Source of the DNA: Candidatus Obscuribacterales bacterium
Lineage (GTDB): Bacteria; Cyanobacteriota; Vampirovibrionia; Obscuribacterales; Obscuribacteraceae
Length of the DNA: 64,000 nt
Assembly (NCBI GenBank): GCA_020050685.1
Contig: JAGVKG010000016.1
Span: forward strand, 62,001-126,000
Direction of reading: 5' to 3'
Each line of letters begins with the position of its first letter. Position 1 is the stretch's first letter. Positions 1 to 64,000 of the stretch are shown piece by piece. The notes under the pieces were generated by a model. That model worked only from the letters and a program-made list of their open reading frames with translations, did not search any database and had not been told where the DNA came from. The translations under genes and the position numbers were made by a program.

Positions 1-48
1 GATGAACATGCCAATGGACCACAAGATGTGATCACCGAACAAGGGTGA
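1..48 (+). CDS. C-terminal tail of an upstream gene (partial)
   Basis: The first bases read in one frame as DEHANGPQDVITEQG followed by TGA. This could be the end of a gene that starts before the window. There are only 15 codons, so no family can be named, and the frame could be open by chance. Confidence 0.3.
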   Translation, partial: DEHANGPQDVITEQG

Positions 49-99
49 TAGCAAAAGCGGAAACCTGAATAGTACAAACACAAAAAAGGAGATTTATTT

Positions 100-825
100 A
101 TGCACGTTATTCCAATGACCAAAGAGACTGAGCAATGTTTGAACAACTGCACGGAATGCTACAGCATATGTGTTGAAATGCTAGGAACAAAGCGTTGGGG
201 AGACCGTCATTTCAGTGTGTCCCTTTTTGGCGGCGAATGGAGCGTTACCATGCAAAAAACATTGTCCTTGATGTTGGTAGGCGGCCTTCTGAGTCTCGGC
301 TTGCAGCCGGTGTTTGCTCACGGGGATGAGCATCACGACAGCAATCATGGCTTGAAGCGCCAGGAAAAACAGATTCATAAGCTGCAGCGCCAGGGGCTTG
401 TGTCTCCTCAACAACATGCGGCTACGGATGTGCAGTTGCAACAGCAACATCAGATGCTGGATTCTACACAATTTGGTCAGTATCAACGGCGGAGACATGG
501 GGGCGGACAGCAAGGGAACCGGCAATCAACCTGGCTCAATCAAAGAAATCCTAATTATGGTTATTACCAGACCTATAACCAGTACTGGCAGCAGCACCCG
601 CAAGAGCATCGGGCACTTGAGCAGTCCGAACAAAAATATCACCAGCTAGTTGCTCAAGGTGTTTTGACGGAGCAGGAGCATGCCATGCTGGATGCTCAAT
701 TACAAGCCCAGCATGCCCAAGCTGATGGCAGGCTGCAGAATAACTTCAATACATACGGCTATCCGTATGTGAATCAGCAGATTCCTGGGATTATCAACAA
801 GCTTCGTACTTATTGGGGTTTTTAA
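100..825 (+). CDS. Chimeric secreted protein: DUF326-like N-terminal fragment joined to a helical-repeat protein
   Basis: A strong ribosome site (AAAAGGAG) precedes the ATG at 100. The first 27 or so residues (TKETEQCLNNCTECYSIC) look like the start of a DUF326/Csp-type four-helix copper-binding protein, with a CxxC and regularly spaced Cys. The similarity then stops. An in-frame ATG at 250 opens a typical signal peptide (MQKTLSLMLVGG... ending FAHG). The mature part is rich in Gln and His and holds two related segments of about 37 residues (around LKRQEKQIHKLQRQGLVS and LEQSEQKYHQLVAQGVLT). I read this as a deletion fusing the start of a copper-storage gene to a separate secreted-protein gene. 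Translation may start at 100, 250 or both. Periplasmic metal binding is possible but unproven. Confidence 0.6.
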   Translation: MHVIPMTKETEQCLNNCTECYSICVEMLGTKRWGDRHFSVSLFGGEWSVTMQKTLSLMLVGGLLSLGLQPVFAHGDEHHDSNHGLKRQEKQIHKLQRQGLVSPQQHAATDVQLQQQHQMLDSTQFGQYQRRRHGGGQQGNRQSTWLNQRNPNYGYYQTYNQYWQQHPQEHRALEQSEQKYHQLVAQGVLTEQEHAMLDAQLQAQHAQADGRLQNNFNTYGYPYVNQQIPGIINKLRTYWGF

Positions 826-840
826 GACATTCAGTCATAA

Positions 841-1073
841 CGTGTCCTGACCAAAACTTGACCCGATAGTCAAGAGTTTATGCGACATCTTGGAAAGGCG
901 TTGGACACAGATTTTCCAATGCCTTTTCTTGTGCCAGTGTGTCCGTCCGCGCAGTGCGACGTGAAGGGGGTTAAATGAATGGAAGTATTCTTCCCCGGGA
1001 CGCACCACTCCCGGTGCTCACGTAAGAGGAGTCAACGACTCCACCCGTATCGGTAGTAAGTAATGAATCCGGC
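841..1073 (+). mobile_element. Possible remnant of a group II intron or other mobile element
   Basis: This stretch between genes has no ORF. From about 955 it begins GTGCGACG, which resembles the GTGYG 5' end of bacterial group II introns, and continues with several short complementary arms (for example GGAGTC/GACTCC at 1028-1042). An ATG at 1078, out of frame with the downstream aminotransferase, opens a short Lys/Arg-rich reading (MSSRRKKAESEWAKQFRK) that looks like the start of a real protein. It fades where the aminotransferase similarity begins, near 1140. A CTTGAC/GTCAAG hairpin lies at 857-874. The identification rests on pattern only. Confidence 0.25.
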
Positions 1074-2231
1074 ATGGATGTCATCACGTCGAAAGAAAGC
1101 AGAGTCGGAGTGGGCCAAACAATTCAGGAAACATGCAGTCCAAGGCAAGCCGACGAGATTGTGTTTGACACTCGCAAATCGCTGGCGGCGTTGTTTGGTA
1201 TCAAAAATCCCTCAAGGATAGTGTTCACGGCAAACTGCACGGAATCGTTGAATCTGGCTATCAAAGGGATTCTCAAACCAGGCGATCATGCAATTCTGAC
1301 AGATTTGGAGCATAACGCAATGGCGCGTCCGTTGTGGAAACTGAAAGAGACACTCGTTGTCGAGCTATCAATCGTCACAACTAACGAGGACGGGTCTCTT
1401 AATCCTGATGCTGTCAAGGAGGCAATTCAAAGCAATACGCGGCTGATTTGTTGTGTTCATGCCAATAACGTGATGGGTTCTATCATGCCAATTGCGGCAG
1501 TGGGCAAGATTGCTGGAGCACATCGAATTGCTTTCCTTGTGGATACAGCACAGACGGCAGGTGTTTTGCCAATTGATGTCGAAGCAATGAAGATCGACCT
1601 GCTGGCCTTTACGGGTCACAAGGGTCTTTTAGGAGCACAAGGCACAGGTGGACTATACGTTCGAGAGGGCATCGAGCTTGAGCCGTTAAAGGAAGGTGGA
1701 ACCGGTATCAGATCTGAAAGTGTCGAACATCCTAACGTCTTTCCTGAAGGTTATGAAGCTGGAACGTTAAATGGGCCGGGTCTGGCGGGGCTGGGGGCTG
1801 GTGTCCGGTTCATTTTGACCGAAGGCATTGAAAAAATCCGCCAGCATGAAACATCGTTGAACGAGCGTTTTATGGCTGCTGCCCAAGGGATCAAGGGCAT
1901 ACAGCTTTATGGACCAAAAGATGCGACAAAAAAGGTTGGCGTCACGTTGTTAAACTTCGCTTCTCTTGACCCTGGTGAAGTCGGTCAGTTGCTGGATAGA
2001 AAGTTCGGCATTATGGTGCGTACTGGTTTGCAATGCTCTGCCTTGTCACATCAAAAGCTGAAGACGGAAAAGAAGGGAGCCATCCGCTTTTCTTTCGGTT
2101 ACTTCAATACAGTTGATGATGTAGGGTATGCGATTGATGCCTTGCAGCAAATATCAAAAGCACTGCATGTGGTGCCTAAGTCTTCCGATTTTGACAAGAC
2201 CAATCTCCTTCAGGCAAGCGGGGAAAGATGA
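1074..2231 (+). CDS. Class V aminotransferase, cysteine desulfurase-like, N-terminus altered
   Basis: A PLP-dependent enzyme of the SufS/CsdA-like class V family. Recognisable from about residue 24 (RQADEIVFDTRKSLAALF), with the PLP-site Asp and His region (VDTAQTAG) and the Schiff-base lysine K183 in FTGHKGLLGAQGTGG. The C-terminal part holds RTGLQCSALSH, which carries a Cys in the usual active-site loop region. Homologues normally start with a strand like YLDNAATS about 30 residues earlier; here the first 23 residues are unrelated, so the N-terminus looks replaced by flanking mobile DNA. It overlaps the next gene by 4 bp (ATGA), so the two are probably co-translated. The substrate is unknown: cysteine desulfuration is likely by family. 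The altered N-terminus may reduce or abolish activity. Confidence 0.8.
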   Translation: MDVITSKESRVGVGQTIQETCSPRQADEIVFDTRKSLAALFGIKNPSRIVFTANCTESLNLAIKGILKPGDHAILTDLEHNAMARPLWKLKETLVVELSIVTTNEDGSLNPDAVKEAIQSNTRLICCVHANNVMGSIMPIAAVGKIAGAHRIAFLVDTAQTAGVLPIDVEAMKIDLLAFTGHKGLLGAQGTGGLYVREGIELEPLKEGGTGIRSESVEHPNVFPEGYEAGTLNGPGLAGLGAGVRFILTEGIEKIRQHETSLNERFMAAAQGIKGIQLYGPKDATKKVGVTLLNFASLDPGEVGQLLDRKFGIMVRTGLQCSALSHQKLKTEKKGAIRFSFGYFNTVDDVGYAIDALQQISKALHVVPKSSDFDKTNLLQASGER

Positions 2232-3784
2232 CTCAGTATTTCATAAGTGCCGGTTGGCCGTATTTGTACGACGTACCAGGGTTACACAACTGCGTTCCCA
2301 TGTTGTTCGCAGATGTCTATGCCCGTTTTTTGCGCCAGGAAGGACATGAGGTCTTCTTTCTGTGTGGAGGAGATGAGCACGGGTCGCGCATAGAATTTGT
2401 CGCTCAAGGTTATGGAAAGCAGCCGCAAGAGCTCGTGAATGAGAAATATGATGCGACGTTGCCGCTCTTAAAGAAGCTCGGTCTCTCGTTGAATCAGTTT
2501 GGCCGGACGTCGGATACGGGACATAAGCAGTGGGTACAGGATTTCATTTCGCGCTTGATCGCCAGCAGAAAGCTTTACATGAAAGAGCAGCTGGTGCCAT
2601 ATTGTCCTCGCTGCTCGAAGTACCTTCCGGACCGCTTTATTGAGGGTAAATGCCCGTTTTGTGGAGATGCAACCTATGGAGGACAATGCAACAACAAAAG
2701 AACTTGTGGGAGGATGATCGAATCGGTGAATGATGGACGTTGCGCGTTGTGCAGTGGTCCATATGAGGTTAAAGGGCGGACGCATCTGATGTTTAGGCTT
2801 TCTGATTATGGCGATCAGGTGCTGCCGAATATAGTCTCTGACCGGAATAATCTGGTGGCGGTGACAGAGCGAGTAAAGGATACTTTCCAGACAGTCGACG
2901 AAGTATCAATCACAAGAGACTCAGGCTGGGGCATCGATGTCACTGAGCACCGTATCTCTGGACAGTCCGTATACTCGTGGGTGGATTCACTACTGGCCAA
3001 GGTCTCATTTTCGGCGGCTTCAGGACAGGACTTGCTGTGGAAAGATGGCAGTACACAGCGCATGTTCTTTCTAGGAATGGACGGAGTGCCTTTTTATGGA
3101 GCACTCTTTCCAGCGCTTTTGCTGGCAGCTGAAGAAGATTATTCGATCACGAACTGGACGGTCCCGCCAAATGAAGTGCTCATATATGAAGGTGGCGTTT
3201 GCTCCAAATCGACAGGAACAGGCATTTGGCTGCCCGAGGCGCTTGCCGTTCTTGAGCCTGATTTGTGGCGATTCTACGTATATTACAGTTACACACAACG
3301 GGAGAAAGATGCGGACTTTCGTTGGGAAAAATTCGCGGAGTCGATAAATCGTTATCTCGTGAACGGACTGCAAGCAGCGGTCGAGAGATTCCGGCATCAT
3401 GATGATAGAAGTCCTGAGTTGGTGTCACCGAGAATTGGTAAGGCGCGTGACCATCTGCTGCGATTTGAAGCAGCTGCGGCTTTTGGTGAGTTGTTAAATT
3501 TGGTCGGCGATCCCGGCTTGACAGAGGCTAATTTTAGAGAGGCGTTGCCGTTGCTTTCTTGCTTTCTGCCAGACTTGGGAGGCAAAGCACATCAACTCCT
3601 TGCAGGCACATTGTATTCAGGAAGCAGCATCCTGACTCATGGAAGGATTGATGCTCACGAGATTAGAACGCGGTATCAAAACCTGGTCGACGATCGCAGA
3701 AGCAAGCAGGAGCTACACGAAGAAATCACGAACATGCGCGCCGATTACTTATGCGTTTGTCCAACCAGCCTGAATGAGCAGTAA
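2228..3784 (+). CDS. Methionyl-tRNA synthetase-like protein (class I aaRS paralogue)
   Basis: 518 residues with the MetRS fold: an N-terminal Rossmann half (ISAGWPYLYDVPGLHN), a GGDEHGSRI segment matching the D-x-HG region of MetRS, a zinc-knuckle insertion with CPRC, CPFC and CALC pairs (about residues 135-180), and a KMSKS-like loop, CSKSTGTGI, at 325-333. The HIGH motif is degenerate: PGLHNCVP replaces the usual PLHIGH, so the second His is missing. The C-terminal helical part is short. Translation is coupled to the preceding aminotransferase. This is unlikely to be the housekeeping MetRS. A modified specificity or a tRNA-independent aminoacyl transfer role is possible, but that is inference. 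Confidence 0.75.
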   Translation: MTQYFISAGWPYLYDVPGLHNCVPMLFADVYARFLRQEGHEVFFLCGGDEHGSRIEFVAQGYGKQPQELVNEKYDATLPLLKKLGLSLNQFGRTSDTGHKQWVQDFISRLIASRKLYMKEQLVPYCPRCSKYLPDRFIEGKCPFCGDATYGGQCNNKRTCGRMIESVNDGRCALCSGPYEVKGRTHLMFRLSDYGDQVLPNIVSDRNNLVAVTERVKDTFQTVDEVSITRDSGWGIDVTEHRISGQSVYSWVDSLLAKVSFSAASGQDLLWKDGSTQRMFFLGMDGVPFYGALFPALLLAAEEDYSITNWTVPPNEVLIYEGGVCSKSTGTGIWLPEALAVLEPDLWRFYVYYSYTQREKDADFRWEKFAESINRYLVNGLQAAVERFRHHDDRSPELVSPRIGKARDHLLRFEAAAAFGELLNLVGDPGLTEANFREALPLLSCFLPDLGGKAHQLLAGTLYSGSSILTHGRIDAHEIRTRYQNLVDDRRSKQELHEEITNMRADYLCVCPTSLNEQ

Positions 3785-4002
3785 GTGTCCGGCAGCATGA
3801 TGATGAAAAAAGCATAAGGCGAAGCTGTTGCCAAAGCTTCATCAGTCATCGGAGAAGATCAATGCCGGGACGGTGTGCAGGCTGTAGACCGCCTGTACAA
3901 TAGTGCCGGTGATGGCTGGCATTTGTTGAGTAGGCGGGTTTGCTCCTGGCGCAAGCCCCCAAGGCTCAAGCTAAGACATAGTGACTAAGGAGATTTGTGC
4001 AC

Positions 4003-4035
4003 ATGCTTCTGATATGCTCTTGTTGCGGTATGTGA
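4003..4035 (+). CDS. Possible 10-codon leader peptide MLLICSCCGM
   Basis: A consensus ribosome site (AAGGAG, 4 bases into a run ending 12 bases upstream) precedes ATG at 4003. The frame encodes MLLICSCCGM and stops 24 bases before the Rieske gene, whose own ribosome site is weak. Three of ten codons are Cys. It could be a leader or upstream ORF that couples or attenuates translation of the operon. It is too short to be certain. Confidence 0.3.
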   Translation: MLLICSCCGM

Positions 4036-4059
4036 CACGGAGCTGCTTGGAATCTAGCG

Positions 4060-4689
4060 ATGGTTAATTCAACGACGGACAGGCGCACGTTTATAAGAGC
4101 AGTGGTCGTCACTTTGTCCGGAGCGTTCTTACTTGTGGCTGGAGCGGCAGACAAAATTTTCCGCTTTTTCTTTGGCCCGCGATTGTCGCGCCAAGATGAG
4201 AGCAAATTGATGAAGGCGCGTTTGCAGCGACTAAAGGAAGCCGAAACACAACGGGCGCTTGACCTAGAGAGGCAGGAGTCGGACTACATTCTTGTGGCAG
4301 CTTTATCACAGCTCAGTCCTTCAGAAGGCAAGTACTTCATTGATTACGAGATGCGCCCGGCGCTTGCATTTTTGGGCTCCGATGGTCTACCGAACCTACT
4401 TTCGGCTAAGTGCACGCACCTGGGCTGTACGGTCGGCAATATAGCTGAGGAAGGAAAAATTCTTTGTCCGTGCCACATCTCTTATTTTGACATCAAAAGC
4501 GGCCAGCCAAATTTGGGTTCGCCCGCTAAACTTCCACTGCCGCATGTAGCCTGGGTTTTAAAAAACAGATCTGGAGAGATTGTGGCAATGCGTACATCGG
4601 ACGGTGAAACCCATGGCACCACATCTGGTGCCGCCCTCAATGACTGTGACGTGTACATCAGCAAGAGCGAGGTCCAAAGTCTCTCGTGA
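4060..4689 (+). CDS. Rieske iron-sulfur protein of a cytochrome b6/bc complex
   Basis: Quinol-oxidising [2Fe-2S] subunit of a Rieske/cytochrome b complex. The N-terminus has a twin-arginine-like motif (DRRTFIRAVVV) and one membrane anchor (about residues 12-30), followed by a charged helical linker. The cluster ligands are visible: C118-T-H120-L-G-C123 and C136-P-C138-H139, with the usual disulfide Cys pair. The second box reads CPCHIS where most Rieske proteins have CPCHGS. The soluble domain ends with a GSPAKLPLP proline loop. It is the first gene of a run of eight same-strand genes and its stop overlaps the GTG start of cytochrome b, which fixes the pairing. I avoid petC or qcrA because the lineage is not settled. 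Confidence 0.93.
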   Translation: MVNSTTDRRTFIRAVVVTLSGAFLLVAGAADKIFRFFFGPRLSRQDESKLMKARLQRLKEAETQRALDLERQESDYILVAALSQLSPSEGKYFIDYEMRPALAFLGSDGLPNLLSAKCTHLGCTVGNIAEEGKILCPCHISYFDIKSGQPNLGSPAKLPLPHVAWVLKNRSGEIVAMRTSDGETHGTTSGAALNDCDVYISKSEVQSLS

Positions 4690-5774
4690 GGTCGCCAATC
4701 CTTTCATTCTTAGCGACACGTGTCCCTTTAGACAAGCTGGGTGTTCGATCCATGATGGAGCACAAGAGTGTACCGGTACATTCGCTCAGCTGGGGCTACT
4801 ACACGGGCGGACTGACGATGTTGTTCCTTGTCATTCAGATTGCTACCGGGCTTCTTCTTCTCTTTTACTACCAGCCAACCGTGACCGATGCCAATTTGTC
4901 TGTTGAGTACATAACAAACAACGTCAGCACTGGTGCTCTATTGCGAAACATGCACACTTGGTCTTCCTCGGCAATGGTTCTTTTCGCCCTTATTCATTTG
5001 CTGGCAACTTTTGCCATGAAAGCATTTGATAAGCCGCGCGAACTGACATGGCTTAGCGGAGTCTGTCTTTTGATTGTCACTTTTGCATTTGCTTTTACCG
5101 GATATTTGTTGCCATGGAATCAACTTGCGGTTAATGCCACCAAGGTGGTGTTTCAAGCGATAGATGCCGTAGGTCAATACTTGCCCGGTTCATTAGCGCA
5201 GCTACCCCATTTCTTGCGTGAAACATTTCAGGGAGAAGCTGCTCTAGGACAGTCTACTCTAAGCCGTTTTTACGCTTTGCACGTTGTTATTTTGCCGTTT
5301 GCGCTCACTGCCATCTTGGCTTTCCATTTGATTGCGGTGCAATTGCATGGGATGAGTCAAGGGGTTGATAAGCCTTCCGAGCGCACTGAAAAATTTGTGC
5401 CTATTTTCTTTCTGAAAGATCTTTCGGTGTGGACCAGTGCTTTCCTTATTCTGGCAGTCGTCTCGCTTACTGTGCCGTTTGATTCGTTCTTATCATTTCC
5501 TTTGTTGCGCCCATACAATGCATTGCAAGCCACTCCTCCTGGTATCAAACCCGAGTGGTATTTCTATTTTTTGTATTATCCGTTGGAACTTTTGCCGTTT
5601 TGGCTAGTGCTATTGGGCACGTTTGTGGCTGTAAGCTTGCTCGTTTTGGCTCCATGGATATTCAGGTCTACAAGCAGGCGGACATTACAAGTGATGGCAC
5701 TTTGCGCAAGTGCTTACCTGTTCACTATTACTGTCTTCGGACAGCAAATTTACGATCTACTGAAGAAGCAGTAA
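4686..5774 (+). CDS. Cytochrome b, fused b6/subunit IV type
   Basis: Membrane di-heme quinol oxidase subunit, 362 residues. Heme ligands are H90/H104 and H199/H214. The second pair is separated by 14 residues, as in cytochrome b6 (13 in mitochondrial cytochrome b). Long stretches match b6: FYYQPTVTDA, RNMHTWSSSAMVL, KPRELTWLSGV, GQSTLSRFYALH. A C-terminal part carries PPGIKPEWYFYFLYYPLE, the subunit IV PEWY quinol-site motif, so the b6 and subunit IV parts are one chain. The Cys that binds the extra heme c in b6 appears to be absent (WGYYTGG). It starts at GTG 4686, overlapping the Rieske stop. A shorter ATG start near 4752 is less likely because of the overlap. Confidence 0.93.
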   Translation: MRSPILSFLATRVPLDKLGVRSMMEHKSVPVHSLSWGYYTGGLTMLFLVIQIATGLLLLFYYQPTVTDANLSVEYITNNVSTGALLRNMHTWSSSAMVLFALIHLLATFAMKAFDKPRELTWLSGVCLLIVTFAFAFTGYLLPWNQLAVNATKVVFQAIDAVGQYLPGSLAQLPHFLRETFQGEAALGQSTLSRFYALHVVILPFALTAILAFHLIAVQLHGMSQGVDKPSERTEKFVPIFFLKDLSVWTSAFLILAVVSLTVPFDSFLSFPLLRPYNALQATPPGIKPEWYFYFLYYPLELLPFWLVLLGTFVAVSLLVLAPWIFRSTSRRTLQVMALCASAYLFTITVFGQQIYDLLKKQ

Positions 5775-5778
5775 TTCC

Positions 5779-6426
5779 ATGCCTCAACCGAAACAGCTAA
5801 TGACAAATATTCTTGGCCGAATTTCAGTGGTCGTTTGTCTGTCGAGTTGGCTAAATTGCTTTGTGGCACCTGCGGATGGGTATCCGCAATTTCAAACGTT
5901 TGTTGAGAAGCACTCCCACAGGATGTCCGATTGTTCAATGTGCCACACGAATTCCAGCGGGCCAACTGGCGATGGACCAGGTCAAATCGGAGGTTTGAGC
6001 ACTCAAGACTTAGAACGACTTAGCAAGGCTCGGGCGGCAATGGAACCCGGACAGGAGGTAGACAGCCCAATCCTCAACGAGTTCGGTAACCGCATTATCA
6101 GGAGCATGGGAAGGAAGGAGTTTCTCCAATTAATATCGACTCCTGAACGATTGGCACCAGCACTAGGCAACAAATCGGATTTAGATGGTGACGGGATACC
6201 TGATGCCGTTGAATATCTGGATGGCACCGATCCCCTCAATAAGTCTCATGGCGATCCACTTTGGTTGTTCCTGGTAAACGTCAATCGCTATAAAGAGCAC
6301 ATTGTCCTTCTGGTTGTTGCGTGTGCGCTTTTGAATTGGGGCTTGTCGAGCCTCATGCTATGGTTCTCGTCTCAATCTAATGCTGATAACGAGGAGCACA
6401 AAGACGGAAGCTTAAATCAGCCCTGA
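5779..6426 (+). CDS. Membrane-anchored mono-heme c-type cytochrome with Asp-rich calcium-like loop
   Basis: Starts 4 bases after cytochrome b with no clear ribosome site, suggesting translational coupling. A signal or anchor segment (about residues 10-33) precedes one heme site, C52-S-M-C55-H56. Around residues 134-152 lies DLDGDGIPDAVEYLDGTDP, a thrombospondin-3/EF-like Asp loop that may bind calcium. A second hydrophobic segment near 173-195 is followed by a charged tail. By position this is a likely electron acceptor for the Rieske/b complex, standing in for cytochrome f or c1, although it does not resemble either. Function is inferred from context. Confidence 0.75.
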   Translation: MPQPKQLMTNILGRISVVVCLSSWLNCFVAPADGYPQFQTFVEKHSHRMSDCSMCHTNSSGPTGDGPGQIGGLSTQDLERLSKARAAMEPGQEVDSPILNEFGNRIIRSMGRKEFLQLISTPERLAPALGNKSDLDGDGIPDAVEYLDGTDPLNKSHGDPLWLFLVNVNRYKEHIVLLVVACALLNWGLSSLMLWFSSQSNADNEEHKDGSLNQP

Positions 6427-6489
6427 GGATGGTGTAATTAGCTGATCAAGCTGGCAGAATTGGTTGGATTACTTAGGAGGAGCCCACAT

Positions 6490-6843
6490 ATGTCATCAAC
6501 AATTAAGGAACTTGGAGAAAAATCGATGCGACGGGACTGGATTGGACATCTGTGCCAAGCTTCTGCGATTTCAGCGTTATATTGCGCCTTGCTCCCTTTC
6601 TCTGTTTCCGCTACGCCCAGCGGAGGGGATATTTTCAAGAACAACTGCGCCGCCTGTCACGCCAGTGGAGGCAACATTGTCGATCCCAAGAAACCTCTCA
6701 AGGGTTCTAAGAAGCTGGCAAATAAGGAGATGTTTAAAGATCTCCTCTCGAAGCCTGCCGGCGCGATGCCTGCCTTTCCGAAAATCGTCGAAGACGACCC
6801 ATCTTTGTCAGCTTTATACGACTATTGCAAGAGCCTGAAATGA
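6490..6843 (+). CDS. Cytochrome c6-like protein
   Basis: Small soluble c-type cytochrome. AGGAGG at 6475-6480 sets the ATG at 6490; a TTG further upstream is less likely. After a signal peptide (ending SVSATPSG) comes GGDIFKNNCAACHASGGN, which has the heme site CAACH and the HAGGGN-like motif of cyanobacterial cytochrome c6. The distal Met ligand is probably in GAMPAFP. It probably carries electrons from the Rieske/b complex to a periplasmic acceptor or terminal oxidase. Its stop overlaps the ATG of the next gene (ATGA). Confidence 0.88.
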   Translation: MSSTIKELGEKSMRRDWIGHLCQASAISALYCALLPFSVSATPSGGDIFKNNCAACHASGGNIVDPKKPLKGSKKLANKEMFKDLLSKPAGAMPAFPKIVEDDPSLSALYDYCKSLK

Positions 6844-8105
6844 CCTGTGAACTCGATCCCAGATACTCGTGGCTAAGTCTTATAAGCGTGCTGCTATTGT
6901 CGGTTGCTGGCACGCCGTGTGCAGCGCAGTCATCGACTAAATCTTCAACAGACGCAAAACTTCTGGCTCCGATTCGCCTGGTTGAGAATTACGTCAGCAC
7001 ATCCTACGTTCCATCTGTAACCTGGACGCGCAGCGGAGAAGGCAACTCAAGAGAATGGGACTTGCGCGATTACATTGTCTACATCGCGGGTCCCGCCGGG
7101 CGGCATCTTTCGTTTTGGGTGGAGCCACATCCGCTTAACAAGCCGGGCGGCTTCTTTACGAAATTCGAGATGTTGCAAGGCAGTTTGTATGCAGGCAATT
7201 CGCGGCGTTTTGGTCTTTTGCGAGGCGGCCAAATATTTGCTCTTGAAAATGCCGGATTTGCAGGCGCAGATCGAGTTATTACGCAGACGCAGCCACTCAT
7301 GTTTGAAGAGACCAATGGCTTCAGCCCCAGTGAAACCTCGAAGGGCTTGTCAGCGGAAGTGACACTCCCGCGCTTGACGACCGGGAAAATATTTTTTTCG
7401 TATTACGACGCTGCCGGTACCGAATTCGAACTAGAGGAAGAGGCACCTGAAGCCAATCCGCCGCCGCCTGTGGCACCACCGGCCGCCGAGGGTGAAGGAG
7501 AAGGGGAGGAAGCAGAAGAGGCAGCGGAAGCAGAGGAAGCCAAAGAGGAGACGCCGGAGCCGCCAGCGGTGAAACGGATTAATTTTCGGCGCCCGCGCAC
7601 AATCGGTTTTACTGTGGAAAAGGTCTTTGGCAGGGAGGGACTCAGTGGCGTACAGTCTCAGTATGTGATTGGCTATACGCCTGTCACCATAGATGGTGCG
7701 AAAAGCCCGGTCAGGTTTCAGCAATGGTACCTCTTCGGCAATAAAACTTTTTTGGACAAGAAAAAGTTTGAACGAGCAAATCTCATATATGGATTTGCTT
7801 TGCGACGCGATGGTAGATTCATTGATTCTGATACAGATAAGAAGAGTTGGGGATACGGGCAATTTATTGAGTTGGATGCCTTCCTTGTGCCATCGTATTT
7901 GACGGCCATCGTTCGCTATGATCAATTTCGCCCAACAGATCGGATCAAAGATAATACGCAGTTTGGATTCACTGTTGGGCTTGCTTTAGATTTACATGGA
8001 CCTCGCCGTTCTAGAGGAAGGATGACTTTTGATTATCAAATCATCGGTCAAGAGCAGAGTCGGCCGACTCAGCGATTCATACTTGCCTGGAGACCAATCT
8101 TTTGA
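6840..8105 (+). CDS. Putative outer-membrane beta-barrel protein in a cytochrome operon
   Basis: A signal peptide (LISVLLLSVAGTPCAAQ) is followed by alternating hydrophobic/polar strands. The chain ends RFILAWRPIF, with the terminal Phe typical of barrels inserted by BamA. Between about residues 200 and 245 there is a low-complexity insert rich in Pro, Glu and Ala (7430-7570 in DNA), probably a flexible acidic loop. The ATG at 6840 overlaps the preceding stop; TTG 6825 in the same frame is an alternative. Sitting between two cytochromes suggests an electron-conduit porin or a substrate channel, but no MtrB-like motif was seen. I do not recognise the family. Confidence 0.6.
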   Translation: MTCELDPRYSWLSLISVLLLSVAGTPCAAQSSTKSSTDAKLLAPIRLVENYVSTSYVPSVTWTRSGEGNSREWDLRDYIVYIAGPAGRHLSFWVEPHPLNKPGGFFTKFEMLQGSLYAGNSRRFGLLRGGQIFALENAGFAGADRVITQTQPLMFEETNGFSPSETSKGLSAEVTLPRLTTGKIFFSYYDAAGTEFELEEEAPEANPPPPVAPPAAEGEGEGEEAEEAAEAEEAKEETPEPPAVKRINFRRPRTIGFTVEKVFGREGLSGVQSQYVIGYTPVTIDGAKSPVRFQQWYLFGNKTFLDKKKFERANLIYGFALRRDGRFIDSDTDKKSWGYGQFIELDAFLVPSYLTAIVRYDQFRPTDRIKDNTQFGFTVGLALDLHGPRRSRGRMTFDYQIIGQEQSRPTQRFILAWRPIF

Positions 8106-8719
8106 AACGCGTGCTTGCTAAGACAGGAAAAGCTTTCAGCAAAGTATTGCCGGTTGCCGGTATCGTTGTTGGACTGCTGTTGACGGCACCACTCTGGTCT
8201 GGCACAAACAGCAAGTGCCCCGCCTTGAGAGAACCATCAAACTCGAACGCAGAAGCAATTCCTGCGTGGTCACGAAAGTACAATGCCGATTGCACACTTT
8301 GTCACTCGGCATGGCCGCGTTTGAATCGTACCGGTTATCTTTTCAGGCGCCTCGGTTACCGGATGCCACAAGAAGTGGATGCACCCAGGAAGAAGCCGGG
8401 AGCTGCGCCCGAGGAATCTAAAACTGGCTATACGCCAACTGCTTCAACACCTGAGCAGATTGCAAAAGGTAATAAAGTGTTTGATGAAATGCAGTGTTTT
8501 ACCTGCCATGCCGATGGTGGCAATGTCATAAATCCCTCGAAACCTATCAAGGGAGGAGAGTTTCTCAAGAAATATTCCGATGACAGTCAGATAGCTGATG
8601 TTATTCGGCGTGGAGTGCCCGGCACAGCTATGCCGGCATATGCCGGGAATCGTCTGACCGATGACGATCTAGGCGCAATGATTGTGTACATTCGCAGCCT
8701 CACGTCAGAGGCAAAGTAG
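8102..8719 (+). CDS. Di-heme c-type cytochrome with C-terminal c6-like domain
   Basis: Starts at TTG 8102, overlapping the preceding stop, with GGAG upstream. After a signal peptide there are two heme sites: CTLCH (in YNADCTLCHSAWPRLN) and CFTCH (in EMQCFTCHADGGN). The second domain is clearly related to the c6-like protein encoded at 6490-6843, sharing CHAxGGN...P.KP.KG, and has a likely Met ligand in GTAMPAY. It is part of the same operon and is probably a periplasmic electron carrier. Confidence 0.87.
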   Translation: MKRVLAKTGKAFSKVLPVAGIVVGLLLTAPLWSGTNSKCPALREPSNSNAEAIPAWSRKYNADCTLCHSAWPRLNRTGYLFRRLGYRMPQEVDAPRKKPGAAPEESKTGYTPTASTPEQIAKGNKVFDEMQCFTCHADGGNVINPSKPIKGGEFLKKYSDDSQIADVIRRGVPGTAMPAYAGNRLTDDDLGAMIVYIRSLTSEAK

Positions 8720-8733
8720 CCAAAGGAGAGTTT

Positions 8734-9405
8734 ATGGTCAATCGCAGAAGGTTTCTTTCATATGTCCCGGCTCTGGTGACAATTCCTGTCGGCTCCCTAC
8801 TTGGTCCGGCACATCCAGCGCACGCTGCGGAAGTAGCCGGATTGAGCCCTATAGAAAACCTGATGCGGGCTCATGGGGTACTGGAAAGAGCAATGCTGAT
8901 CTATGACGAATTCAGACGGCGCATCACAGAGGGCAGAAGCATCGATCCTAATCTGGTAACAAAGGTCACGACTGTAATTCATGACTACTTTGCCGACTAC
9001 CATGAAAAGATGGAGGAAAAGTACATCTTTGGGCCAATGGAAAAAGCTGGCAAACAGTTTGCTTCCATTCAAGACTTAAAAATGCAGCACGGGGTGGGGT
9101 GGGAGCTTACGGAGCGAATTCAAAACTTGGCCCGAGCAAACAAACTCACTCCGGAAAGCATCGGCTATTTTCAGGTCTACGTGAAAATGTTCAGGCACCA
9201 CGCGGCCTGGGAAGACACCGTAGTGTTTCCGGCATTTCGGTCTCTGGTTAGCGGCAAGGAGTTAGGTGAACTGGGTCAGACATTTGAGAAAGAAGAGCAA
9301 AGACAGTTCGGGCCAGACGGCTTCAACTCCGTACTAGCAATATTGGCTGATGTCGAAAAACGGCTTGGCATCTATGAGTTATCCACATCCACGCCGAAGC
9401 TGTAA
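8734..9405 (+). CDS. TAT-exported hemerythrin-domain protein
   Basis: An AAAGGAG site precedes the ATG. The N-terminus NRRRFLSYVPALV is a twin-arginine signal. The rest is a hemerythrin-like four-helix bundle with the expected His and acid ligands: H in LMRAHGVLE, HDY in TTVIHDYFADYHEKMEE, H in LKMQHG and HHAAWED. Such di-iron proteins bind oxygen or nitric oxide. As the last gene of the cytochrome operon it may scavenge oxygen or NO near the complex, or repair iron-sulfur clusters. Gene assignment is firm, the role is inferred. Confidence 0.87.
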   Translation: MVNRRRFLSYVPALVTIPVGSLLGPAHPAHAAEVAGLSPIENLMRAHGVLERAMLIYDEFRRRITEGRSIDPNLVTKVTTVIHDYFADYHEKMEEKYIFGPMEKAGKQFASIQDLKMQHGVGWELTERIQNLARANKLTPESIGYFQVYVKMFRHHAAWEDTVVFPAFRSLVSGKELGELGQTFEKEEQRQFGPDGFNSVLAILADVEKRLGIYELSTSTPKL

Positions 9406-9645
9406 AACTTTTTCGTGGTGACTAGGAAGAAAGGCTTGAGAGGCATATGTTGTGATCTCAATCAGTGACGCAAGCGTCCCTGTTTGCTTGACACCACCAT
9501 CTGAAGATTGGAGGTCACGTTTTAACTGAAATGCGAATAAATTTGCCTCGTCTAGTCCGCCATCGAAAAGAGGGCAAATATTTCTGGGAAAATAAGGGAG
9601 TGGGCTGGTACAAACATCACTAGCTATTATATTAAGAGGAATTAT
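9406..9645. other. Intergenic region between hemerythrin and copper ATPase genes
   Basis: A 240-base gap with no convincing ORF. A run GACGCAAGCGTC near 9471 is a short palindrome. The end of the gap, AAGAGGAATTAT, is the ribosome site of the copper ATPase. A metal-responsive promoter is expected here, but I could not recognise a consensus operator. Confidence 0.4.
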
Positions 9646-11955
9646 ATGACTGCCGAGAAAGATCCTGTTTGCGGAATGCTTGTACAGCCTGCCACTGCCG
9701 GCGGTGTCTACAATAGAGATGGACGCACCTATTACTTTTGCAGCAAAGACTGCCTTGATATTTTCCAGTTTGGAAAAAAATCACTCTTGAATGGCGCTAA
9801 CACAAATCATGGGGACAAATTTGCAGGCGACTCTACTAGTCGTCAATATTCGTGTCCAATGCATCCGGATGTGATATCAGAAAAACCTGGTAATTGCCCT
9901 AAGTGTGGCATGAGTCTGGAAGCTATTGCCGGAAGCAACCTAATTGATGAAACTTCAGAACTTCGTTACATGAAGAAGCGCTTTTGGGTTTGTCTGTTTT
10001 TGACAGTTCCAGTTGCCGCAATTGCCATGGTTGAAATGCTTCATTTGCCGGCTTTGCATCATTTACTAAGCGATGCAAGCTTTGCCTGGATAGAGTTTGC
10101 CTTATCAACGCCTGTGGTTATTTGGGGAGCCTGGTCATTTTTCCAGCGCGGCTGGCAGTCGTTACTATCAGGCAAACTGAATATGTTTACGTTAATTTCC
10201 ATGGGCGTAGGTGTTGCTTATGGTTATAGCGTGATTGGGTTGTTATTGCCTGAATTGTTTCCGGCATCAATGAAAACGGAAAATGGAATCGTTCATGTTT
10301 ATTTTGAAGCAGCCTCAATGATTGTCACCTTGGTGCTTTTGGGGCAAATCTTAGAGTTACAAGCGCTCAATCGTACAGGCGGTGCGATCAAGTCATTGTT
10401 ATCTCTCATGCCCAAAACTGCACGCTTGGTAGAAAGCGAAGGTAATGAGGTGGATATCGATTTGGCTGAGGTCAAAGTCGGTAATTTGCTTAGAGTTCGT
10501 CCCGGTGAAAAAATCCCATTGGACGGAGTAGTGGTTAAGGGCATAAGCACAATTGATGAATCAATGATTTCAGGGGAGGCAATCCCAGTAGAGACTAGAG
10601 AAGGTGACAAGGTTACCGGTGGCACCATCAATCAAAATGGTAGCCTCATCATAAAGGTAAATAAAATCGGACAGGATACATTACTGGCGCAAATAATCAA
10701 ATTGGTAAGTGAAGCGCAGCATAGCCAAGCGCCTGTGCACAAGCTAGTGGATAAAGTGGCGGCTATTTTTGTGCCTGCAGTAATTGTGATCGCATCTCTA
10801 ACATTTGTTTTGGGAATAACATTCGGTCCTCAACCTGCTTTTACGTTTGCTCTTGCTAATGCAGTTTCAGTATTGATCATTGCCTGCCCCTGTGCGCTGG
10901 GATTGGCCACGCCGATGTCTGTTATGGTGGCTATTGGCCGCGGCGCTCAAGCTGGAGTGTTGGTAAAAGACGCTGAGTCACTGCAAAAGCTAAAAGAGGC
11001 AGATACACTGGTTGTAGACAAGACTGGTACACTAACTGAAGGCAAGCCCAAGCTTACAGGCGTGATAGCCTTGTCCGATTTCCGGGACATGGAGCTATTA
11101 CGTTTAGCGGCTAGCGTTGAGCAAGGTAGCGAACATCCGTTAGCCAGTGCCATCGTAAATGGTGCCATCGATAGGGGGCTCAGGCTCGCAGACACCACTG
11201 ACTTTTCCTTGCATCCAGGTAAAGGCGTTGTCGGAAAAATAGGGGCTGAACAGATTTTGCTGGGCAACGAAAAATTGTTCGCCGACTTTGCCATTGATCT
11301 AGGTACATTGCCGGATGCAGCAGAAACGTTAAGGTCGGAAGGACAAACAGTGATGTTTGTTGGCGTAAAAGGCAAAGCAGCCGGTTTTCTATCTGTTGCT
11401 GATCCAATCAAAGACAGCGCCAAGCGGGCAGTAAAGTATTTCAAGACGGAAAACATTCGCCTGATAATGCTTACTGGAGACAACTGGAAGACAGCCAAAG
11501 CAGTAGCAAAACAACTCGGTATTGATGATGTACAGGCAGAGGTCTTGCCGGCTAAAAAGAATGAAGTTGTGAAATCCCTTCAAAGTGAAGGCATGGTCAT
11601 TGCTATGGCTGGCGACGGCATTAACGACGCTCCCGCATTGGCACAAGCAAATATTGGTGTGGCAATGGGAACTGGAAGTGACATAGCCATGCACACCGCC
11701 GGCATTGTGCTTCCCAAAGGAGATTTGATGGGACTTGTGCGGGCTAGAAAACTAAGTCATGCAATGATGAAGAACATTCAGCAAAATCTCGTGCTCGCCT
11801 TTGGATATAACTTTCTGGCTATTCCAATTGCATCCGGGCTATTATATCCGGTGCTTGGACTTCTGTTGAATCCGATGATCGCAAGTGCAGCTATGAGCTT
11901 GAGTTCAGTATCTGTTATCGCAAACGCTCTTAGACTGAAACAATTGGAGTTATGA
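9646..11955 (+). CDS. copA: Copper-exporting P1B-type ATPase with N-terminal YHS domain
   Basis: Pumps Cu+ out of the cytoplasm using ATP. In order: a YHS metal-binding domain (DPVCGM...FCSKDC, residues 5-45); a short heavy-metal-binding domain with YSCPMHPDV and CPKCGM (about 68-92); membrane helices; the transport motif C414-P415-C416 with ALGLATP; the phosphorylation site D458KTGT; and the hinge GDGINDAP. C-terminal helices carry YN and MSLSSVSV, as in Cu+ pumps. It lacks the usual HMA (GMxCxxC) domains. Length, 769 residues, is normal for this subtype. No chaperone gene adjoins it, but the resistance cluster follows further downstream. Confidence 0.92.
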
Positions 11956-12016
11956 GGCACGACAAGCATGGAAATACTTGTGGCGGCGGGTTAAAAGATC
12001 GGCGGGAAATAATCAG

Positions 12017-13732
12017 ATGCAAGATGATACAACAGCATATGGCGAAAGATCAATTGCCTACTTTTCAATGGAGGTGGCGCTTGATCCTGGCATGCCGACC
12101 TATAGTGGTGGCTTGGGAATACTAGCCGGCGACACGATCAAAGCAGCGGCAGACATGAAACTACCAATGGTCGCAGTCACTCTTATTCATCGGAAAGGCT
12201 ATCTGAACCAGAAGATCGACAACGAGGGCTGGCAAACGGAGGAGTTTGCAGATTGGGCTGTTGATCACTTCGCTCAAGAGATCCCTGTTAGTGTGCCGAT
12301 CACAATTGAAGGCAGACTCGTTGTGGTGAGGGCCTGGGTATATGAAGTTAAGGGGACGGGAGGATATGTTGTTCCAGTCTATCTCTTGGACACGGACATT
12401 GATGTTAACAACCAGTGGGACAGAACAATTACAGATCATCTGTATGGCGGCGATCAGCATTATCGACTCTGTCAGGAAGTCGTTCTCGGCTCTGGTGGTG
12501 TGCGTCTATTAAGAACACTGGGCTATAACAATCTTGAACGCTTCCACATGAACGAAGGACACTCAAGCTTATTGGCCTTAGAGCTGCTCGATGCGGAAGC
12601 CGGGCGCGCCGGGCGTAAAGTCTTTACCCATCAGGAGGTTGAGCTTGTACGCAAAAAGTGTGTGTTTACAACACACACGCCAGTTAGGTCGGGGCATGAT
12701 CAATTCCCACTGGACCTTGTCAAAGCTGTGCTTGGGCGAGCGGAAATTTTCGACATGCATGAAGTATTTTGCTGTGAAGGCGTGCTGAATATGACTTATC
12801 TGGCACTTAACTTAAGCCATTACGTTAATGGCGTAGCAAAGCGACATGGAGAGATTTCTCAGCTGATGTTTGCCAGGTATCGTATCGATTCGATCACCAA
12901 TGGTGTGCATGTCGGCAGATGGGCATCGGAATTTTTTGCGGGACTCTTTGACGAGCATATTCCTGGCTGGCGTGAAGACAACTTTGATCTTAGATATGCA
13001 TTGAAGATCCCCAAAGAAGTCATCTGGCAAGCGCACGAAAAGGCCAAGGCCCAACTCATTGAGTATGTGAATACGACCAGCAATGCTGACTTTGACGCAA
13101 GTGTTTTTACTATTGGCTTTGCGCGTCGAGCAGCAACTTACAAACGGGCAGATTTGCTCTTTGCCGATGTCGAGCGGCTCAAAACAATAGTCAACAATGT
13201 CGGCCCATTGCAAATAGTTTTTGCCGGAAAGGCACACCCGCAAGATGTGCAGGGAAAAGAGGTCATTAAGCGGATTATTGCTGCCAAAACCCAGTTGAAA
13301 GACAAAGTACAAGTAGTCTATCTACCCAATTACGGTATTGAGCTGGCAAAATTATTGATTGCAGGAGTCGATGTCTGGTTAAATACGCCTTTGCCACCAC
13401 TTGAAGCTTCTGGAACAAGCGGCATGAAGGCAGCTTTAAATGGTGTACCGAGTCTCAGTGTTCTTGACGGCTGGTGGATTGAGGGCTGCATTGAAGGAGT
13501 GACCGGCTGGTCAATTGGCAATGATGAAAAGACCGGCATATCGGCAGAAGGAACAGATGGGCGAGATGCCGATTCACTCTATGACAAATTAGAGCATGTG
13601 GTAATGCCAACCTTCTATGAGCAAAGAAATGCATTTACTGAAATCATGCGTCATGCCATAGCATTGAACGGCTCATTTTTCACCGCTCAACGCATGTTAC
13701 AGCAATATGTACAAAAAGCATATTTCATTTGA
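12017..13732 (+). CDS. glgP: Alpha-glucan (glycogen) phosphorylase, short bacterial form
   Basis: GT35 family enzyme that releases glucose-1-phosphate from glycogen or maltodextrin. N-terminal AYFSMEVAL and [11 protein letters not shown] are typical. The PLP site lies in [15 protein letters not shown], where the Lys is the cofactor anchor. The length of about 570 residues matches the compact phosphorylases common in deep-branching bacteria. I chose ATG 12017 because it directly precedes the conserved domain; TTG 11978 in the same frame is possible. No other glycogen gene adjoins it. Confidence 0.92.
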
Positions 13733-13779
13733 TTGACTTATTTGATTAAGTGAAAAAATCAGGAGAAAGGGGAGATTTC

Positions 13780-14559
13780 ATGACTGAAGACACGACAAGC
13801 AAAGCCTTCAAGGACTGGAAGATGCAGATGTGGTTGGGACAACAATCATATGAGCAAGGCAAGTATGTGGCGGCAGAAGAAAAATTCAAGAAGGCTCTTA
13901 GGGACCTGGAGCAAGCAATGATCCGCGATGAGCGGCTGGCTATGACGTTGAACAATCTGGCGCTATGCTATTGTGCGCAAGGCAAGCATCAAGATGCCGA
14001 TCCTCTTTATCAAAGAGCATTATCGCTCGATCAATCAGGCGGGGGAAACAAACTTATGCTGGCCGAAGATTTCCACAATATAGCCACGCATTACAGAAAG
14101 CAGGGCATGAATGCTCAGTCCGAGGAGCTTTACAAAAGGGCACTTACGATATTTGAAGAAGAAGGTGGAGAAGATTGCCCGAACATGGCAAGTTGTCTTG
14201 ATGGACTCGGAATTGTATACAGCGAGGATGGAAGATCTGACGATGCAATTGCCTGTTTCAAAAAAGCGCTGTCCATAAAGGAAGCAGCATTTGGAACGAG
14301 AAGCAAGGAGTACGCCGAAACCCTGGTTAATCTTGCAATAACTTATTGTGGTCTCAACAGGTGTGAGGAGGCAGATCCATTGTTTGAGAAAGGAGTTCGT
14401 ATATTGGAATATTCAATGGACCCGATACATGAAGAGCTAATTGATGTGATGGAAGCATATTTAACGCATTTGAAGAAAGTAGGAAATACCGAGAAAATCC
14501 AAGAAGTGGCAAATGACATTGAGAGATTCAAAAAGCGCAAGACTAAACCACTCTACTAA
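13780..14559 (+). CDS. Tetratricopeptide-repeat protein
   Basis: Cytoplasmic by sequence, with no signal peptide. It has five or more TPR units of 42-residue kinesin-light-chain type, such as NNLALCYCAQGKHQDADPLY and TLVNLAITYCGLNRCEEADP. The ATG at 13780 is chosen because AGGAGAAAGGGGAG lies just upstream; the frame is open from GTG 13750. TPRs mediate protein contacts. No partner can be inferred from the neighbours. Confidence 0.85.
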   Translation: MTEDTTSKAFKDWKMQMWLGQQSYEQGKYVAAEEKFKKALRDLEQAMIRDERLAMTLNNLALCYCAQGKHQDADPLYQRALSLDQSGGGNKLMLAEDFHNIATHYRKQGMNAQSEELYKRALTIFEEEGGEDCPNMASCLDGLGIVYSEDGRSDDAIACFKKALSIKEAAFGTRSKEYAETLVNLAITYCGLNRCEEADPLFEKGVRILEYSMDPIHEELIDVMEAYLTHLKKVGNTEKIQEVANDIERFKKRKTKPLY

Positions 14560-14601
14560 ACGCAGGAGACTTATCTGAAGGTTAAGGGTCAAAAATAAAA
14601 C

Positions 14602-15903
14602 ATGTCAATTAAATTAGAAGATGAACTTAACGTAGGCTCGCTAGCCAAGCTCATAGATGACTATAAAGCAGATAAAGAGTCAGTCTATAATACATGGTTC
14701 GCTGGCAGTGAGGATAGGCTGAAGGCGTTCCGAGCAATTCGCACCGGCGTAAAGGACACTTTTACATCAATTGCCAACGACTGCTTCGGCAATGATTTCA
14801 GAGGCTCTCCTTTGGAAGTCGTGATGACAGCGATAACTGAGCAGAAGCAGGTTTTTGTCGGAGCAGCTCATGCATTCTACTGGAAGCCTAAACTTCGCAT
14901 TCCGGACATTTACGAAAACGAAGACAACAAGCGTAAATTCGGCAACTTTCTTGAGTCCTGCTATTCATCTACAAAAGAAGATCAGGTGATTGAGCAATTA
15001 TCAAAATTGGCAGGATTCAAAATAAAGGGACTGGGCCCGGCTGTTGCAAATATGATTTATTTCCTACATCCAACAATTGTTTTGCCATTCAACACAGCAA
15101 TGGTGAACGGCTTTAACGCTTTGCTGAATGAGAAGGTTAAGCTGGGATCGTGGGAAAGTTATTTTGCCATGCGCGAAACGTGCGTGCGGATCAATTCTCT
15201 GCCCGAGATAAAAGCCAAGCTATCTAAAGACCTAGGTGCAATTGCTGGACTATTGTTTGAGCTTGGTTGTGGACGATTGGTCATCGAAGGCAATGTGCCA
15301 GCAATACTGGCAGCCGAAAACGAAAAAGCGAAGAAAGCTGCAAAATCAAGGCATGAGGAAGTGCAATCAGAACTGGCTGAAGAATCCGAACATACGCGGG
15401 TACAACACATGCTAATTAAAATAGGACGGGCACTTGGTCTTGATGTGCATGTAGCTAGAAATGATAAACACAAAAGTTGTGCTGGTGAATCATTTGCACA
15501 GCTAACAGTGAGTGAGATACCGCCGCTAGGTCTTGATGATGATGTCCGTGACATGATTAGCCTAATTGATGTTCTGTGGATAGATAAGGCTACAAAGATC
15601 ATCGTAAGCGCTTTTGAGGTTGAGAAGAGCACATCTATCTACTCAGGCATATTGCGGATGGAAGACCTTGTTCGTTCACTGCCTGAGCGTAATTGCAGTT
15701 TATATTTAGTGGCACCAGATGCGCGAGAAAAAGAAGTGGTGGCACAATTTCAGCGCCCATCTTTCAAAAATGCGCTAGCGGATGTAAGTCTTAGTTTCAT
15801 TCCATTCAGTGAGCTGACAAAACACTGTGATAGCCTATGCCGGCTCGGAGATGATCATAGAATTATGCGGAAGTTAGCTCGGCATTGTACTTGTACAACG
15901 TGA
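14602..15903 (+). CDS. Putative restriction-like nuclease, PD-(D/E)XK fold in C-terminal domain
   Basis: 433 residues. The N-terminal half contains LAGFKIKGLGPAVANMIY, which resembles a helix-hairpin-helix/glycosylase-type helical domain. A Lys/Glu-rich linker (about 235-265) leads to a C-terminal domain beginning HTRVQHMLIKIGRALGLDVHVA. It shows LIDVLWI followed by AFEVEKSTSIYSGILRMEDL, the D...ExE/K arrangement of PD-(D/E)XK endonucleases. It is alone, with no methylase or specificity gene beside it. It may act in defence or be a leftover from a mobile island. A role in repair cannot be excluded. Confidence 0.6.
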   Translation: MSIKLEDELNVGSLAKLIDDYKADKESVYNTWFAGSEDRLKAFRAIRTGVKDTFTSIANDCFGNDFRGSPLEVVMTAITEQKQVFVGAAHAFYWKPKLRIPDIYENEDNKRKFGNFLESCYSSTKEDQVIEQLSKLAGFKIKGLGPAVANMIYFLHPTIVLPFNTAMVNGFNALLNEKVKLGSWESYFAMRETCVRINSLPEIKAKLSKDLGAIAGLLFELGCGRLVIEGNVPAILAAENEKAKKAAKSRHEEVQSELAEESEHTRVQHMLIKIGRALGLDVHVARNDKHKSCAGESFAQLTVSEIPPLGLDDDVRDMISLIDVLWIDKATKIIVSAFEVEKSTSIYSGILRMEDLVRSLPERNCSLYLVAPDAREKEVVAQFQRPSFKNALADVSLSFIPFSELTKHCDSLCRLGDDHRIMRKLARHCTCTT

Positions 15904-15950
15904 TTTTAGAGAAGGCGACTAGCGACTGCTGAAGGTAGTTAAGTTATCAA

Positions 15951-15968
15951 ATCATCCGAAGGGATGAT
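15951..15968. repeat. Short hairpin downstream of nuclease gene
   Basis: ATCATCC, four bases, then GGATGAT gives a 7-bp stem about 50 bases after the nuclease stop. No T-run follows, so it is a weak terminator candidate at best. The rest of 15904-16132 shows nothing I recognise. Confidence 0.3.
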
Positions 15969-16132
15969 CTTGCCCATCCGCTTGATTGAGGCAGGAAATT
16001 GCGACAATCGCTTAAGATGCACTGAGCAGCGCACAATATGGTGAATTTGGCAATTTTGGACTTTAATACTTAGTCTTGGAACGTGCACAAATTGAGTCCA
16101 GCAAAATGGTCAAGGCAAGCCGGAGACATCGA

Positions 16133-16306
16133 ATGAAGCGATTTTTACATGGGTTACTTATCATTTTGCCAGTATGGGCAGCAGTACTTGCAATGACCGT
16201 GCCGGCCGAAAGCGCCGACACTGCTCAACCGGCTCGGTCAAAAGTAATGATTGGTGATATGGCACCAGATTTTGCATTGCAAGACGAGAATGGTCAAAAT
16301 ACTTGA
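16133..16306 (+). pseudogene. Truncated secreted peroxiredoxin/redoxin
   Basis: The reading frame gives a signal peptide (MKRFLHGLLIILPVW...) and then the opening of an AhpC/TSA redoxin, MIGDMAPDFALQDENGQN, which is normally followed by a strand and the catalytic Cys. A stop comes directly after this motif, and the following bases show no continuation in any frame that I could follow. The catalytic region is missing. The fragment is too short to fold as a peroxiredoxin, so it is a decayed gene. Confidence 0.7.
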
Positions 16307-16393
16307 AAGATATAGATGGGAGCTGGGAAAGCAACTGGTTCATTGGCGGATGAGTGACCGAGCGATGATGCTGTAGTCAGCCTGGAGAGCAAA

Positions 16394-16726
16394 ATGATGG
16401 TGAAAGGCATATTGATGATTTGTTTGGAGCCGGCTTCGATGGCATTTATTGCAAATGAAGGCCAGGACAGTAACGTAACTTTGCAGCGATATTGCACGCC
16501 TGAAGAAATCCGCGAGCTGCTTTTGGACTTGAGTGCCTTACCGCCATGGCAGAGATGGCCGATATGCGAACTTCAGGTCAGACTGCCAGGCAGCTTTTCT
16601 TCTGCAACTCTTATAAAGCATGGATTGGGCTCGCGTTTTCAGTTTGAATCTAAAGAACACACAGAATCGACAATGAATGAGCTGGCAATTGAACTGGTTT
16701 CTAATGCCCTGACAAATCGAAGCTAA
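16394..16726 (+). CDS. Hypothetical protein
   Basis: 110 residues with GGAG eight bases before the ATG. The N-terminus is moderately hydrophobic (MMVKGILMICLEPASMAF), and the rest is mixed, with TPEEIRELLLDL as a likely helix. No family recognised. It lies between a broken peroxiredoxin and the metal efflux operon, so it may be a decayed gene or a small accessory factor. Confidence 0.45.
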   Translation: MMVKGILMICLEPASMAFIANEGQDSNVTLQRYCTPEEIRELLLDLSALPPWQRWPICELQVRLPGSFSSATLIKHGLGSRFQFESKEHTESTMNELAIELVSNALTNRS

Positions 16727-16773
16727 CTACAACTGACGTGGTATCATTTTCCGTGATAATTACTAAATAGCTT

Positions 16774-16779
16774 TATAAT
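16774..16779 (+). promoter_or_regulatory. Possible -10 box of the metal efflux operon
   Basis: A perfect TATAAT lies 18 bases before the ATG at 16798. No good -35 is visible. Just upstream, at about 16742-16758, an imperfect dyad TATCATTTTCCGTGATA could be a regulator site. Assignment is tentative. Confidence 0.3.
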
Positions 16780-16797
16780 CCGGGATTTAACTTATCC

Positions 16798-17175
16798 ATG
16801 TTCGGCAAACTTCTTATCATTTTGTCAACTATTTTCCTTCTGTGGAATGGTTGCACTTGCGCCGGGGAAGCCGATTCATGTACGACCAGTAAATCAGTGG
16901 TTGCTGTAATAGCTTCAGATCAATCGACCGCCGATGTTTGCTCCGATTGCGGGCACAAGAAGGCATGTTGTTCCAGAACGCACAGCCAGGGACTTCCTGT
17001 TTACTCAAGTGAAGCAGGCGAAGATAGTGAAGACAATCTTTTAGCGACGGCTTGTGATGGATTTGCCACTACCTTACAACCCAACTTCGACTTATCAGCT
17101 TGCATTGAGGCTAAAACTAAATTTGGACTAGGTTCTGGCAAGATTTATTTGTTGAAACGTTGTCTATTAATTTGA
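16798..17175 (+). CDS. Small secreted cysteine-rich protein preceding czcCBA
   Basis: 125 residues. A hydrophobic N-terminus (MFGKLLIILSTIFLLW) is a probable signal peptide. The mature part has many Cys, including NGCTC, CSDCGHKKACC and DLSAC. This resembles in layout the small secreted proteins often found before heavy-metal RND genes, which may sense or bind metal in the periplasm. I do not recognise the exact family. A gap of about 100 bases separates it from the TolC-like gene. Confidence 0.55.
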   Translation: MFGKLLIILSTIFLLWNGCTCAGEADSCTTSKSVVAVIASDQSTADVCSDCGHKKACCSRTHSQGLPVYSSEAGEDSEDNLLATACDGFATTLQPNFDLSACIEAKTKFGLGSGKIYLLKRCLLI

Positions 17176-17273
17176 AACCCACATTTTCAAGATGACCGTA
17201 ATCGTGCTGATGTAGCTCTAATGGGCTCAGTGTGTGGTGTCATTTTCATCTGTCTTTATGTTCTGGGTTTCAG

Positions 17274-18569
17274 ATGTTTCAGCAACTTCGTTTGATTATA
17301 GTTATGCTTGTCATTTCGGCGCTTTTTGTTACAGCGCTGCCTGCGGTCGCGCAGCAACAAAAAGCGGACACTGTATTGCGTTTAACTGGGGCCCTTGATG
17401 AAGGTCTGATGAAAAGTCCCAGGGCAGCATCGGCTCGCGCCATTCTGCCAGTTGCTAGATCTGCCTATGCCCAAGCTCTCACTTTTCCCAATCCTGTGTT
17501 TTTATACATCGAGAATTTTAAGGCAGATCAAGTTCGCCAAATCGGTCCTGTAATTCCTATGGAGCCACCATGGAAAGTCTTGTTTAGACTCTTTGCCACC
17601 AAGCAGGATGTTTCCCAAGCAGACAAGCAAGTAATACAAAATCTTTGGCTTTTAAGAGCAGACATTCGCCGCGCTTATGTCGATCTAGTGGTTGCTCAGG
17701 AGCTTGCCTTCATACAGGCGGCTCTTACCAAAATATTTGAGCAATTGGTCGTTATAGGCGAAGAGAGACATAATGCCGGAGACGTGGCACTTCTAGAGGT
17801 AGAAAAGGCTCGTCTTGCCAGGGATCAAGCGGCAATCCAAAGAGATAAGCAAGCGCAAATTGTCGTTTATGCAAAGCAAAAGCTGAGCGTAATTATTGGG
17901 CGGGAGTTAGATTCGGCTCTGGAAGTACCGTCATTGAAGGAGGCAATCAAAGAAAGTACAAAAGATCAGCTTTTGCCGGATTTGAATAAAGAGGTTTCAT
18001 CGTTAAGCTCATTTGTTGATCAGGCAATGGTCAGTAGGCCGCAGATACGGGTTTTAAAACAGGCGCTGGCTGCCAATAGAGCACAACAAAAAAATACCTT
18101 AGCGAGCATTTTCCCTGACGCGCAACTAACATTCGGCCCATTGAAAGCAAAAGATATTGGTCCGGAAGCAACCATTACTCGTGGTTATGTAATCGGAGCG
18201 TCAGTTGAGTTGCCGGTCTTTAATTTTCAACAAGGACCACTGGCTCGTCTAGCTGCATTGTATAAACAACTACAGGCAGATCTTCAGACTCAACGCAATA
18301 TTGCCAAAGACGAAGTGGCCAATGCCTATAGGCGCTTAATTATAAATAGGCAAATAATCAAGACTTATCAGGAAACCGTACTGGCTCGCTCAGACAGGGT
18401 TGTACAGATGACCCTAGATAGTTATCACTATGGACAAACCGACATTACAGCTGCTCTTGTTGCCGCACAACTGAACATCCAGACGCAGACCCAATATATT
18501 CAGGCGATCAGTGATTACCAGCAAGCCATAACAGATTTGGAACAAGTGATAGGAATGCCATTGCAATGA
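17274..18569 (+). CDS. czcC: Outer-membrane efflux protein, TolC/CzcC family
   Basis: Outer-membrane channel of a tripartite metal efflux pump. A signal peptide (MFQQLRLIIVMLVISALF...PAVAQQ) is followed by the two-fold repeat of long helices typical of the family, for example LLRADIRRAYVDLVVAQELAF and ATQ/VANAYRRLIINRQI regions. 431 residues is normal. ATG 17274 sits directly at the signal peptide; GTG 17232 in frame is less likely. It is followed by czcB-like and czcA-like genes with short gaps. The substrate is suggested by czcA. Confidence 0.88.
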   Translation: MFQQLRLIIVMLVISALFVTALPAVAQQQKADTVLRLTGALDEGLMKSPRAASARAILPVARSAYAQALTFPNPVFLYIENFKADQVRQIGPVIPMEPPWKVLFRLFATKQDVSQADKQVIQNLWLLRADIRRAYVDLVVAQELAFIQAALTKIFEQLVVIGEERHNAGDVALLEVEKARLARDQAAIQRDKQAQIVVYAKQKLSVIIGRELDSALEVPSLKEAIKESTKDQLLPDLNKEVSSLSSFVDQAMVSRPQIRVLKQALAANRAQQKNTLASIFPDAQLTFGPLKAKDIGPEATITRGYVIGASVELPVFNFQQGPLARLAALYKQLQADLQTQRNIAKDEVANAYRRLIINRQIIKTYQETVLARSDRVVQMTLDSYHYGQTDITAALVAAQLNIQTQTQYIQAISDYQQAITDLEQVIGMPLQ

Positions 18570-18590
18570 TCTACAGAGCTGAGAGGAAGT

Positions 18591-19985
18591 ATGCACAGGT
18601 TCAATAATACAGTCATATCAAAAAGAGAAACAAAACGGAAATTGCCACCACTTGTTTCCTGGTGGTGTCTTTCTATATTCTTCTTAGTTCTTATTACCGG
18701 TTGTACAGTACATAAGGAGGAACAAAAACCAACATCAGAAACTGGCGAGCAAGAAGCATTACCGACTGAAGTTTTGCTTAAGCCGGAATTGATGGAAAAG
18801 CTTTCAATCCGTACCGCCAGTGTTTCTATTATTCCGCCTGTCGAAGTCTTAACCGTACCGGGAACAATTGAGCCAAACCCGCAACGAGTGCAGCAAATAA
18901 CACCGTTGGTGGCAGGTCGTGCCGAAAAAATAGCGGTAGCTGTTGGAGATTATGTACAAGCTGGTTCCTGGATTGTTTCTGCTTCTAGTTCACAGGTCGC
19001 TGAATTACACGGAAAGCTCCACGAAGCTGAAACTAGATTTAAATTGGCGAAGGACAACTACCGGCGGGTGCAACAAGGAGCCAGTCGAGTAGCAGTACTC
19101 AAAGCAGAAGCTACCTTAAAGGAAGCTGAAGCAAGTCTCAAACGCTTAGAATTGCTGGAATCCAAGGGAATAGCAGCACAAAAGGATGTTATTGCCGCTC
19201 AGGCTGAATATGAGCGAGCAAAAGCCGAATATGCTTACCAAAGCAATATTTCTCTCAATCGTGAGATAGCACAAGCCAAGTCTGAATTGCAGACGGCTGA
19301 AGTTGAAGTTGAACATGTAAGAAATGCGTTACGAGCTTTGGGTGCAAGACTGGAAACAAAAAATGGTCATGCCGATGCGCACGACATCTCACTTGTTGAT
19401 TTTTATACGCCTATGTCCGGACAGGTAATCGAACGAAGCATTAATCCCGGTGCAGGATTTGAAGCAGGTAAACCATTACTTACGATTGCTGACATATCGA
19501 AACTGTGGGTAATTGCCAATGTTCCTGAGCTTCAAATTCCGCGCATTAAGGAAGACATGATTGCTAGAGTTCGCTCAGCGGCTCTGGGATCTCAATCTTT
19601 TCATGGACGAGTTACTTATATAGATCCGCGACTGAGCGAAGACACAAGAACCGCCCGTGTCCGGGTGGAAGTTGACAATCCAAAAAGGCTTTTAAAAGTA
19701 GGGATGTTTGTTGATGTTCTTTTTGACTTGCAGCCGGAGATAACTTCAGGGCGGGTGTATATCCCTGACTCTGCTCTTCAACGCAGCGGCGAGAGCACAT
19801 TTGTCTTTGTTGCGAACCGAGTTCAGCCAGGAAAATTTCTTGTGCGCAATGTGCAAGCTGGTCAGGATATTTCAGGCACAGTTGAAGTAACCAGCGGACT
19901 GAGACCAAATGAGCAGGTAGTTATTGAAGGAGGTCTTAAGCTCAAAGCTTTGCTCCTGAAGAGTCAATTTGCAGAGCAGGATTAA
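18591..19985 (+). CDS. czcB: RND efflux periplasmic adaptor lipoprotein, CzcB family
   Basis: Membrane fusion protein linking the RND pump to the outer-membrane channel. A lipobox (LVLITGC) marks the mature N-terminal Cys. A barrel-sandwich/lipoyl half with GRAEKIAVAVGDYVQAGSW, a long coiled-coil hairpin (about 145-245), then the second lipoyl half with YTPMSGQVIERSINPGAGF and a beta-barrel domain follow. The C-terminal His-rich metal-binding tail of some CzcB proteins is absent. Start at ATG 18591 with GAGAGGAAG upstream. Confidence 0.9.
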   Translation: MHRFNNTVISKRETKRKLPPLVSWWCLSIFFLVLITGCTVHKEEQKPTSETGEQEALPTEVLLKPELMEKLSIRTASVSIIPPVEVLTVPGTIEPNPQRVQQITPLVAGRAEKIAVAVGDYVQAGSWIVSASSSQVAELHGKLHEAETRFKLAKDNYRRVQQGASRVAVLKAEATLKEAEASLKRLELLESKGIAAQKDVIAAQAEYERAKAEYAYQSNISLNREIAQAKSELQTAEVEVEHVRNALRALGARLETKNGHADAHDISLVDFYTPMSGQVIERSINPGAGFEAGKPLLTIADISKLWVIANVPELQIPRIKEDMIARVRSAALGSQSFHGRVTYIDPRLSEDTRTARVRVEVDNPKRLLKVGMFVDVLFDLQPEITSGRVYIPDSALQRSGESTFVFVANRVQPGKFLVRNVQAGQDISGTVEVTSGLRPNEQVVIEGGLKLKALLLKSQFAEQD

Positions 19986-19994
19986 GGATTAACA

Positions 19995-22900
19995 ATGATA
20001 AGTGCAATCATACGATTTTCCATTCAGCAGCGTCTTCTTATTATCTTTGCTACCATCCTGCTTATTGCCGGTGGTATTTTCAGCCTCTTGAAGCTGCCGG
20101 TTGATGCTGTTCCGGATATAACCAATGTTCAAGTACAAATACTGACGCCGGCACCAGCACTAGCACCACTTGAAGTTGAGCGACAAATCACCTTTCCGGT
20201 GGAAGTGTCCATGAGTGGACTCCCTGGTGTCACTGAAGTGCGCTCAATTTCTAAGTTTGGTATCTCTGCTATAACCGTTGTTTTTGATGACTCAACGGAC
20301 ATTTATTTTGCTCGCCAACTTGTGTTGGCGAAATTATCCCAGGTAAAAGAACAAATACCTCAGTCGCTTGGATCGCCTCAGATGGGACCTATTTCCACCG
20401 GGCTGGGAGAAATCTATCAATACGAATTGCAAGCAATGCCTGGCAGTGGCTACGATGCACTGTCCTTACGCACCGTTCAGGACTGGTTGGTGCGCCGACA
20501 ACTCCTAGGCACACCAGGAGTTGCAGAGGTTAACAGTTACGGCGGATTTAAAAAACAATATCAAGTACGTGTTGATCCTGTTAAGCTCCAATCTTTGGGA
20601 TTGACTTTGCGCGATGTGATGCAAGCTGTTGCCAGCAACAATGCCAATGTTGGTGGAGGATACATTCAACATGTAGGCGAACAATATGTCTTACGTGGTA
20701 TTGGATTGGCCACCTCAACTGACGAAATAGGAAGCATTGTTGTTAAAACAGGAAAAGAAGGCGTACCGGTATTCGTGCGCGATCTGGGTGAAGTTGTCGT
20801 AGGATCGGAGGTACGACAAGGAGCGGTACTGGCTGATGGCAAAGGTGAAATTGTTGCCGGTATTGCCATGATGCTTAAGGGTGAAAATTCTCGCACGGTA
20901 GTGGAGCGCGTAAAAAAAAGAATTGAGCAAATTAAAAGATCTCTGCCTCAAGGTGTCCAACTTCTACCTTTCTATGATCGCTCCGACCTGGTTAATCGCA
21001 CCATACGTACTGTTGAAACAAACCTCACCGAAGGAGCCATATTAGTCATATTGGTATTGCTGTTGCTTCTCGGCAATTGGCGCGGTGCTATTCTTGTGGC
21101 TAGCGTAATTCCTCTTTCCATGCTCTTTGCGGCCATTTGTATGGTGGCATTCAAGGTTTCAGGGAATCTAATGAGCCTTGGTGCTATTGACTTCGGACTT
21201 ATTGTCGATGGCGCGGTAGTTATGGTCGAAAATGCTGTACGCAGACTAGCTGAGGCCACTCAGAAGGATTTGTCCAAAACAAACAAACAGATCATTTCTG
21301 ATGCTTGTCTTGAAGTTGGTCGCCCTGTGGTTTTTGCTGTTGCCATCATTGCCATAGTTTATCTGCCGATTTTAAGCTTAACCGGTATAGAAGGCAAACT
21401 GTTTCGTCCAATGTCATTGACGGTTGTTTTTGCCCTTATCGGTTCACTTATTCTCTCTCTTACTTATATCCCTGCGGTCATGACTTTGCTGTTTAGAGGT
21501 AAGGTTTCCGAAAAGGAAACTTTTATTCTCCATCATGCCAAAAGCTGGTATAGCAAGATGCTTGAAATCAGCATGAGACATCCCATAAGAAAGGTGACCG
21601 GCGCTGGTGTTCTCGTCATATTATGCGCAGTGATATTCCCATTTTTAGGAGCGGAATTTATTCCGCGTTTAGATGAGGGAGCGCTGGCTGTACAAATTCA
21701 GCAAATTCCGAGTGTTTCTCTTGAAGAATCAATCAAGACGATCACTGAGGCAGAGAGAATTCTCTTGCGCTTTCCGGAAATTACCAAGGTTGTATCTAAA
21801 ACCGGTCGAGCAGAAATTGCCACCGATCCTATGGGTGTAGAAACAGTTGACATGTATGTGGCCCTGAAGCCACCGAATGAATGGCGCACGGCTCATTCTC
21901 GGGAAGAGTTAATTGAAAAAATGGAAGAGGCGCTGAGTCAAGAAATTCCTCAAGCCGTTTTTAGTTTCAGCCAGCCTATTGAGCTGAGAACTGCCGAACT
22001 AATTGCCGGCGTTCGTTCCGATATTGCCATAAAAATCTTTGGGGATGATTTGAGCAAACTCAAAGAGACGGCCGAACATATAAGCCGGGTCGTAGGTAAC
22101 ATACGTGGGGCATCTGATGTAAAAATTGAGCAGGTTGCCGGACTGCCGCAACTGATCATTAAGCCCAATCGTCAAGCTATTGCCCGCTATGGTATCAATG
22201 TTGAGGACGTTAACGAATTGGTTGAATCAATTGTGGCTGGAAAATCTGCCGGCATAGTCTATGAAGGTGACAAGAGATTTGATTTGGTGATTCGACTGGT
22301 TGAACCAGCCAGTCGCAATGTTGAGACTGTTCGTAGCCTGGTCGTTCCTGCACCCAGCGGTGCGCGCATTCCTCTTTATCAATTGGCGGAGATCAAAGTG
22401 GAGGAAGGTCCGGCTCAAATTTCGCGTGAAGATAGACAAAGACGCATTGTGGTTGAACTAAACGTTCGCGGGCGCGACATTGGTTCTTTTGTGCAGGAAG
22501 CACAAAAGAAGATACAGCAAGAAATCAAGCTACCGGAAGGTTACTATATTACCTGGGGCGGGCAATTCGAGAATCTACAACGCGCAACAACTACGCTAGG
22601 CATCGTTGTACCAATTGCCTTGTTCTTGATCTTCATTCTTTTATTCAGTACCTTTGGTTCGGTGAGTCAAGCTATTCTCATCTATACCGGAATTCCATTT
22701 GCCATCGTCGGTGGTATCATTGCTTTACTGCTTCGCCAGATGCCATTTTCAATTTCTGCCGGTGTTGGGTTCATTGCGTTATCCGGCGTGGCGGTTTTAA
22801 ACGGAGTAGTGATGGTCAGCTACATCAATAGTTTGAAGGATCAAGGACTGGCCATTGCCGACGCTGTGCGCGAGGGGGCGCAAACAAGGTTGCGCCCAGT

Positions 22901-23135
22901 GCTAATGACCGCATTGGTGGCTAGCCTGGGCTTTGTACCTATGGCTATCTCAACATCAGCCGGTGCTGAGGTGCAACGCCCACTGGCCACCGTGGTTATC
23001 GGTGGACTAATTACTTCCACCATCCTAACCCTGTTTATATTGCCTACACTTTACATTTGGTTCACTAGAAGTAACGAGCCGCAAACACAATTGAAAAATT
23101 CAACACACCTAGAAGGAGAGTCTCATGGTCCATGA
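19995..23135 (+). CDS. czcA: Heavy-metal RND efflux transporter, CzcA (HME1) type
   Basis: Proton-driven inner-membrane pump of 1046 residues, the usual length. Twelve helices and two large periplasmic loops are evident. Transmembrane helix 4 carries D399-F-G-LIV-D405-G-A-V-VMV-E412-N, the exact DFGX3DGAVX3EN signature of HME1 pumps, which export Co, Zn and Cd, rather than the CusA form. The start lies 9 bases after czcB. Its 3' end overlaps the next ATPase gene by 11 bases. Export probably draws divalent cations from the periplasm or cytoplasm. Confidence 0.95.
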   Translation: MISAIIRFSIQQRLLIIFATILLIAGGIFSLLKLPVDAVPDITNVQVQILTPAPALAPLEVERQITFPVEVSMSGLPGVTEVRSISKFGISAITVVFDDSTDIYFARQLVLAKLSQVKEQIPQSLGSPQMGPISTGLGEIYQYELQAMPGSGYDALSLRTVQDWLVRRQLLGTPGVAEVNSYGGFKKQYQVRVDPVKLQSLGLTLRDVMQAVASNNANVGGGYIQHVGEQYVLRGIGLATSTDEIGSIVVKTGKEGVPVFVRDLGEVVVGSEVRQGAVLADGKGEIVAGIAMMLKGENSRTVVERVKKRIEQIKRSLPQGVQLLPFYDRSDLVNRTIRTVETNLTEGAILVILVLLLLLGNWRGAILVASVIPLSMLFAAICMVAFKVSGNLMSLGAIDFGLIVDGAVVMVENAVRRLAEATQKDLSKTNKQIISDACLEVGRPVVFAVAIIAIVYLPILSLTGIEGKLFRPMSLTVVFALIGSLILSLTYIPAVMTLLFRGKVSEKETFILHHAKSWYSKMLEISMRHPIRKVTGAGVLVILCAVIFPFLGAEFIPRLDEGALAVQIQQIPSVSLEESIKTITEAERILLRFPEITKVVSKTGRAEIATDPMGVETVDMYVALKPPNEWRTAHSREELIEKMEEALSQEIPQAVFSFSQPIELRTAELIAGVRSDIAIKIFGDDLSKLKETAEHISRVVGNIRGASDVKIEQVAGLPQLIIKPNRQAIARYGINVEDVNELVESIVAGKSAGIVYEGDKRFDLVIRLVEPASRNVETVRSLVVPAPSGARIPLYQLAEIKVEEGPAQISREDRQRRIVVELNVRGRDIGSFVQEAQKKIQQEIKLPEGYYITWGGQFENLQRATTTLGIVVPIALFLIFILLFSTFGSVSQAILIYTGIPFAIVGGIIALLLRQMPFSISAGVGFIALSGVAVLNGVVMVSYINSLKDQGLAIADAVREGAQTRLRPVLMTALVASLGFVPMAISTSAGAEVQRPLATVVIGGLITSTILTLFILPTLYIWFTRSNEPQTQLKNSTHLEGESHGP

Positions 23136-25008
23136 AACAGCGGTCTTTGAAGGACCGTGGTTCAAACACCCTATTTTACGCAATACGTTGCTGGCTACTG
23201 TTGTGGCAAGCATGGCATATCTTCTAGGGCACATGAGACTGATTACCCATACAACAGAAATGACACTGTTTTTGGTAGCAGTGGTGGTGGGTGGCTACCA
23301 CTGGTCTAAGGAAGCCATCGAGGAGTTAATATCAGAGCGAGAAATTGGTATTGAATTTCTCATGATGGCGGCCACCATAGGCTGTCTCATCCTGGGACTG
23401 TGGGATGAGGCCGCATTCTTAGTTGTTTTATATGGCGCGGCAGAAGGTCTTGAAGAATATACTTTTGCAAAAACCAGAGCCTCGATTCGTGCTCTTCTTG
23501 ATCTTGCGCCTAAAGAGGCTCGGTTATTGAAAAACGGTGTTGAAGCAATGGTTCGGGCAGAAGAAGTAAGGGTGAACGATATTTTTTTGGTTAAACCAGG
23601 AGAATCAATTGCTACTGATGGCATCATTGTTGAGGGTCATTCCAGCATCAATCAAGCACCGGTTACCGGCGAATCTTATCCTGTGGAAAAGAAAGAGGGA
23701 ATGCAAGTCTTTGCTGCAACTATAAATAACGATGGGTTTCTTACAATCAAAGCCACAGCCGATTTTGAAAATAATACATTGTCCAAAATGGTGCACATGG
23801 TCGAGGAGGCAAGAGAGCAAAAAGGCAAGGCCCAGCTTTTCATTGAAAAGTTCGGAAAACAATACTCTCCAGCGGTGCTTATCGCATCACTGCTGCTGGT
23901 GGCCATACCGGCAGTGCTTGGGCTGCCACTGAAAGATTGGGCTGTTCGCGCAGTGGTATTACTTGTGGCGGCAGCCCCTTGTGCTTTGGTTATGTCTACC
24001 CCCGTTGCAATTGCTGCTGGTATTGGTGCTGCTGGACGTCATGGCGTGCTTATCAAAGGCGGCATGCATTTGGAAAATCTTGGCAAAATCAAAGTGGTCG
24101 CCTTTGATAAAACGGGAACACTGACTGAGGGCAAGCCTACCGTCTCGAAAATATTTGCCACCAATGGCGGCAACCAAGAGCATGTTTTGCAGCCTGCCTA
24201 TAGTTTGGAAAAGTTATCCAATCATCCATTAGCAGAAGCTATAGCAAATAAAGCCGCTGAATTTGGGGTAAAACCCTTACCTGTATCTAAGTTCCGCTCT
24301 CTTACAGCGGCAGGTGTTCAAGGGTTTATTAATGGCAAAATGTTTACGGTTGCTAAACCAAAATATTTTTCCTCTGTGCCTAAAGAAATACAAACGAAAG
24401 TAACTGAATTTCAAGATCTTGCTCAAACTGTTGTCCTTGTTGCTGAAAACGAAAACATTGTCGGCATCATTGCCTTACAAGATAAACCCAGGGCTGAGGC
24501 GAAAAAGACGATTGCGGAAATCCACAATCTTGGAGTCGGAGTTTCCATGCTGACTGGTGACAATAAGCATGCTGCTGAAGCTATTGCAAAGGAACTGAGC
24601 ATTGATGACGTTCGCGCCGAACTAAAGCCGGAAGAGAAAATTGAGGCCGTTAAAGCCTTGGAGAAAAGTTATGGCTCAACAGCAATGGTTGGAGATGGGG
24701 TCAATGACGCTCCTGCTTTGGCAACAGCCACGGTCGGCATAGCAATGGGTGCCGCCGGCACCGATGCTGCGATTGAGGCAGCCGACACGGCCCTCATGGG
24801 TGATGATCTAAGCAAGGTCGTCTATGCACTTGAATTGGGCAAGAAAGCTCGCTCGATAAGCAAGCAGAACATTGTTTTTTCTCTTTCCGTGCTCGCTGTT
24901 CTTATTCCCCTGGCGTTGTTCGGTGTAGTAAATGTTGCCATGGCAGTTCTTATTCATGAGACGTCTGAAATATTGGCCGTCTTAAACGGACTAAGAGTTG
25001 CCCGCTAA
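23125..25008 (+). CDS. P1B-type metal ATPase with APC transport motif
   Basis: Heavy-metal ATPase of 627 residues without any N-terminal metal-binding domain. The ribosome site GAAGGAGAG lies inside the end of czcA. The transport motif is A284-P285-C286 where Cu and Zn pumps have CPC. The phosphorylation site is D328KTGT, and the hinge is GDGVNDAP. The last helix has HETSEILAVLNGLR, resembling the HEG(S/G)T region of the P1B-4 (Co, Fe, Zn) branch. Together with HME1-type czcA this points to Co, Zn or Cd export. The exact metal cannot be read from the sequence. Confidence 0.9.
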   Translation: MVHETAVFEGPWFKHPILRNTLLATVVASMAYLLGHMRLITHTTEMTLFLVAVVVGGYHWSKEAIEELISEREIGIEFLMMAATIGCLILGLWDEAAFLVVLYGAAEGLEEYTFAKTRASIRALLDLAPKEARLLKNGVEAMVRAEEVRVNDIFLVKPGESIATDGIIVEGHSSINQAPVTGESYPVEKKEGMQVFAATINNDGFLTIKATADFENNTLSKMVHMVEEAREQKGKAQLFIEKFGKQYSPAVLIASLLLVAIPAVLGLPLKDWAVRAVVLLVAAAPCALVMSTPVAIAAGIGAAGRHGVLIKGGMHLENLGKIKVVAFDKTGTLTEGKPTVSKIFATNGGNQEHVLQPAYSLEKLSNHPLAEAIANKAAEFGVKPLPVSKFRSLTAAGVQGFINGKMFTVAKPKYFSSVPKEIQTKVTEFQDLAQTVVLVAENENIVGIIALQDKPRAEAKKTIAEIHNLGVGVSMLTGDNKHAAEAIAKELSIDDVRAELKPEEKIEAVKALEKSYGSTAMVGDGVNDAPALATATVGIAMGAAGTDAAIEAADTALMGDDLSKVVYALELGKKARSISKQNIVFSLSVLAVLIPLALFGVVNVAMAVLIHETSEILAVLNGLRVAR

Positions 25009-25066
25009 TTTCATCTAGCAAAGTGAAAGACTGTTTGTAATTCGGTGATAACTGTTTTCACGGTTT

Positions 25067-26140
25067 CTAATGATGATGCCGATGGTGTGTGTCCGGATAA
25101 TGGGGATGCCAGTGTGTAATGGCTCCGTGCTTATGCAAATGGCTATGAGGTTCCTCCAACAGTACATCTGGGTCATGTTCGTGTTGGTGGTGTTCATCAT
25201 GCCAGTGCAAATGTTCATGTTCCTCTTCCAGATGACTATGTACGTGACTGTGTACTTCAGTTAAGTGGAGCCACACTCCAAATGCCATAAATCCAGTTGC
25301 GATGATCAAATTGACTGTGAGAGGTTCACGTAACAATATCACTGAAAGGACAACACCTGCAAACGGGGCTGTTGCAAAGTATGCACCGGTTCTGGCTGTG
25401 CCCAGGTAGCGCAGTGCCTTTATAAACAAAACTAGGCTGAATCCATAACCTAAAAACCCAATCAGCATTGTTGTAGCAATAATTGGAATCTCTGGTAGGT
25501 GGCTGCCGAATGCTAAGGCTATTCCACAGTTGATGATACCAGCCGTTAGTCCCTTTATTGCAGCGATACGTGTTGGATCAGCATGAGAGATGTTTCGCGT
25601 CAGGTTGTTGTCTATAGCCCAGCATAAACAAGCACCGACAATTAAGAACGGACCAATTGATACCGAGACCGAGACAGCATTTTCCGGCTGCCAGACGAGC
25701 AGGATACTGCCTAAGATAATTGAAACCATGCCAAGGACGATGCGACGATCAAAGTTCTCTTTGAATGCGAACCAGGCAAGCAGTGCTGTAAAAATAGATT
25801 CGATATTGAGGAGGAGTGAGGCTGTTGCCCCCGATACACTCATTAAGCCAAGCATTAGCAAAAGAGGTCCCGCGATGCCGCCGCATGCTACAGCGCCGGC
25901 CAGCCATAGCCAATCTGGTGATCTCAATCTTGACTCTGGGCGTGCTAACCGCAATCTTGCAAAATCTAAGTTCAAAAAGAACAAACCAACTCCAGAACCA
26001 AGGTATAAGAGACCAGCAAGCAATTGGGCATGCATTTGGCCGATTAGCACTTTAGCAGCTGGCGTGCTCAGCCCAAATAAAAATGCGGCTCCAAGAGCAA
26101 TCCATGCAGGGGACAAAGTTTTACTTTTGCTTGTTTTCAT
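25067..26140 (-). CDS. EamA/DMT-family transporter with histidine-rich C-terminal tail
   Basis: About ten predicted helices in two EamA repeats (first LGAAFLFGLSTPAAKVLIG; second VGACLCWAIDNNLTRNIS). The last 66 residues form a cytoplasmic or periplasmic tail with 25 His, in short HxH and HxHxxH repeats (EVHSHVHSHLEEEHEHLH and so on). This is probably metal-binding. It is the last gene of an ars operon, 70 bases after arsC. By context it may export a metal or arsenic species, but EamA proteins mostly carry metabolites, so the substrate is open. It ends convergently with the ATPase gene. Confidence 0.85.
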   Translation of the reverse strand: MKTSKSKTLSPAWIALGAAFLFGLSTPAAKVLIGQMHAQLLAGLLYLGSGVGLFFLNLDFARLRLARPESRLRSPDWLWLAGAVACGGIAGPLLLMLGLMSVSGATASLLLNIESIFTALLAWFAFKENFDRRIVLGMVSIILGSILLVWQPENAVSVSVSIGPFLIVGACLCWAIDNNLTRNISHADPTRIAAIKGLTAGIINCGIALAFGSHLPEIPIIATTMLIGFLGYGFSLVLFIKALRYLGTARTGAYFATAPFAGVVLSVILLREPLTVNLIIATGFMAFGVWLHLTEVHSHVHSHLEEEHEHLHWHDEHHQHEHDPDVLLEEPHSHLHKHGAITHWHPHYPDTHHRHHH

Positions 26141-26210
26141 TCTAATATTCGTGTAGCCTTGCGACGGGAGTTTTACGGAATATTTGCACCTTCCCGAATT
26201 AAGCTTGTGC

Positions 26211-26633
26211 TCAAGATCTTCGAATTGCTCGCCTAATTCCTTGTGTGGACACTTTTGATTTTGCCAGTTCTTGCACTTTGTCTCTTATCTCATCGCGCAC
26301 ACGACGAAAAACTTCTATAGACTGGCCGTTTGGATCTTCGATATTCCAATTTGCCTGGGTGCCAATAAATGTGGATGGGCAAAAATCGGCAGTCTTAACA
26401 GAACACATTGAGATTACTGCGTCATATTCGGGCAGGCGGTCGTAGTCGATTGCCTTGGAATACTGCTTGGTTATGTCTATTCCGGCTTCCGTCATAACAG
26501 TGACAGCATCTGCATTTACGCCGCTACCTGATTTGACTCCAGCGCTATAAGCATCTAGTCCAAGTTGGCGCGCAAATCCTTCGGCTATCTGACTGCGACA
26601 GCTATTTTCTACACAGATGAAGAGCACTTTCAT
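26211..26633 (-). CDS. arsC: Arsenate reductase, thioredoxin-coupled LMW-phosphatase type
   Basis: Reduces arsenate to arsenite. The N-terminal P-loop CVENSCRSQ is the CX5R active site, and two further Cys (in MCSVKTADFC) are placed for the disulfide relay used by this type. WNIEDPNG contains the DP motif. 140 residues is normal. It overlaps arsI by 4 bases, so the two are co-translated. Confidence 0.93.
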   Translation of the reverse strand: MKVLFICVENSCRSQIAEGFARQLGLDAYSAGVKSGSGVNADAVTVMTEAGIDITKQYSKAIDYDRLPEYDAVISMCSVKTADFCPSTFIGTQANWNIEDPNGQSIEVFRRVRDEIRDKVQELAKSKVSTQGIRRAIRRS

Positions 26634-27106
26634 TTACTGCATTCCTTTTTGCCTATGGTGACAGGCACCACTTCCACCGCCGACGCACAACACGCGGAGT
26701 TGTTTTGCAACGATATGACCGCATCTTCTCCGTAGGTCGTAGCAGTGCCAGTTGTGTAAAATGATTCCCAGGCAATGCCTTGCGGATCGTGTACCCATGC
26801 CTTGTCAGCTTTGGCATAACAGCAAGTAGTCTGCTCTTGCTCAAGAACCGGCTGCTGAGCTTGCTTCAAACGCAAAGAAATTTCTTTCAAGTCCTCGCCA
26901 TCGTCAACTTGAATGCCTAAATGATCTAGCCCTGGTTCTCTTCCGCGTGTAGAGATGGCAAAGTTTATACGCGGATCGTCCAGCATCCATTTTGCATAAT
27001 CGTCTTTCTTGACGGTCGGTGCAGTATTGAAGAAAGTTGAATAGAATTGGATGGACTGAGCCAAGTCTGCAACCGCAACATGCACGTGAAATCTTTTCAT
27101 CAACAT
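26630..27106 (-). CDS. arsI: ArsI-like C-As lyase, VOC-fold dioxygenase
   Basis: 158 residues with one vicinal-oxygen-chelate domain: RFHVHVAVADLAQSIQFYS, GLDHLGIQVDD and AWVHDPQGIAWESFY, giving the His/His/Glu metal ligands. The adjacent Cys pair in EQTTCCYAK is the organoarsenical-binding pair of ArsI and of cadmium-inducible CadI. A second pair (ACCAS) is near the C-terminus. It lies between arsR and arsC, overlapping both. ArsI cleaves the C-As bond of methyl- or aryl-arsenite. Starts at 27106 or 27100 are both possible. Confidence 0.9.
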   Translation of the reverse strand: MLMKRFHVHVAVADLAQSIQFYSTFFNTAPTVKKDDYAKWMLDDPRINFAISTRGREPGLDHLGIQVDDGEDLKEISLRLKQAQQPVLEQEQTTCCYAKADKAWVHDPQGIAWESFYTTGTATTYGEDAVISLQNNSACCASAVEVVPVTIGKKECSK

Positions 27107-27399
27107 TTCCCCCCGTTATCTGCACAGCAATTCTCAAGCAAGAAGCCCATCAGCATTTTCATATGAGCATAATTGGCAGAATAAATTATTGACCGACTTT
27201 CCCGCCTTGCCGTTATCAAACCGGCTCTGCTCAACTCTTTCAGATGAAAGGACATAGTGGCCGGTGGCAATCCGAAATGATCGCTCAGTTCACCCGCTGC
27301 CATTCCTGCCGCTCCTTTCCGTACCAGCAGCCTGAACACTTCCAATCGTGATTCTTGAGCCAGCGCCGATAAGACACTAACCGCCCCCTTGGTTTTCAT
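27100..27399 (-). CDS. arsR: ArsR-family metalloregulator
   Basis: Winged-helix repressor: MKTKGAVSVLSALAQESRLEVFRLLV and then LPPATMSFHLKELSRAGLI, the recognition helix. The C-terminal ENCCADNGGKC has three Cys, a plausible arsenite site. The usual CVC in the DNA-binding helix is absent, so this is the variant with C-terminal Cys ligands. ATG 27399 begins at the conserved domain; a longer frame runs from ATG 27477, but the promoter lies inside it. It heads the arsR-arsI-arsC-DMT operon. Confidence 0.88.
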   Translation of the reverse strand: MKTKGAVSVLSALAQESRLEVFRLLVRKGAAGMAAGELSDHFGLPPATMSFHLKELSRAGLITARRESRSIIYSANYAHMKMLMGFLLENCCADNGGKC

Positions 27400-27403
27400 A
27401 TTT

Positions 27404-27435
27404 CCAATATAATCGAAGTATTGGCCAAAAGTCAA
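27404..27435 (-). promoter_or_regulatory. Promoter and operator of the arsenic operon
   Basis: On the minus strand TTGACT (27435-27430), an 18-base spacer and TATATT (27411-27406) form a sigma70-like promoter. A dyad CCAATA/TATTGG spans 27404-27424 and covers the -10, which suits repression by ArsR. Only six bases separate the -10 from ATG 27399, so the transcript may be leaderless. Confidence 0.45.
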
Positions 27436-27570
27436 TCGATCAACATTGCTGATTGGATCTTCACCGTTCGTAAACATGGGCAGATGTCAAACAGCCTAAC
27501 GCTACTTTTTTGAGTTTGTCACTTGATTATTTGGATAAGTAATTTAGAAAAACACTTCTTAATTAGAAGG

Positions 27571-28497
27571 TTATGAGGCAATTATGGTGGTGTTACCACC
27601 TTGAGCGTGGGCTTGAGCAACAGCCTGGCGAGCCTTAATCACCATGCCTTTGCCTTCGTTATCCATGCCTTCGCGCCATTGGCAGATGCCAATCGATACT
27701 GTTAGTGAAAGTATCTTTTCGCCCAAAGTAAATGTACTTGCGGCAATATTTTGACGAATTCTTTCTGCTACTTCAAGACAATTTTGGGCTTGCGTATGCG
27801 GCAGAACTAGAACGTATTCGTAGGCACCAGTGCGCGCGCAAACGTCTGCTTGGCGATTTTGTCTGGTAATAATTGCCGCAACTTGCACGGCCATAGAATC
27901 AATTGCTTTTTGACCATGTACACGAGAAAGTTCCTTGTGCTGATCAATTTCTGCAACCACAATGCTGACAGGTGCGCCATAACGCATGGCTTGCCCAACT
28001 TCTTGTTTCAAAAACTCAGTTAAATAGCGCGTGTTTCGCAGGGCAGTCACAGGATCCGTCAACGAGAGTTCTTTGATTTGCCCTTCTTTTTTTCTCAGTT
28101 CATCGCGCAAAGTCTTAACCTTGAAAAGCGCTTTGGCATGGGCGAGCAAAGACTGCGGATCTACCGGCTTGATCAAGAGATCTTGATCGCCTACCTCTTC
28201 AAGATTGACTTGAATTGGCGCATCACCTTCATTACCTAAGCAGATAATCGGAATATGGCGCGTCTTTTCATCCTCGCGCAAACGCATGAAAACGTCACGC
28301 CCACTCATGAGCGGCATATGCAAATCGAGGACAATCAAATCAGGCGTACGCACTTTGCAGGCAGCAAGCGCCTTAAAACCATCGCGAGCGGCAATTACTC
28401 TATAGCCAGCCTGTTCGAGAACCGGCGCAATCTGACCAATTACGGATTCCTCGGGCTCAACAACTAGGATCGAACGGTTCTCTTTAGGATCTTTCAT
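27571..28497 (-). CDS. Response regulator with degenerate GGDEF domain
   Basis: A receiver domain (residues 8-125, phospho-Asp in LIVLDLHMPLMSG, Lys in LLIKPVDP) is followed by a short coiled linker and a GGDEF-type domain. The catalytic GGDEF loop reads RTGAYEYVLVLP, so the key Gly-Gly-(D/E)-(D/E) residues are lost; cyclic-di-GMP synthesis is unlikely. It may instead bind GTP or c-di-GMP or act as an output partner. It overlaps the DUF309 gene by 4 bases and shares its operon. No histidine kinase is adjacent. Confidence 0.85.
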   Translation of the reverse strand: MKDPKENRSILVVEPEESVIGQIAPVLEQAGYRVIAARDGFKALAACKVRTPDLIVLDLHMPLMSGRDVFMRLREDEKTRHIPIICLGNEGDAPIQVNLEEVGDQDLLIKPVDPQSLLAHAKALFKVKTLRDELRKKEGQIKELSLTDPVTALRNTRYLTEFLKQEVGQAMRYGAPVSIVVAEIDQHKELSRVHGQKAIDSMAVQVAAIITRQNRQADVCARTGAYEYVLVLPHTQAQNCLEVAERIRQNIAASTFTLGEKILSLTVSIGICQWREGMDNEGKGMVIKARQAVAQAHAQGGNTTIIAS

Positions 28498-28850
28498 ATG
28501 GATCTCGCATCAAATTTGATAATAGCGGGATCCGCAGGTTTCAACAAGGTTTGAGAACCAGTTTCCCCCAAGCATGTCATGGAGGCCTCAACGCTTGCCA
28601 CCAACTGATCGATATCTATTCCCAGGCAAGTTGGAGAAAAGTCTTTGATCTTGCTCAGACCTGCCTGAAACAGCTTTCGCGCCCCAGGCAAATTGCCGTT
28701 GCGCAAATGATAATACGCAACGGCAATTTGAATAATCCCCTGAATTGCTTTGCGCGATGGCTCCTGGTAATTTTGCCAAAGATTTTCCAAGGTCTCGTGA
28801 CACTGGAAAAATTCTTGGGCATTGAATTGCCGAATGCCTTCGAGAAGCAA
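28494..28850 (-). CDS. DUF309 family protein
   Basis: 118 residues with the DUF309 signature FNAQEFFQCHETLENLW and IQIAVAYYHLRNGN. Starts at TTG 28850; a stop just upstream in the same frame leaves no earlier start. The family is common in cyanobacteria and Firmicutes, is all-helical, and its function is unknown. Translation is coupled to the response regulator, which hints at a shared pathway. Confidence 0.82.
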   Translation of the reverse strand: MLLEGIRQFNAQEFFQCHETLENLWQNYQEPSRKAIQGIIQIAVAYYHLRNGNLPGARKLFQAGLSKIKDFSPTCLGIDIDQLVASVEASMTCLGETGSQTLLKPADPAIIKFDARSI

Positions 28851-28872
28851 CTTTTTTTGGTGAGAGGTAAGA

Positions 28873-30066
28873 CTAATACTTCAGTCCACCTGCTACACGC
28901 GTATCCACTTCCTGATTGAGCAAATGATTAAGGTCATCAATTTGCGTAGAAATCACCTGCCACTGTGCAGGACTTGTGACTTTGCCTGGAACTTTGGTTG
29001 CTTGCAACATATCATCAATACGCTGGTATTCACGTCTCAAGAGATTGGCCTCAAGATTGCTCAGCTTGTTCGAGCGTCTTGCCGCGTTAATATGCCGGCG
29101 AATTTGAATCAAGCGAAAATCATAATTTCCTCTGCCGCGCGTGCCTGGACCATAGGAAGGACGCTGACTGAAGAAATTATCGTAATCGGCACCTTGGGAA
29201 ACTTCCATTTGATCCATTCTGACAGACAACTGATCAAGTCTTGATGCCAAAAGACCAATTTGCGCTTCATCTAGTCCGACACCAGAAGATTTGAAATTGT
29301 TTTGCATTTGATAAATCTGATTCAATTTCTCTCTCAAATCAGTGGCATCTTGCGGTGTAATCTTTTTAGCTGCCACCATGCTGTCGATGCGTGTGCTTAG
29401 AGTCACACGACGATCATCAATTTGCTTGGCCGCCATGACTTGCGAGTTGACCGAAGCATCAATGCGTACGCTCAGGCGATTCAATCTATCGGACAGCATC
29501 TCGATACCATCATCGGAGATTGTGCCAGTGCGAGCCTTAAGCAAATTTGCCGTGCGGGAAATATCATTTGCTTCGCGCTGCAAGGTAATAAAATCCGGAT
29601 CTGAAATTTTGCCGGCTTTGAAGTTCTCTTGCAATCTCACTTGCAATTGAGAAATACGTCCGTCGATGTCGCCAATCAGCGCTTGTCCTGCCACTTTTGC
29701 ATCAATAGCTTGACTGATATTGGAAGTCAGCGAGTTAAGTTCATTTTGGTAAGACAACGATTGTGTAAGCGACAATGGTTGACCTTGCGCTTTCAATTGA
29801 GCTTCCGATTGCTGAATCTTCGCAAGCTGATTACGGAAGGAAGTCGCCTCTATGCTGGTCAACTGTCCTTTGGATTGTCCCAGCGCAATTTGTGCGTCAA
29901 TTTGGGACATGCGAGTTTCCAAATCAGACCAATTAGAAATGCCGGTTGTAAACATCTTAACAAAATCTCCAAATCCTCCGGCAAAGGATGGTTGCTGACC
30001 TGCCAACGAAGTTGTCAATGCAACTAAAAGTACCGTGGTGCCTAGTTTTGAAGAAAGTTTCATCAT
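28873..30066 (-). CDS. Secreted helical-repeat (coiled-coil) protein
   Basis: A signal peptide (MMKLSSKLGTTVLLVALTTS...FAGG) precedes a long, nearly all-helical chain. Imperfect units recur about every 70-75 residues with the pattern I..RI...G.iT..E...L...L..I, for example RIDSMVAAKKITPQDATDLREK and RIDQ-type segments. A C-terminal RREYQRIDDML helix follows. GGAGAG sits before ATG 30066. I do not recognise a named family. The pattern also appears in the secreted protein at 250-825. A periplasmic or surface structural role is likely. Confidence 0.7.
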   Translation of the reverse strand: MMKLSSKLGTTVLLVALTTSLAGQQPSFAGGFGDFVKMFTTGISNWSDLETRMSQIDAQIALGQSKGQLTSIEATSFRNQLAKIQQSEAQLKAQGQPLSLTQSLSYQNELNSLTSNISQAIDAKVAGQALIGDIDGRISQLQVRLQENFKAGKISDPDFITLQREANDISRTANLLKARTGTISDDGIEMLSDRLNRLSVRIDASVNSQVMAAKQIDDRRVTLSTRIDSMVAAKKITPQDATDLREKLNQIYQMQNNFKSSGVGLDEAQIGLLASRLDQLSVRMDQMEVSQGADYDNFFSQRPSYGPGTRGRGNYDFRLIQIRRHINAARRSNKLSNLEANLLRREYQRIDDMLQATKVPGKVTSPAQWQVISTQIDDLNHLLNQEVDTRVAGGLKY

Positions 30067-30258
30067 GTCTCTCCAGCGAAAAAAGGGGAATAATTGGAAT
30101 TCCGTATATAACTAGAGGTTATTATATTTTGAATTAAATCTAAGAATAAAAACATTGGACTTGATTCAAGCCCCTTACTTCCCGCATGCTTACGTGTTGA
30201 TGCGGCTTCGAGCCTTTTTGAACTCGCTTAGTTACAAAACTCAATCGAACAGAAAAAC

Positions 30259-31860
30259 ATGTCTCCGCCAGCCACAATTTCCAATATCAAGATGCAAGTT
30301 AACAAGCAAAATACCCCGCTCTGGCAAAAACGCGACTGGCAAATGCTCGGATTGCTTGTCGTAATTTCTTGCCTGCTCTATTTGCCTGGTTTGAATTTGT
30401 TTGGCATTCTCGATCCATCAGATGGATATTACGCAGAAGCCTCAAGAGAAATGATTGAGTTAGGCAATTACCTGACGCCGCATTTGAATTATCGTCCTTG
30501 GTTTGAAAAACCAATTTTGATTTATTGGTTAATCATCACCTCCTACAGTGTGTTCGGCATAAATGAAGTGGCTGCACGAATGCCCTCTGTACTTTCTGCC
30601 ATCTCCTTAGTTGCTTATTCATTTATCTTGGGAAGACAATTTCTCAGACGGCGGGCTGCATTTCTTTCCTCATGCATTATTGCTGCCAGCCCACTTCTCT
30701 TAATCACAGGACACCTTTGTCTCACTGATGTGCCTTTGTGCTTTTGTCTGTGGCTTGGTCTCGGTGGACTAATCGCAGCGATTTGTCTAAAACAAAGCAA
30801 AGCCGCGAAGTTTTCATTCCAGCTTTCAGCTTACATGGGTATTGGTTTCGGTGTTTTGTGCAAAGGACCAATTGCTCTCATTTTAGTTGGTATCAACATC
30901 TTGGCGTTTTTGTTAACCACGTCCAAATCCAAGCAAGAATTTTGGACGAACGTAAAATCTACCAATGTCTTAATGGGAATTTTTGTTGTCGGCTTAATCG
31001 CTTTGCCCTGGTATCTCACCGAAACTTACATTACAAACGGTGTTTTCTTCAACGAATTTTTCATTCGCCAAAATCTCGGGCGGGCAATAGGAGCTGTCAC
31101 ACATCAATCGCCACCTTGGTATTACGTGCCTTATTTACTGGGTGGATTTGCTCCTTGGACATTGGTGCTTGCTCTAGCTTGGCCGACCTTAGCCAAGGTT
31201 CGAAAAAACCGCTTGTCTGAACTATCACGATATAAATTCCTATTTTTCTGTTTGGTTGTAAGCGTTACAACTTTTGGATTTTATTCAGTAGTCTCATCCA
31301 AAATGCCTACATATATATTGCCTGTGCTGCCAGCCCTAGCTTTTCTTTGTGGTTCAGCACTTGATACTTGTATGGCGGCAAAACTGCAAAGTGGTTGGCA
31401 ACAAATTCTCTTTTCTCGCAAAGTAGTCACGGGATTTGTCGCAAGCGTCTTGGTTTTATTGGCTGTTGCCACACCAGTCGGCTTGAAGGTATTTTACGAT
31501 GCACAATGGAAGGATTTCCATCAGCTTTTAGCTAGTGCGCAAAAGCGCAATCAAGAGCCAATCATTATCGGCAGATTTACGCCCTCTGCGAATTTCTATT
31601 TGCACCGCCAGCTTATTATGATCAGAAATAGAACTGCATTTCGAAATTTCATTGCCAATGCAAACTCACCAAAATTGCTTTTAGTATCTAAGCAACGAAT
31701 GAATTATTTGTCGATGATCAACGAGCCTTCAAGGGTGATTGAACAAAAAGGCAAATGGTCGCTTGTGCTGATCGAGAAGAAAGTCAATCCAAATGCAGTC
31801 GAGCCACCGCCGACTGATGAAATGATTTTGCCGGGCTCATCGACAAAAGTAGGTGACTAA
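30259..31860 (+). CDS. ArnT-like polyprenyl-phosphate glycosyltransferase (GT-C, GT83)
   Basis: About 12 helices. The first extracytoplasmic loop has LDPSDGYYAEASREMIELGNY, the D-E region of GT-C enzymes that binds the lipid-phosphate sugar, and WFEKPILIYWLI, as in ArnT/PMT. 533 residues is normal. ATG 30259 is used; MQVNKQ at 30292 is an alternative. The stop overlaps the DprE1-like start by one base (TAATG). With the next two genes it suggests transfer of an arabinose-type sugar from a polyprenyl carrier to a surface glycan. Confidence 0.88.
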   Translation: MSPPATISNIKMQVNKQNTPLWQKRDWQMLGLLVVISCLLYLPGLNLFGILDPSDGYYAEASREMIELGNYLTPHLNYRPWFEKPILIYWLIITSYSVFGINEVAARMPSVLSAISLVAYSFILGRQFLRRRAAFLSSCIIAASPLLLITGHLCLTDVPLCFCLWLGLGGLIAAICLKQSKAAKFSFQLSAYMGIGFGVLCKGPIALILVGINILAFLLTTSKSKQEFWTNVKSTNVLMGIFVVGLIALPWYLTETYITNGVFFNEFFIRQNLGRAIGAVTHQSPPWYYVPYLLGGFAPWTLVLALAWPTLAKVRKNRLSELSRYKFLFFCLVVSVTTFGFYSVVSSKMPTYILPVLPALAFLCGSALDTCMAAKLQSGWQQILFSRKVVTGFVASVLVLLAVATPVGLKVFYDAQWKDFHQLLASAQKRNQEPIIIGRFTPSANFYLHRQLIMIRNRTAFRNFIANANSPKLLLVSKQRMNYLSMINEPSRVIEQKGKWSLVLIEKKVNPNAVEPPPTDEMILPGSSTKVGD

Positions 31861-33251
31861 TGGCTGGTCAAGATTCGACATCTTTATCCGGCTGGGGCAG
31901 ATATCCATCTGTTGATACTTTTATAGATCGCCCAGAAAGTCGCGCCTCGCTTCTGCAAGCTGTGCAGAATTCTGGTGGCACAAATTCTAGTGGTGCAGGC
32001 TCTGGTGACTTGCTGGCACGTGGCAAAGGCAGAAGCTATGGCGATGCAGCAGAGGCTGCTTGTGGTCAAACTGTATTGATGGAAAAGCTGAATCGTTTCA
32101 TGGCCTTTGATTCAGAGACCGGACTTTTACGTTTAGAACCCGGCGTAACAATTGCCGAAATTCTCCAGACTTTTATTCCCAAAGGCTGGTTTTCTCCAGT
32201 CGTGCCTGGAACCAAGTTTGTTACCGTCGGTGGTGCAATTGCAGCCGACATTCATGGCAAGAACCACCACCGCGATGGTTCATTCTCCAACTTTGTCACA
32301 AGGTTCTGGCTGCTCACGGCCGCCGGCGAAATAATTGAATGTTCTCGCATTCAAAATGCCGATATTTTTTGGGCAACCATTGGTGGCATGGGACTTACTG
32401 GAATTATTGTCGAAGCAGAATTGACGCTCAGTCCGATTGAAAGTTCGTATATTTCTTACAAGAGCATTCGCGCCGATAACTTGACCGAATTGATGGGACT
32501 TTTCGATCAGCATGAGGAAAGGCATCACTACTCGGTAGCCTGGATCGATTGTCTTGCACAAAAAAATTCTCTTGGTCGCGGAGTTCTCTTGCTTGGGGAT
32601 CATGCAAAGCTGACTGATTTACCTGAGCAACTAAAAAATCATCCGCTGACACTCAAGCCGGACAAACAAGTGACAGTTCCGTTTGATATGCCAAGTTCTC
32701 TCTTGAACCGTTATACGATGTCCACCTTCAACAGTTTGTTTTACGCAGTTAAAACCAACCAAGAAAAAATTGCCGATTATGATTCTTACTTCTTCCCGCT
32801 CGATGCAATTGGCAGTTGGAATCGCATGTACGGCAAAGCCGGCTTTATTCAATACCAATGTGTGATACCACCTGCGGCAAGCAAGCAAGCCTTGACTGAA
32901 ATATTGAATGCTTGCAGTCAAAAAGGCTGGGGATCTTTTTTAGCTGTTCTTAAACGATTCGGATCTAAAACCTGTCCATCCAACACATCACTTTCTTTTC
33001 CCATTGCCGGCTACACATTGACGCTAGACTTTCCGGTCAAAGCCAGTCTAATTGAATTTACGCGCAAGCTCGACGAACTTGTGATTAGCCATGGCGGCAG
33101 AGTCTACTTAGCTAAAGACGCCTGCCTGACACCAGAAACATTTCGCACTATGTATAATGCCAATTTTGAAAACTGGCGCCAAATAAAACACAAAATAGAT
33201 CCGGACAATGTTTTTAGATCTGCACTTTCCCAACGACTTGAGATAAATTGA
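31860..33251 (+). CDS. DprE1-like FAD-dependent decaprenylphosphoryl-ribose oxidase
   Basis: Flavin oxidoreductase of the VAO family: FAD-binding segments GRGKGRSYGDAA-like (ARGKGRSYGDAAEA) and PGTKFVTVGGAIAADIHGKNHH, with the HG(K)NHH loop typical of DprE1. The C-terminal domain has YLAKDACLTPETF. DprE1 oxidises polyprenyl-phospho-ribose at C2, the first half of epimerisation to arabinose. It starts one base inside the glycosyltransferase stop. The mycobacterial resistance Cys was not identified. Substrate is inferred by family and neighbours. Confidence 0.85.
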   Translation: MAGQDSTSLSGWGRYPSVDTFIDRPESRASLLQAVQNSGGTNSSGAGSGDLLARGKGRSYGDAAEAACGQTVLMEKLNRFMAFDSETGLLRLEPGVTIAEILQTFIPKGWFSPVVPGTKFVTVGGAIAADIHGKNHHRDGSFSNFVTRFWLLTAAGEIIECSRIQNADIFWATIGGMGLTGIIVEAELTLSPIESSYISYKSIRADNLTELMGLFDQHEERHHYSVAWIDCLAQKNSLGRGVLLLGDHAKLTDLPEQLKNHPLTLKPDKQVTVPFDMPSSLLNRYTMSTFNSLFYAVKTNQEKIADYDSYFFPLDAIGSWNRMYGKAGFIQYQCVIPPAASKQALTEILNACSQKGWGSFLAVLKRFGSKTCPSNTSLSFPIAGYTLTLDFPVKASLIEFTRKLDELVISHGGRVYLAKDACLTPETFRTMYNANFENWRQIKHKIDPDNVFRSALSQRLEIN

Positions 33252-33265
33252 CGAGACAAACCAAA

Positions 33266-34009
33266 ATGAACAACAAAACTGTTTTAATTTTAGGAGCCAC
33301 ATCCGGCATCGCCAAAGCTACAGCCCAAGCGCTGGCAGCTAAAGGCTATGGCTTACACCTCGCCGGTCGCGACAAGTCCGAGCTGGAAATTCTCAGCCAA
33401 GATTTATCAATAAGATCGGGTGCTAAAGTTAGCTATAGCTTGTTTGATGTGCACAACGTAGATTCACATCAACAATTCTTCAAGGATGTATTGGCGCAGT
33501 GTGGCACCATCTATGGTGCCTTGGTAGCAGTCGGCGAGCTTGGCGATCAGATACTTGCCCAAAATGATCCTACCCACGCTAAACGCATTATCGACGCCAA
33601 TTTCACAGGCGTTGTCTCACTTCTAACTCCAATTGCCAATTATTTGGAAGAACAAAGGCAAGGATTTATCGTTGGCATTAGTTCTGTTGCCGGCGATCGT
33701 GGTCGCCAAAGCAATTATCTTTACGGCTCATCCAAAGCTGGTCTCAGTGCATTTCTTTCCGGCTTGCGCAATCGCCTAGCCAAATCAAATGTTCAGGTGC
33801 TGACCGTAAAACCAGGCTTCGTCAATACAAAAATGACATTTGGCAAACAAGGAATGTTTTTGGTGGCAGAACCGGAAGATATTGCCAAAGGTATTGTCGC
33901 CGCAATTGAAAAACGCCAAAACGTGATTTATCTTCCTTGGTTCTGGTTCTGGATCATGAAAATCATCCGCTCAATCCCAGAGCCGATCTTCATCCGCATG
34001 AAGATGTAG
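33266..34009 (+). CDS. Short-chain dehydrogenase, DprE2-like
   Basis: SDR fold with the nucleotide loop GATSGIAKA, active-site S..., YGSSKAGL (Y-x3-K) and a C-terminal membrane-facing helix (LPWFWFWIMKIIRSIPEPIF). DprE2 reduces the keto-intermediate made by DprE1, giving polyprenyl-phospho-arabinose. The gene follows DprE1 with a small overlap or gap, depending on the start (TTG 33248 or ATG 33266). The pairing supports the assignment. Confidence 0.82.
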   Translation: MNNKTVLILGATSGIAKATAQALAAKGYGLHLAGRDKSELEILSQDLSIRSGAKVSYSLFDVHNVDSHQQFFKDVLAQCGTIYGALVAVGELGDQILAQNDPTHAKRIIDANFTGVVSLLTPIANYLEEQRQGFIVGISSVAGDRGRQSNYLYGSSKAGLSAFLSGLRNRLAKSNVQVLTVKPGFVNTKMTFGKQGMFLVAEPEDIAKGIVAAIEKRQNVIYLPWFWFWIMKIIRSIPEPIFIRMKM

Positions 34010-34072
34010 AGTTGCAAAGCGTGTAGAATACTTGGTTGATAAAAGTCCACTGCATTATTAGAGGAATTATCC

Positions 34073-34243
34073 ATGCCAACAACTACAGAAACCGAAAATG
34101 CGACTCTTGAAGAATTGATTACTTGGATCAAAAAGCTCACCCAAGCTGGCGTATCACCAGATGTAGCTGCCGAAGTGGCCAAGGATTTCTTGATTATCGA
34201 TTACGACACTTGCGACGACGAAGATTACGAAGAACAAGAGTAA
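34073..34243 (+). CDS. Small acidic protein of 56 residues
   Basis: A clear GAGGA ribosome site and ATG open a frame not long enough for routine gene finding: one amphipathic helix (LEELITWIKKLTQAG), VSPDVAAEVAKDFL, then an acidic tail ending DDEDYEEQE. It sits alone between DprE2 and the terminator at 34263. I do not recognise it. The very acidic tail could contact a basic partner. Confidence 0.65.
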   Translation: MPTTTETENATLEELITWIKKLTQAGVSPDVAAEVAKDFLIIDYDTCDDEDYEEQE

Positions 34244-34262
34244 TTACGATACTCATCCATTT

Positions 34263-34304
34263 AAAAGAGAAGTCTTTGGCAATTGTCAAAGACTTCTCTT
34301 TTTT
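34263..34304. terminator. Bidirectional rho-independent terminator
   Basis: AGAGAAGTCTTTG and its exact complement CAAAGACTTCTCT form a 13-bp stem (34266-34278 with 34287-34299) and an 8-base loop, flanked by AAA on the left and T-runs on the right. It serves the small acidic gene and the convergent thioredoxin gene. Confidence 0.92.
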
Positions 34305-34311
34305 ACCAGGC

Positions 34312-34875
34312 TTACATATTTCCGCCGGACTGGTGGATCCAATCCATAACTTGGCGTTTGGCATCGCCACCTTCGGCCATTAGCTTGCCATTGGTATCAA
34401 AGATTTTGAATTGGGGAATTGAATGAATATCGTATTGCTTAGCCAATGGTGAATCCCAATCAATTCCTTGTACACCTGTGCGATTGATGTCCAGTGTGCG
34501 CACAGCGATATCGGAACGTGACTTAGCCAAATCATGCAGGACTGGCGAAATTCGGCGGCAGCTTGGGCAGAACTCCGAACTAAAATCGACGATAGTGTAT
34601 TTGTCTTGACCAAGGCATGCTTTTATATCCAGCGTTTCGCCAGGATTGCTCTGATTCGCCACTGATACATCCGGCGTCTCTGTTGGCGGCGCAGTCACCT
34701 GTGGCGTCGTCGGAGCAGATGTCTCAGGCGCTGGCGGCTGAGGCTGGGTAACTTCCGACTGCGGTGCACTTGTGCAAGCAGATAGAATAATAGCTGATGC
34801 TACTGACATGACCAAAGGCAACCCAAGTCGTCGCTCATTTAATTGCTTATTCAATTTACCCACTCCTGTTGACAT
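34312..34875 (-). CDS. Thioredoxin-fold lipoprotein
   Basis: A lipobox (IILSAC) gives an N-terminal lipidated Cys, followed by a Pro/Thr/Gln-rich linker of about 50 residues and a thioredoxin domain with SSEFCPSCRRISP (active site CPSC) and the cis-Pro SIPQF. ATG 34875 is chosen for its GGA site and position just before the signal. It is an extracytoplasmic thiol oxidoreductase or disulfide reductase, possibly for cytochrome maturation. The redox partner is unknown. Confidence 0.88.
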   Translation of the reverse strand: MSTGVGKLNKQLNERRLGLPLVMSVASAIILSACTSAPQSEVTQPQPPAPETSAPTTPQVTAPPTETPDVSVANQSNPGETLDIKACLGQDKYTIVDFSSEFCPSCRRISPVLHDLAKSRSDIAVRTLDINRTGVQGIDWDSPLAKQYDIHSIPQFKIFDTNGKLMAEGGDAKRQVMDWIHQSGGNM

Positions 34876-34980
34876 TTCATTCCGCCGCTTAATTCTATAG
34901 AATATCCACATCATTACTAAAAAATTGGCCTAAATCAATAAACTATCAACGACGTTTTACAAATCGATTTCGCAAAAACA

Positions 34981-35832
34981 GTGATTACCTCAAGCACAGC
35001 CAGAAAAACGATAGCCAAACAAAGGTTCCAATCACCTTTGCGCTATCCTGGCGGCAAGCAAAGAGGCATCAAAGAAATTGAGAAGATGTTGCCAAAAGAC
35101 GGAAGCGTCTCAGAATACCGAGAACCAATGATTGGTGGTGGCAGTACATATTTTTACGCGCGCTCAGTAAATCTGGCCAAACACTACTGGATCAATGACA
35201 AGTTCACCGACCTAATTTCATTTTGGCAGACGGTACAGAACAAAGCGAAGTGCCAACAACTTTTGCATGAACTGGAAGAGTTGAGAAGCGCATTTGAAAA
35301 CGCAGACGAGATCAAAGAATATTTTTTGCGCGCGCGCAAAGAAGATCCCCAAGATGAATATCGCAAGGCGTTTCTCTTTTTCTTTTTCAATCGCGTCACG
35401 TTCTCCGGCACCACCAGAGCCGGTGGTTTTTCCAAAGCGGCAAGTCTTGCTCGTTTTACGGCTTCGTCGATAACAAAATTACGTACACTACCGGATGCAC
35501 TAGCACGCACGCGCATCACGAATTTAGATTTTGACGAAGTGATCACCAAGCCTGGCAATGACGTTTTTATTTTTTTGGATCCACCGTATTTTAGTGCTAG
35601 CAAATTGTATGGCAGGAATGGCAGCTTGCATGAATTTGATCATGAGCGATTATCAGCATTACTGAAAAATTCATCACATCGTTTTTTGATCACCTATGAC
35701 GACTGCCCAGAAATTCGGTCTTTCTACAAATGGGCTACTATCAAGCCTTGGACCTTGCAATACGGCATGAATAACTGCAACTCAGAGAAACAAAGCAAAC
35801 TTGGCTCAGAGTTGTTTATTTACAACTATTGA
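34981..35832 (+). CDS. DNA adenine methyltransferase, Dam-like (D12 class)
   Basis: N6-adenine methylase: SAM-binding FQSPLRYPGGK near the start, PMIGGGSTYFYA (FxGxG-like), and catalytic DPPY in FIFLDPPYFSAS. Starts at GTG 34981. It lacks a restriction partner. Its stop overlaps the 3' end of the convergent cysteine-rich gene by 7 bases. It may be a phage- or island-derived orphan methylase that alters regulation. Confidence 0.92.
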   Translation: MITSSTARKTIAKQRFQSPLRYPGGKQRGIKEIEKMLPKDGSVSEYREPMIGGGSTYFYARSVNLAKHYWINDKFTDLISFWQTVQNKAKCQQLLHELEELRSAFENADEIKEYFLRARKEDPQDEYRKAFLFFFFNRVTFSGTTRAGGFSKAASLARFTASSITKLRTLPDALARTRITNLDFDEVITKPGNDVFIFLDPPYFSASKLYGRNGSLHEFDHERLSALLKNSSHRFLITYDDCPEIRSFYKWATIKPWTLQYGMNNCNSEKQSKLGSELFIYNY

Positions 35833-37379
35833 TCTTCAAGAACATAAATCCATTTGTATTCTGCCCGTCCACCCACGTTGGTGATGGAAAGAACACATTC
35901 AAATTGCTTATCCGCACCAGGTTTGTAATATTGTTGATATTCTGCGGGATTAGTTCGCCTATAGTCATCCCACATTTTCTTTGCATCCACTACTTCATAT
36001 GATTGTGTGCCAGAAGGAACGAAACCTGCAGGCGCACCATACGTAGGTGCATTGAAAGTTATTAGTGGGCTTGCCACCTTTACCCATCCGCCTCCGTTTG
36101 CTCCCGCATAAAAGTTACCGACTGGGGACATTCTTGGATCTCCAGAAATTTGCCCAGTGAAATTAAGCCTATCTCCGGGAGTGAGCGTTTCAGGCAATTC
36201 CGAAAAGCTAAAAGTACTAGAACTCATTTCTCGAGTTCTAGAAGCTGCTGGTATTGCTGTCCAAACAATTTGGTTGGCAGTGCAAGTCATTGAAGTATTG
36301 CGATCACCCTTTTGACTCTCTTCTATGAATGGACCAGTCCGACGCAAAAGAGTTCTTTTCGGAGGTGCCGGCACGGAGGCCGGAACAGAGGCAGCAACTT
36401 TAGCTGGCGCTCGCGACGGCAGCACCTTTCTCTGAGCAAAAGTTGGTTTTGGTGGCAGCATGGTTATCGTTCCACAAATAACGCTGCCACTTTCGTTTCT
36501 TTCAATGCGACATGGTCCTTTGAGACCAAGGGGTGCTTGGCAGACTTGCTGACGTGGTGATTCTGCTAAAATCCGACATCTCTTGCGATTAACGCTGATC
36601 TTAGAAGTAGATGATCTGCCATCACATTTTCCCGGGATGCGTAACCTGCCACCACAATTTGCTTGAGTTGGCATCTTGAGCGTCGGACACTGCGGAGGCT
36701 TAGGCTTGCAAGCTACTTGTTTGCGACAAACCTCGCCACCGCGACTATTCTTAATCACAACCGTAACATGTTTTTTGTTGCGTGGAATGCGACATGTGTA
36801 TGACGATGGCTCCTTTGGTGAGACATAAATAGATGGTGGGTCACTACAAATCTTAGGTTGTGAATGTTTCGGTTTCTCAACCACGGTCGGTTTATGTATT
36901 GGTTTTGATACGTGAGGCTTGCTCAGCGAATCCCAGGCCGACTTTGGATGTACCGGTTTTGCAGTTGACTGCTTAATTGGTTCTTGAGCCGGTGAAGACT
37001 TTTTCTCTTCCGGCTGTGGTTCTTCTGCTATTTCCGACTCCTGCACTTCCTCCGTCTCAGCAATTTCGACAACATAGCCTCGCAGAGTATCTTCGCTCTC
37101 AGCAATCTCTTCCTTCGTTTCACCTTTTGGTTCTACCAATACTGTGCCGGAGATGGTATCACTCTCCGATAAGTCATCAGGAAGATTTACTTCAACTGTG
37201 CCAGTCAAAGTGTCAAATTCGACAGTCTCCAAGCCATCAGCTTGTGTGACACTAGCTGTAACCTCGGGCTCGCTACTTTCTTGCGCCAGCGAAACAAAAC
37301 ATGTACCAAATATCACAGGTGGTATGAGCAAGACTATTAGTGCAACTTCAAATCCCAAGCCATGCTTTTTCGCAAACAT
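35826..37379 (-). CDS. Secreted cysteine-rich protein, paralogue A
   Basis: 517 residues with a signal peptide (ALIVLLIPPVIFGTC...). An N-terminal acidic region shared with the next gene (ETVEFDTLTGTVEVNLPDD; GTVLVEPKGETKEEI) is followed by a Pro-rich Glu/Lys linker, a cysteine-rich central domain (YTCRIPRNKKH..., GRLRIPGKCDGRS) and a C-terminal beta domain. Even Cys spacing suggests disulfides. GAGAGGGG precedes ATG 37379. No named family was recognised. It is convergent with the methylase gene. Cell-surface or extracellular matrix role is likely. Confidence 0.7.
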   Translation of the reverse strand: MFAKKHGLGFEVALIVLLIPPVIFGTCFVSLAQESSEPEVTASVTQADGLETVEFDTLTGTVEVNLPDDLSESDTISGTVLVEPKGETKEEIAESEDTLRGYVVEIAETEEVQESEIAEEPQPEEKKSSPAQEPIKQSTAKPVHPKSAWDSLSKPHVSKPIHKPTVVEKPKHSQPKICSDPPSIYVSPKEPSSYTCRIPRNKKHVTVVIKNSRGGEVCRKQVACKPKPPQCPTLKMPTQANCGGRLRIPGKCDGRSSTSKISVNRKRCRILAESPRQQVCQAPLGLKGPCRIERNESGSVICGTITMLPPKPTFAQRKVLPSRAPAKVAASVPASVPAPPKRTLLRRTGPFIEESQKGDRNTSMTCTANQIVWTAIPAASRTREMSSSTFSFSELPETLTPGDRLNFTGQISGDPRMSPVGNFYAGANGGGWVKVASPLITFNAPTYGAPAGFVPSGTQSYEVVDAKKMWDDYRRTNPAEYQQYYKPGADKQFECVLSITNVGGRAEYKWIYVLEDQ

Positions 37380-37416
37380 ATTCCACCCCTCTCAATCAAA
37401 ATTATCTCGTTGGCGA

Positions 37417-39033
37417 TCACTTAGCATTAGGGTCTAGCACATAAATCCATTTGAATTCAACGCTCACGCGCCCACCACCGCCAGTGCCATACATAACACA
37501 CTCAAATTGCCTGCCATACTCATCTTTCATCAAGTGAGCTTTATCAGGGTTCTTGCGTAAGAATTCATCAAGCATTTTCTTTCCATTGGTTACTTCGAAT
37601 GTTAAGGTACCAGAAGGGACCCAACCTGCCTTCATAATAGTAGGTGAGCTAGTGAATTGTAGAATCGGCGGATTGAGCAATTTAGTCCAAACACCTTCCG
37701 AACGAGGCATAAAGTTAACCAATGGTGAAGTTGCCGAATCTCCCGATACTTGTCCAGTAAAGTTAAACTTATCCCCTACAGCCAGCGTTTCTGGTAGATC
37801 GGAGAAACTAAAGCTCGATGTTCTTCTTGGTCCATTTATTGAATCTCCACCGGCTAATCCCACCCAGGTAATCTGATTTCCAGATACAGTCATTTGTTCG
37901 TAAGTTGCTGATGGATCACGCTTTTCAGTAATGAAAGGTCCCGTCCGGCGAAATACATATCTTTTGGCTGACGCCGGAGTAGCAGCAGAGATTTTTGGTG
38001 GCGGCTTGGGCGGCGGATTTGTTCGAGCTGAAATTGGTTTTTGTGGAAACATCAAAATTGTGCCACAAATAAAAGTGTTGCCTTCGTTTCTTTCGATATT
38101 GCAACGACCCTTCAAACCAGTTGGTGCTTGGCAGATTTGTTGGCGTGGTGACTCTGCCAGTATCCGACAATCTTGTTTGTTCACTCGCACTCTAGAATTG
38201 AAAGATCGGCCATCGCATTTTCCTGGAATTCTCAGCCTGCCACCACAAGTAGCTTGCGTTGGCAATTTTGTTGGCGGACATTTAGGTGGCCGCGGATTAC
38301 ATGTGACTGGCTGACTGCACACTTCGCCACCACGATTCCTAATATTTACTCGTATCCTCCGTGTACCTGGTCGAAGACCACAGGTGAATGTCCCTGGCTC
38401 TCTCGGCGATACGAAGATACGCGGCGGATCATTGCAAACAATTGGAGGCTTGGTTGGCGGGCAACCACCTCCGGGAATCTTCACAGGAGGCTGACGAACA
38501 GTGGGTGGGCAACCACCTCCAGGTGTCTTCGTCGGTGGAGTCGGTACCGGACAACCACCCCCAGGTATTTTCACAGGTGGATTTTTAACGGTGGGTATCG
38601 GACAACCGCCTCCAGGTATCTTTACCGGTGGGACGCCTGGTGTGCGAGTAATCGGCGGGTGCTGCACTTCGGGTGGTGATTGCTTTGGAGGTTCCGGTTC
38701 CTGCACTTCCTGAGTGTCAGCAATTTCGACAACGTAGCCACGAAGGGTATCTTCGTTTTGGGCAATTTCTTCTTTTGTTTCACCTTTTGGCTCGACAAGC
38801 ACCGTGCCAGAGATGGTATCAGTTTCCGACAAATCATCCGGAAGGTTAACTTCAACCCTACCGTTTAAGGTGTCAAACTCAACCGTCTCCACGCCATCAG
38901 CCTTTGTGACGCAAGCAGTTGCCTCCGGTTGATTAGCTTCTTGTGCCCACGACAAAAGTGCAGTGGCTTGCGTTAACAACCCAAACGACAGAGCAGCGAC
39001 AATTCCAAAGAGCTGGACTCTTCTTCTTAGCAT
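37417..39033 (-). CDS. Secreted cysteine-rich protein, paralogue B, with GGGCP repeats
   Basis: Homologous along its length to the gene at 35826, but with a Pro/Gly insertion of four units of the form P-V-K-(I/T)-P-G-G-G-C-P near residues 150-210 (DNA about 38440-38645). The N-terminal domain and the central cysteine domain (GRLRIPGKCDGRSF; CRILAESPRQQICQA) match paralogue A. ATG 39033 follows a strong GGAGG site; ATG 39072 is an alternative. A Cys in each repeat could form crosslinks. It is probably a surface or matrix protein. Confidence 0.7.
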   Translation of the reverse strand: MLRRRVQLFGIVAALSFGLLTQATALLSWAQEANQPEATACVTKADGVETVEFDTLNGRVEVNLPDDLSETDTISGTVLVEPKGETKEEIAQNEDTLRGYVVEIADTQEVQEPEPPKQSPPEVQHPPITRTPGVPPVKIPGGGCPIPTVKNPPVKIPGGGCPVPTPPTKTPGGGCPPTVRQPPVKIPGGGCPPTKPPIVCNDPPRIFVSPREPGTFTCGLRPGTRRIRVNIRNRGGEVCSQPVTCNPRPPKCPPTKLPTQATCGGRLRIPGKCDGRSFNSRVRVNKQDCRILAESPRQQICQAPTGLKGRCNIERNEGNTFICGTILMFPQKPISARTNPPPKPPPKISAATPASAKRYVFRRTGPFITEKRDPSATYEQMTVSGNQITWVGLAGGDSINGPRRTSSFSFSDLPETLAVGDKFNFTGQVSGDSATSPLVNFMPRSEGVWTKLLNPPILQFTSSPTIMKAGWVPSGTLTFEVTNGKKMLDEFLRKNPDKAHLMKDEYGRQFECVMYGTGGGGRVSVEFKWIYVLDPNAK

Positions 39034-39174
39034 TCTCAACCTCCGCCATGGGCATTGATGATGCAATTTCAAATATTCAAATCAATACTTCCCATAGGGC
39101 CACGCAAATTAACCCAGTTAATATTTGCCGATCCAATTCTTCACAATCGAACCACGCAACGATGCGTTCGAAAT

Positions 39175-39456
39175 TCAGGCGACATCCAAAGTTCTTTTGA
39201 TTAGTGGATCGCTATCTTTCAAAACAGCCAACGCGTGTTCATACACAGCCAACTTCAGAAATGTCTGATAGGGTATGCCCATCAAATCTGCTGCTCGCTT
39301 AACTAGTTCAAGTTGTTCTTTTCCCCAGCGAAAACTGACACGGGTTTCGTCGAGTTCCTTTTCGGCTTCCTCGATCATTTCCGTGATGCGTTTGTCCTCT
39401 TCTTCTGGAAGTTCAACGGTGCCCAAACGCTTGTAGTTTCTTCTTTGCTTAGTCAT
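39175..39456 (-). CDS. CopG/BrnA-like antitoxin
   Basis: 93 residues. A charged N-terminus (MTKQRRNYKRLGTVELPEEED), a coiled middle and a C-terminal ribbon-helix-helix-like segment VSFRWGKEQLELVKRAADLMGIPYQTFLKL. It lies 9 bases after the small gene at 39466, so the order is toxin then antitoxin. It should repress the pair through the palindrome at 39787-39814. Confidence 0.7.
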   Translation of the reverse strand: MTKQRRNYKRLGTVELPEEEDKRITEMIEEAEKELDETRVSFRWGKEQLELVKRAADLMGIPYQTFLKLAVYEHALAVLKDSDPLIKRTLDVA

Positions 39457-39465
39457 GGTCGTATC

Positions 39466-39744
39466 CTAAAAAATTGGGTCTGTCCTAAAACAAGTAATTA
39501 CGGTGACTTCTTTTTTCTGTTCATTACGCCAAAACCAGTAAAGTCCATGTGTGTCTGACAAGTTTTCAAAGCGGTTATATTTCTCATTCCAAGTTGGTTC
39601 GGTGTTGAAAAATACGTCCAGGGCGTCATCCATGCTCGTGAGATGTCTGGCGTAAATATGCAAAAGCTCGGGTTTGTCCTTGTCGAATTTGAAAAAGAAG
39701 GTGATCCCTTGCTCTTCAATGACTTCGTATTTGACTTTTGGCAA
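39466..39744 (-). CDS. Candidate toxin of a toxin-antitoxin pair
   Basis: 92 residues starting at TTG 39744 with GAGGTG eight bases before it; the frame has a stop further upstream, so there is no earlier start. Beta-rich sequence with GLYWFWRNEQKKEVTVITCF. It is not a clear BrnT, RelE or HicA protein, so the toxin call rests on the partner gene and spacing. Confidence 0.5.
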   Translation of the reverse strand: MPKVKYEVIEEQGITFFFKFDKDKPELLHIYARHLTSMDDALDVFFNTEPTWNEKYNRFENLSDTHGLYWFWRNEQKKEVTVITCFRTDPIF

Positions 39745-39786
39745 GACGCAAGCACCTCAGCTCATGTAAGAAAGCATAGCAGGTCT

Positions 39787-39814
39787 TGCGTCAAATGTCA
39801 TGACTTTTGACGCA
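39787..39814. promoter_or_regulatory. 28-bp palindromic operator
   Basis: Left arm TGCGTCAAA (39787-39795), core GTCATGAC (39797-39804), right arm TTTGACGCA (39806-39814). The dyad is perfect except for one symmetric mismatch. It lies 43 bases upstream of the candidate toxin start, as expected for autoregulation by a ribbon-helix-helix antitoxin. Confidence 0.7.
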
Positions 39815-40015
39815 TACATCAACTGTTTTAACATGTCGGTTTGTAGGCAAAATCGGAAAGGTCAAAGCTGGAAAAGCTCAGCCAGTGAGGATTTCAACCT
39901 GCGGATCCGATGCCGGCTTAAAGCTATAGACAATTTGCTTGGGAGAAAGTGTCAGTTTTTCTTCGGTCAACATTGTTTGATTCGATTCCATTTTTCAATT
40001 GACTGATTCACTTGC

Positions 40016-40921
40016 TTAGGCTTTGGTCTTCGTTTTCACTTTCGCCAGACCGGAAACCGAAAGAGCGGACAAAACTTTTGCTTGCAGGACATCCACATTC
40101 TCGTTGACTTGTTGTGTGTAGAAGTCCTCGCCGACAACCGTTCTCAACGGTCGCTGACCGGATGGTGTATCTATCAACTGTTTAATGGCATCGGCAACTT
40201 GTTGTGGATTGGCGACTTGTCCCTTGCTCAAAATATCACCGACAGCTCCGAATATTTTTCCTTGCAATTCACCCACGGCACCATAGGCTGTGCGCGTTGC
40301 GGCATCACTTTCTACATGTAGCTTCTTACCGATTTCGGTTTCAAACGGGCCTGGCTCAATTAGTACGGAATCTACGCCGAAAGACGAAAGTTCATAGCGA
40401 TACGTTTCAGCCAATGCTTCCAGCGCGTATTTGCTTGCAGAATAAATTCCGAAAAATGGAAAGATCACACGCCCAAGAATCGAGCTGATATGAACAAGCA
40501 ATCCACTTTCTTGTTTGCGCATGTATGGCAAGACCGCACGATTGCAGCGCACCACTCCCAGAAAGTTGGTGTTGATTTGTTCATACGCTTGTTCATCCGT
40601 GAACGCTTCGGTAATGCCTGCGTATAAAGTGCCGGCATTATTCACCAAGACATCGATTCGTCCTTGTTCCTTGATAATTTGTTTTACTGCTTTATCAATA
40701 GAATTTGTCTTTGTCACATCAATTTCTATAACTTTCAGAGAGGCATTATTTACCTGAGCAAATTTCTCAAGTTCCTTGGCAAAGCCCTTATTGCGTCCAC
40801 CAGCATTGCGCAAGGACGCATAAACAACATGTCCATCCTTAGCCAAAGTCTCTGCCGTCAACCGACCAAAACCAGACGACGATCCGGTGATTAAGATAAC
40901 TTTCTTCTCTTGCACAACCAT
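40016..40921 (-). CDS. Short-chain dehydrogenase/reductase
   Basis: Classical SDR: GSSSGFGRL nucleotide-binding loop, NNAGTLYAG, and the catalytic S...Y-SASKYAL motif (YSASKYALEALAETYRYEL). 301 residues. ATG 40921 is preferred to TTG 40930. It is the gene after the ribbon-helix-helix gene with a 12-base gap, so the two may share a transcript. Substrate unknown. Confidence 0.88.
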   Translation of the reverse strand: MVVQEKKVILITGSSSGFGRLTAETLAKDGHVVYASLRNAGGRNKGFAKELEKFAQVNNASLKVIEIDVTKTNSIDKAVKQIIKEQGRIDVLVNNAGTLYAGITEAFTDEQAYEQINTNFLGVVRCNRAVLPYMRKQESGLLVHISSILGRVIFPFFGIYSASKYALEALAETYRYELSSFGVDSVLIEPGPFETEIGKKLHVESDAATRTAYGAVGELQGKIFGAVGDILSKGQVANPQQVADAIKQLIDTPSGQRPLRTVVGEDFYTQQVNENVDVLQAKVLSALSVSGLAKVKTKTKA

Positions 40922-40933
40922 CTCTTTCAATAG

Positions 40934-41326
40934 CTACTTGCCTTTTGATTTTTTGCTCGTTGCCTTTTGTATCGATTTGTCTTTTTGAACTCGCAACTGT
41001 TTTTCAAGCCTTTTCAAACGCATCTCCAGATCATACAACCGGTCAGAAGAATGTTCCATCACCATTGATGCTGATTGAGTCTCAATAGATTTATAGGATA
41101 TTGACTTCTTTACACGCGATTCATCGGCGATTTTCTCAGTGACCCATTCACGGACCATTGTTCCAGCCGGTTTGCGCTGCTTTCCAGCCAGCTCATAAAG
41201 CGCCTTAATATGCTCTGGCTCAAGTCGAAAGTGAAACACTTGTTTCTTGGCTATTTCATTGCGAGCATGCTGCTTAAGATCTGCCATCGCTTTTTCTATT
41301 ACAAGAGGACGTTTCTTAGTTGCCAT
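40934..41326 (-). CDS. Ribbon-helix-helix-like DNA-binding protein
   Basis: 130 residues: basic N-terminus, FHFRLEPEHIKALYELAGKQ then RKPAGTMVREWVTEKI, a likely ribbon-helix-helix fold (short strand plus two helices), then a coiled tail and a Lys/Ser-rich end. It is transcribed away from the DUF1016 gene. Three 7-bp repeats lie between the two, close to its start, so it may bind its own promoter. Confidence 0.6.
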   Translation of the reverse strand: MATKKRPLVIEKAMADLKQHARNEIAKKQVFHFRLEPEHIKALYELAGKQRKPAGTMVREWVTEKIADESRVKKSISYKSIETQSASMVMEHSSDRLYDLEMRLKRLEKQLRVQKDKSIQKATSKKSKGK

Positions 41327-41345
41327 GTTTATGTCTCAATATTAT

Positions 41346-41374
41346 GTAGCACTAGCGTAGCACATATGTAGTAC
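41346..41374. promoter_or_regulatory. Three 7-bp direct repeats spaced 11 bp
   Basis: GTAGCAC at 41346-41352, GTAGCAC at 41357-41363 and GTAGTAC at 41368-41374, each starting exactly 11 bases after the previous one. Heptad sites at helical-turn spacing are typical for ribbon-helix-helix regulators. The block sits 19 bases upstream of the ribbon-helix-helix gene and before the divergent DUF1016 gene. Confidence 0.6.
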
Positions 41375-41457
41375 GATTGTGGTTTGCAAAACTTAGAAGT
41401 TTTGATTGAATCTTGATTTGTCGCAGCACAACACTTGACTTCATGCGGGTAAGGCGA

Positions 41458-42579
41458 ATGACCAAGAATCCGAAAAAGACTGACATTAAGAGGGCACCGA
41501 AAGGTGGGGAACTGTCTGATTCAACAAATCTGCTTCTGAGGGAACTCCGAGGGCTTATAGAGCAATCCAGACAGCGTGTTGCCCAGCAGGTCAACACGGA
41601 GCTAGTAACACTCTACTGGCACATTGGCGAGAGAATCGGGGGAGAGATACTGAAGCAGGAGCGAGCTGAATACGGCAAACAAGTTTTAGCGACTTTGGGG
41701 CGGCAGCTCACTTTCGACTATGGGCGTGGCTTTGATCGTACCGCCTTAACCAGAATGGTCAAATTTGCTGAGCTGTTCCCAGATTGGAAAATTGTTGCGA
41801 CACTGTCGCACAAATTAGGGTGGAGCCACTTCATTGAATTGTTGCCGCTGGACAACGAGCTGAAACGCAATTTCTATGCTGAGATGTGTGGCATAGAGGG
41901 CTGGAGCGTCCGTACACTGAGAGACAAAATTAAGAGAATGCTTTTTGAGCGGACAGCTATAGCAAAAAAACCGGAAGATGTGGCAGAACAGGAAGTCAAA
42001 CTTCTGCAAGAACGCGGAGAACTTACGCCCGATCTGGTCTTCAGAGATCCTTATCTGCTAGACTTTTTAGGACTGAGCGGTGCTTATGATGAAAAAGACG
42101 TTGAAACAGCAATCCTGCGTGAAATGGAACAATTTCTGTTGGAGCTTGGCACGCACTTCAGTTTTATTGCCAGGCAAAAGCGAATCCTGGTAGGAGACAA
42201 CGATTATTATCTTGATCTCCTCTTCTTTCATCGAAGACTAAAAAGACTTGTGGCCATTGAGTTAAAACTAACTTCCTTCAAGCCCGAATATAAAGGGCAG
42301 ATGGAGCTGTATCTACGATGGCTGGATAAATATGAGCGTTGCGAAGGCGAAGAGACGCCTGTTGGGCTAATTCTGTGTGCTGGTAAATCAAGGACTGAAG
42401 AAATAGAATTGCTTGCACTTGATGAAAGTGACATTCGGGTTGCCGAGTTCATTACAGATGAGCTACCAAAGTCAGTGCTTGCCAGCAAACTTCATGAGGC
42501 CATTAAACATGCCCGGCAAAAACTTACCGACAGGGCAGCTAATCTGAAGAACATCGATCAGAAGAGAACAGATGGGTGA
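41458..42579 (+). CDS. DUF1016 (YhcG-type) PD-(D/E)XK nuclease
   Basis: An N-terminal domain of helices (LLLRELRGLIEQSRQRVAQ; LYWHIGERIGGEIL) and a C-terminal nuclease domain with DYYLDLLFFHRRLKRLVAIELK, the D...ExK of the fold, and KPEYKGQMELYLRWLD. Start ATG 41458 (GGTAAGG upstream); 41443 is also possible. The family is common on mobile elements and near restriction genes, and may act as a resolvase or defence nuclease. 373 residues is normal. Confidence 0.9.
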   Translation: MTKNPKKTDIKRAPKGGELSDSTNLLLRELRGLIEQSRQRVAQQVNTELVTLYWHIGERIGGEILKQERAEYGKQVLATLGRQLTFDYGRGFDRTALTRMVKFAELFPDWKIVATLSHKLGWSHFIELLPLDNELKRNFYAEMCGIEGWSVRTLRDKIKRMLFERTAIAKKPEDVAEQEVKLLQERGELTPDLVFRDPYLLDFLGLSGAYDEKDVETAILREMEQFLLELGTHFSFIARQKRILVGDNDYYLDLLFFHRRLKRLVAIELKLTSFKPEYKGQMELYLRWLDKYERCEGEETPVGLILCAGKSRTEEIELLALDESDIRVAEFITDELPKSVLASKLHEAIKHARQKLTDRAANLKNIDQKRTDG

Positions 42580-42682
42580 TGGCGAGCATTGTTGTCCAGG
42601 ATCGTTGCCGTTCCCCCAAGTGTGGCAATAACCAATGTCAAGAAGATTTAATAAGGAGCTTCAGTCGAGGAGAATTTCAATC

Positions 42683-43234
42683 ATGACAAGACGCATTTTT
42701 ATGGTGGCCGCAATTGCTTTACTGGCTTTGATTTGCCAAGGCAGCTATATTCCAAGCCAAGCCAAGGGACAACCATTTGATGTAAAAACAATCGTCAAAG
42801 CCCCGCCACAAGAAGTATTTCAAGTTATTCAGCAATTGCGAGGCTCGCACAAATTACACCGCAAAGTGCTTTCTTATGATGGCAAAGTAGCCAAATTTGA
42901 AGAGAATCTCGAGGGTGTAGTTATCTATGGCAAAGTGAATAACATTTGGGAAGAGATTGAAGAATCCCCCAACCATATTCAATTCAAACTGGTTAGCTCA
43001 AGCAAATTTAAAGAAGCATTTGGTTCTTGGACAGTCAAACCAGCAGCCGACGGCAAGGGTACAGAATTGCATTTAAGTTTCTATCTCGATTCCGGCTTGC
43101 GCATTCCATTTGCTCATCAAATCACGCAAGCAGCAGCGGAAAGAGATGCCAAAGAAAGACTTGAACTCATCAAACAACTGGCTGAGAATTCCAAGCAAGC
43201 AATTTCCTTCTTTGGTCAAGACAAGCAAAACTAA
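42683..43234 (+). CDS. Secreted SRPBCC (polyketide cyclase/START-like) protein
   Basis: A signal peptide (MTRRIFMVAAIALLALICQGS) is followed by one SRPBCC-type domain: FDVKTIVKAPPQEVFQVIQQL, then alternating strands and a final amphipathic helix (ERLELIKQLAENSKQA). AGGAG sits well before ATG 42683. The fold binds hydrophobic ligands. No enzyme can be inferred. Confidence 0.75.
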   Translation: MTRRIFMVAAIALLALICQGSYIPSQAKGQPFDVKTIVKAPPQEVFQVIQQLRGSHKLHRKVLSYDGKVAKFEENLEGVVIYGKVNNIWEEIEESPNHIQFKLVSSSKFKEAFGSWTVKPAADGKGTELHLSFYLDSGLRIPFAHQITQAAAERDAKERLELIKQLAENSKQAISFFGQDKQN

Positions 43235-43272
43235 ATTTCTTTTTGATTTGATTCTCATTCAAACTGGAATAT

Positions 43273-43848
43273 TTGATTTTGCGTGAACTGGACGTTCGAA
43301 ATTTACTTTACCGAACCGAGATCAAAAAACGTCTCAGTCAAAATCGTTCCGCCCGCGTCGTCAACGAACTGCAGTTAGCGCAGGGAGAAGCACGGGTTGA
43401 TGTGGCATTAATCTCAGACGCATTATATGGCTATGAAATAAAGTCCGCGTCTGACAATTTGGAAAGACTGCCCAACCAACAAGTTGTGTACAACAAAGTA
43501 TTCGAACGCATGATCCTGGTTGCAGACGAGCGCCACGTAAAAGAAGCCGTCAAAATGGTGCCGAAGCAGTGGGGTCTGATTGTTATCGGCATGCGCGATG
43601 GCAAGCCCTATGCTGATGAGCTATGGGCTGCACGCCGCAATGAGAATCTCGATAAACTTTCTTTAGCTCAATTATTATGGAAAGAGGAAGTTCTAGAGCT
43701 CATGGAATACTTTGACCTAACAAGTGGCTACCGTCGAGCCAATAGAAAAATGTTGTGGAAAGTGATCAGCCGCAGTTTAACCACCGAGCAAATCAAAGCC
43801 TTCGTCTGCTATAAACTGCGCACCAGAAAGAATTGGAGAAAGAACTGA
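43273..43848 (+). CDS. sce7726 family protein
   Basis: 191 residues. Starts LRELDVRNLLY, then VVNELQLAQGEARVDVALISDALYGYEIKSASDNLERLPNQ in pieces: E...D-V-A...E-I-K resembles a restriction-like nuclease core. TTG 43273 is used because no ATG is available. Function of the family is unknown; it often appears on mobile DNA near toxin and nuclease genes, as here. Confidence 0.75.
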   Translation: MILRELDVRNLLYRTEIKKRLSQNRSARVVNELQLAQGEARVDVALISDALYGYEIKSASDNLERLPNQQVVYNKVFERMILVADERHVKEAVKMVPKQWGLIVIGMRDGKPYADELWAARRNENLDKLSLAQLLWKEEVLELMEYFDLTSGYRRANRKMLWKVISRSLTTEQIKAFVCYKLRTRKNWRKN

Positions 43849-43924
43849 CAGGTTGGCAAGGGATGTGGTATCGTCAAAACAAATCAAGCGAAACTTTTTT
43901 GCGCGGGCGGTGTATAAAACTAAT

Positions 43925-43943
43925 AGCGCTAGACTCTAGCGCT
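43925..43943. promoter_or_regulatory. 19-bp palindrome upstream of metalloprotease
   Basis: AGCGCTAGA, one base, TCTAGCGCT is a perfect palindrome, 21 bases before the metalloprotease ATG and just downstream of a TATAAA at 43913-43918. It is either an operator or a 5' hairpin. Confidence 0.5.
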
Positions 43944-43964
43944 TTACCCTAGAAGGATTGCTTC

Positions 43965-45422
43965 ATGAATCGCATTATCGCGGCAACGCTTGCGCTCATC
44001 GCCAGTCTGGCTATTTTTCAGCAAACCGGCTTGGCAGAGGGTGACAACAAAGCGCCGGAAGGAATGACCCATGAGACAGTGGTCACTTTTAATGCGGGAC
44101 TAGCGGCTTACAAAGCAGAAAAGTATGAGGAAGCGCGGGACAAGTTTAAGGCAGTCTGTGATGCCTTTCCGGCTTGGGCGCCTGCCCATCGCATGTACGG
44201 CATGGCACTCGAACACACAGGCGACATCGAAGGCGCGCTGAGAGAAAAGCTGGTCTGCGAGTCCATGGAGCCAGGCAAGCCGGAAATAATGCTCTCTGTA
44301 GCTACAGCCTACCAAGCTGCAGGAAAGTTTGACGAAGCACTAGAAAAGTATCGCAAATACTTAGAACTTTATCCGGACAGCAAAGAGGCTCCCGCTGTCA
44401 AGGACAGCATGTTGCTGATTCAACGAGATCTTGGCACGGGCAAGAAGCCACGCAGCTCAAAAGGAAAAGACAATTACATCGATGAAATTGCCAGCAAGGG
44501 AGCATCGCGCTGGAGCGAATCACAAATGCCGCTATCTGTGTATATTAAAAGTGGCGAAGGCATAGCGCACTACCGCGACTCATTTGGCGATATTCTCAAG
44601 CAATCATTTGCCGCCTGGGCAGATGCATCAGAGGGAAGCATCTCATTTACTTTTACAGATAACGAAAAGAGAGCCGCAATTAGATGTTCTTGGGTGGACG
44701 ATCCCAAGGAACTCTCCAACTCCATGGAAGGCGGCGAAGCAATTCCGCAGCGAAATAACAAAGGTGAAATGGATAGGACCAGCATATTGATTCTCACTCG
44801 AGGATCAAGCGATGGCACAGAACCTACTGATGCTCACATTCGGCAAGTATGCTTGCACGAAATCGGGCACGCTCTAGGGCTTTGCGGGCATAGCTCTCAA
44901 CCAGGAGATGTAATGTTTGCTGTAGCCGCAGCAAAGCCGCATGATCAATTGTCTGAACGAGACAAGAAAACTATTTGCATGTTGTACGAAGCATCAAAAG
45001 GTTATATCCGCAGGCACCAAGTGAAATTTTCAGATCCAACTTCTCCCGAGGAGACAAGTCCCAGGAGCATGACAATCAGGCTCAACAGTCAAGGGCTAAA
45101 AGCTTCAGAGGAACACGATTACATCAAGGCAATCGAATTATTTCAAGAAGGCTTGAAGATTGATCCCAAGGATGAGACGCTCTATATCAATATGGGCGGT
45201 GCTTATGCCAAGCTCGCACAACAAGCGCTAAAGAAAAATCATTTGGTGCAAGGCGAAAAATATCTCAATTGGGCAGTGGATTGCATGGTCAAAGGCGGAA
45301 AAGAAAAATACGCCGCAGACTTTTGTAAAACCCTGATTCAAATTGCCAAAGCGAATCAAGATGGAACCGCCCTGGAAAAATACGAGAAAATGAAAACGGA
45401 ATTTGAAGCGGTAAAAAATTGA
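43965..45422 (+). CDS. Secreted TPR-flanked matrixin-like zinc metalloprotease
   Basis: 485 residues. A signal peptide, N-terminal TPRs (residues 35-140), a metzincin domain, then C-terminal TPRs (about 375-445). The zinc site is H298-E-I-G-H302-A-L-G-L-C-G-H309, a HExxHxxG motif in which the third His is one residue further than in classical matrixins, followed by the Met-turn PGDVMFA. Presumably a secreted endopeptidase. GAAGGA lies just before the ATG, and a palindrome lies upstream. Confidence 0.85.
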   Translation: MNRIIAATLALIASLAIFQQTGLAEGDNKAPEGMTHETVVTFNAGLAAYKAEKYEEARDKFKAVCDAFPAWAPAHRMYGMALEHTGDIEGALREKLVCESMEPGKPEIMLSVATAYQAAGKFDEALEKYRKYLELYPDSKEAPAVKDSMLLIQRDLGTGKKPRSSKGKDNYIDEIASKGASRWSESQMPLSVYIKSGEGIAHYRDSFGDILKQSFAAWADASEGSISFTFTDNEKRAAIRCSWVDDPKELSNSMEGGEAIPQRNNKGEMDRTSILILTRGSSDGTEPTDAHIRQVCLHEIGHALGLCGHSSQPGDVMFAVAAAKPHDQLSERDKKTICMLYEASKGYIRRHQVKFSDPTSPEETSPRSMTIRLNSQGLKASEEHDYIKAIELFQEGLKIDPKDETLYINMGGAYAKLAQQALKKNHLVQGEKYLNWAVDCMVKGGKEKYAADFCKTLIQIAKANQDGTALEKYEKMKTEFEAVKN

Positions 45423-45488
45423 GGTAGGTCGAGCAAATCATACGTCGACTCGTTCAGTAACTTCCACACTCTTTGTGGGTAAAATTAA

Positions 45489-46841
45489 TCACTTTCTCCT
45501 GCGTCGTCGGGGAAGCATGCTCTCATAAAGAGTACTCAAGTCCGCTTCGCGATCAAAGTACTTCTCCCAGGAATTTTCAATTTGTACACGCCTTGTTTCG
45601 GGATCATAGGAAGCAATGGAAATTGCATGTCTCTCTCGCCCAGTGGCCACAATTGGCTTCGCATCCTTGATCAATTCGGAGCCTATTTTAATTGATCCCA
45701 TTAGTGGCATATTCTTTTCATTCTGCATTTTTGTTAGCAGATCATGTAATTCACTTTCTGTGTCATATTCCAAAAGAGTCTTTCCTCTGCCATGCTCTTT
45801 GTGTGAAAGAACAAAATCGGATTTGGTACTACCGAGCAAATTGGCGTATAAGGAAGAGACTGCCGCCAATGGTATTTCGCCAGCGCCTTCTTGGCCGGAT
45901 CCAATTTCCGAAAGTGGAACAAGGGTTGCTTTATCTTTGGCTGTCTTCACCAAATGATCACCTAGATCTGGATCTTGAACATATCTCAAGGAGCCGCGCG
46001 CCACTCGTTCGGGAAACATACCGGTAACCGATTGTCCAAACAAATCGTGCGTGCCATATTCGATCACTTCCTTGGCGCTCTGCCAGTAGCTATTGATGGC
46101 TGCCAATTGAAATAATTGACTTGTATACGATCGATGCCAATCATTGGGAGGCCAAGATCTGGCATCTCGGTCCCTCTTAATGCTCAAATCATCTAATACG
46201 ATTTGCTGCCCACTTGCCAGCATTGTTCTGCCAGTAGTAGCCACATCCACCACAACTTTGACAGCCGCTGCAGGATCGCGCACCAGAGCTCGATGCTGAA
46301 CATTAGCAGTTAAGCAGGTTGGAGAATCACCTTGCGTCACTTGTCCAGGTTGAGCTACCAGCCTCAAGATATCAAATGCCAGCCGCTGCCGTTCCATTTC
46401 ACCAAGCATTTGATTATCAGTATCTTCTAATAGACGGGATACATGATGATAACAATGGGCCAACTCACTGCTGCTTAGCCCTCGATCATTCATGTTCTTT
46501 TTAACGCCAGCCTGATCAGGAAAGACAGAGCCTACAGGCAGTTTCAAAAGCCTGAACAATCTATTTTCTTGCAGCTCCAGATTGCTTTCTTCTGCGGAAT
46601 AGGTTTTATCTGGGCGATTAACAACTTTGTCTTTGTTGTGATTGACAAAATCATAAGAAACAGTAGCGACTTCCCCAAATTGTCCCAATTGAACCGAAAA
46701 GGCGGGATAGTCCTTGATCGCCTTTTCCTTAGACTTACCAGACTGTTCCGGCTGAGCTAAAGCAACCAAAGAAAGCTCAGGATTTGCCTGATTCTTTCCA
46801 GCCGGTTGGGGTTTCTCAAACCTATCGTCTTCTTTGACCAT
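45489..46841 (-). CDS. Putative papain/calpain-like cysteine protease
   Basis: Not a named family, but it carries a catalytic set like that of papain-fold peptidases. In the 450-residue form starting at ATG 46841 these are Q170 and C176 (QGDSPTCLTAN; the 6-residue Gln-to-Cys gap matches papain Q19/C25), H405 in RERHAISIASY and N423 in VQIENSW. The His-to-Asn gap is 18 residues (16 in papain). The N-terminus is Glu/Gln/Lys-rich. A 22-residue longer form from 46907 would add a hydrophobic segment (MILWAAAFVW). The C-terminus ends in RRRRRK. Probably co-transcribed with the hydrolase upstream. Confidence 0.6.
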   Translation of the reverse strand: MVKEDDRFEKPQPAGKNQANPELSLVALAQPEQSGKSKEKAIKDYPAFSVQLGQFGEVATVSYDFVNHNKDKVVNRPDKTYSAEESNLELQENRLFRLLKLPVGSVFPDQAGVKKNMNDRGLSSSELAHCYHHVSRLLEDTDNQMLGEMERQRLAFDILRLVAQPGQVTQGDSPTCLTANVQHRALVRDPAAAVKVVVDVATTGRTMLASGQQIVLDDLSIKRDRDARSWPPNDWHRSYTSQLFQLAAINSYWQSAKEVIEYGTHDLFGQSVTGMFPERVARGSLRYVQDPDLGDHLVKTAKDKATLVPLSEIGSGQEGAGEIPLAAVSSLYANLLGSTKSDFVLSHKEHGRGKTLLEYDTESELHDLLTKMQNEKNMPLMGSIKIGSELIKDAKPIVATGRERHAISIASYDPETRRVQIENSWEKYFDREADLSTLYESMLPRRRRRK

Positions 46842-46940
46842 TGTTTTCCCAATCTTCCAAACAAATGCAGCCGCCCACAAAATCATATTCCATGACAGCA
46901 GGGTCATCTAAACCTGGACTGTAGATTTCGAATTGGAACT

Positions 46941-48203
46941 TTACTTGTTCAACTTCATCGAAACCGGCGCCCCATGAGAGGCAGCGGATGTTTTTACGAC
47001 TTTTAAACAAGTGGCGCTATCATCGGATACAGGCACCTTCAAATCATTGTGCCAGCTCTCGTAACGTGTATAAACGTTTCCTTTGTGCGCTTCGCCTTTC
47101 ACCAATTCATACCCTTCAGGTGGTTTGCCAGAATTACTCATGCTTGCCACCAAAGAATATGGAAAGTGGTGCCCAACCCAGTGACGATCCAATTTGGTGA
47201 AATCTATCTTTAGGGCCGGCTGTTTGACGGGCTGCGCGCCTGTATCATCAATCGTCACTTCCTCAGAAACATCTTTCTTGAACATATTCAATACGGCTCC
47301 CGCATCTTCACCTAAGCGATAGTAGCCACCGTAAACCATTTGCGTAAAGGAAAGCACTTTATCTCTCTCGGAGAAATAAAGGCGAATCGCCACACCATCA
47401 TTTTGAAAGTGCATTACATCGTGTTGAAATACTTCTGCATCAATGTCGGGCGAAACTAAGGCAACGTCAGAGACTAAGTGTGTGCCGGAAAGCACTGGCA
47501 GGCCGCGAGCTAAAACGCGATTGCCCATGCTGTGTGCCACTAGCGTGATGCGAACAGGATTTTGCGCGGCAAAAGCTTCCATATCTTTCCAGAACATATC
47601 AAAGTGTTGTTGTGTCCACTCGCAGTTACCTTCATCTACGTGATACTTCTTGAGCTTGCCAATTGATGGCCAGGAATAAAGCACCATCGGACACTTCTTC
47701 TGATAAGCCAGCATCGCTGCGTCGAGCGCGGCATCATCAAATGGGTCAGCAGCACCGTGAACAAAAATACAAATCTGATTTGATCCGTTGCGCTCCATTG
47801 CTTGTTTCAAATTAGCAAAAAATTCTGCCTTATTTTTTTTTGGATCGCCAGTTTTGATCTTTTCAATTTCTGGTGCCTTATTGGCCGTGCTCTCTTTCCA
47901 ATCCAGCTTTTTCTCTGTGCCCAGGCTTGTCAGATCGCTATCCGCCTCGACAGTTATTTTGGCAGTGCCATAATTCATTAGGTGTTTACAATTGACAATG
48001 TACTTTCTGATACCAGAAAAACCAGACGAAGTCTCGGCGCGATCTGTGAGATACAAGACCGGAATCTGCACATAATGCTTTTCCATTTTCGTGCGCATTT
48101 TTGAAACTGCCGATTTAATCGGCCTTTCTGACGCACTGGCAATTTGCACGGCAATTGCTGCCAGCAAAAACGAAAGGAGAAGTATCCGGCTAAGCTTCAA
48201 CAT
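46941..48203 (-). CDS. Secreted alpha/beta hydrolase (DUF900-like)
   Basis: A signal peptide (MLKLSRILLLSFLLAAIAVQIAS) precedes a hydrolase with the oxyanion loop CIFVHGAADP, the nucleophile elbow TLVAHSMGNRV (Ser) and downstream FSERDKVL (likely acid region). YFSERDKV and LVSPDIDAEVF match esterase/lipase-type DUF900. ATG 48203 has an AGGTG site; the longer frame from 48308 lacks a signal peptide. It precedes the papain-like gene by about 100 bases and probably shares its operon. Confidence 0.85.
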   Translation of the reverse strand: MLKLSRILLLSFLLAAIAVQIASASERPIKSAVSKMRTKMEKHYVQIPVLYLTDRAETSSGFSGIRKYIVNCKHLMNYGTAKITVEADSDLTSLGTEKKLDWKESTANKAPEIEKIKTGDPKKNKAEFFANLKQAMERNGSNQICIFVHGAADPFDDAALDAAMLAYQKKCPMVLYSWPSIGKLKKYHVDEGNCEWTQQHFDMFWKDMEAFAAQNPVRITLVAHSMGNRVLARGLPVLSGTHLVSDVALVSPDIDAEVFQHDVMHFQNDGVAIRLYFSERDKVLSFTQMVYGGYYRLGEDAGAVLNMFKKDVSEEVTIDDTGAQPVKQPALKIDFTKLDRHWVGHHFPYSLVASMSNSGKPPEGYELVKGEAHKGNVYTRYESWHNDLKVPVSDDSATCLKVVKTSAASHGAPVSMKLNK

Positions 48204-48365
48204 AAATCTGACACCTATTTTTAACCAACAGCAGCAACCTATAACAGTACTCGCGACGGCAAATATTGCCCAATCATTGCTCGCTTGACAACGGGTCAAG
48301 TTGAGCAAGATTGTACTCGATTCAGCCAGTCTAAAGCGATTAGGGCAAAATCATTGAATCAGTCT

Positions 48366-48875
48366 CTAATTTGAAAGTCCTTCGATGTAACGCTCGACGA
48401 TATCTTGAGCCAGGGGGTAACTGTCGCCACCAAACCAGGTTGTATCGCGGAAGTAGTGAGCCTTACCGGTCCGGGCATCAAGCAATACCGGGAATTGCGA
48501 GAATCCGCAAAATCCCTTAAACAGCATATCCGGCGTCCGGGTCACATATTCAATTAAATTCCGGTCCACACGCTCCGTAGCGATACAGGTTACGAGGACG
48601 TAAGTACTAACCATATGCACGGGAAAAAAACTTGGGTATGCCCGCTTGGCATAACGAAAAGCAACATCGTAAAACCTTTCAAAGTCAGAAGGAGTCGGAT
48701 GTTGCTTATGAATGAGAAAGACGTGTTGAGGAATGCGAATCAGTTTCCAGTGAAAGCGGGAAGCAAAAATATCTGCCTCTGTTGCCGGCTCAATAGATAC
48801 TCGGCGCCAGACCTTAAAGTCAGACTCGGACAGCCGTGAGTCAATTGCAGAGCGAATTTCTGGGTAATTGTCCAT
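48366..48875 (-). CDS. Hypothetical protein
   Basis: 169 residues, no signal peptide, with a strong AAGGAA site. Mixed alpha/beta composition; LIRIPQHVFLIHKQ and YVLVTCIATERVD suggest a soluble domain. No family recognised. It is transcribed away from the paralogue pair at 49089 and separated from it by a long hairpin. Confidence 0.65.
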   Translation of the reverse strand: MDNYPEIRSAIDSRLSESDFKVWRRVSIEPATEADIFASRFHWKLIRIPQHVFLIHKQHPTPSDFERFYDVAFRYAKRAYPSFFPVHMVSTYVLVTCIATERVDRNLIEYVTRTPDMLFKGFCGFSQFPVLLDARTGKAHYFRDTTWFGGDSYPLAQDIVERYIEGLSN

Positions 48876-48932
48876 GAATTCCTTATTCCCAAATCACTGT
48901 ACTTCAAGATTGGTCAAATTACAATTTAATGA

Positions 48933-48980
48933 ACGAAAAACAGGTGCCCTTCTGATAAAGAAAAAGCACTTGTTTTTCGT
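48933..48980. repeat. 15-bp inverted repeat with 18-base loop
   Basis: ACGAAAAACAGGTGC (48933-48947) pairs with GCACTTGTTTTTCGT (48966-48980); one position is a G-U wobble in RNA. It lies in the gap between divergent genes (48876-49088), so it may be an operator region, a small-RNA hairpin or a terminator remnant. Confidence 0.6.
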
Positions 48981-49088
48981 GTATTATGGCTCCTTGGGTT
49001 ATACGTCAGATAGAACATTGTGAATATAGCCTTGTTGAATATTCCGTATATGCATTTACGTATGCGAAAGGTATTGAGAATCCACGAA

Positions 49089-50042
49089 ATGAATTGTCGC
49101 ATTCTTTCGATCGCAGTAATTCTCGCCACTTCAATTAATTCTCTGTCTCTGCCAATTCAAGCTGTTACTAGTAGTCCGAATGATGTTTTTCTCGACATCA
49201 TGATGACTCCGGAACGCAACAAAGAGGCAGAAGCGCAAGGCCAACTGCGTGCCGATGCGCAAGAGGCAGCCGAGATTTTAAATATTGCACCCTTAATTGA
49301 AAAACTTAGGCGGGAAAAATACAAAAAAGAGTCTGAAGCAACCATTCATTCGAAGGCTGTCCACAACACAAGACTTTTGTGCTTGTGGAAAATCATGATT
49401 GGCATGCAAGAAGTGCGGAAAGTTGTCGCCAATATTAATTACGATATGGCTAGATCGGAAGTTGCACTCGATACGCTAACACGCAAAAAGAACATGACTA
49501 CAAACTTGCTCAATGCGGCAAACTTCTTGCAGTTTAGTGTATCGGGAGTTGTGAGAAATTCCCTGGCGCTGAACCGCCTTTACACGGTCGACAACATAAT
49601 GTCGATAAACGAGTTTGGTCTCGGCACGATTATTCCCAGCGTAGGTTTGGTGCTACCCTCGCTTTTAAGTCGCAAAGTAGTTGCGCATCCAAATATGCTG
49701 GCTCATGTACTCAACCCATCTTATCGTCCTGCCGATGCAGATGTGAGCTATCTTTGGAAATTCATGCATTCAAAAGTTCCTGGGCATTGCATTTTAGACC
49801 CAGAGCATAAATATACCCGACGTGAATTGCTGATTAAACATTGGGAGAAATTTGCCGATTTGGATTGCAAAGACGAGAATCGCTTGAAGCAATTGACCGC
49901 GCTGCCTCTCGGAAATGAAAGCGTTACTGAAAGTATTCGAATTATCACACAAAGACTTGATTTACTCGCTGATATGAGAATTCATATCGAAGAATTTGAC
50001 GGTTCACTCTACGAACTTTATAAGGCGATATCATCAGATTGA
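49089..50042 (+). CDS. Secreted lineage-specific protein, tandem paralogue 1
   Basis: About 317 residues from ATG 49089, where a signal peptide (MNCRILSIAVILATSINS) begins; the frame is open from GTG 49020. Middle hydrophobic segment (NEFGLGTIIPSVGLVLPSLL) and helices elsewhere. Shares order and motifs with the next gene: ...AAEILNIAPLIEKL, ...NLLNAANFLQF, and a C-terminal RI..QR/TR-LLAD. No family recognised. Confidence 0.65.
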   Translation: MNCRILSIAVILATSINSLSLPIQAVTSSPNDVFLDIMMTPERNKEAEAQGQLRADAQEAAEILNIAPLIEKLRREKYKKESEATIHSKAVHNTRLLCLWKIMIGMQEVRKVVANINYDMARSEVALDTLTRKKNMTTNLLNAANFLQFSVSGVVRNSLALNRLYTVDNIMSINEFGLGTIIPSVGLVLPSLLSRKVVAHPNMLAHVLNPSYRPADADVSYLWKFMHSKVPGHCILDPEHKYTRRELLIKHWEKFADLDCKDENRLKQLTALPLGNESVTESIRIITQRLDLLADMRIHIEEFDGSLYELYKAISSD

Positions 50043-50080
50043 TTTGTTGGGAATAGAAATTGCTGAAAAAAAATCGAGAC

Positions 50081-51016
50081 ATGATAAAAATGACGAGAGC
50101 ACTACTGGTGGTGCTGGTTATTTTTGTTCAGGCGTTTTATCCCACAAACGTAATGGCAGAAGCAAGCGATGTCCCCCAAACGTTTGCCGGACGATATATT
50201 GCCGCAGCAAACAATCCATCTTCTCCCAGTGGTCTCACGCCTGCAGCCCGAGAGGCAGCTTCATTGCTTGGCATTCTTCCCAAGGTAGAACGTTTAATTC
50301 AAATCAGAAATTCGAAAACAGATCCGGATTCTGTACCCACTGATGAAGAAATGGATTTAAAAGTCGACGTTCTGGACAAAGTCTTGGGCGCTTCCCTAGA
50401 AGTGCGCATGATAACTGACAGAATTGACCGCGAGCTTACCTGGTCATTTGCCATTATGAACATGTTGCAAAGCAAGCGGCAAAGAAACCTCAACATTTTG
50501 TTTACAGCAAACTTTTTGGAAGCCGGCATTCTGGGAGTAATCGCCGGCGGCTATTTTTTGAAGAAGCAAGATCAAACTGGCATTGAAATTTTGCTGGTCT
50601 CAGCCAGTATAGGTTTGGGGCTAACGGCACTGTCAATCATGGGCAGTCGAAGCGGCAAAAGAAAAATTGATGGCAAAACCACCATTTTAGCTGATGTCTT
50701 TCACTTACCTCAACCTGAGCCAGAACATTCTTTTGGACTAATCACACGATTTCTCAATTCCCCGCAGCCGGATTCAAGCGATAACAAAACACGCATAGAA
50801 ATACTGGTTGATAATTGGAAGGAACACCGCTTCTTGCGCAAGATTGACGAACCAAACCTGGTGCGACTTGCTTCCGCCCAACCAGAGGCCCGTAAGATGA
50901 AAGAAAATATCGGGCTGATTTCCACCCGCATTCACATGCTTTCTGATACGCAATTATCAGTTGAGCAATTGGACATTGGACTCTTGGAACTTTTGCGAGC
51001 CACTAAACTAGACTAA
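50081..51016 (+). CDS. Secreted lineage-specific protein, tandem paralogue 2
   Basis: About 311 residues from ATG 50081. Signal peptide (MIKMTRALLVVLVIFVQAFYP). Homologous to the preceding gene: AAREAASLLGILPKVERLI, NLNILFTANFLEAGILG, LLVSASIGLGLTALSI, ISTRIHMLSDTQLSVEQLD. One or two membrane segments near the middle. A tandem duplication with divergence is likely. Function unknown. Confidence 0.65.
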   Translation: MIKMTRALLVVLVIFVQAFYPTNVMAEASDVPQTFAGRYIAAANNPSSPSGLTPAAREAASLLGILPKVERLIQIRNSKTDPDSVPTDEEMDLKVDVLDKVLGASLEVRMITDRIDRELTWSFAIMNMLQSKRQRNLNILFTANFLEAGILGVIAGGYFLKKQDQTGIEILLVSASIGLGLTALSIMGSRSGKRKIDGKTTILADVFHLPQPEPEHSFGLITRFLNSPQPDSSDNKTRIEILVDNWKEHRFLRKIDEPNLVRLASAQPEARKMKENIGLISTRIHMLSDTQLSVEQLDIGLLELLRATKLD

Positions 51017-51139
51017 TTGCTTGCTCGCTTCACATGGTCCACGCCAGGTGCGCAGAAGTTAGCTTAACTAATTCTCAAATCACCTTTTCCCGCCCTGCGC
51101 TTACCCGAGCCTGAAAGTGTTAAGACTTCAGTGCATTCG

Positions 51140-51170
51140 TAGACAACCATAGCTTGGAAACAGATATAAT
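51140..51170 (+). promoter_or_regulatory. Possible sigma70-type promoter of ybiT
   Basis: TAGACA at 51140-51145, a 19-base spacer and a perfect TATAAT at 51165-51170, 77 bases before the ATG of the ABC-F gene. The spacer is 2 bases longer than ideal, so the -35 is tentative. The rest of 51017-51247 shows nothing clear. Confidence 0.35.
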
Positions 51171-51247
51171 TCCATTTTGGCTGGCGTAATCGTGCGGTCA
51201 CTTTTACGTCCCCCAGATAGTTGTTCAGTTAAAGGGAATCTCCATTC

Positions 51248-52849
51248 ATGATTGTTGTAAGCGAACTTTCCAAAGGATTTGGTTCAAGGACATTGTTCGA
51301 CAATGTCTCAGTCAAATTTAGCCCTGGTAACCGTTATGGTCTCACGGGACCAAATGGTGCAGGCAAGTCTACTTTCATGAAGATCCTTTCCGGCGAAATT
51401 GAGGCATCTAACAGTGGCACTATCAGTCGTCCGCGCCGAGTCGGTGTCTTGAAGCAAAACCAATTTGCTTACGATAACGAGCGGATTATCGACACGGTTG
51501 TGATGGGCAACGAATTGCTTTGGAGTACCTTCAAAGAAAAAGATAGGCTTTGCGAACAGGCTGAGCATACTGAAGCAGAGATGCACAGACTGGGCGAGCT
51601 CGAGTCGATCATCGCTGATGAAAATGGCTACATGGCTGAGTTTGAAGCAGGCGAGATTTTGCGCGGCATCGGCATTCCCGATGAGCACCACGAAAATCTC
51701 ATGAGCACGCTGCCTATCGACTTCAAGTTTCGCGTCTTGTTGGCACAAGCCTTGTTTGGCGAACCGCAAGCCCTATTTCTCGACGAACCAACAAACCACT
51801 TGGATTTGGATTCAATTCATTGGCTTGAGGAATTCTTGCACGAATACAAAGGCATTCTGCTGGTAATTTCGCACGACAGACACTTCCTCAATTCAGTCTG
51901 CACTCACATTGCCGATATTGACTATGACACCATAATTGTTTACCCAGGCAATTACGACAGCATGGTTGAACAAAAAATGCAGGCACGGCAAACCGTGGAA
52001 GCAGCCAACAAAGACAAAGAAAAGAAGATTGCCCAATTGCAAGAGTTCGTCGCACGCTTTGCTGCCGGACAAAGATCAAGCCAGGTGCAATCGCGCAAAA
52101 AAGAAATGATTCGCCTGACACCGCAAGAACTTAAGCGATCCAACATTCAAAGACCCTTCATTCGCTTTGAGCAAGAACGTCCAATGGGACGCGAAATTGT
52201 CCGTATCAAACAACTATCCAAAGCTTTTGATGACAAAGTTCTCTTCAAGGATTTCACTTTGGACATCCACCGTGGCGACAAAATTGCCATCATCGGATCG
52301 AATGGTGTGGGCAAGACAACTTTGCTGCGCATGTTAATTGGTGAATTGCAGGCAGATAAAGGCAACATCCATTGGGGAGACCGCGCCAGCTGGAGCTATT
52401 ATCCGCAAGATTATCACCACGACATAAGTCCTGGCACCACTGCTTTAGATTGGCTGATGACATTTAGAGACAAGGAAGATGATGCGGTCATTCGTGGTCT
52501 TCTGGGCCGGATGTTATTTTCCGGAGAAGAGAGCCTGAAAGAAACTGACGCATTATCGGGTGGCGAATCAGCACGCTTGTTGATGGCGCGCATGATGATG
52601 CAAAAAAATCCGATTCTAATTTTGGACGAGCCAACCAATCACTTAGACTTGGAAGCTGTTTCCGCTCTTGCCGAAGGACTTTCACAATTCCCAGGCACGG
52701 TGTTTTTGGTCTCGCACGATCGTGATTTGATTTCGGATGTCGCGACCCGTATTTTGTCCTTTACGGACAAGGGTCTCGTCGACTTCGCCGGCACGTATGA
52801 CGAATACCTGCAAATGCACAAGTTTAAAGAACTGGTCAAGAAAAAGTAA
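51248..52849 (+). CDS. ybiT: ABC-F ATPase, YbiT type
   Basis: Soluble two-domain ATP-binding cassette protein that acts on ribosomes. Walker A GPNGAGKSTFMKI and GSNGVGKTTLLRM; Walker B LFLDEPTNHLDLD and LILDEPTNHLDLE; signature LSGGESARL in the second domain. The 533 residues and pieces such as NRYGLTGPNGAGKSTFMKIL and YPGNYD match E. coli YbiT closely. It has no membrane domains, so it is not a transporter. ABC-F proteins help stalled ribosomes or confer antibiotic protection. It lies alone, with its own promoter. Confidence 0.92.
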   Translation: MIVVSELSKGFGSRTLFDNVSVKFSPGNRYGLTGPNGAGKSTFMKILSGEIEASNSGTISRPRRVGVLKQNQFAYDNERIIDTVVMGNELLWSTFKEKDRLCEQAEHTEAEMHRLGELESIIADENGYMAEFEAGEILRGIGIPDEHHENLMSTLPIDFKFRVLLAQALFGEPQALFLDEPTNHLDLDSIHWLEEFLHEYKGILLVISHDRHFLNSVCTHIADIDYDTIIVYPGNYDSMVEQKMQARQTVEAANKDKEKKIAQLQEFVARFAAGQRSSQVQSRKKEMIRLTPQELKRSNIQRPFIRFEQERPMGREIVRIKQLSKAFDDKVLFKDFTLDIHRGDKIAIIGSNGVGKTTLLRMLIGELQADKGNIHWGDRASWSYYPQDYHHDISPGTTALDWLMTFRDKEDDAVIRGLLGRMLFSGEESLKETDALSGGESARLLMARMMMQKNPILILDEPTNHLDLEAVSALAEGLSQFPGTVFLVSHDRDLISDVATRILSFTDKGLVDFAGTYDEYLQMHKFKELVKKK

Positions 52850-53022
52850 ACAGCGACCCAATACAGAAATTCTGCGTGACAACCAGATGTCAACAACACG
52901 GGCTGAGATTTATGTCTGGGAACTTCTATCTTTGGTAGGCGAACCAGGAGTTTGGTCTAAGCACCCATTCTCACTGAGTATCTACTAATTTCCTCTGCCC
53001 GCGCCTAGTGTTTAATAGGGGC

Positions 53023-54033
53023 ATGAAAATAATTCGCTCTCTTATTCTTCCACTGGCGATGACGGCTTTGATGTTGCCATCTCTCAGCGCCTTGGCGCAG
53101 AGGAATCCTGGTCCCGAAGGACCGGGAGAGATTATCTACGATCGTCCTGAACCCGGCCCTGGTCCAGGTAGCTCATCAAACTATTCAGGTGGTGGTCTGC
53201 CCTACACTCCGCCGCAAGGGCCGCAGCAACTTCCTTTGTCCTCATTTTTCCCGCCGCATAACAATCCTTATGTCCCGCCAATCATGATACCGACGGATGC
53301 CACACTAGTAGATCCGCAATCAACAACTGGCGACATGCCAGTGCCACCACTTTACGATCATGTGGCAGCATTGAACGGGGTCCATCTGCTTCCAGACAGC
53401 AAATTTCCCAAGCAAAGCGATTGCAAAGGATCATCTGATTGGATAACGGTTAAATCCACTAAAGACACTTCCTACAAGCGCCTCAGCCCATATTCATTTG
53501 AGTTGGAGTCCGGCACTTTATTGGTGTCTGTAAAACACCCCTCACATCTGTGTTTAGTCAATACTCCCCTAGGTACATTAGCAGTTACAGCAAATGGTGA
53601 CGCTCAAATCAGCTTTATAGATGGTGTTTTGCGCATTTTCAATTTGGATGGGCGTGGCGACAACGTGATGGCGAAATTGGACAAAGGACCGTTTGCCGGA
53701 CCGGCCGATCCCACGGTTGCCTTAGCTGCAGGATATGAGATCATCGCATCCGAGCATAAACTTGGTAGAGTCGATCTTCGTCCAGCCGATGGCATTGCCA
53801 GAAGACGCTCCAAATTGATGGAGAACAATCACTTGGCCGTCAGCGAATATTCTTTGGAAAGTTTGCTCAACTCAAGCGTTTTGATTGCCGATATGAGCCA
53901 ACAAGCAACTGGCACCAAGGAAAGAAAAATTCTTGGCGACATGTCAAAAATGGCAGCTGTCCTCAATTATATGAATGGCTCGCAAGGCTACGTTGCGGAA
54001 TTTCCAAGATCTGATAGTCCCTCAGTCAAATAA
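53023..54033 (+). CDS. Secreted protein with FecR-like domain
   Basis: A signal peptide ([25 protein letters not shown]) and a Pro/Gly-rich linker ([19 protein letters not shown]) lead to a beta-rich domain, residues 130-240, with [28 protein letters not shown] in parts, which resembles FecR ('GRVAV...TPLGT...'). A helical C-terminus follows. ATG 53023 is preferred to GTG 53008. It is next to the CHAT gene with a 15-base gap; the two probably form one unit. FecR domains relay signals or bind surface sugars. Confidence 0.65.
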
Positions 54034-54048
54034 GATGCAACCATCAAT

Positions 54049-57000
54049 ATGAGAATTTCTGCCAGTCGTTTGATTGTCGTGTTCGCAGCCCTATCTATTA
54101 TTGGCTCTCCTATAAATGTAGGCATCGGCGATATTTGTTTGCCAGCCAATGCAAAAGATCCAACAGCGGATTCTCTTTACGATCTAGCTAAGAGTAATTT
54201 CGATGGTGGCAATCTAGCAGAAGCCGAATCCTTGATGCGTCAATCATTGCAATTGGAAAAGACGATGAAGCGTCCGCAAGCACTGGTTCGTACAGAGATT
54301 GCTCTGGCAACAATTCTGGTATCCGCTCATCGCGCAGCAGAAGCAAAACAACTTTTCGAAGAAGCACTGGCATTTGCCAATGAACATAAGCTGAGGCAAG
54401 AGACCATTTCAATTGCGATTAACTTGGGCGCAATTGCCATGCAAGACGGTGCCTATGACCAAGCGCGCAAACTATATCAACAAGCACTTGCCGATTCGCA
54501 AGCCCAAGGACTTGCCGCTGCCCAGGCTAATGCGCTGATCAATCTTTCTGTTTTAGAAAGAGCACAAAACCATTTGCAAGAAGCAATGTCTTGTTTGAAT
54601 CAAGCACTGCCGCTGCTCGGCAGCGAAGGCAGTGAAACTCAAGTCGGTAATTTACTGATGGAAATTGCTCGCGTGCAAGCCGATTTAGGCAAGCATGATG
54701 AAGCAATTGCCAGCTATCACAAAGCCAAAGAACACTTCGCCCAAGATTTTGATAATGTCTCGCAGGGCAAAGCCTTGATGGCAGCCGGTCAAGTACTTCT
54801 CACCCAAGAAAAATATGCAGATGCCACCAGAGAATTAACTGATGCAATCAAAATTCTCACTCCCGAAGATGGCAGCACTCCAAGTAACACGCTTGCCGAT
54901 TGTCTAATAAGTTTGGCTGCAGTTCACACAGCCGAAAAACAATTTGCTCAATCAGAATCGACACTCAAACAAGCTCTGACAATTGCGGACACTCTGAAGA
55001 GCGCGGACCGAAAACGGGCAGCGCTTTCCGAACTGGGCTATTTAATGCTCGTGCGCGGATTGACTGAACAGGCACTGGAAAAATATTTACAAGCCTACGA
55101 TTTGTTACCCAAGACAAGTCAGAAGCCAAGCAAAACGCGCGCCGTATTACTCATCGATCTTGCCATGTGTTACAAAGCACTCGGTCAAATGGATCAAGCA
55201 ATCAAGAGCTACGAACAAGCCCTGGCAATCCTTGCTTCCGTAGGCGATGTACAAGCACAAGCGCTTGCCGCCAACAATTTAGCGGTTGCGTATTTAGATA
55301 GCGGCAAGACGAAAGATTTTGATCGTCTCTGGCAACAAGCTTCAACATTATTTGCTCAAGCCCACGATAAAAAAGGGCAAGCAATCATGTCCTACAATCT
55401 TGGGCAATCGAAGCTTGTGGGCAAGAAATTTGCCGAAGCGGTTGGCGACTATCAACAAGCATTGACTCTCATGCGTGCCGCTCGTGATGCCAATGGCATC
55501 GGTCAATCGTTGCGTGGACTAGGACTAGCGTATCTATTGAATGCTCAGGTGAATGCGCAAGGCAATCAAGCACCAGTAAATCAAGCAGAGTCGACACAAT
55601 TGCACCAAGCTATTGATTGCTATCAAGAAGCGCTCAAACTTGCTGAACAAAAACAATCTGGCGAAGCAAATACCGAAGCCAAATGGGATTGCCATTTGGG
55701 ATTAGGCAAGGCTTACAAAAAACTGGGTGACAAAGAGCAAGCACTCGATCATTTGCGCCAAGCTGTCAGCATAGGCGAACAAGAACGCAGCCAGCTTTCG
55801 CGCGACACGTTCAAGACTTTCAATTTGGACATGCGTCAAGATTGCTTTTATGAGCTTGTTGATTTATTGATTCAACAAAACCAAGCAGAAGAGGCACTGG
55901 AAATTGCCGAAAGAAGTCGAGCCAGAGCTTTTGCTGATTTGCTGGCTGCACGCGAACAGACTATTTCGCACAAGCTAGATAACCCGGGCTCAAGTACATT
56001 GAATTCCGCGCCGCTGCCTGCACTCTCTTCCTTCCAACAAGCGCAGGATTTTTCCGTAGAAAGCAATGTTGTTTCCCAAACACTCTCGGCGAGTCAACTC
56101 AAGCAGCTTGCCCAAGAGCATGGTGCCACCATTTTGGAATACTACGCTTTGCCAGAAAAATTGCTTGTCTGGCTGATTGACTCCAATGGCACTGTTCATC
56201 TTTTGCCGGCTCAAAACATTTCCCTATCCAAACTTACAGCAAAAACTGCCGAACTATATAACGTTGTCATCGCTCAGCCAAAAACCCTTGAGGAAATCAA
56301 ACAATCAGGCACATTGCGCCAAGCCAAGCTCAAGGAAATGTACAAGTTGCTGATTAGCCCAGCCGAGCCGCTTTTGCAAACCACAAAGAAAGTGGTAATC
56401 GTTCCGCATGGTCCGCTGTTTCTTGTACCGTTTGCAGCACTGATGAATGCTCAGGGCAAATTCCTGGTTGAGTCATATACCCTTACTTTCACACCAGCAA
56501 TTTCCGTTTTGCAATCAACTGCTAAATTGGCAAACGCTGCATTGCAAGGCAATAGTTTGTTAGCATTCGGCAATCCCAAGACCGAAATATTTGCCGAGCT
56601 TGGTTCGCTTCCATATGCGGAAAAGGAAGTACAAAAGGCAGCTGAATTATTTGGCAAAACAAATACAACCATGGAGCTTGGCGAGCAAGCAAACAAATCT
56701 TCCTTCATCCAGTTTGCCCCGAAGACATCTGTGATTCACATGGCTTGCCACGGCATTATCAACGAAGAACACCCAACAATGTCCGGCTTGGTATTAGCCA
56801 AGAATGGCAAAGACAATGGCTTTTTGCCAGTCAAGGATATTCTCAATTTGCCACCACTTAAATCGCGCTTGGTAGTTCTTTCTGCCTGCCAGACTGGACG
56901 GGGAAAAATCACGGGCGATGGCGTAATTGGCTTATCGCGTGCCTTCATTGCGGCCGGCACACCATCTGTGATTGTCAGCCAATGGAATGTGGACGACGTG

Positions 57001-57195
57001 ATTGCTGAATATCAAATGGAAGCCTTTTACAAAACCCTATTAAGCGGCAAGAACAAAGCTGAGTCCTTGCGGGAAGCGCAAGTCAAAACCATCGCCTCAA
57101 TGGAAGGTACACAAGCAGATACCACATCGCCAACCTTCATCCGCGCCAACCCCCGCTACTGGGCAGCCTTCCAACTAATCGGCGAAGCACAATAA
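54049..57195 (+). CDS. Secreted TPR-CHAT protease-like protein
   Basis: 1048 residues: a signal peptide, about 14 TPRs (residues 30-620), a linker and a C-terminal CHAT domain (about 680-1045) of the caspase/separase clan. The dyad is visible as H901 in HMACHG and C947 in VVLSACQTGRGK, followed by VSQWNVDD. CHAT proteases are common in cyanobacteria and related filamentous or predatory bacteria. The TPRs probably recruit or gate substrate. Secretion makes it unusual: most known examples are cytoplasmic. Adjacent to the FecR-like gene. Confidence 0.9.
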   Translation: MRISASRLIVVFAALSIIGSPINVGIGDICLPANAKDPTADSLYDLAKSNFDGGNLAEAESLMRQSLQLEKTMKRPQALVRTEIALATILVSAHRAAEAKQLFEEALAFANEHKLRQETISIAINLGAIAMQDGAYDQARKLYQQALADSQAQGLAAAQANALINLSVLERAQNHLQEAMSCLNQALPLLGSEGSETQVGNLLMEIARVQADLGKHDEAIASYHKAKEHFAQDFDNVSQGKALMAAGQVLLTQEKYADATRELTDAIKILTPEDGSTPSNTLADCLISLAAVHTAEKQFAQSESTLKQALTIADTLKSADRKRAALSELGYLMLVRGLTEQALEKYLQAYDLLPKTSQKPSKTRAVLLIDLAMCYKALGQMDQAIKSYEQALAILASVGDVQAQALAANNLAVAYLDSGKTKDFDRLWQQASTLFAQAHDKKGQAIMSYNLGQSKLVGKKFAEAVGDYQQALTLMRAARDANGIGQSLRGLGLAYLLNAQVNAQGNQAPVNQAESTQLHQAIDCYQEALKLAEQKQSGEANTEAKWDCHLGLGKAYKKLGDKEQALDHLRQAVSIGEQERSQLSRDTFKTFNLDMRQDCFYELVDLLIQQNQAEEALEIAERSRARAFADLLAAREQTISHKLDNPGSSTLNSAPLPALSSFQQAQDFSVESNVVSQTLSASQLKQLAQEHGATILEYYALPEKLLVWLIDSNGTVHLLPAQNISLSKLTAKTAELYNVVIAQPKTLEEIKQSGTLRQAKLKEMYKLLISPAEPLLQTTKKVVIVPHGPLFLVPFAALMNAQGKFLVESYTLTFTPAISVLQSTAKLANAALQGNSLLAFGNPKTEIFAELGSLPYAEKEVQKAAELFGKTNTTMELGEQANKSSFIQFAPKTSVIHMACHGIINEEHPTMSGLVLAKNGKDNGFLPVKDILNLPPLKSRLVVLSACQTGRGKITGDGVIGLSRAFIAAGTPSVIVSQWNVDDVIAEYQMEAFYKTLLSGKNKAESLREAQVKTIASMEGTQADTTSPTFIRANPRYWAAFQLIGEAQ

Positions 57196-57271
57196 TTGCA
57201 TACATAAAATTCGAGGATCATTTTGGCTTAATTGTTGTAAACTATCCTATAGAGATATGGAGACAATAGTC

Positions 57272-57493
57272 ATGGCGCAAACGTTCGAAGCAATAATCGA
57301 CCAAGATGGTAACATTCATCTAGTTGAACCCGTCCAATTGCCGGCATCAAGACGCGCGCTTATCACCATTCTGGAAGAAGAATCTACAAGCGTAGTTTCA
57401 GAGACGGCTTTATTAAGTGAGCAAGCTCTTGCTGAAGACTGGACGCGCACGGAGGAAGATAAGGCGTGGTCACACCTTTCATCGGTGCAGTAG
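57272..57493 (+). CDS. Antitoxin of a MazF-type pair
   Basis: 73 residues: FEAIIDQDGNIHLVEPVQLP, then ALITILEEES and an acidic C-terminal helix that can neutralise a toxin. GGAG lies 9 bases before ATG 57272; ATG 57257 in frame is less likely. Its 3' end overlaps the toxin by 28 bases. Confidence 0.75.
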   Translation: MAQTFEAIIDQDGNIHLVEPVQLPASRRALITILEEESTSVVSETALLSEQALAEDWTRTEEDKAWSHLSSVQ

Positions 57494-57798
57494 TCCTAGT
57501 TCCTTTTCCTTTTTCCGATCTATCAGCATCAAAGTTGCGCCCGGCTTTGATCTTGGCTGACGCAGGAAGGGGTGACTGGATATTATGCCAAATCACCAGC
57601 AAACCTTACACAGATGATTCAGCAATTGAGTTGATAAATGATGATTTTGCCAATGGTGGACTGAGGCTTGTCAGTTATGTCCGTCCAGGCAAATTATTCA
57701 CTTCGAATATCAGCCTAATGAAGACCCAAGCAGGGTTACTAAAGAAAGAAAAGCTTGATAGGGTTGTCGATGCTGTGATCAGATTGTTACGCCCATAG
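57466..57798 (+). CDS. MazF/PemK-family mRNA interferase
   Basis: 110 residues starting at GTG 57466 with GGAGG upstream, inside the end of the antitoxin gene. The fold is shown by VVLVPFPFSDLSASKLRPALIL and VSYVRPGKLFT. MazF proteins cleave mRNA and inhibit growth. Overlap with the antitoxin gene means co-translation. Confidence 0.88.
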   Translation: MVTPFIGAVVLVPFPFSDLSASKLRPALILADAGRGDWILCQITSKPYTDDSAIELINDDFANGGLRLVSYVRPGKLFTSNISLMKTQAGLLKKEKLDRVVDAVIRLLRP

Positions 57799-57837
57799 GA
57801 AGTTCAGCGGTAACAACGATCCGGGTATGAACACCAA

Positions 57838-58926
57838 TTACAATTGCAAATCGGACTTAGCTAGTTTTTCGTGTTTGTCTAGTTTGACTGGGAAGATTGC
57901 TGGTTTGGCTATGTCCAGACGCAAGCCGCCGAAGACGCGGACGTTTGTGCCGGCAAATCCGACGCTTTGATTGGCGCCAGTGTTGAAGATTGGTTGCACG
58001 CGTAAGAATGCTACCAATGGTAGCTTGCGACTTATTTGGCGATCGGCCTCAAAAGTGAGAATGATGTTTTGGTTGTTTGGTCCGCCACGCAAGCGACGCA
58101 CACCAAAGTTTGTCACCAAAGTGCTATCCGCCGAAAATACCCAGAGACCTTTTCTGCGAATTGCACCAATTGAATAAAACTGATCGGCTTCCTGCCATTC
58201 TCCTAAGACACCGCGAAAACGCATTTGGCCCATAACTGAACTGTAAAGAATTCCGGATTGACCAACACGGTGCACGAGTGTCGCAGTCGGAATTAAGTCG
58301 TTGAGCGGTTGAGAGTTGGTCAAGAATAATTCGCGCGCAAAAAATCCGGTCGTCAATGTTGTCTTTCTTGTCAGCGGAAAGTCGTGATCGATGGCAAAGC
58401 CAACTGATTGGATATTGCGTGTGAGCAAACTCGAATGCGCCATGTACTGATCGCGCAGGAGAAAGTAATTTGCCGAAACGCGAGTCTTACGCGTCAGCGC
58501 ATAACCGAGAGTGACATTAGGCAAAATACGATAAGTCATGTCTTGGCGCTGATTGTGCAAAGTTTGAAAAACGTTTGTCTCGAGACGCAAACTATTTTCC
58601 ACATTCGCATTTAAATACATGCGCGCCGGCAAATGATAAAGCGCACCTTCTTTGGCGCTTTGAAAACGGTTGATTCGCGAGGGTATCTGCACCGGAGCCA
58701 AATCAACCGGCATGTTGTCCGGCGAGGAATTATAGACAGAATTAATTGTCGAGCGAACGATGTTGGCTTCTTGCACGCCTGACAATCCCGGCAATGTAGC
58801 ATGCCCACCATCCATAATCGGCATCGGCTCAGGTATGGCCAACTGAGCTTGTGCCGCCGTCGAAAAGACCGACCAGCATAAAGCCGCTCCTAAACTGGAA
58901 TACGCGATACGGGACAAGCTTGGCAT
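57838..58926 (-). CDS. Putative outer-membrane beta-barrel protein
   Basis: 362 residues, beginning with a signal peptide (MPSLSRIAYSSLGAALCWSVFSTAAQAQ), chosen at ATG 58926. The rest has repeated short strands, with aromatic belts and polar loops (YRILPNVTLGYALTRKTRVSANYFLL; GGLRLDIAKPAIF). The C-terminus does not end in Phe. I cannot assign a family. Alone on its strand. Confidence 0.65.
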   Translation of the reverse strand: MPSLSRIAYSSLGAALCWSVFSTAAQAQLAIPEPMPIMDGGHATLPGLSGVQEANIVRSTINSVYNSSPDNMPVDLAPVQIPSRINRFQSAKEGALYHLPARMYLNANVENSLRLETNVFQTLHNQRQDMTYRILPNVTLGYALTRKTRVSANYFLLRDQYMAHSSLLTRNIQSVGFAIDHDFPLTRKTTLTTGFFARELFLTNSQPLNDLIPTATLVHRVGQSGILYSSVMGQMRFRGVLGEWQEADQFYSIGAIRRKGLWVFSADSTLVTNFGVRRLRGGPNNQNIILTFEADRQISRKLPLVAFLRVQPIFNTGANQSVGFAGTNVRVFGGLRLDIAKPAIFPVKLDKHEKLAKSDLQL

Positions 58927-58956
58927 TTCGCCCTTTGCAACCCAAATTGCTGGCAA

Positions 58957-59182
58957 GCAGGTTTTGATCCCCGCTTTTGCTACCCTACATTGAAGCTTGA
59001 ATTATAGCTTTCTGCTTAGGCAGCCGAATTACAATAAGTTATTAAAGTTATCAGCAAAAGACAACAAATGACCTCTGGTTTTGAGACAATAGGCAGATTG
59101 AAGCAACCAATGCGTCGGAGATTATGTGACTGCAAGGCTTACGAAGCCGCAATGTCCATAGTGCCGGATGCTGCTAGGAAAA
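58957..59182. other. Intergenic region between divergent genes
   Basis: 226 bases between the beta-barrel gene and the lipase-like gene. No ORF, no clear terminator and no conserved promoter pair that I can support. Confidence 0.4.
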
Positions 59183-60361
59183 ATGACCGGGCGAATTTCT
59201 CAACTAATTGCTTATGAATTGAATGTAAGACTTGTTCAAAGTCTTGCTCTAATCAGCATTGTCAGCGCAACAATCTTGCCGCAATTTGTTTTGGCCGCCC
59301 CAGCAATCATAGAGCAAACCTGCAGTTCTTTAGACATCAAAGATTTGAACATTCCAGCAGACTCGCAATCTATCTATATCATCAAGCCGGACAAGAATGA
59401 GTCGAACCAGAGCGAGGCAGACAAAGAGCAGTCAGCCAAAGAAAGCCAAGCTCCCAAGCTAGGGACTCAAGCGGCAGCCAAACAATCAAAAGACAAACCA
59501 AAAACCAAAATACGTACCACACCTCCTATGCTTACATGGGAGCCGGAGAACGGCTCGCCAAGTTGTGTACTCTTATGTATACACGGGTTAGGACTATACA
59601 ATCGCAGTTATGAAGATTTTGGTCAGCGCATGGCCAAGCAGGGCATCGCCGTTTGTGCAATCGATGTGAGAGGATTCGGCTCTTGGATGGCCTCCAAAGG
59701 TCATCAAAGAGTAGATTTCGACACTTGCCTTGCCGACGTGCAAGCCACACTCAAGGTACTACACAAAGTACACCCTAAAGTTCCGGTGTTTCTAGTAGGA
59801 GAATCTATGGGCGGTGCTATTGCCTTAAGAGCAACAGCACTATATCCGGATCTGGTTAGCGGCTTGATCTCATCAGTTCCTGCAGGCGATCGTTTTCAGC
59901 AAGGCAGAACAACTCTCAAAGTCGCTATTCATCTTTTGTCCGACCCGAACAAACCATTCAATGTTGGCGAAGGCGTGATCAAGCAAGCAACGCTAAAACC
60001 GGAATTGAGAGAAGCTTGGCTTGCCGATCCATTCGATCGCTTGAATATTTCTCCTAAAGAGCTTCTGCAATTTCAAGCCTTCATGAATCAAAATCATGAA
60101 AGCGCACGATGGATCACAAACGAGCCAGTATTGATTGTGCAAGGGTGCAAAGACCAACTGGTTAAACCGGAAGGCACCATTGAACTTTACAATGAGCTTT
60201 CCACAAACGATAAGCAGTTAATGCTGATTCCCAAGTCAGAACATTTGATTTTTGAAGCCAACCAATGTCCGGATGCTGTGATGAACGTGGTGGTGGGCTG
60301 GCTTAATTCACACTTACCGCAAAACATCAGTCAAGCCACTGACACAAGTTCGAAGAAATAG
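59183..60361 (+). CDS. Secreted monoacylglycerol-lipase-like alpha/beta hydrolase
   Basis: A signal or anchor segment (LVQSLALISIVSATILPQFVLA), a Lys/Gln/Ser-rich linker (about 65-110), then a serine-aminopeptidase/lysophospholipase-type domain: LLCIHGLGLYNRSYEDFG, GESMGGAIALRA (Ser nucleophile), GCKDQLV (Asp) and KSEHLIFE (His). The triad is complete. ATG 59183 is set by AGGAAA. It is followed 11 bases later by a thioredoxin-TPR gene with its own AGGAG site, so they probably share an operon. Substrate unknown. Confidence 0.85.
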   Translation: MTGRISQLIAYELNVRLVQSLALISIVSATILPQFVLAAPAIIEQTCSSLDIKDLNIPADSQSIYIIKPDKNESNQSEADKEQSAKESQAPKLGTQAAAKQSKDKPKTKIRTTPPMLTWEPENGSPSCVLLCIHGLGLYNRSYEDFGQRMAKQGIAVCAIDVRGFGSWMASKGHQRVDFDTCLADVQATLKVLHKVHPKVPVFLVGESMGGAIALRATALYPDLVSGLISSVPAGDRFQQGRTTLKVAIHLLSDPNKPFNVGEGVIKQATLKPELREAWLADPFDRLNISPKELLQFQAFMNQNHESARWITNEPVLIVQGCKDQLVKPEGTIELYNELSTNDKQLMLIPKSEHLIFEANQCPDAVMNVVVGWLNSHLPQNISQATDTSSKK

Positions 60362-60372
60362 GAGAAAGTAGA

Positions 60373-61104
60373 ATGTCTTACTCATCAAAATTGAAGAAGC
60401 TTCAATTAGCCGGTGTAGTCGCAGTATCCATTGGTGGCATCTTCCTTGCCGGTCAATTCAACCAGGCCAAAGCCGCAACTGCTTCACCACTGACTGCCGG
60501 CAAAGCCAAACTGGCGCACGGTCAATTTGCTCAAGCTGTTCCACTTTTAGAACAAGCAGTCAAATCTCAGCCGAATTCTTGCGAAGCGCAATTTTGTTTG
60601 GGCAAGGCTTATTTGAAGACAAGAAATTATCCGCAGGCGCGCTCGCATTTTCGCACCGCAATTAGAGTCGGCAAAGGTTCGGTCAATGCTCAAGAGGCAA
60701 ACAAGGCTTTGCTGACCATGCCACAAAGTTCAGTTTGTCCGCGTTCCGGTCCCGATACAAGATTGCTTGCCACCAACCTTGGTTTATTGATGAGGCAACG
60801 TGGCATTGGTGGCAGCCAAGCCATGCCGGCAGTGCTGGATTTCTACGCCAGTTGGTGCGAGCCCTGTAAGCAGCTCCAACCAATTGTGGAAAAAGCCAAA
60901 GCACAATACGGTGACAAGGTAAGTTTCATGAGCATCAATGTCGACGATCCAACCAACCAACAACTTTTGGATCAATATGAAGTTAGCCCAATTCCAACCA
61001 TCATTTTCATCAATAAAGATGGCGAAGTGGTGAGCTACGCTCTCGGATTTTCCGGCGACCGCCCAATTCAACAAGGCATTTCCAAAATTCTGCCACCAAG
61101 CTAA
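60373..61104 (+). CDS. Secreted TPR-thioredoxin protein
   Basis: Signal peptide (LAGVVAVSIGGIFLAGQFNQA), two or three TPRs (residues 40-115, KLAHGQFAQAVPLLEQAV; EAQFCLGKAYLK), then a thioredoxin domain with WCEPCKQLQP (active site CEPC) and cis-Pro ISPIPT-like (VSPIPTI). It could reduce or form disulfides in surface proteins such as the cysteine-rich paralogues in this window. Follows the lipase-like gene closely. Confidence 0.88.
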   Translation: MSYSSKLKKLQLAGVVAVSIGGIFLAGQFNQAKAATASPLTAGKAKLAHGQFAQAVPLLEQAVKSQPNSCEAQFCLGKAYLKTRNYPQARSHFRTAIRVGKGSVNAQEANKALLTMPQSSVCPRSGPDTRLLATNLGLLMRQRGIGGSQAMPAVLDFYASWCEPCKQLQPIVEKAKAQYGDKVSFMSINVDDPTNQQLLDQYEVSPIPTIIFINKDGEVVSYALGFSGDRPIQQGISKILPPS

Positions 61105-61155
61105 TTGACGATCAGGTCCGCCATCTTAGATTTCCGCGCCTTGAAGCTCATCCGC

Positions 61156-61187
61156 CTAATCAGCAGACTATGCCCCCTGCTGATTAG
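61156..61187 (+). terminator. Rho-independent terminator after the thioredoxin gene
   Basis: CTAATCAGCAG and its exact complement CTGCTGATTAG form an 11-bp stem (61156-61166 with 61177-61187) around a 10-base loop, followed by AATTTGG and TTTT. It closes the lipase-thioredoxin operon. Confidence 0.8.
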
Positions 61188-61256
61188 AATTTGGTTTTGG
61201 AAAAGATTAAAGGTGGCATAATAGACTGACCGTTGTTGCACCACAGGAGTGGCGAA

Positions 61257-62225
61257 ATGACAGACAAGTCGCCAGCAGATGATTCAGGCGAAACTTCAAT
61301 CAAAAAGCCACTCGAAGGCGAAAAACACTCAAGTCAGTCGGCGGGCGACTCAGCCGCTTTGATCAATTCGGTAGACATGAAAGACTGGTCTGCCGACTTA
61401 GCTGGTTCCAGAGCAATTAGCACGGAAGTGAAGCAGCTTTTGGGTAGGCTTGAAATAGGAGGGCATGGCGGCAAACCAAGCGCTTTGCACAGCAAGTTCA
61501 AATCGAGCCTGGCAGAATCTCATAAAGAGACAGAACCTCACAGGCTAGATCAATCGGTTACGTCTAATTACTTCCACGTAAAGCCTATACCTCTCGGTTC
61601 AATTTTGGGAAACCCCAACTTGTGGAATAAGGCGAACCATATTGATTCCGAAGAAAAAAACCCGGCTCACAAATCTGAGCCACTACATGAAACTGGCGAG
61701 TTGCAAGAGAAAGCGACTCCGCCTTTGAGAGTCAAATCAGATGACGCATCATTGCCAGGCGGTGGCAAAATTGTCGATATGGCGCATTCAACCGGCGTGA
61801 CGCAAACCACTGATGATCTTTTGAAGGACAAGAAAGCGGATTCATACAATTGCGTTTACTACGCTAAGACTTACATTGAAGATGCTCCACCATTAAGTCT
61901 TAATCCCACTATGGAAGGCCTGCCCGGTTCCAAATATATGGAAAAAAACCAATTTGAGAAAGTGGCAGCGCCCGAATACAAGCAGGGGGATGTAGTTTTT
62001 GTTTCGATGCCGCATCCTGGCCATTTGACTCCAGATGTGCATGCTTTTATTGTCACGAAGGTCGATGAACATCATAATATACTTGAGACAAGGCAAAAAC
62101 CGGACCCGGAGCATCCCGTTCAAGACATGAACCTGGAGCAACTTTCGATAAATTATTTTGGCGGAAAGACGCTTGAGGAGCTCAGGAAAGAGCACCTTGC
62201 CGGGGTGTGGCGCAAATCTGTCTAA
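61257..62225 (+). CDS. Protein with C-terminal CHAP/NlpC-like domain
   Basis: 322 residues, ATG 61257 with a perfect AGGAG site. No signal peptide. The N-terminal two thirds are disordered, rich in Lys, Ser and Asp. A C-terminal domain has DSYNCVYYAKTYIE (possible Cys nucleophile), QGDVVFVSMPHPGH and PDVHAFIVTKVD (possible His). This is the layout of CHAP amidases, but several usual motif positions differ. Layout resembles the papain-like gene's Lys/Glu-rich N-terminus. Peptidoglycan or protein cleavage is a guess. Confidence 0.55.
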   Translation: MTDKSPADDSGETSIKKPLEGEKHSSQSAGDSAALINSVDMKDWSADLAGSRAISTEVKQLLGRLEIGGHGGKPSALHSKFKSSLAESHKETEPHRLDQSVTSNYFHVKPIPLGSILGNPNLWNKANHIDSEEKNPAHKSEPLHETGELQEKATPPLRVKSDDASLPGGGKIVDMAHSTGVTQTTDDLLKDKKADSYNCVYYAKTYIEDAPPLSLNPTMEGLPGSKYMEKNQFEKVAAPEYKQGDVVFVSMPHPGHLTPDVHAFIVTKVDEHHNILETRQKPDPEHPVQDMNLEQLSINYFGGKTLEELRKEHLAGVWRKSV

Positions 62226-62240
62226 CCAACTAAGAATTTG

Positions 62241-62684
62241 TTAGTTCTTAAGCTCGTCAGTTACGACCTGACGCACAAGATTTCCGTCTGCCATGCCTTT
62301 TAATTGCGGCATGACCAGTTTCATCAAATTGCCTTGATTACGAGCATCAGCTGCGCAACTTTCAATTGCGTCGCGCACGACCTTGCGAATCTCGGCTTCT
62401 GATTTTTGGGCAGGCAGGTATTTCATCAGGATATCCCGCTCTCGCACTTCCTTGTCCGCCAGGTCCCCGCGTCCAGCCTTGGTATATTCAGCAATCGAAT
62501 CGTTGCGTTGCTTCACCTGTTTTTGTAGGACAGCCAACTCTTCTTCGCCGGAAAGCTCATTTCCCGTTTCTACTTTCTTGTAGGTCAGCGCGGAAATGGC
62601 CGAGCGAAGCGTGTCGATGCGCAGTTGATCGCGCTCTCGCATCGCTTCCTTTAGTTCGACAGAAATTTGCTCTTTCAGGCTCAT
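62241..62684 (-). CDS. yqeY: GatB/YqeY domain protein
   Basis: 147 residues with SLKEQISVELKEAMRERD, KVETGNELSGEEELAVLQKQ, and the C-terminal QGNLMKLVMPQLKGMADG, all typical of YqeY, a small helical protein related to the tail of GatB. A role in tRNA-related amidation or translation has been suggested for the family but is not settled. AAGGACC precedes the ATG. Convergent with the CHAP-like gene, 15 bases away. Confidence 0.92.
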   Translation of the reverse strand: MSLKEQISVELKEAMRERDQLRIDTLRSAISALTYKKVETGNELSGEEELAVLQKQVKQRNDSIAEYTKAGRGDLADKEVRERDILMKYLPAQKSEAEIRKVVRDAIESCAADARNQGNLMKLVMPQLKGMADGNLVRQVVTDELKN

Positions 62685-62853
62685 ACTGGTCCTTATTGTG
62701 ATTTTGCTTTGGGAAGTTCTATTGTAACAATCAAATTTCTTATTACGCTCATAGATACTTATGTTGGCTAAAGAACAAAACTTAAGAACTAATCTAGTAT
62801 CAGATAATAATATATATTAAAAGGGAATAACTCTTTCGGGGGATAAATACTAG

Positions 62854-62944
62854 CCTACAAACGGGCGATTCGGGTTACAGTTATCGGTGGGGTTGTAGGG
62901 TAACTGATCGGTTTATTCCTTTCGGCAAAACGAGGTGCCGGAAG
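62854..62944 (+). ncRNA. Structured 5' leader: predicted H-type pseudoknot and hairpin
   Basis: CCTACAA (62854-62860) can pair with TTGTAGG (62893-62899), and CAGTTA (62878-62883) with TAACTG (62901-62906). The two stems interlock with one base between their 3' arms, a classical pseudoknot. A further 9-bp hairpin, CTTTCGGCA/TGCCGGAAG (62919-62927 and 62936-62944, one G-U), ends one base before the adhesin ATG; its loop carries the likely ribosome site GAGG. The pairings are checked by eye only. A riboswitch or thermosensor is possible; it did not match the c-di-GMP consensus I know. Confidence 0.5.
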
Positions 62945-62945
62945 T

Positions 62946-64000
62946 ATGACATTGTCCCGCAAGCTTTTGGTCTTACTATTGGCGCTGCAAATCGCAGTAG
63001 CGCCAGTTTTTGCACATCCGAATTTCGGTAGAAACCGCGAAGACAGCCAGGCTCAAACTGCTCAGGCGGCAGCACAAGCAGCGTTCAACATGGATTTGAC
63101 ATCAACTGTCAAAGCGCTTGACGCCAGTAACCTTGGCATAAATCGCGGCGTCAACATAAACGTTGGTGGCGTCATGCAGCGTGTGACTTCACAAGATATG
63201 TTGACACCTGCTGAGTATTTAGCAGCCAGTCAGGTGTTAGCCACAAGCGTGCAAAGCCTACGTGTCGCTGCCGATGGCACTGCCTATCGTGGGCACTTCT
63301 CTTTACCAGAATCCGTAACCCAATCTTTGAGCAACTTGGTTATCCCCGAAGGTGTCAAGTTCGTCCAAGATTTTGGCAGTCAAGCTGCGCTAAATATGAC
63401 TGGCGATTTGAACAATTCCGGCAGGTTCTTTGCTTTTTCTTCCAACCCCCAAGTGTTGGCCGGCATCGTCAATGCCAACAATATATATAACAACCAAGGT
63501 GCGGTAATTACCTCGCTACTTGCACACGGCGATTTGCCAACCGGAGTAAATGTTGCCGTCGCCAATTTGGATTTAACTCTCAACGCCGCAGGCCAAATAG
63601 TTAACCAAGGAACAATTGCCAGCTCCGGCAATTTGTCCCTCAATGCTGGTGGTGGCATCGTCAATGCTTTATCGTCAGGCATGCAGGCGGCAACGACACC
63701 CACATTATTTGCTAGCAACAACCTCGCTCTGCAATCCCCCTCGATAGTCAATCAAGGATTGATGGCAGCACAATCGGGTAACCTCAACGCCTTGACCGCC
63801 TCACTTACAAATAGTGGTGTCATGCAAGCCTTAGCTGGAAGTATTTCCGTGCAAAATGTTGTCGGCAATACATTGACCATCGATAACACCAATGGTGCCA
63901 TGTCCGCACTAACAGCAATTTCTTTCCAAACCTTACCCAGTGTTTACGAAACTCCCACTGAAATCAAGCCAGATAGTGAATTGCTGAACGCTTCATGTTC
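62946..64000 (+). CDS. Large secreted adhesin, filamentous-haemagglutinin-like (runs off window)
   Basis: Open from ATG 62946 to the end, at least 351 codons. A signal peptide (MTLSRKLLVLLLALQIAVAPVFA) is followed by an Asn/Gly/Ala-rich region of short beta repeats (LNNSGRFFAFSSN; QIVNQGTIASSGNLSLNAGGG; SIVNQGLMAAQSGNLNAL), as in haemagglutinin-type beta-helices or two-partner secretion passengers. The TPS N-terminal signature was not positively identified. Its ribosome site lies in the loop of an upstream hairpin. The rest lies outside the window. Confidence 0.75.
   Translation, partial: MTLSRKLLVLLLALQIAVAPVFAHPNFGRNREDSQAQTAQAAAQAAFNMDLTSTVKALDASNLGINRGVNINVGGVMQRVTSQDMLTPAEYLAASQVLATSVQSLRVAADGTAYRGHFSLPESVTQSLSNLVIPEGVKFVQDFGSQAALNMTGDLNNSGRFFAFSSNPQVLAGIVNANNIYNNQGAVITSLLAHGDLPTGVNVAVANLDLTLNAAGQIVNQGTIASSGNLSLNAGGGIVNALSSGMQAATTPTLFASNNLALQSPSIVNQGLMAAQSGNLNALTASLTNSGVMQALAGSISVQNVVGNTLTIDNTNGAMSALTAISFQTLPSVYETPTEIKPDSELLNASC

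What the first reader, a model, noticed from the sequence alone, without database searches (positions are those of the whole stretch)
45489..46841. Unnamed protein with a complete papain-like catalytic set
Q170 and C176 are six residues apart, and H405 and N423 lie in RERHAISIASY and VQIENSW. This matches papain Gln/Cys/His/Asn order and spacing and recalls calpain (HAYSV, NPW). The rest of the chain is not a known protease. It follows a secreted hydrolase gene, so an effector or lysis role is possible in a lineage whose relatives include predators.
Basis: partly seen in the sequence, partly recalled or inferred. Interest (0 to 1): 0.65.

Follow-up and report, generated by a model that had tools for sequence, protein, structure and literature searches.

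The report
New papain-like enzyme family in Obscuribacterales
This gene encodes a diverged member of a large, previously unclassified family of papain-like cysteine peptidases found in every sampled genome of one non-photosynthetic cyanobacterial family, where many sister genes are followed by a small partner gene that the gene studied here lacks.

Summary
In detail: the ORF is real (minus strand, 45489-46841, 450 aa) and carries Q170, C176, H405 and N423. About 100 homologues at 18-31% identity keep the set: H 80/80, N 79/80. A confident AlphaFold model places the residues as in papain (C176 starts a helix; H405 and N423 sit on adjacent strands), the top PDB fold matches are mostly papain-like enzymes (none significant alone), and profile-profile comparison aligns the blocks with Peptidase_C1 (90%). 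No Pfam, NCBIfam or PDB sequence hit exists, so this is a new family in the papain-like superfamily: present in 50/50 genomes of the taxonomic family and 3/3 of a sister family, often many copies, essentially absent elsewhere in the class.

New here: about a third of relatives are followed, usually within 0-60 bp, by a co-inherited ~200-aa gene with a PsbP/Mog1 fold (like EagT6 and LpqN). The target lacks it, lacks a signal peptide and is the longest branch. Predation or lysis is not supported. Conflict effector with cognate partner, or intracellular regulated peptidase, are the leading roles; neither is shown.

The parts
45489..46841 (-). Papain-like cysteine peptidase homologue, 450 aa (stop 45491-45489; alternative upstream ATG at 46907 would add 22 aa)
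46611..46841 (-). N-terminal 77 residues, charged, predicted disordered, no signal peptide
   Evidence: (pLDDT<50 for residues 1-77)
45492..46610 (-). Folded papain-like domain, residues 78-450
   Evidence: 259 residues with pLDDT>=90, pTM 0.80
46332..46334 (-). Q170 codon, predicted oxyanion-hole glutamine (papain Gln19 equivalent)
46314..46316 (-). C176 codon, predicted nucleophile at N-cap of helix 176-188
45627..45629 (-). H405 codon, predicted general base on strand 404-413
45573..45575 (-). N423 codon, predicted third triad residue at end of strand 418-423 (N-S-W, as NSWG in papain)
46941..48308 (-). Upstream co-directional gene: DUF900 alpha/beta hydrolase with an apparent N-terminal signal segment; possible operon, linkage not conserved in the loci examined

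Best explanation
The gene encodes a catalytically complete papain-like cysteine peptidase. C176 is the nucleophile, H405 the base, N423 orients H405, and Q170 helps form the oxyanion hole. It is a solitary, fast-diverged paralogue of an Obscuribacterales-wide multi-copy family not covered by Pfam or NCBIfam. In the family at large the peptidase is typically made without a signal peptide and in about a third of cases with an adjacent downstream ~200-aa PsbP/Mog1-fold partner, most likely its cognate inhibitor (immunity-type) or chaperone; a minority appear Sec-exported and have no partner. Shown: conservation, gene pairing, co-inheritance. Shown by prediction only: fold of both proteins and active-site topology. 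Inferred: peptide-bond hydrolysis, and that the target acts in the cytoplasm on a protein substrate. As to role, I put a conflict/competition effector at about 0.4, an intracellular regulated or processing peptidase at about 0.4, and a papain-fold non-peptidase (amidase, transpeptidase) at about 0.15.
For: Invariant Q/C/H/N at 18-31% identity. Papain order and exact Q-x5-C spacing, with N-S-W after the His strand. AF2 topology. The leading PDB fold matches are mainly papain-like enzymes: GtgE (probability 0.98), phytochelatin synthase Alr0975 (about 0.9), AvrRpt2, C39-like domain, xylellain. hhalign to Peptidase_C1 90%, E 1.5e-6, matching His and Asn, with the second alignment matching Q-C; C39 50%; control family 0.5%. 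Cathepsin S is the second hit of the family profile in PDB, E 0.32. Sister sequences elsewhere in the phylum keep QG-x3-TC and, in the two clearest, H...N[PS]WG. Partner: 51 of 55 partner genes adjoin a family gene; mirror correlation 0.76, 0/2000 permutations; PsbP/LpqN/EagT6-like fold.
Against: No Foldseek match to the model reaches E<=0.001 and TM-scores are low. The target is the most diverged member (end branch 1.88), has no close orthologue, and selection on it could not be tested. Catalytic activity has not been shown for any family member.
Confidence: 0.75

Rival explanations
1. Conflict effector: the family are peptidase toxins delivered to or acting on competitors, with the PsbP-fold partner as cognate immunity protein or chaperone; the target is an orphan effector copy.
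For: Many copies per genome and tandem arrays; LysM or RHS-repeat N-termini in a subset (9 and 8 of 62); adjacent, faster-diverging, co-inherited partner; published precedent of papain-like toxins Cpe1/EvpQ/TsaP followed by 79-239 aa immunity genes (PMC12136450).
Against: No T6SS sheath or phage-type sheath gene in any of 50 family genomes; no delivery domain in the target; the target has no partner, and its genome has only one, beside another paralogue; RHS or LysM in a minority only.
Confidence: 0.4
2. Intracellular regulated peptidase: the family cleaves the cell's own proteins in signalling or processing, with the partner as regulator.
For: Most members, including the target, lack signal peptides; fusion with FHA and very large ORFs with GGDEF; presence in every genome of the taxonomic family.
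Against: Several members carry Sec signal segments; LysM domains suggest envelope contact; copy number (1 to 32) varies more than expected for housekeeping genes.
Confidence: 0.4
3. Papain-fold enzyme that is not a peptidase, for example a peptidoglycan amidase or a transpeptidase such as phytochelatin synthase.
For: Phytochelatin synthase is among the best fold matches; LysM domains in some relatives; papain-like families include amidases and transferases (PMC10318531).
Against: The C-H-N triad with Q at -6 and N-x-W is closest to C1 peptidases, not to the CHH amidases described in PMC10318531.
Confidence: 0.15
4. Chance resemblance: the residues are not a catalytic set.
Against: Conservation in about 100 diverse homologues and papain topology.
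Confidence: 0.02

Closest known systems
Peptidase_C1 (PF00112, papain/cathepsin, MEROPS C1)
   Same: Q-x5-C, H on a strand, N-x-W on the next strand; 90% profile-profile match over 53 columns
   Different: No HMMER hit; about 230 residues between Cys and His versus about 134 in papain (papain numbering from memory); extra N-terminal helical region; NQWG rather than NSWG as family consensus
Peptidase_C39_2 (PF13529)
   Same: 12 of 57 members match weakly (best E 0.0011); shared Q-x5-C block
   Different: 50% profile-profile match only; no Asn-x-Trp block
GtgE / phytochelatin synthase / AvrRpt2 (papain-like folds)
   Same: Predicted core topology; Foldseek probability up to 0.98 (AvrRpt2 only 0.28)
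   Different: No significant E-value; no sequence similarity detected
Cpe1/Cpi1 papain-like interbacterial toxin and immunity protein (PMC12136450)
   Same: Papain-like peptidase gene followed by a small diverging partner gene (family level only)
   Different: No T6SS sheath here and no CDI carrier seen; partner has a PsbP/Mog1 fold; target lacks a partner
Eag chaperones (DUF1795, EagT6)
   Same: Predicted partner fold, E 1.1e-3, probability 1.00
   Different: No DUF1795 hit; partner is longer; the lineage has no T6SS sheath gene; partner sits 3' of the enzyme gene

Membership tests
Papain-like cysteine peptidase superfamily (clan CA) | Cys nucleophile at the N-terminus of the central helix | tested here: met
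   C176 starts helix 176-188; invariant in homologues
Papain-like cysteine peptidase superfamily (clan CA) | His and Asn/Asp on the following core strands | tested here: met
   H405 in strand 404-413, N423 in strand 418-423; H 80/80, N 79/80
Papain-like cysteine peptidase superfamily (clan CA) | Triad residues in contact | not testable with these tools
   Model coordinates not released; only secondary structure and fold matches seen
Papain-like cysteine peptidase superfamily (clan CA) | Fold similarity to solved members | tested here: inconclusive
   Leading Foldseek hits mostly papain-like, but all E>0.1
Papain-like cysteine peptidase superfamily (clan CA) | Cysteine-dependent hydrolysis | not testable with these tools
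   Needs an assay
Peptidase_C1 (PF00112) | Match above the curated threshold | tested here: not met
   No hit for the target; not among the families listed for 57 members; own genome has no PF00112 match
Calpain (C2) | Match to the calpain profile | tested here: not met
   No Pfam hit of any kind
Polymorphic toxin / effector-immunity system | Adjacent small partner gene | tested here: not met
   Absent at the target; present beside one paralogue of the same genome and beside about a third of relatives
Polymorphic toxin / effector-immunity system | Delivery domain or known secretion route | tested here: not met
   Target has no Pfam domain; no T6SS sheath or phage sheath gene in 50 genomes; other routes not tested
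Polymorphic toxin / effector-immunity system | Toxicity neutralised by the partner | not testable with these tools
   Needs expression tests

The most novel reading that the evidence does not exclude
An uncultured bacterial order has evolved a large arsenal of papain-like peptidases, many paired with a dedicated PsbP/Mog1-fold inhibitor or chaperone, forming a peptidase-partner system unlike known T6SS or CDI pairs; the target is a copy freed from its partner.
Probability: 0.3. Interest if true: 0.7.

Novelty: new variant of a known kind. Interest (0 to 1): 0.5.

Why it matters
It adds an unclassified, strongly expanded family to the papain-like superfamily in a lineage (Obscuribacterales) whose biology is known almost only from metagenomes. 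The conserved pairing with a PsbP-fold protein gives a simple, testable hypothesis (inhibitor, immunity protein or chaperone) and a handle on hundreds of unannotated genes.

Tried and rejected
Predation or lysis role: family restricted to one order, essentially absent from the rest of the class. T6SS/Eag-type delivery: no sheath genes in 50 genomes. Phage or plasmid cargo: no homologues in viral contigs, phages or plasmids. Defence system: no PADLOC hit. Conserved hydrolase-peptidase operon: not seen in the loci examined. Calpain membership: no hit. Single-sequence PDB and Pfam searches gave nothing. Viral fold search gave nothing. The tree cannot place the target reliably, because its long branch meets another long branch. 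Kinase-like and histidine-kinase-like gene clusters near family loci were seen (identified from sequence by eye) but not tested against the genomic background.

Full report
Observation. The ORF lies on the minus strand at 45489-46841 and encodes 450 aa with Q170, C176, H405 and N423 as described. An in-frame ATG at 46907 would add 22 residues with a short hydrophobic stretch; it does not look like a classical signal peptide. Its full form, QG-x4-C with H and N-x-W at papain-like spacing, is not found in 20,000 shuffles or in 365 unrelated ORFs.

Homologues. No Pfam, NCBIfam or PDB sequence match exists. The same genome holds three more copies. In genomes of the same taxonomic family 46 of 50 have a match with the single sequence and 50 of 50 with a profile, plus 3 of 3 in a sister family, but only 2 marginal matches in the roughly 187 other genomes of the class. 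Named records are almost all Candidatus Obscuribacterales / Obscuribacter / Melainabacteria. Copy number reaches 32 by the single-sequence search. Q, C, H and N are essentially invariant. More distant sequences elsewhere in the phylum keep the QG-x3-TC block and, in the two clearest cases, H...N[PS]WG.

Fold. AlphaFold2 on 57 sequences gives pTM 0.80 with 259 residues at pLDDT 90 or more; C176 caps helix 176-188, H405 begins strand 404-413 and N423 ends strand 418-423. This is the papain arrangement (papain topology from general knowledge). Most of the leading PDB fold matches are papain-like enzymes, though none is significant alone. Profile-profile comparison to Peptidase_C1 sequences of the same phylum gives 90% (E 1.5e-6, one-profile search), aligning H405 and N423 with the C1 His and Asn; the second alignment pairs Q170-C176 with the C1 Q-C. 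C39 reaches 50%, a control family 0.5%. I conclude that it is a papain-like enzyme but not a member of C1, C2 or C39 by their profiles.

Partner gene. Scanning the neighbourhoods showed a ~200-aa family immediately 3' of many family genes. With a profile, 51 of 55 partner genes adjoin a family gene on the same strand, mostly -1 to +60 bp apart; about a third of family genes (34 of 104) have one. Distances of the paired proteins correlate (r 0.76, 0/2000 permutations), with the partner diverging faster (27% versus 38% mean identity). The predicted partner fold matches PsbP, CyanoP, LpqN, EagT6 and DcrB. Partners occur in 46 of 50 family genomes and 3 of 3 sister-family genomes and nowhere else in the class sample. 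The seven members with the clearest signal segments have no partner. The target has no partner: a convergent TPR/M10 gene ends at 45422. The only partner in its genome sits beside another paralogue.

Role. Some relatives carry LysM or RHS repeats, FHA, or lie in very large ORFs with GGDEF and RHS repeats. The lineage lacks T6SS and phage-type sheath genes. Papain-like toxins with adjacent immunity genes are known in other bacteria (Cpe1/Cpi1, PMC12136450), and the Eag chaperone literature cites the Mog1p/PsbP-like fold (PMC12881460). So a conflict effector with an inhibitor or chaperone, and an intracellular regulated peptidase, are both open. For the target itself, lacking signal, partner and accessory domain, the safe statement is: a diverged, catalytically complete papain-like peptidase, most likely cytoplasmic, substrate unknown.

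Limits. No model coordinates, no activity data, no close orthologue to test selection. The alignment for the larger set was partly gathered with a Q/C pattern. Neighbour statistics rest on loci from draft genomes. Signal peptides were called by hydrophobicity only. The absence from the predator's own order was not tested by name, since genomes in the class sample are unnamed.

Noticed in passing
L034:9606-10241 and about 50 further loci: A ~200-aa PsbP/Mog1-fold gene family almost always directly downstream of a papain-like family gene, unnamed in Pfam.
   Followed up: yes
L213/L214 (G002 contig C5), also L069, L074: Open reading frames of 5,680 to at least 11,820 aa holding the papain-like domain; those scanned also show RHS-repeat and GGDEF matches, one a methyltransferase match.
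   Followed up: partly
L210, L211, L212: Distant sister family elsewhere in the phylum with QG-x3-TC and, in two of three, H...NPWG or NSWG; one carries EF-hands. No Pfam name for the catalytic part.
   Followed up: partly
L032:1144-2610: A family member whose domain is split between two ORFs (an in-frame TAA was reported in this genome's match), likely a decayed copy.
   Followed up: no
43965-45422 (+): TPR repeats flanking a matrixin-like (Peptidase_M10) domain, convergent with the target gene.
   Followed up: no
54049-57195 (+): TPR protein with a C-terminal CHAT (caspase-like) domain.
   Followed up: no
49020-50042 and 50060-51016 (+): Two adjacent, similar-looking proteins (340 and 318 aa) without any Pfam match.
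   Followed up: no
L216:3146-4489: A subtilisin-like protein (by eye) with an apparent signal peptide, convergent with the own-genome paralogue L002.
   Followed up: no
L029:1489-4005: Papain-like domain fused to an FHA domain, with a partner gene downstream.
   Followed up: partly
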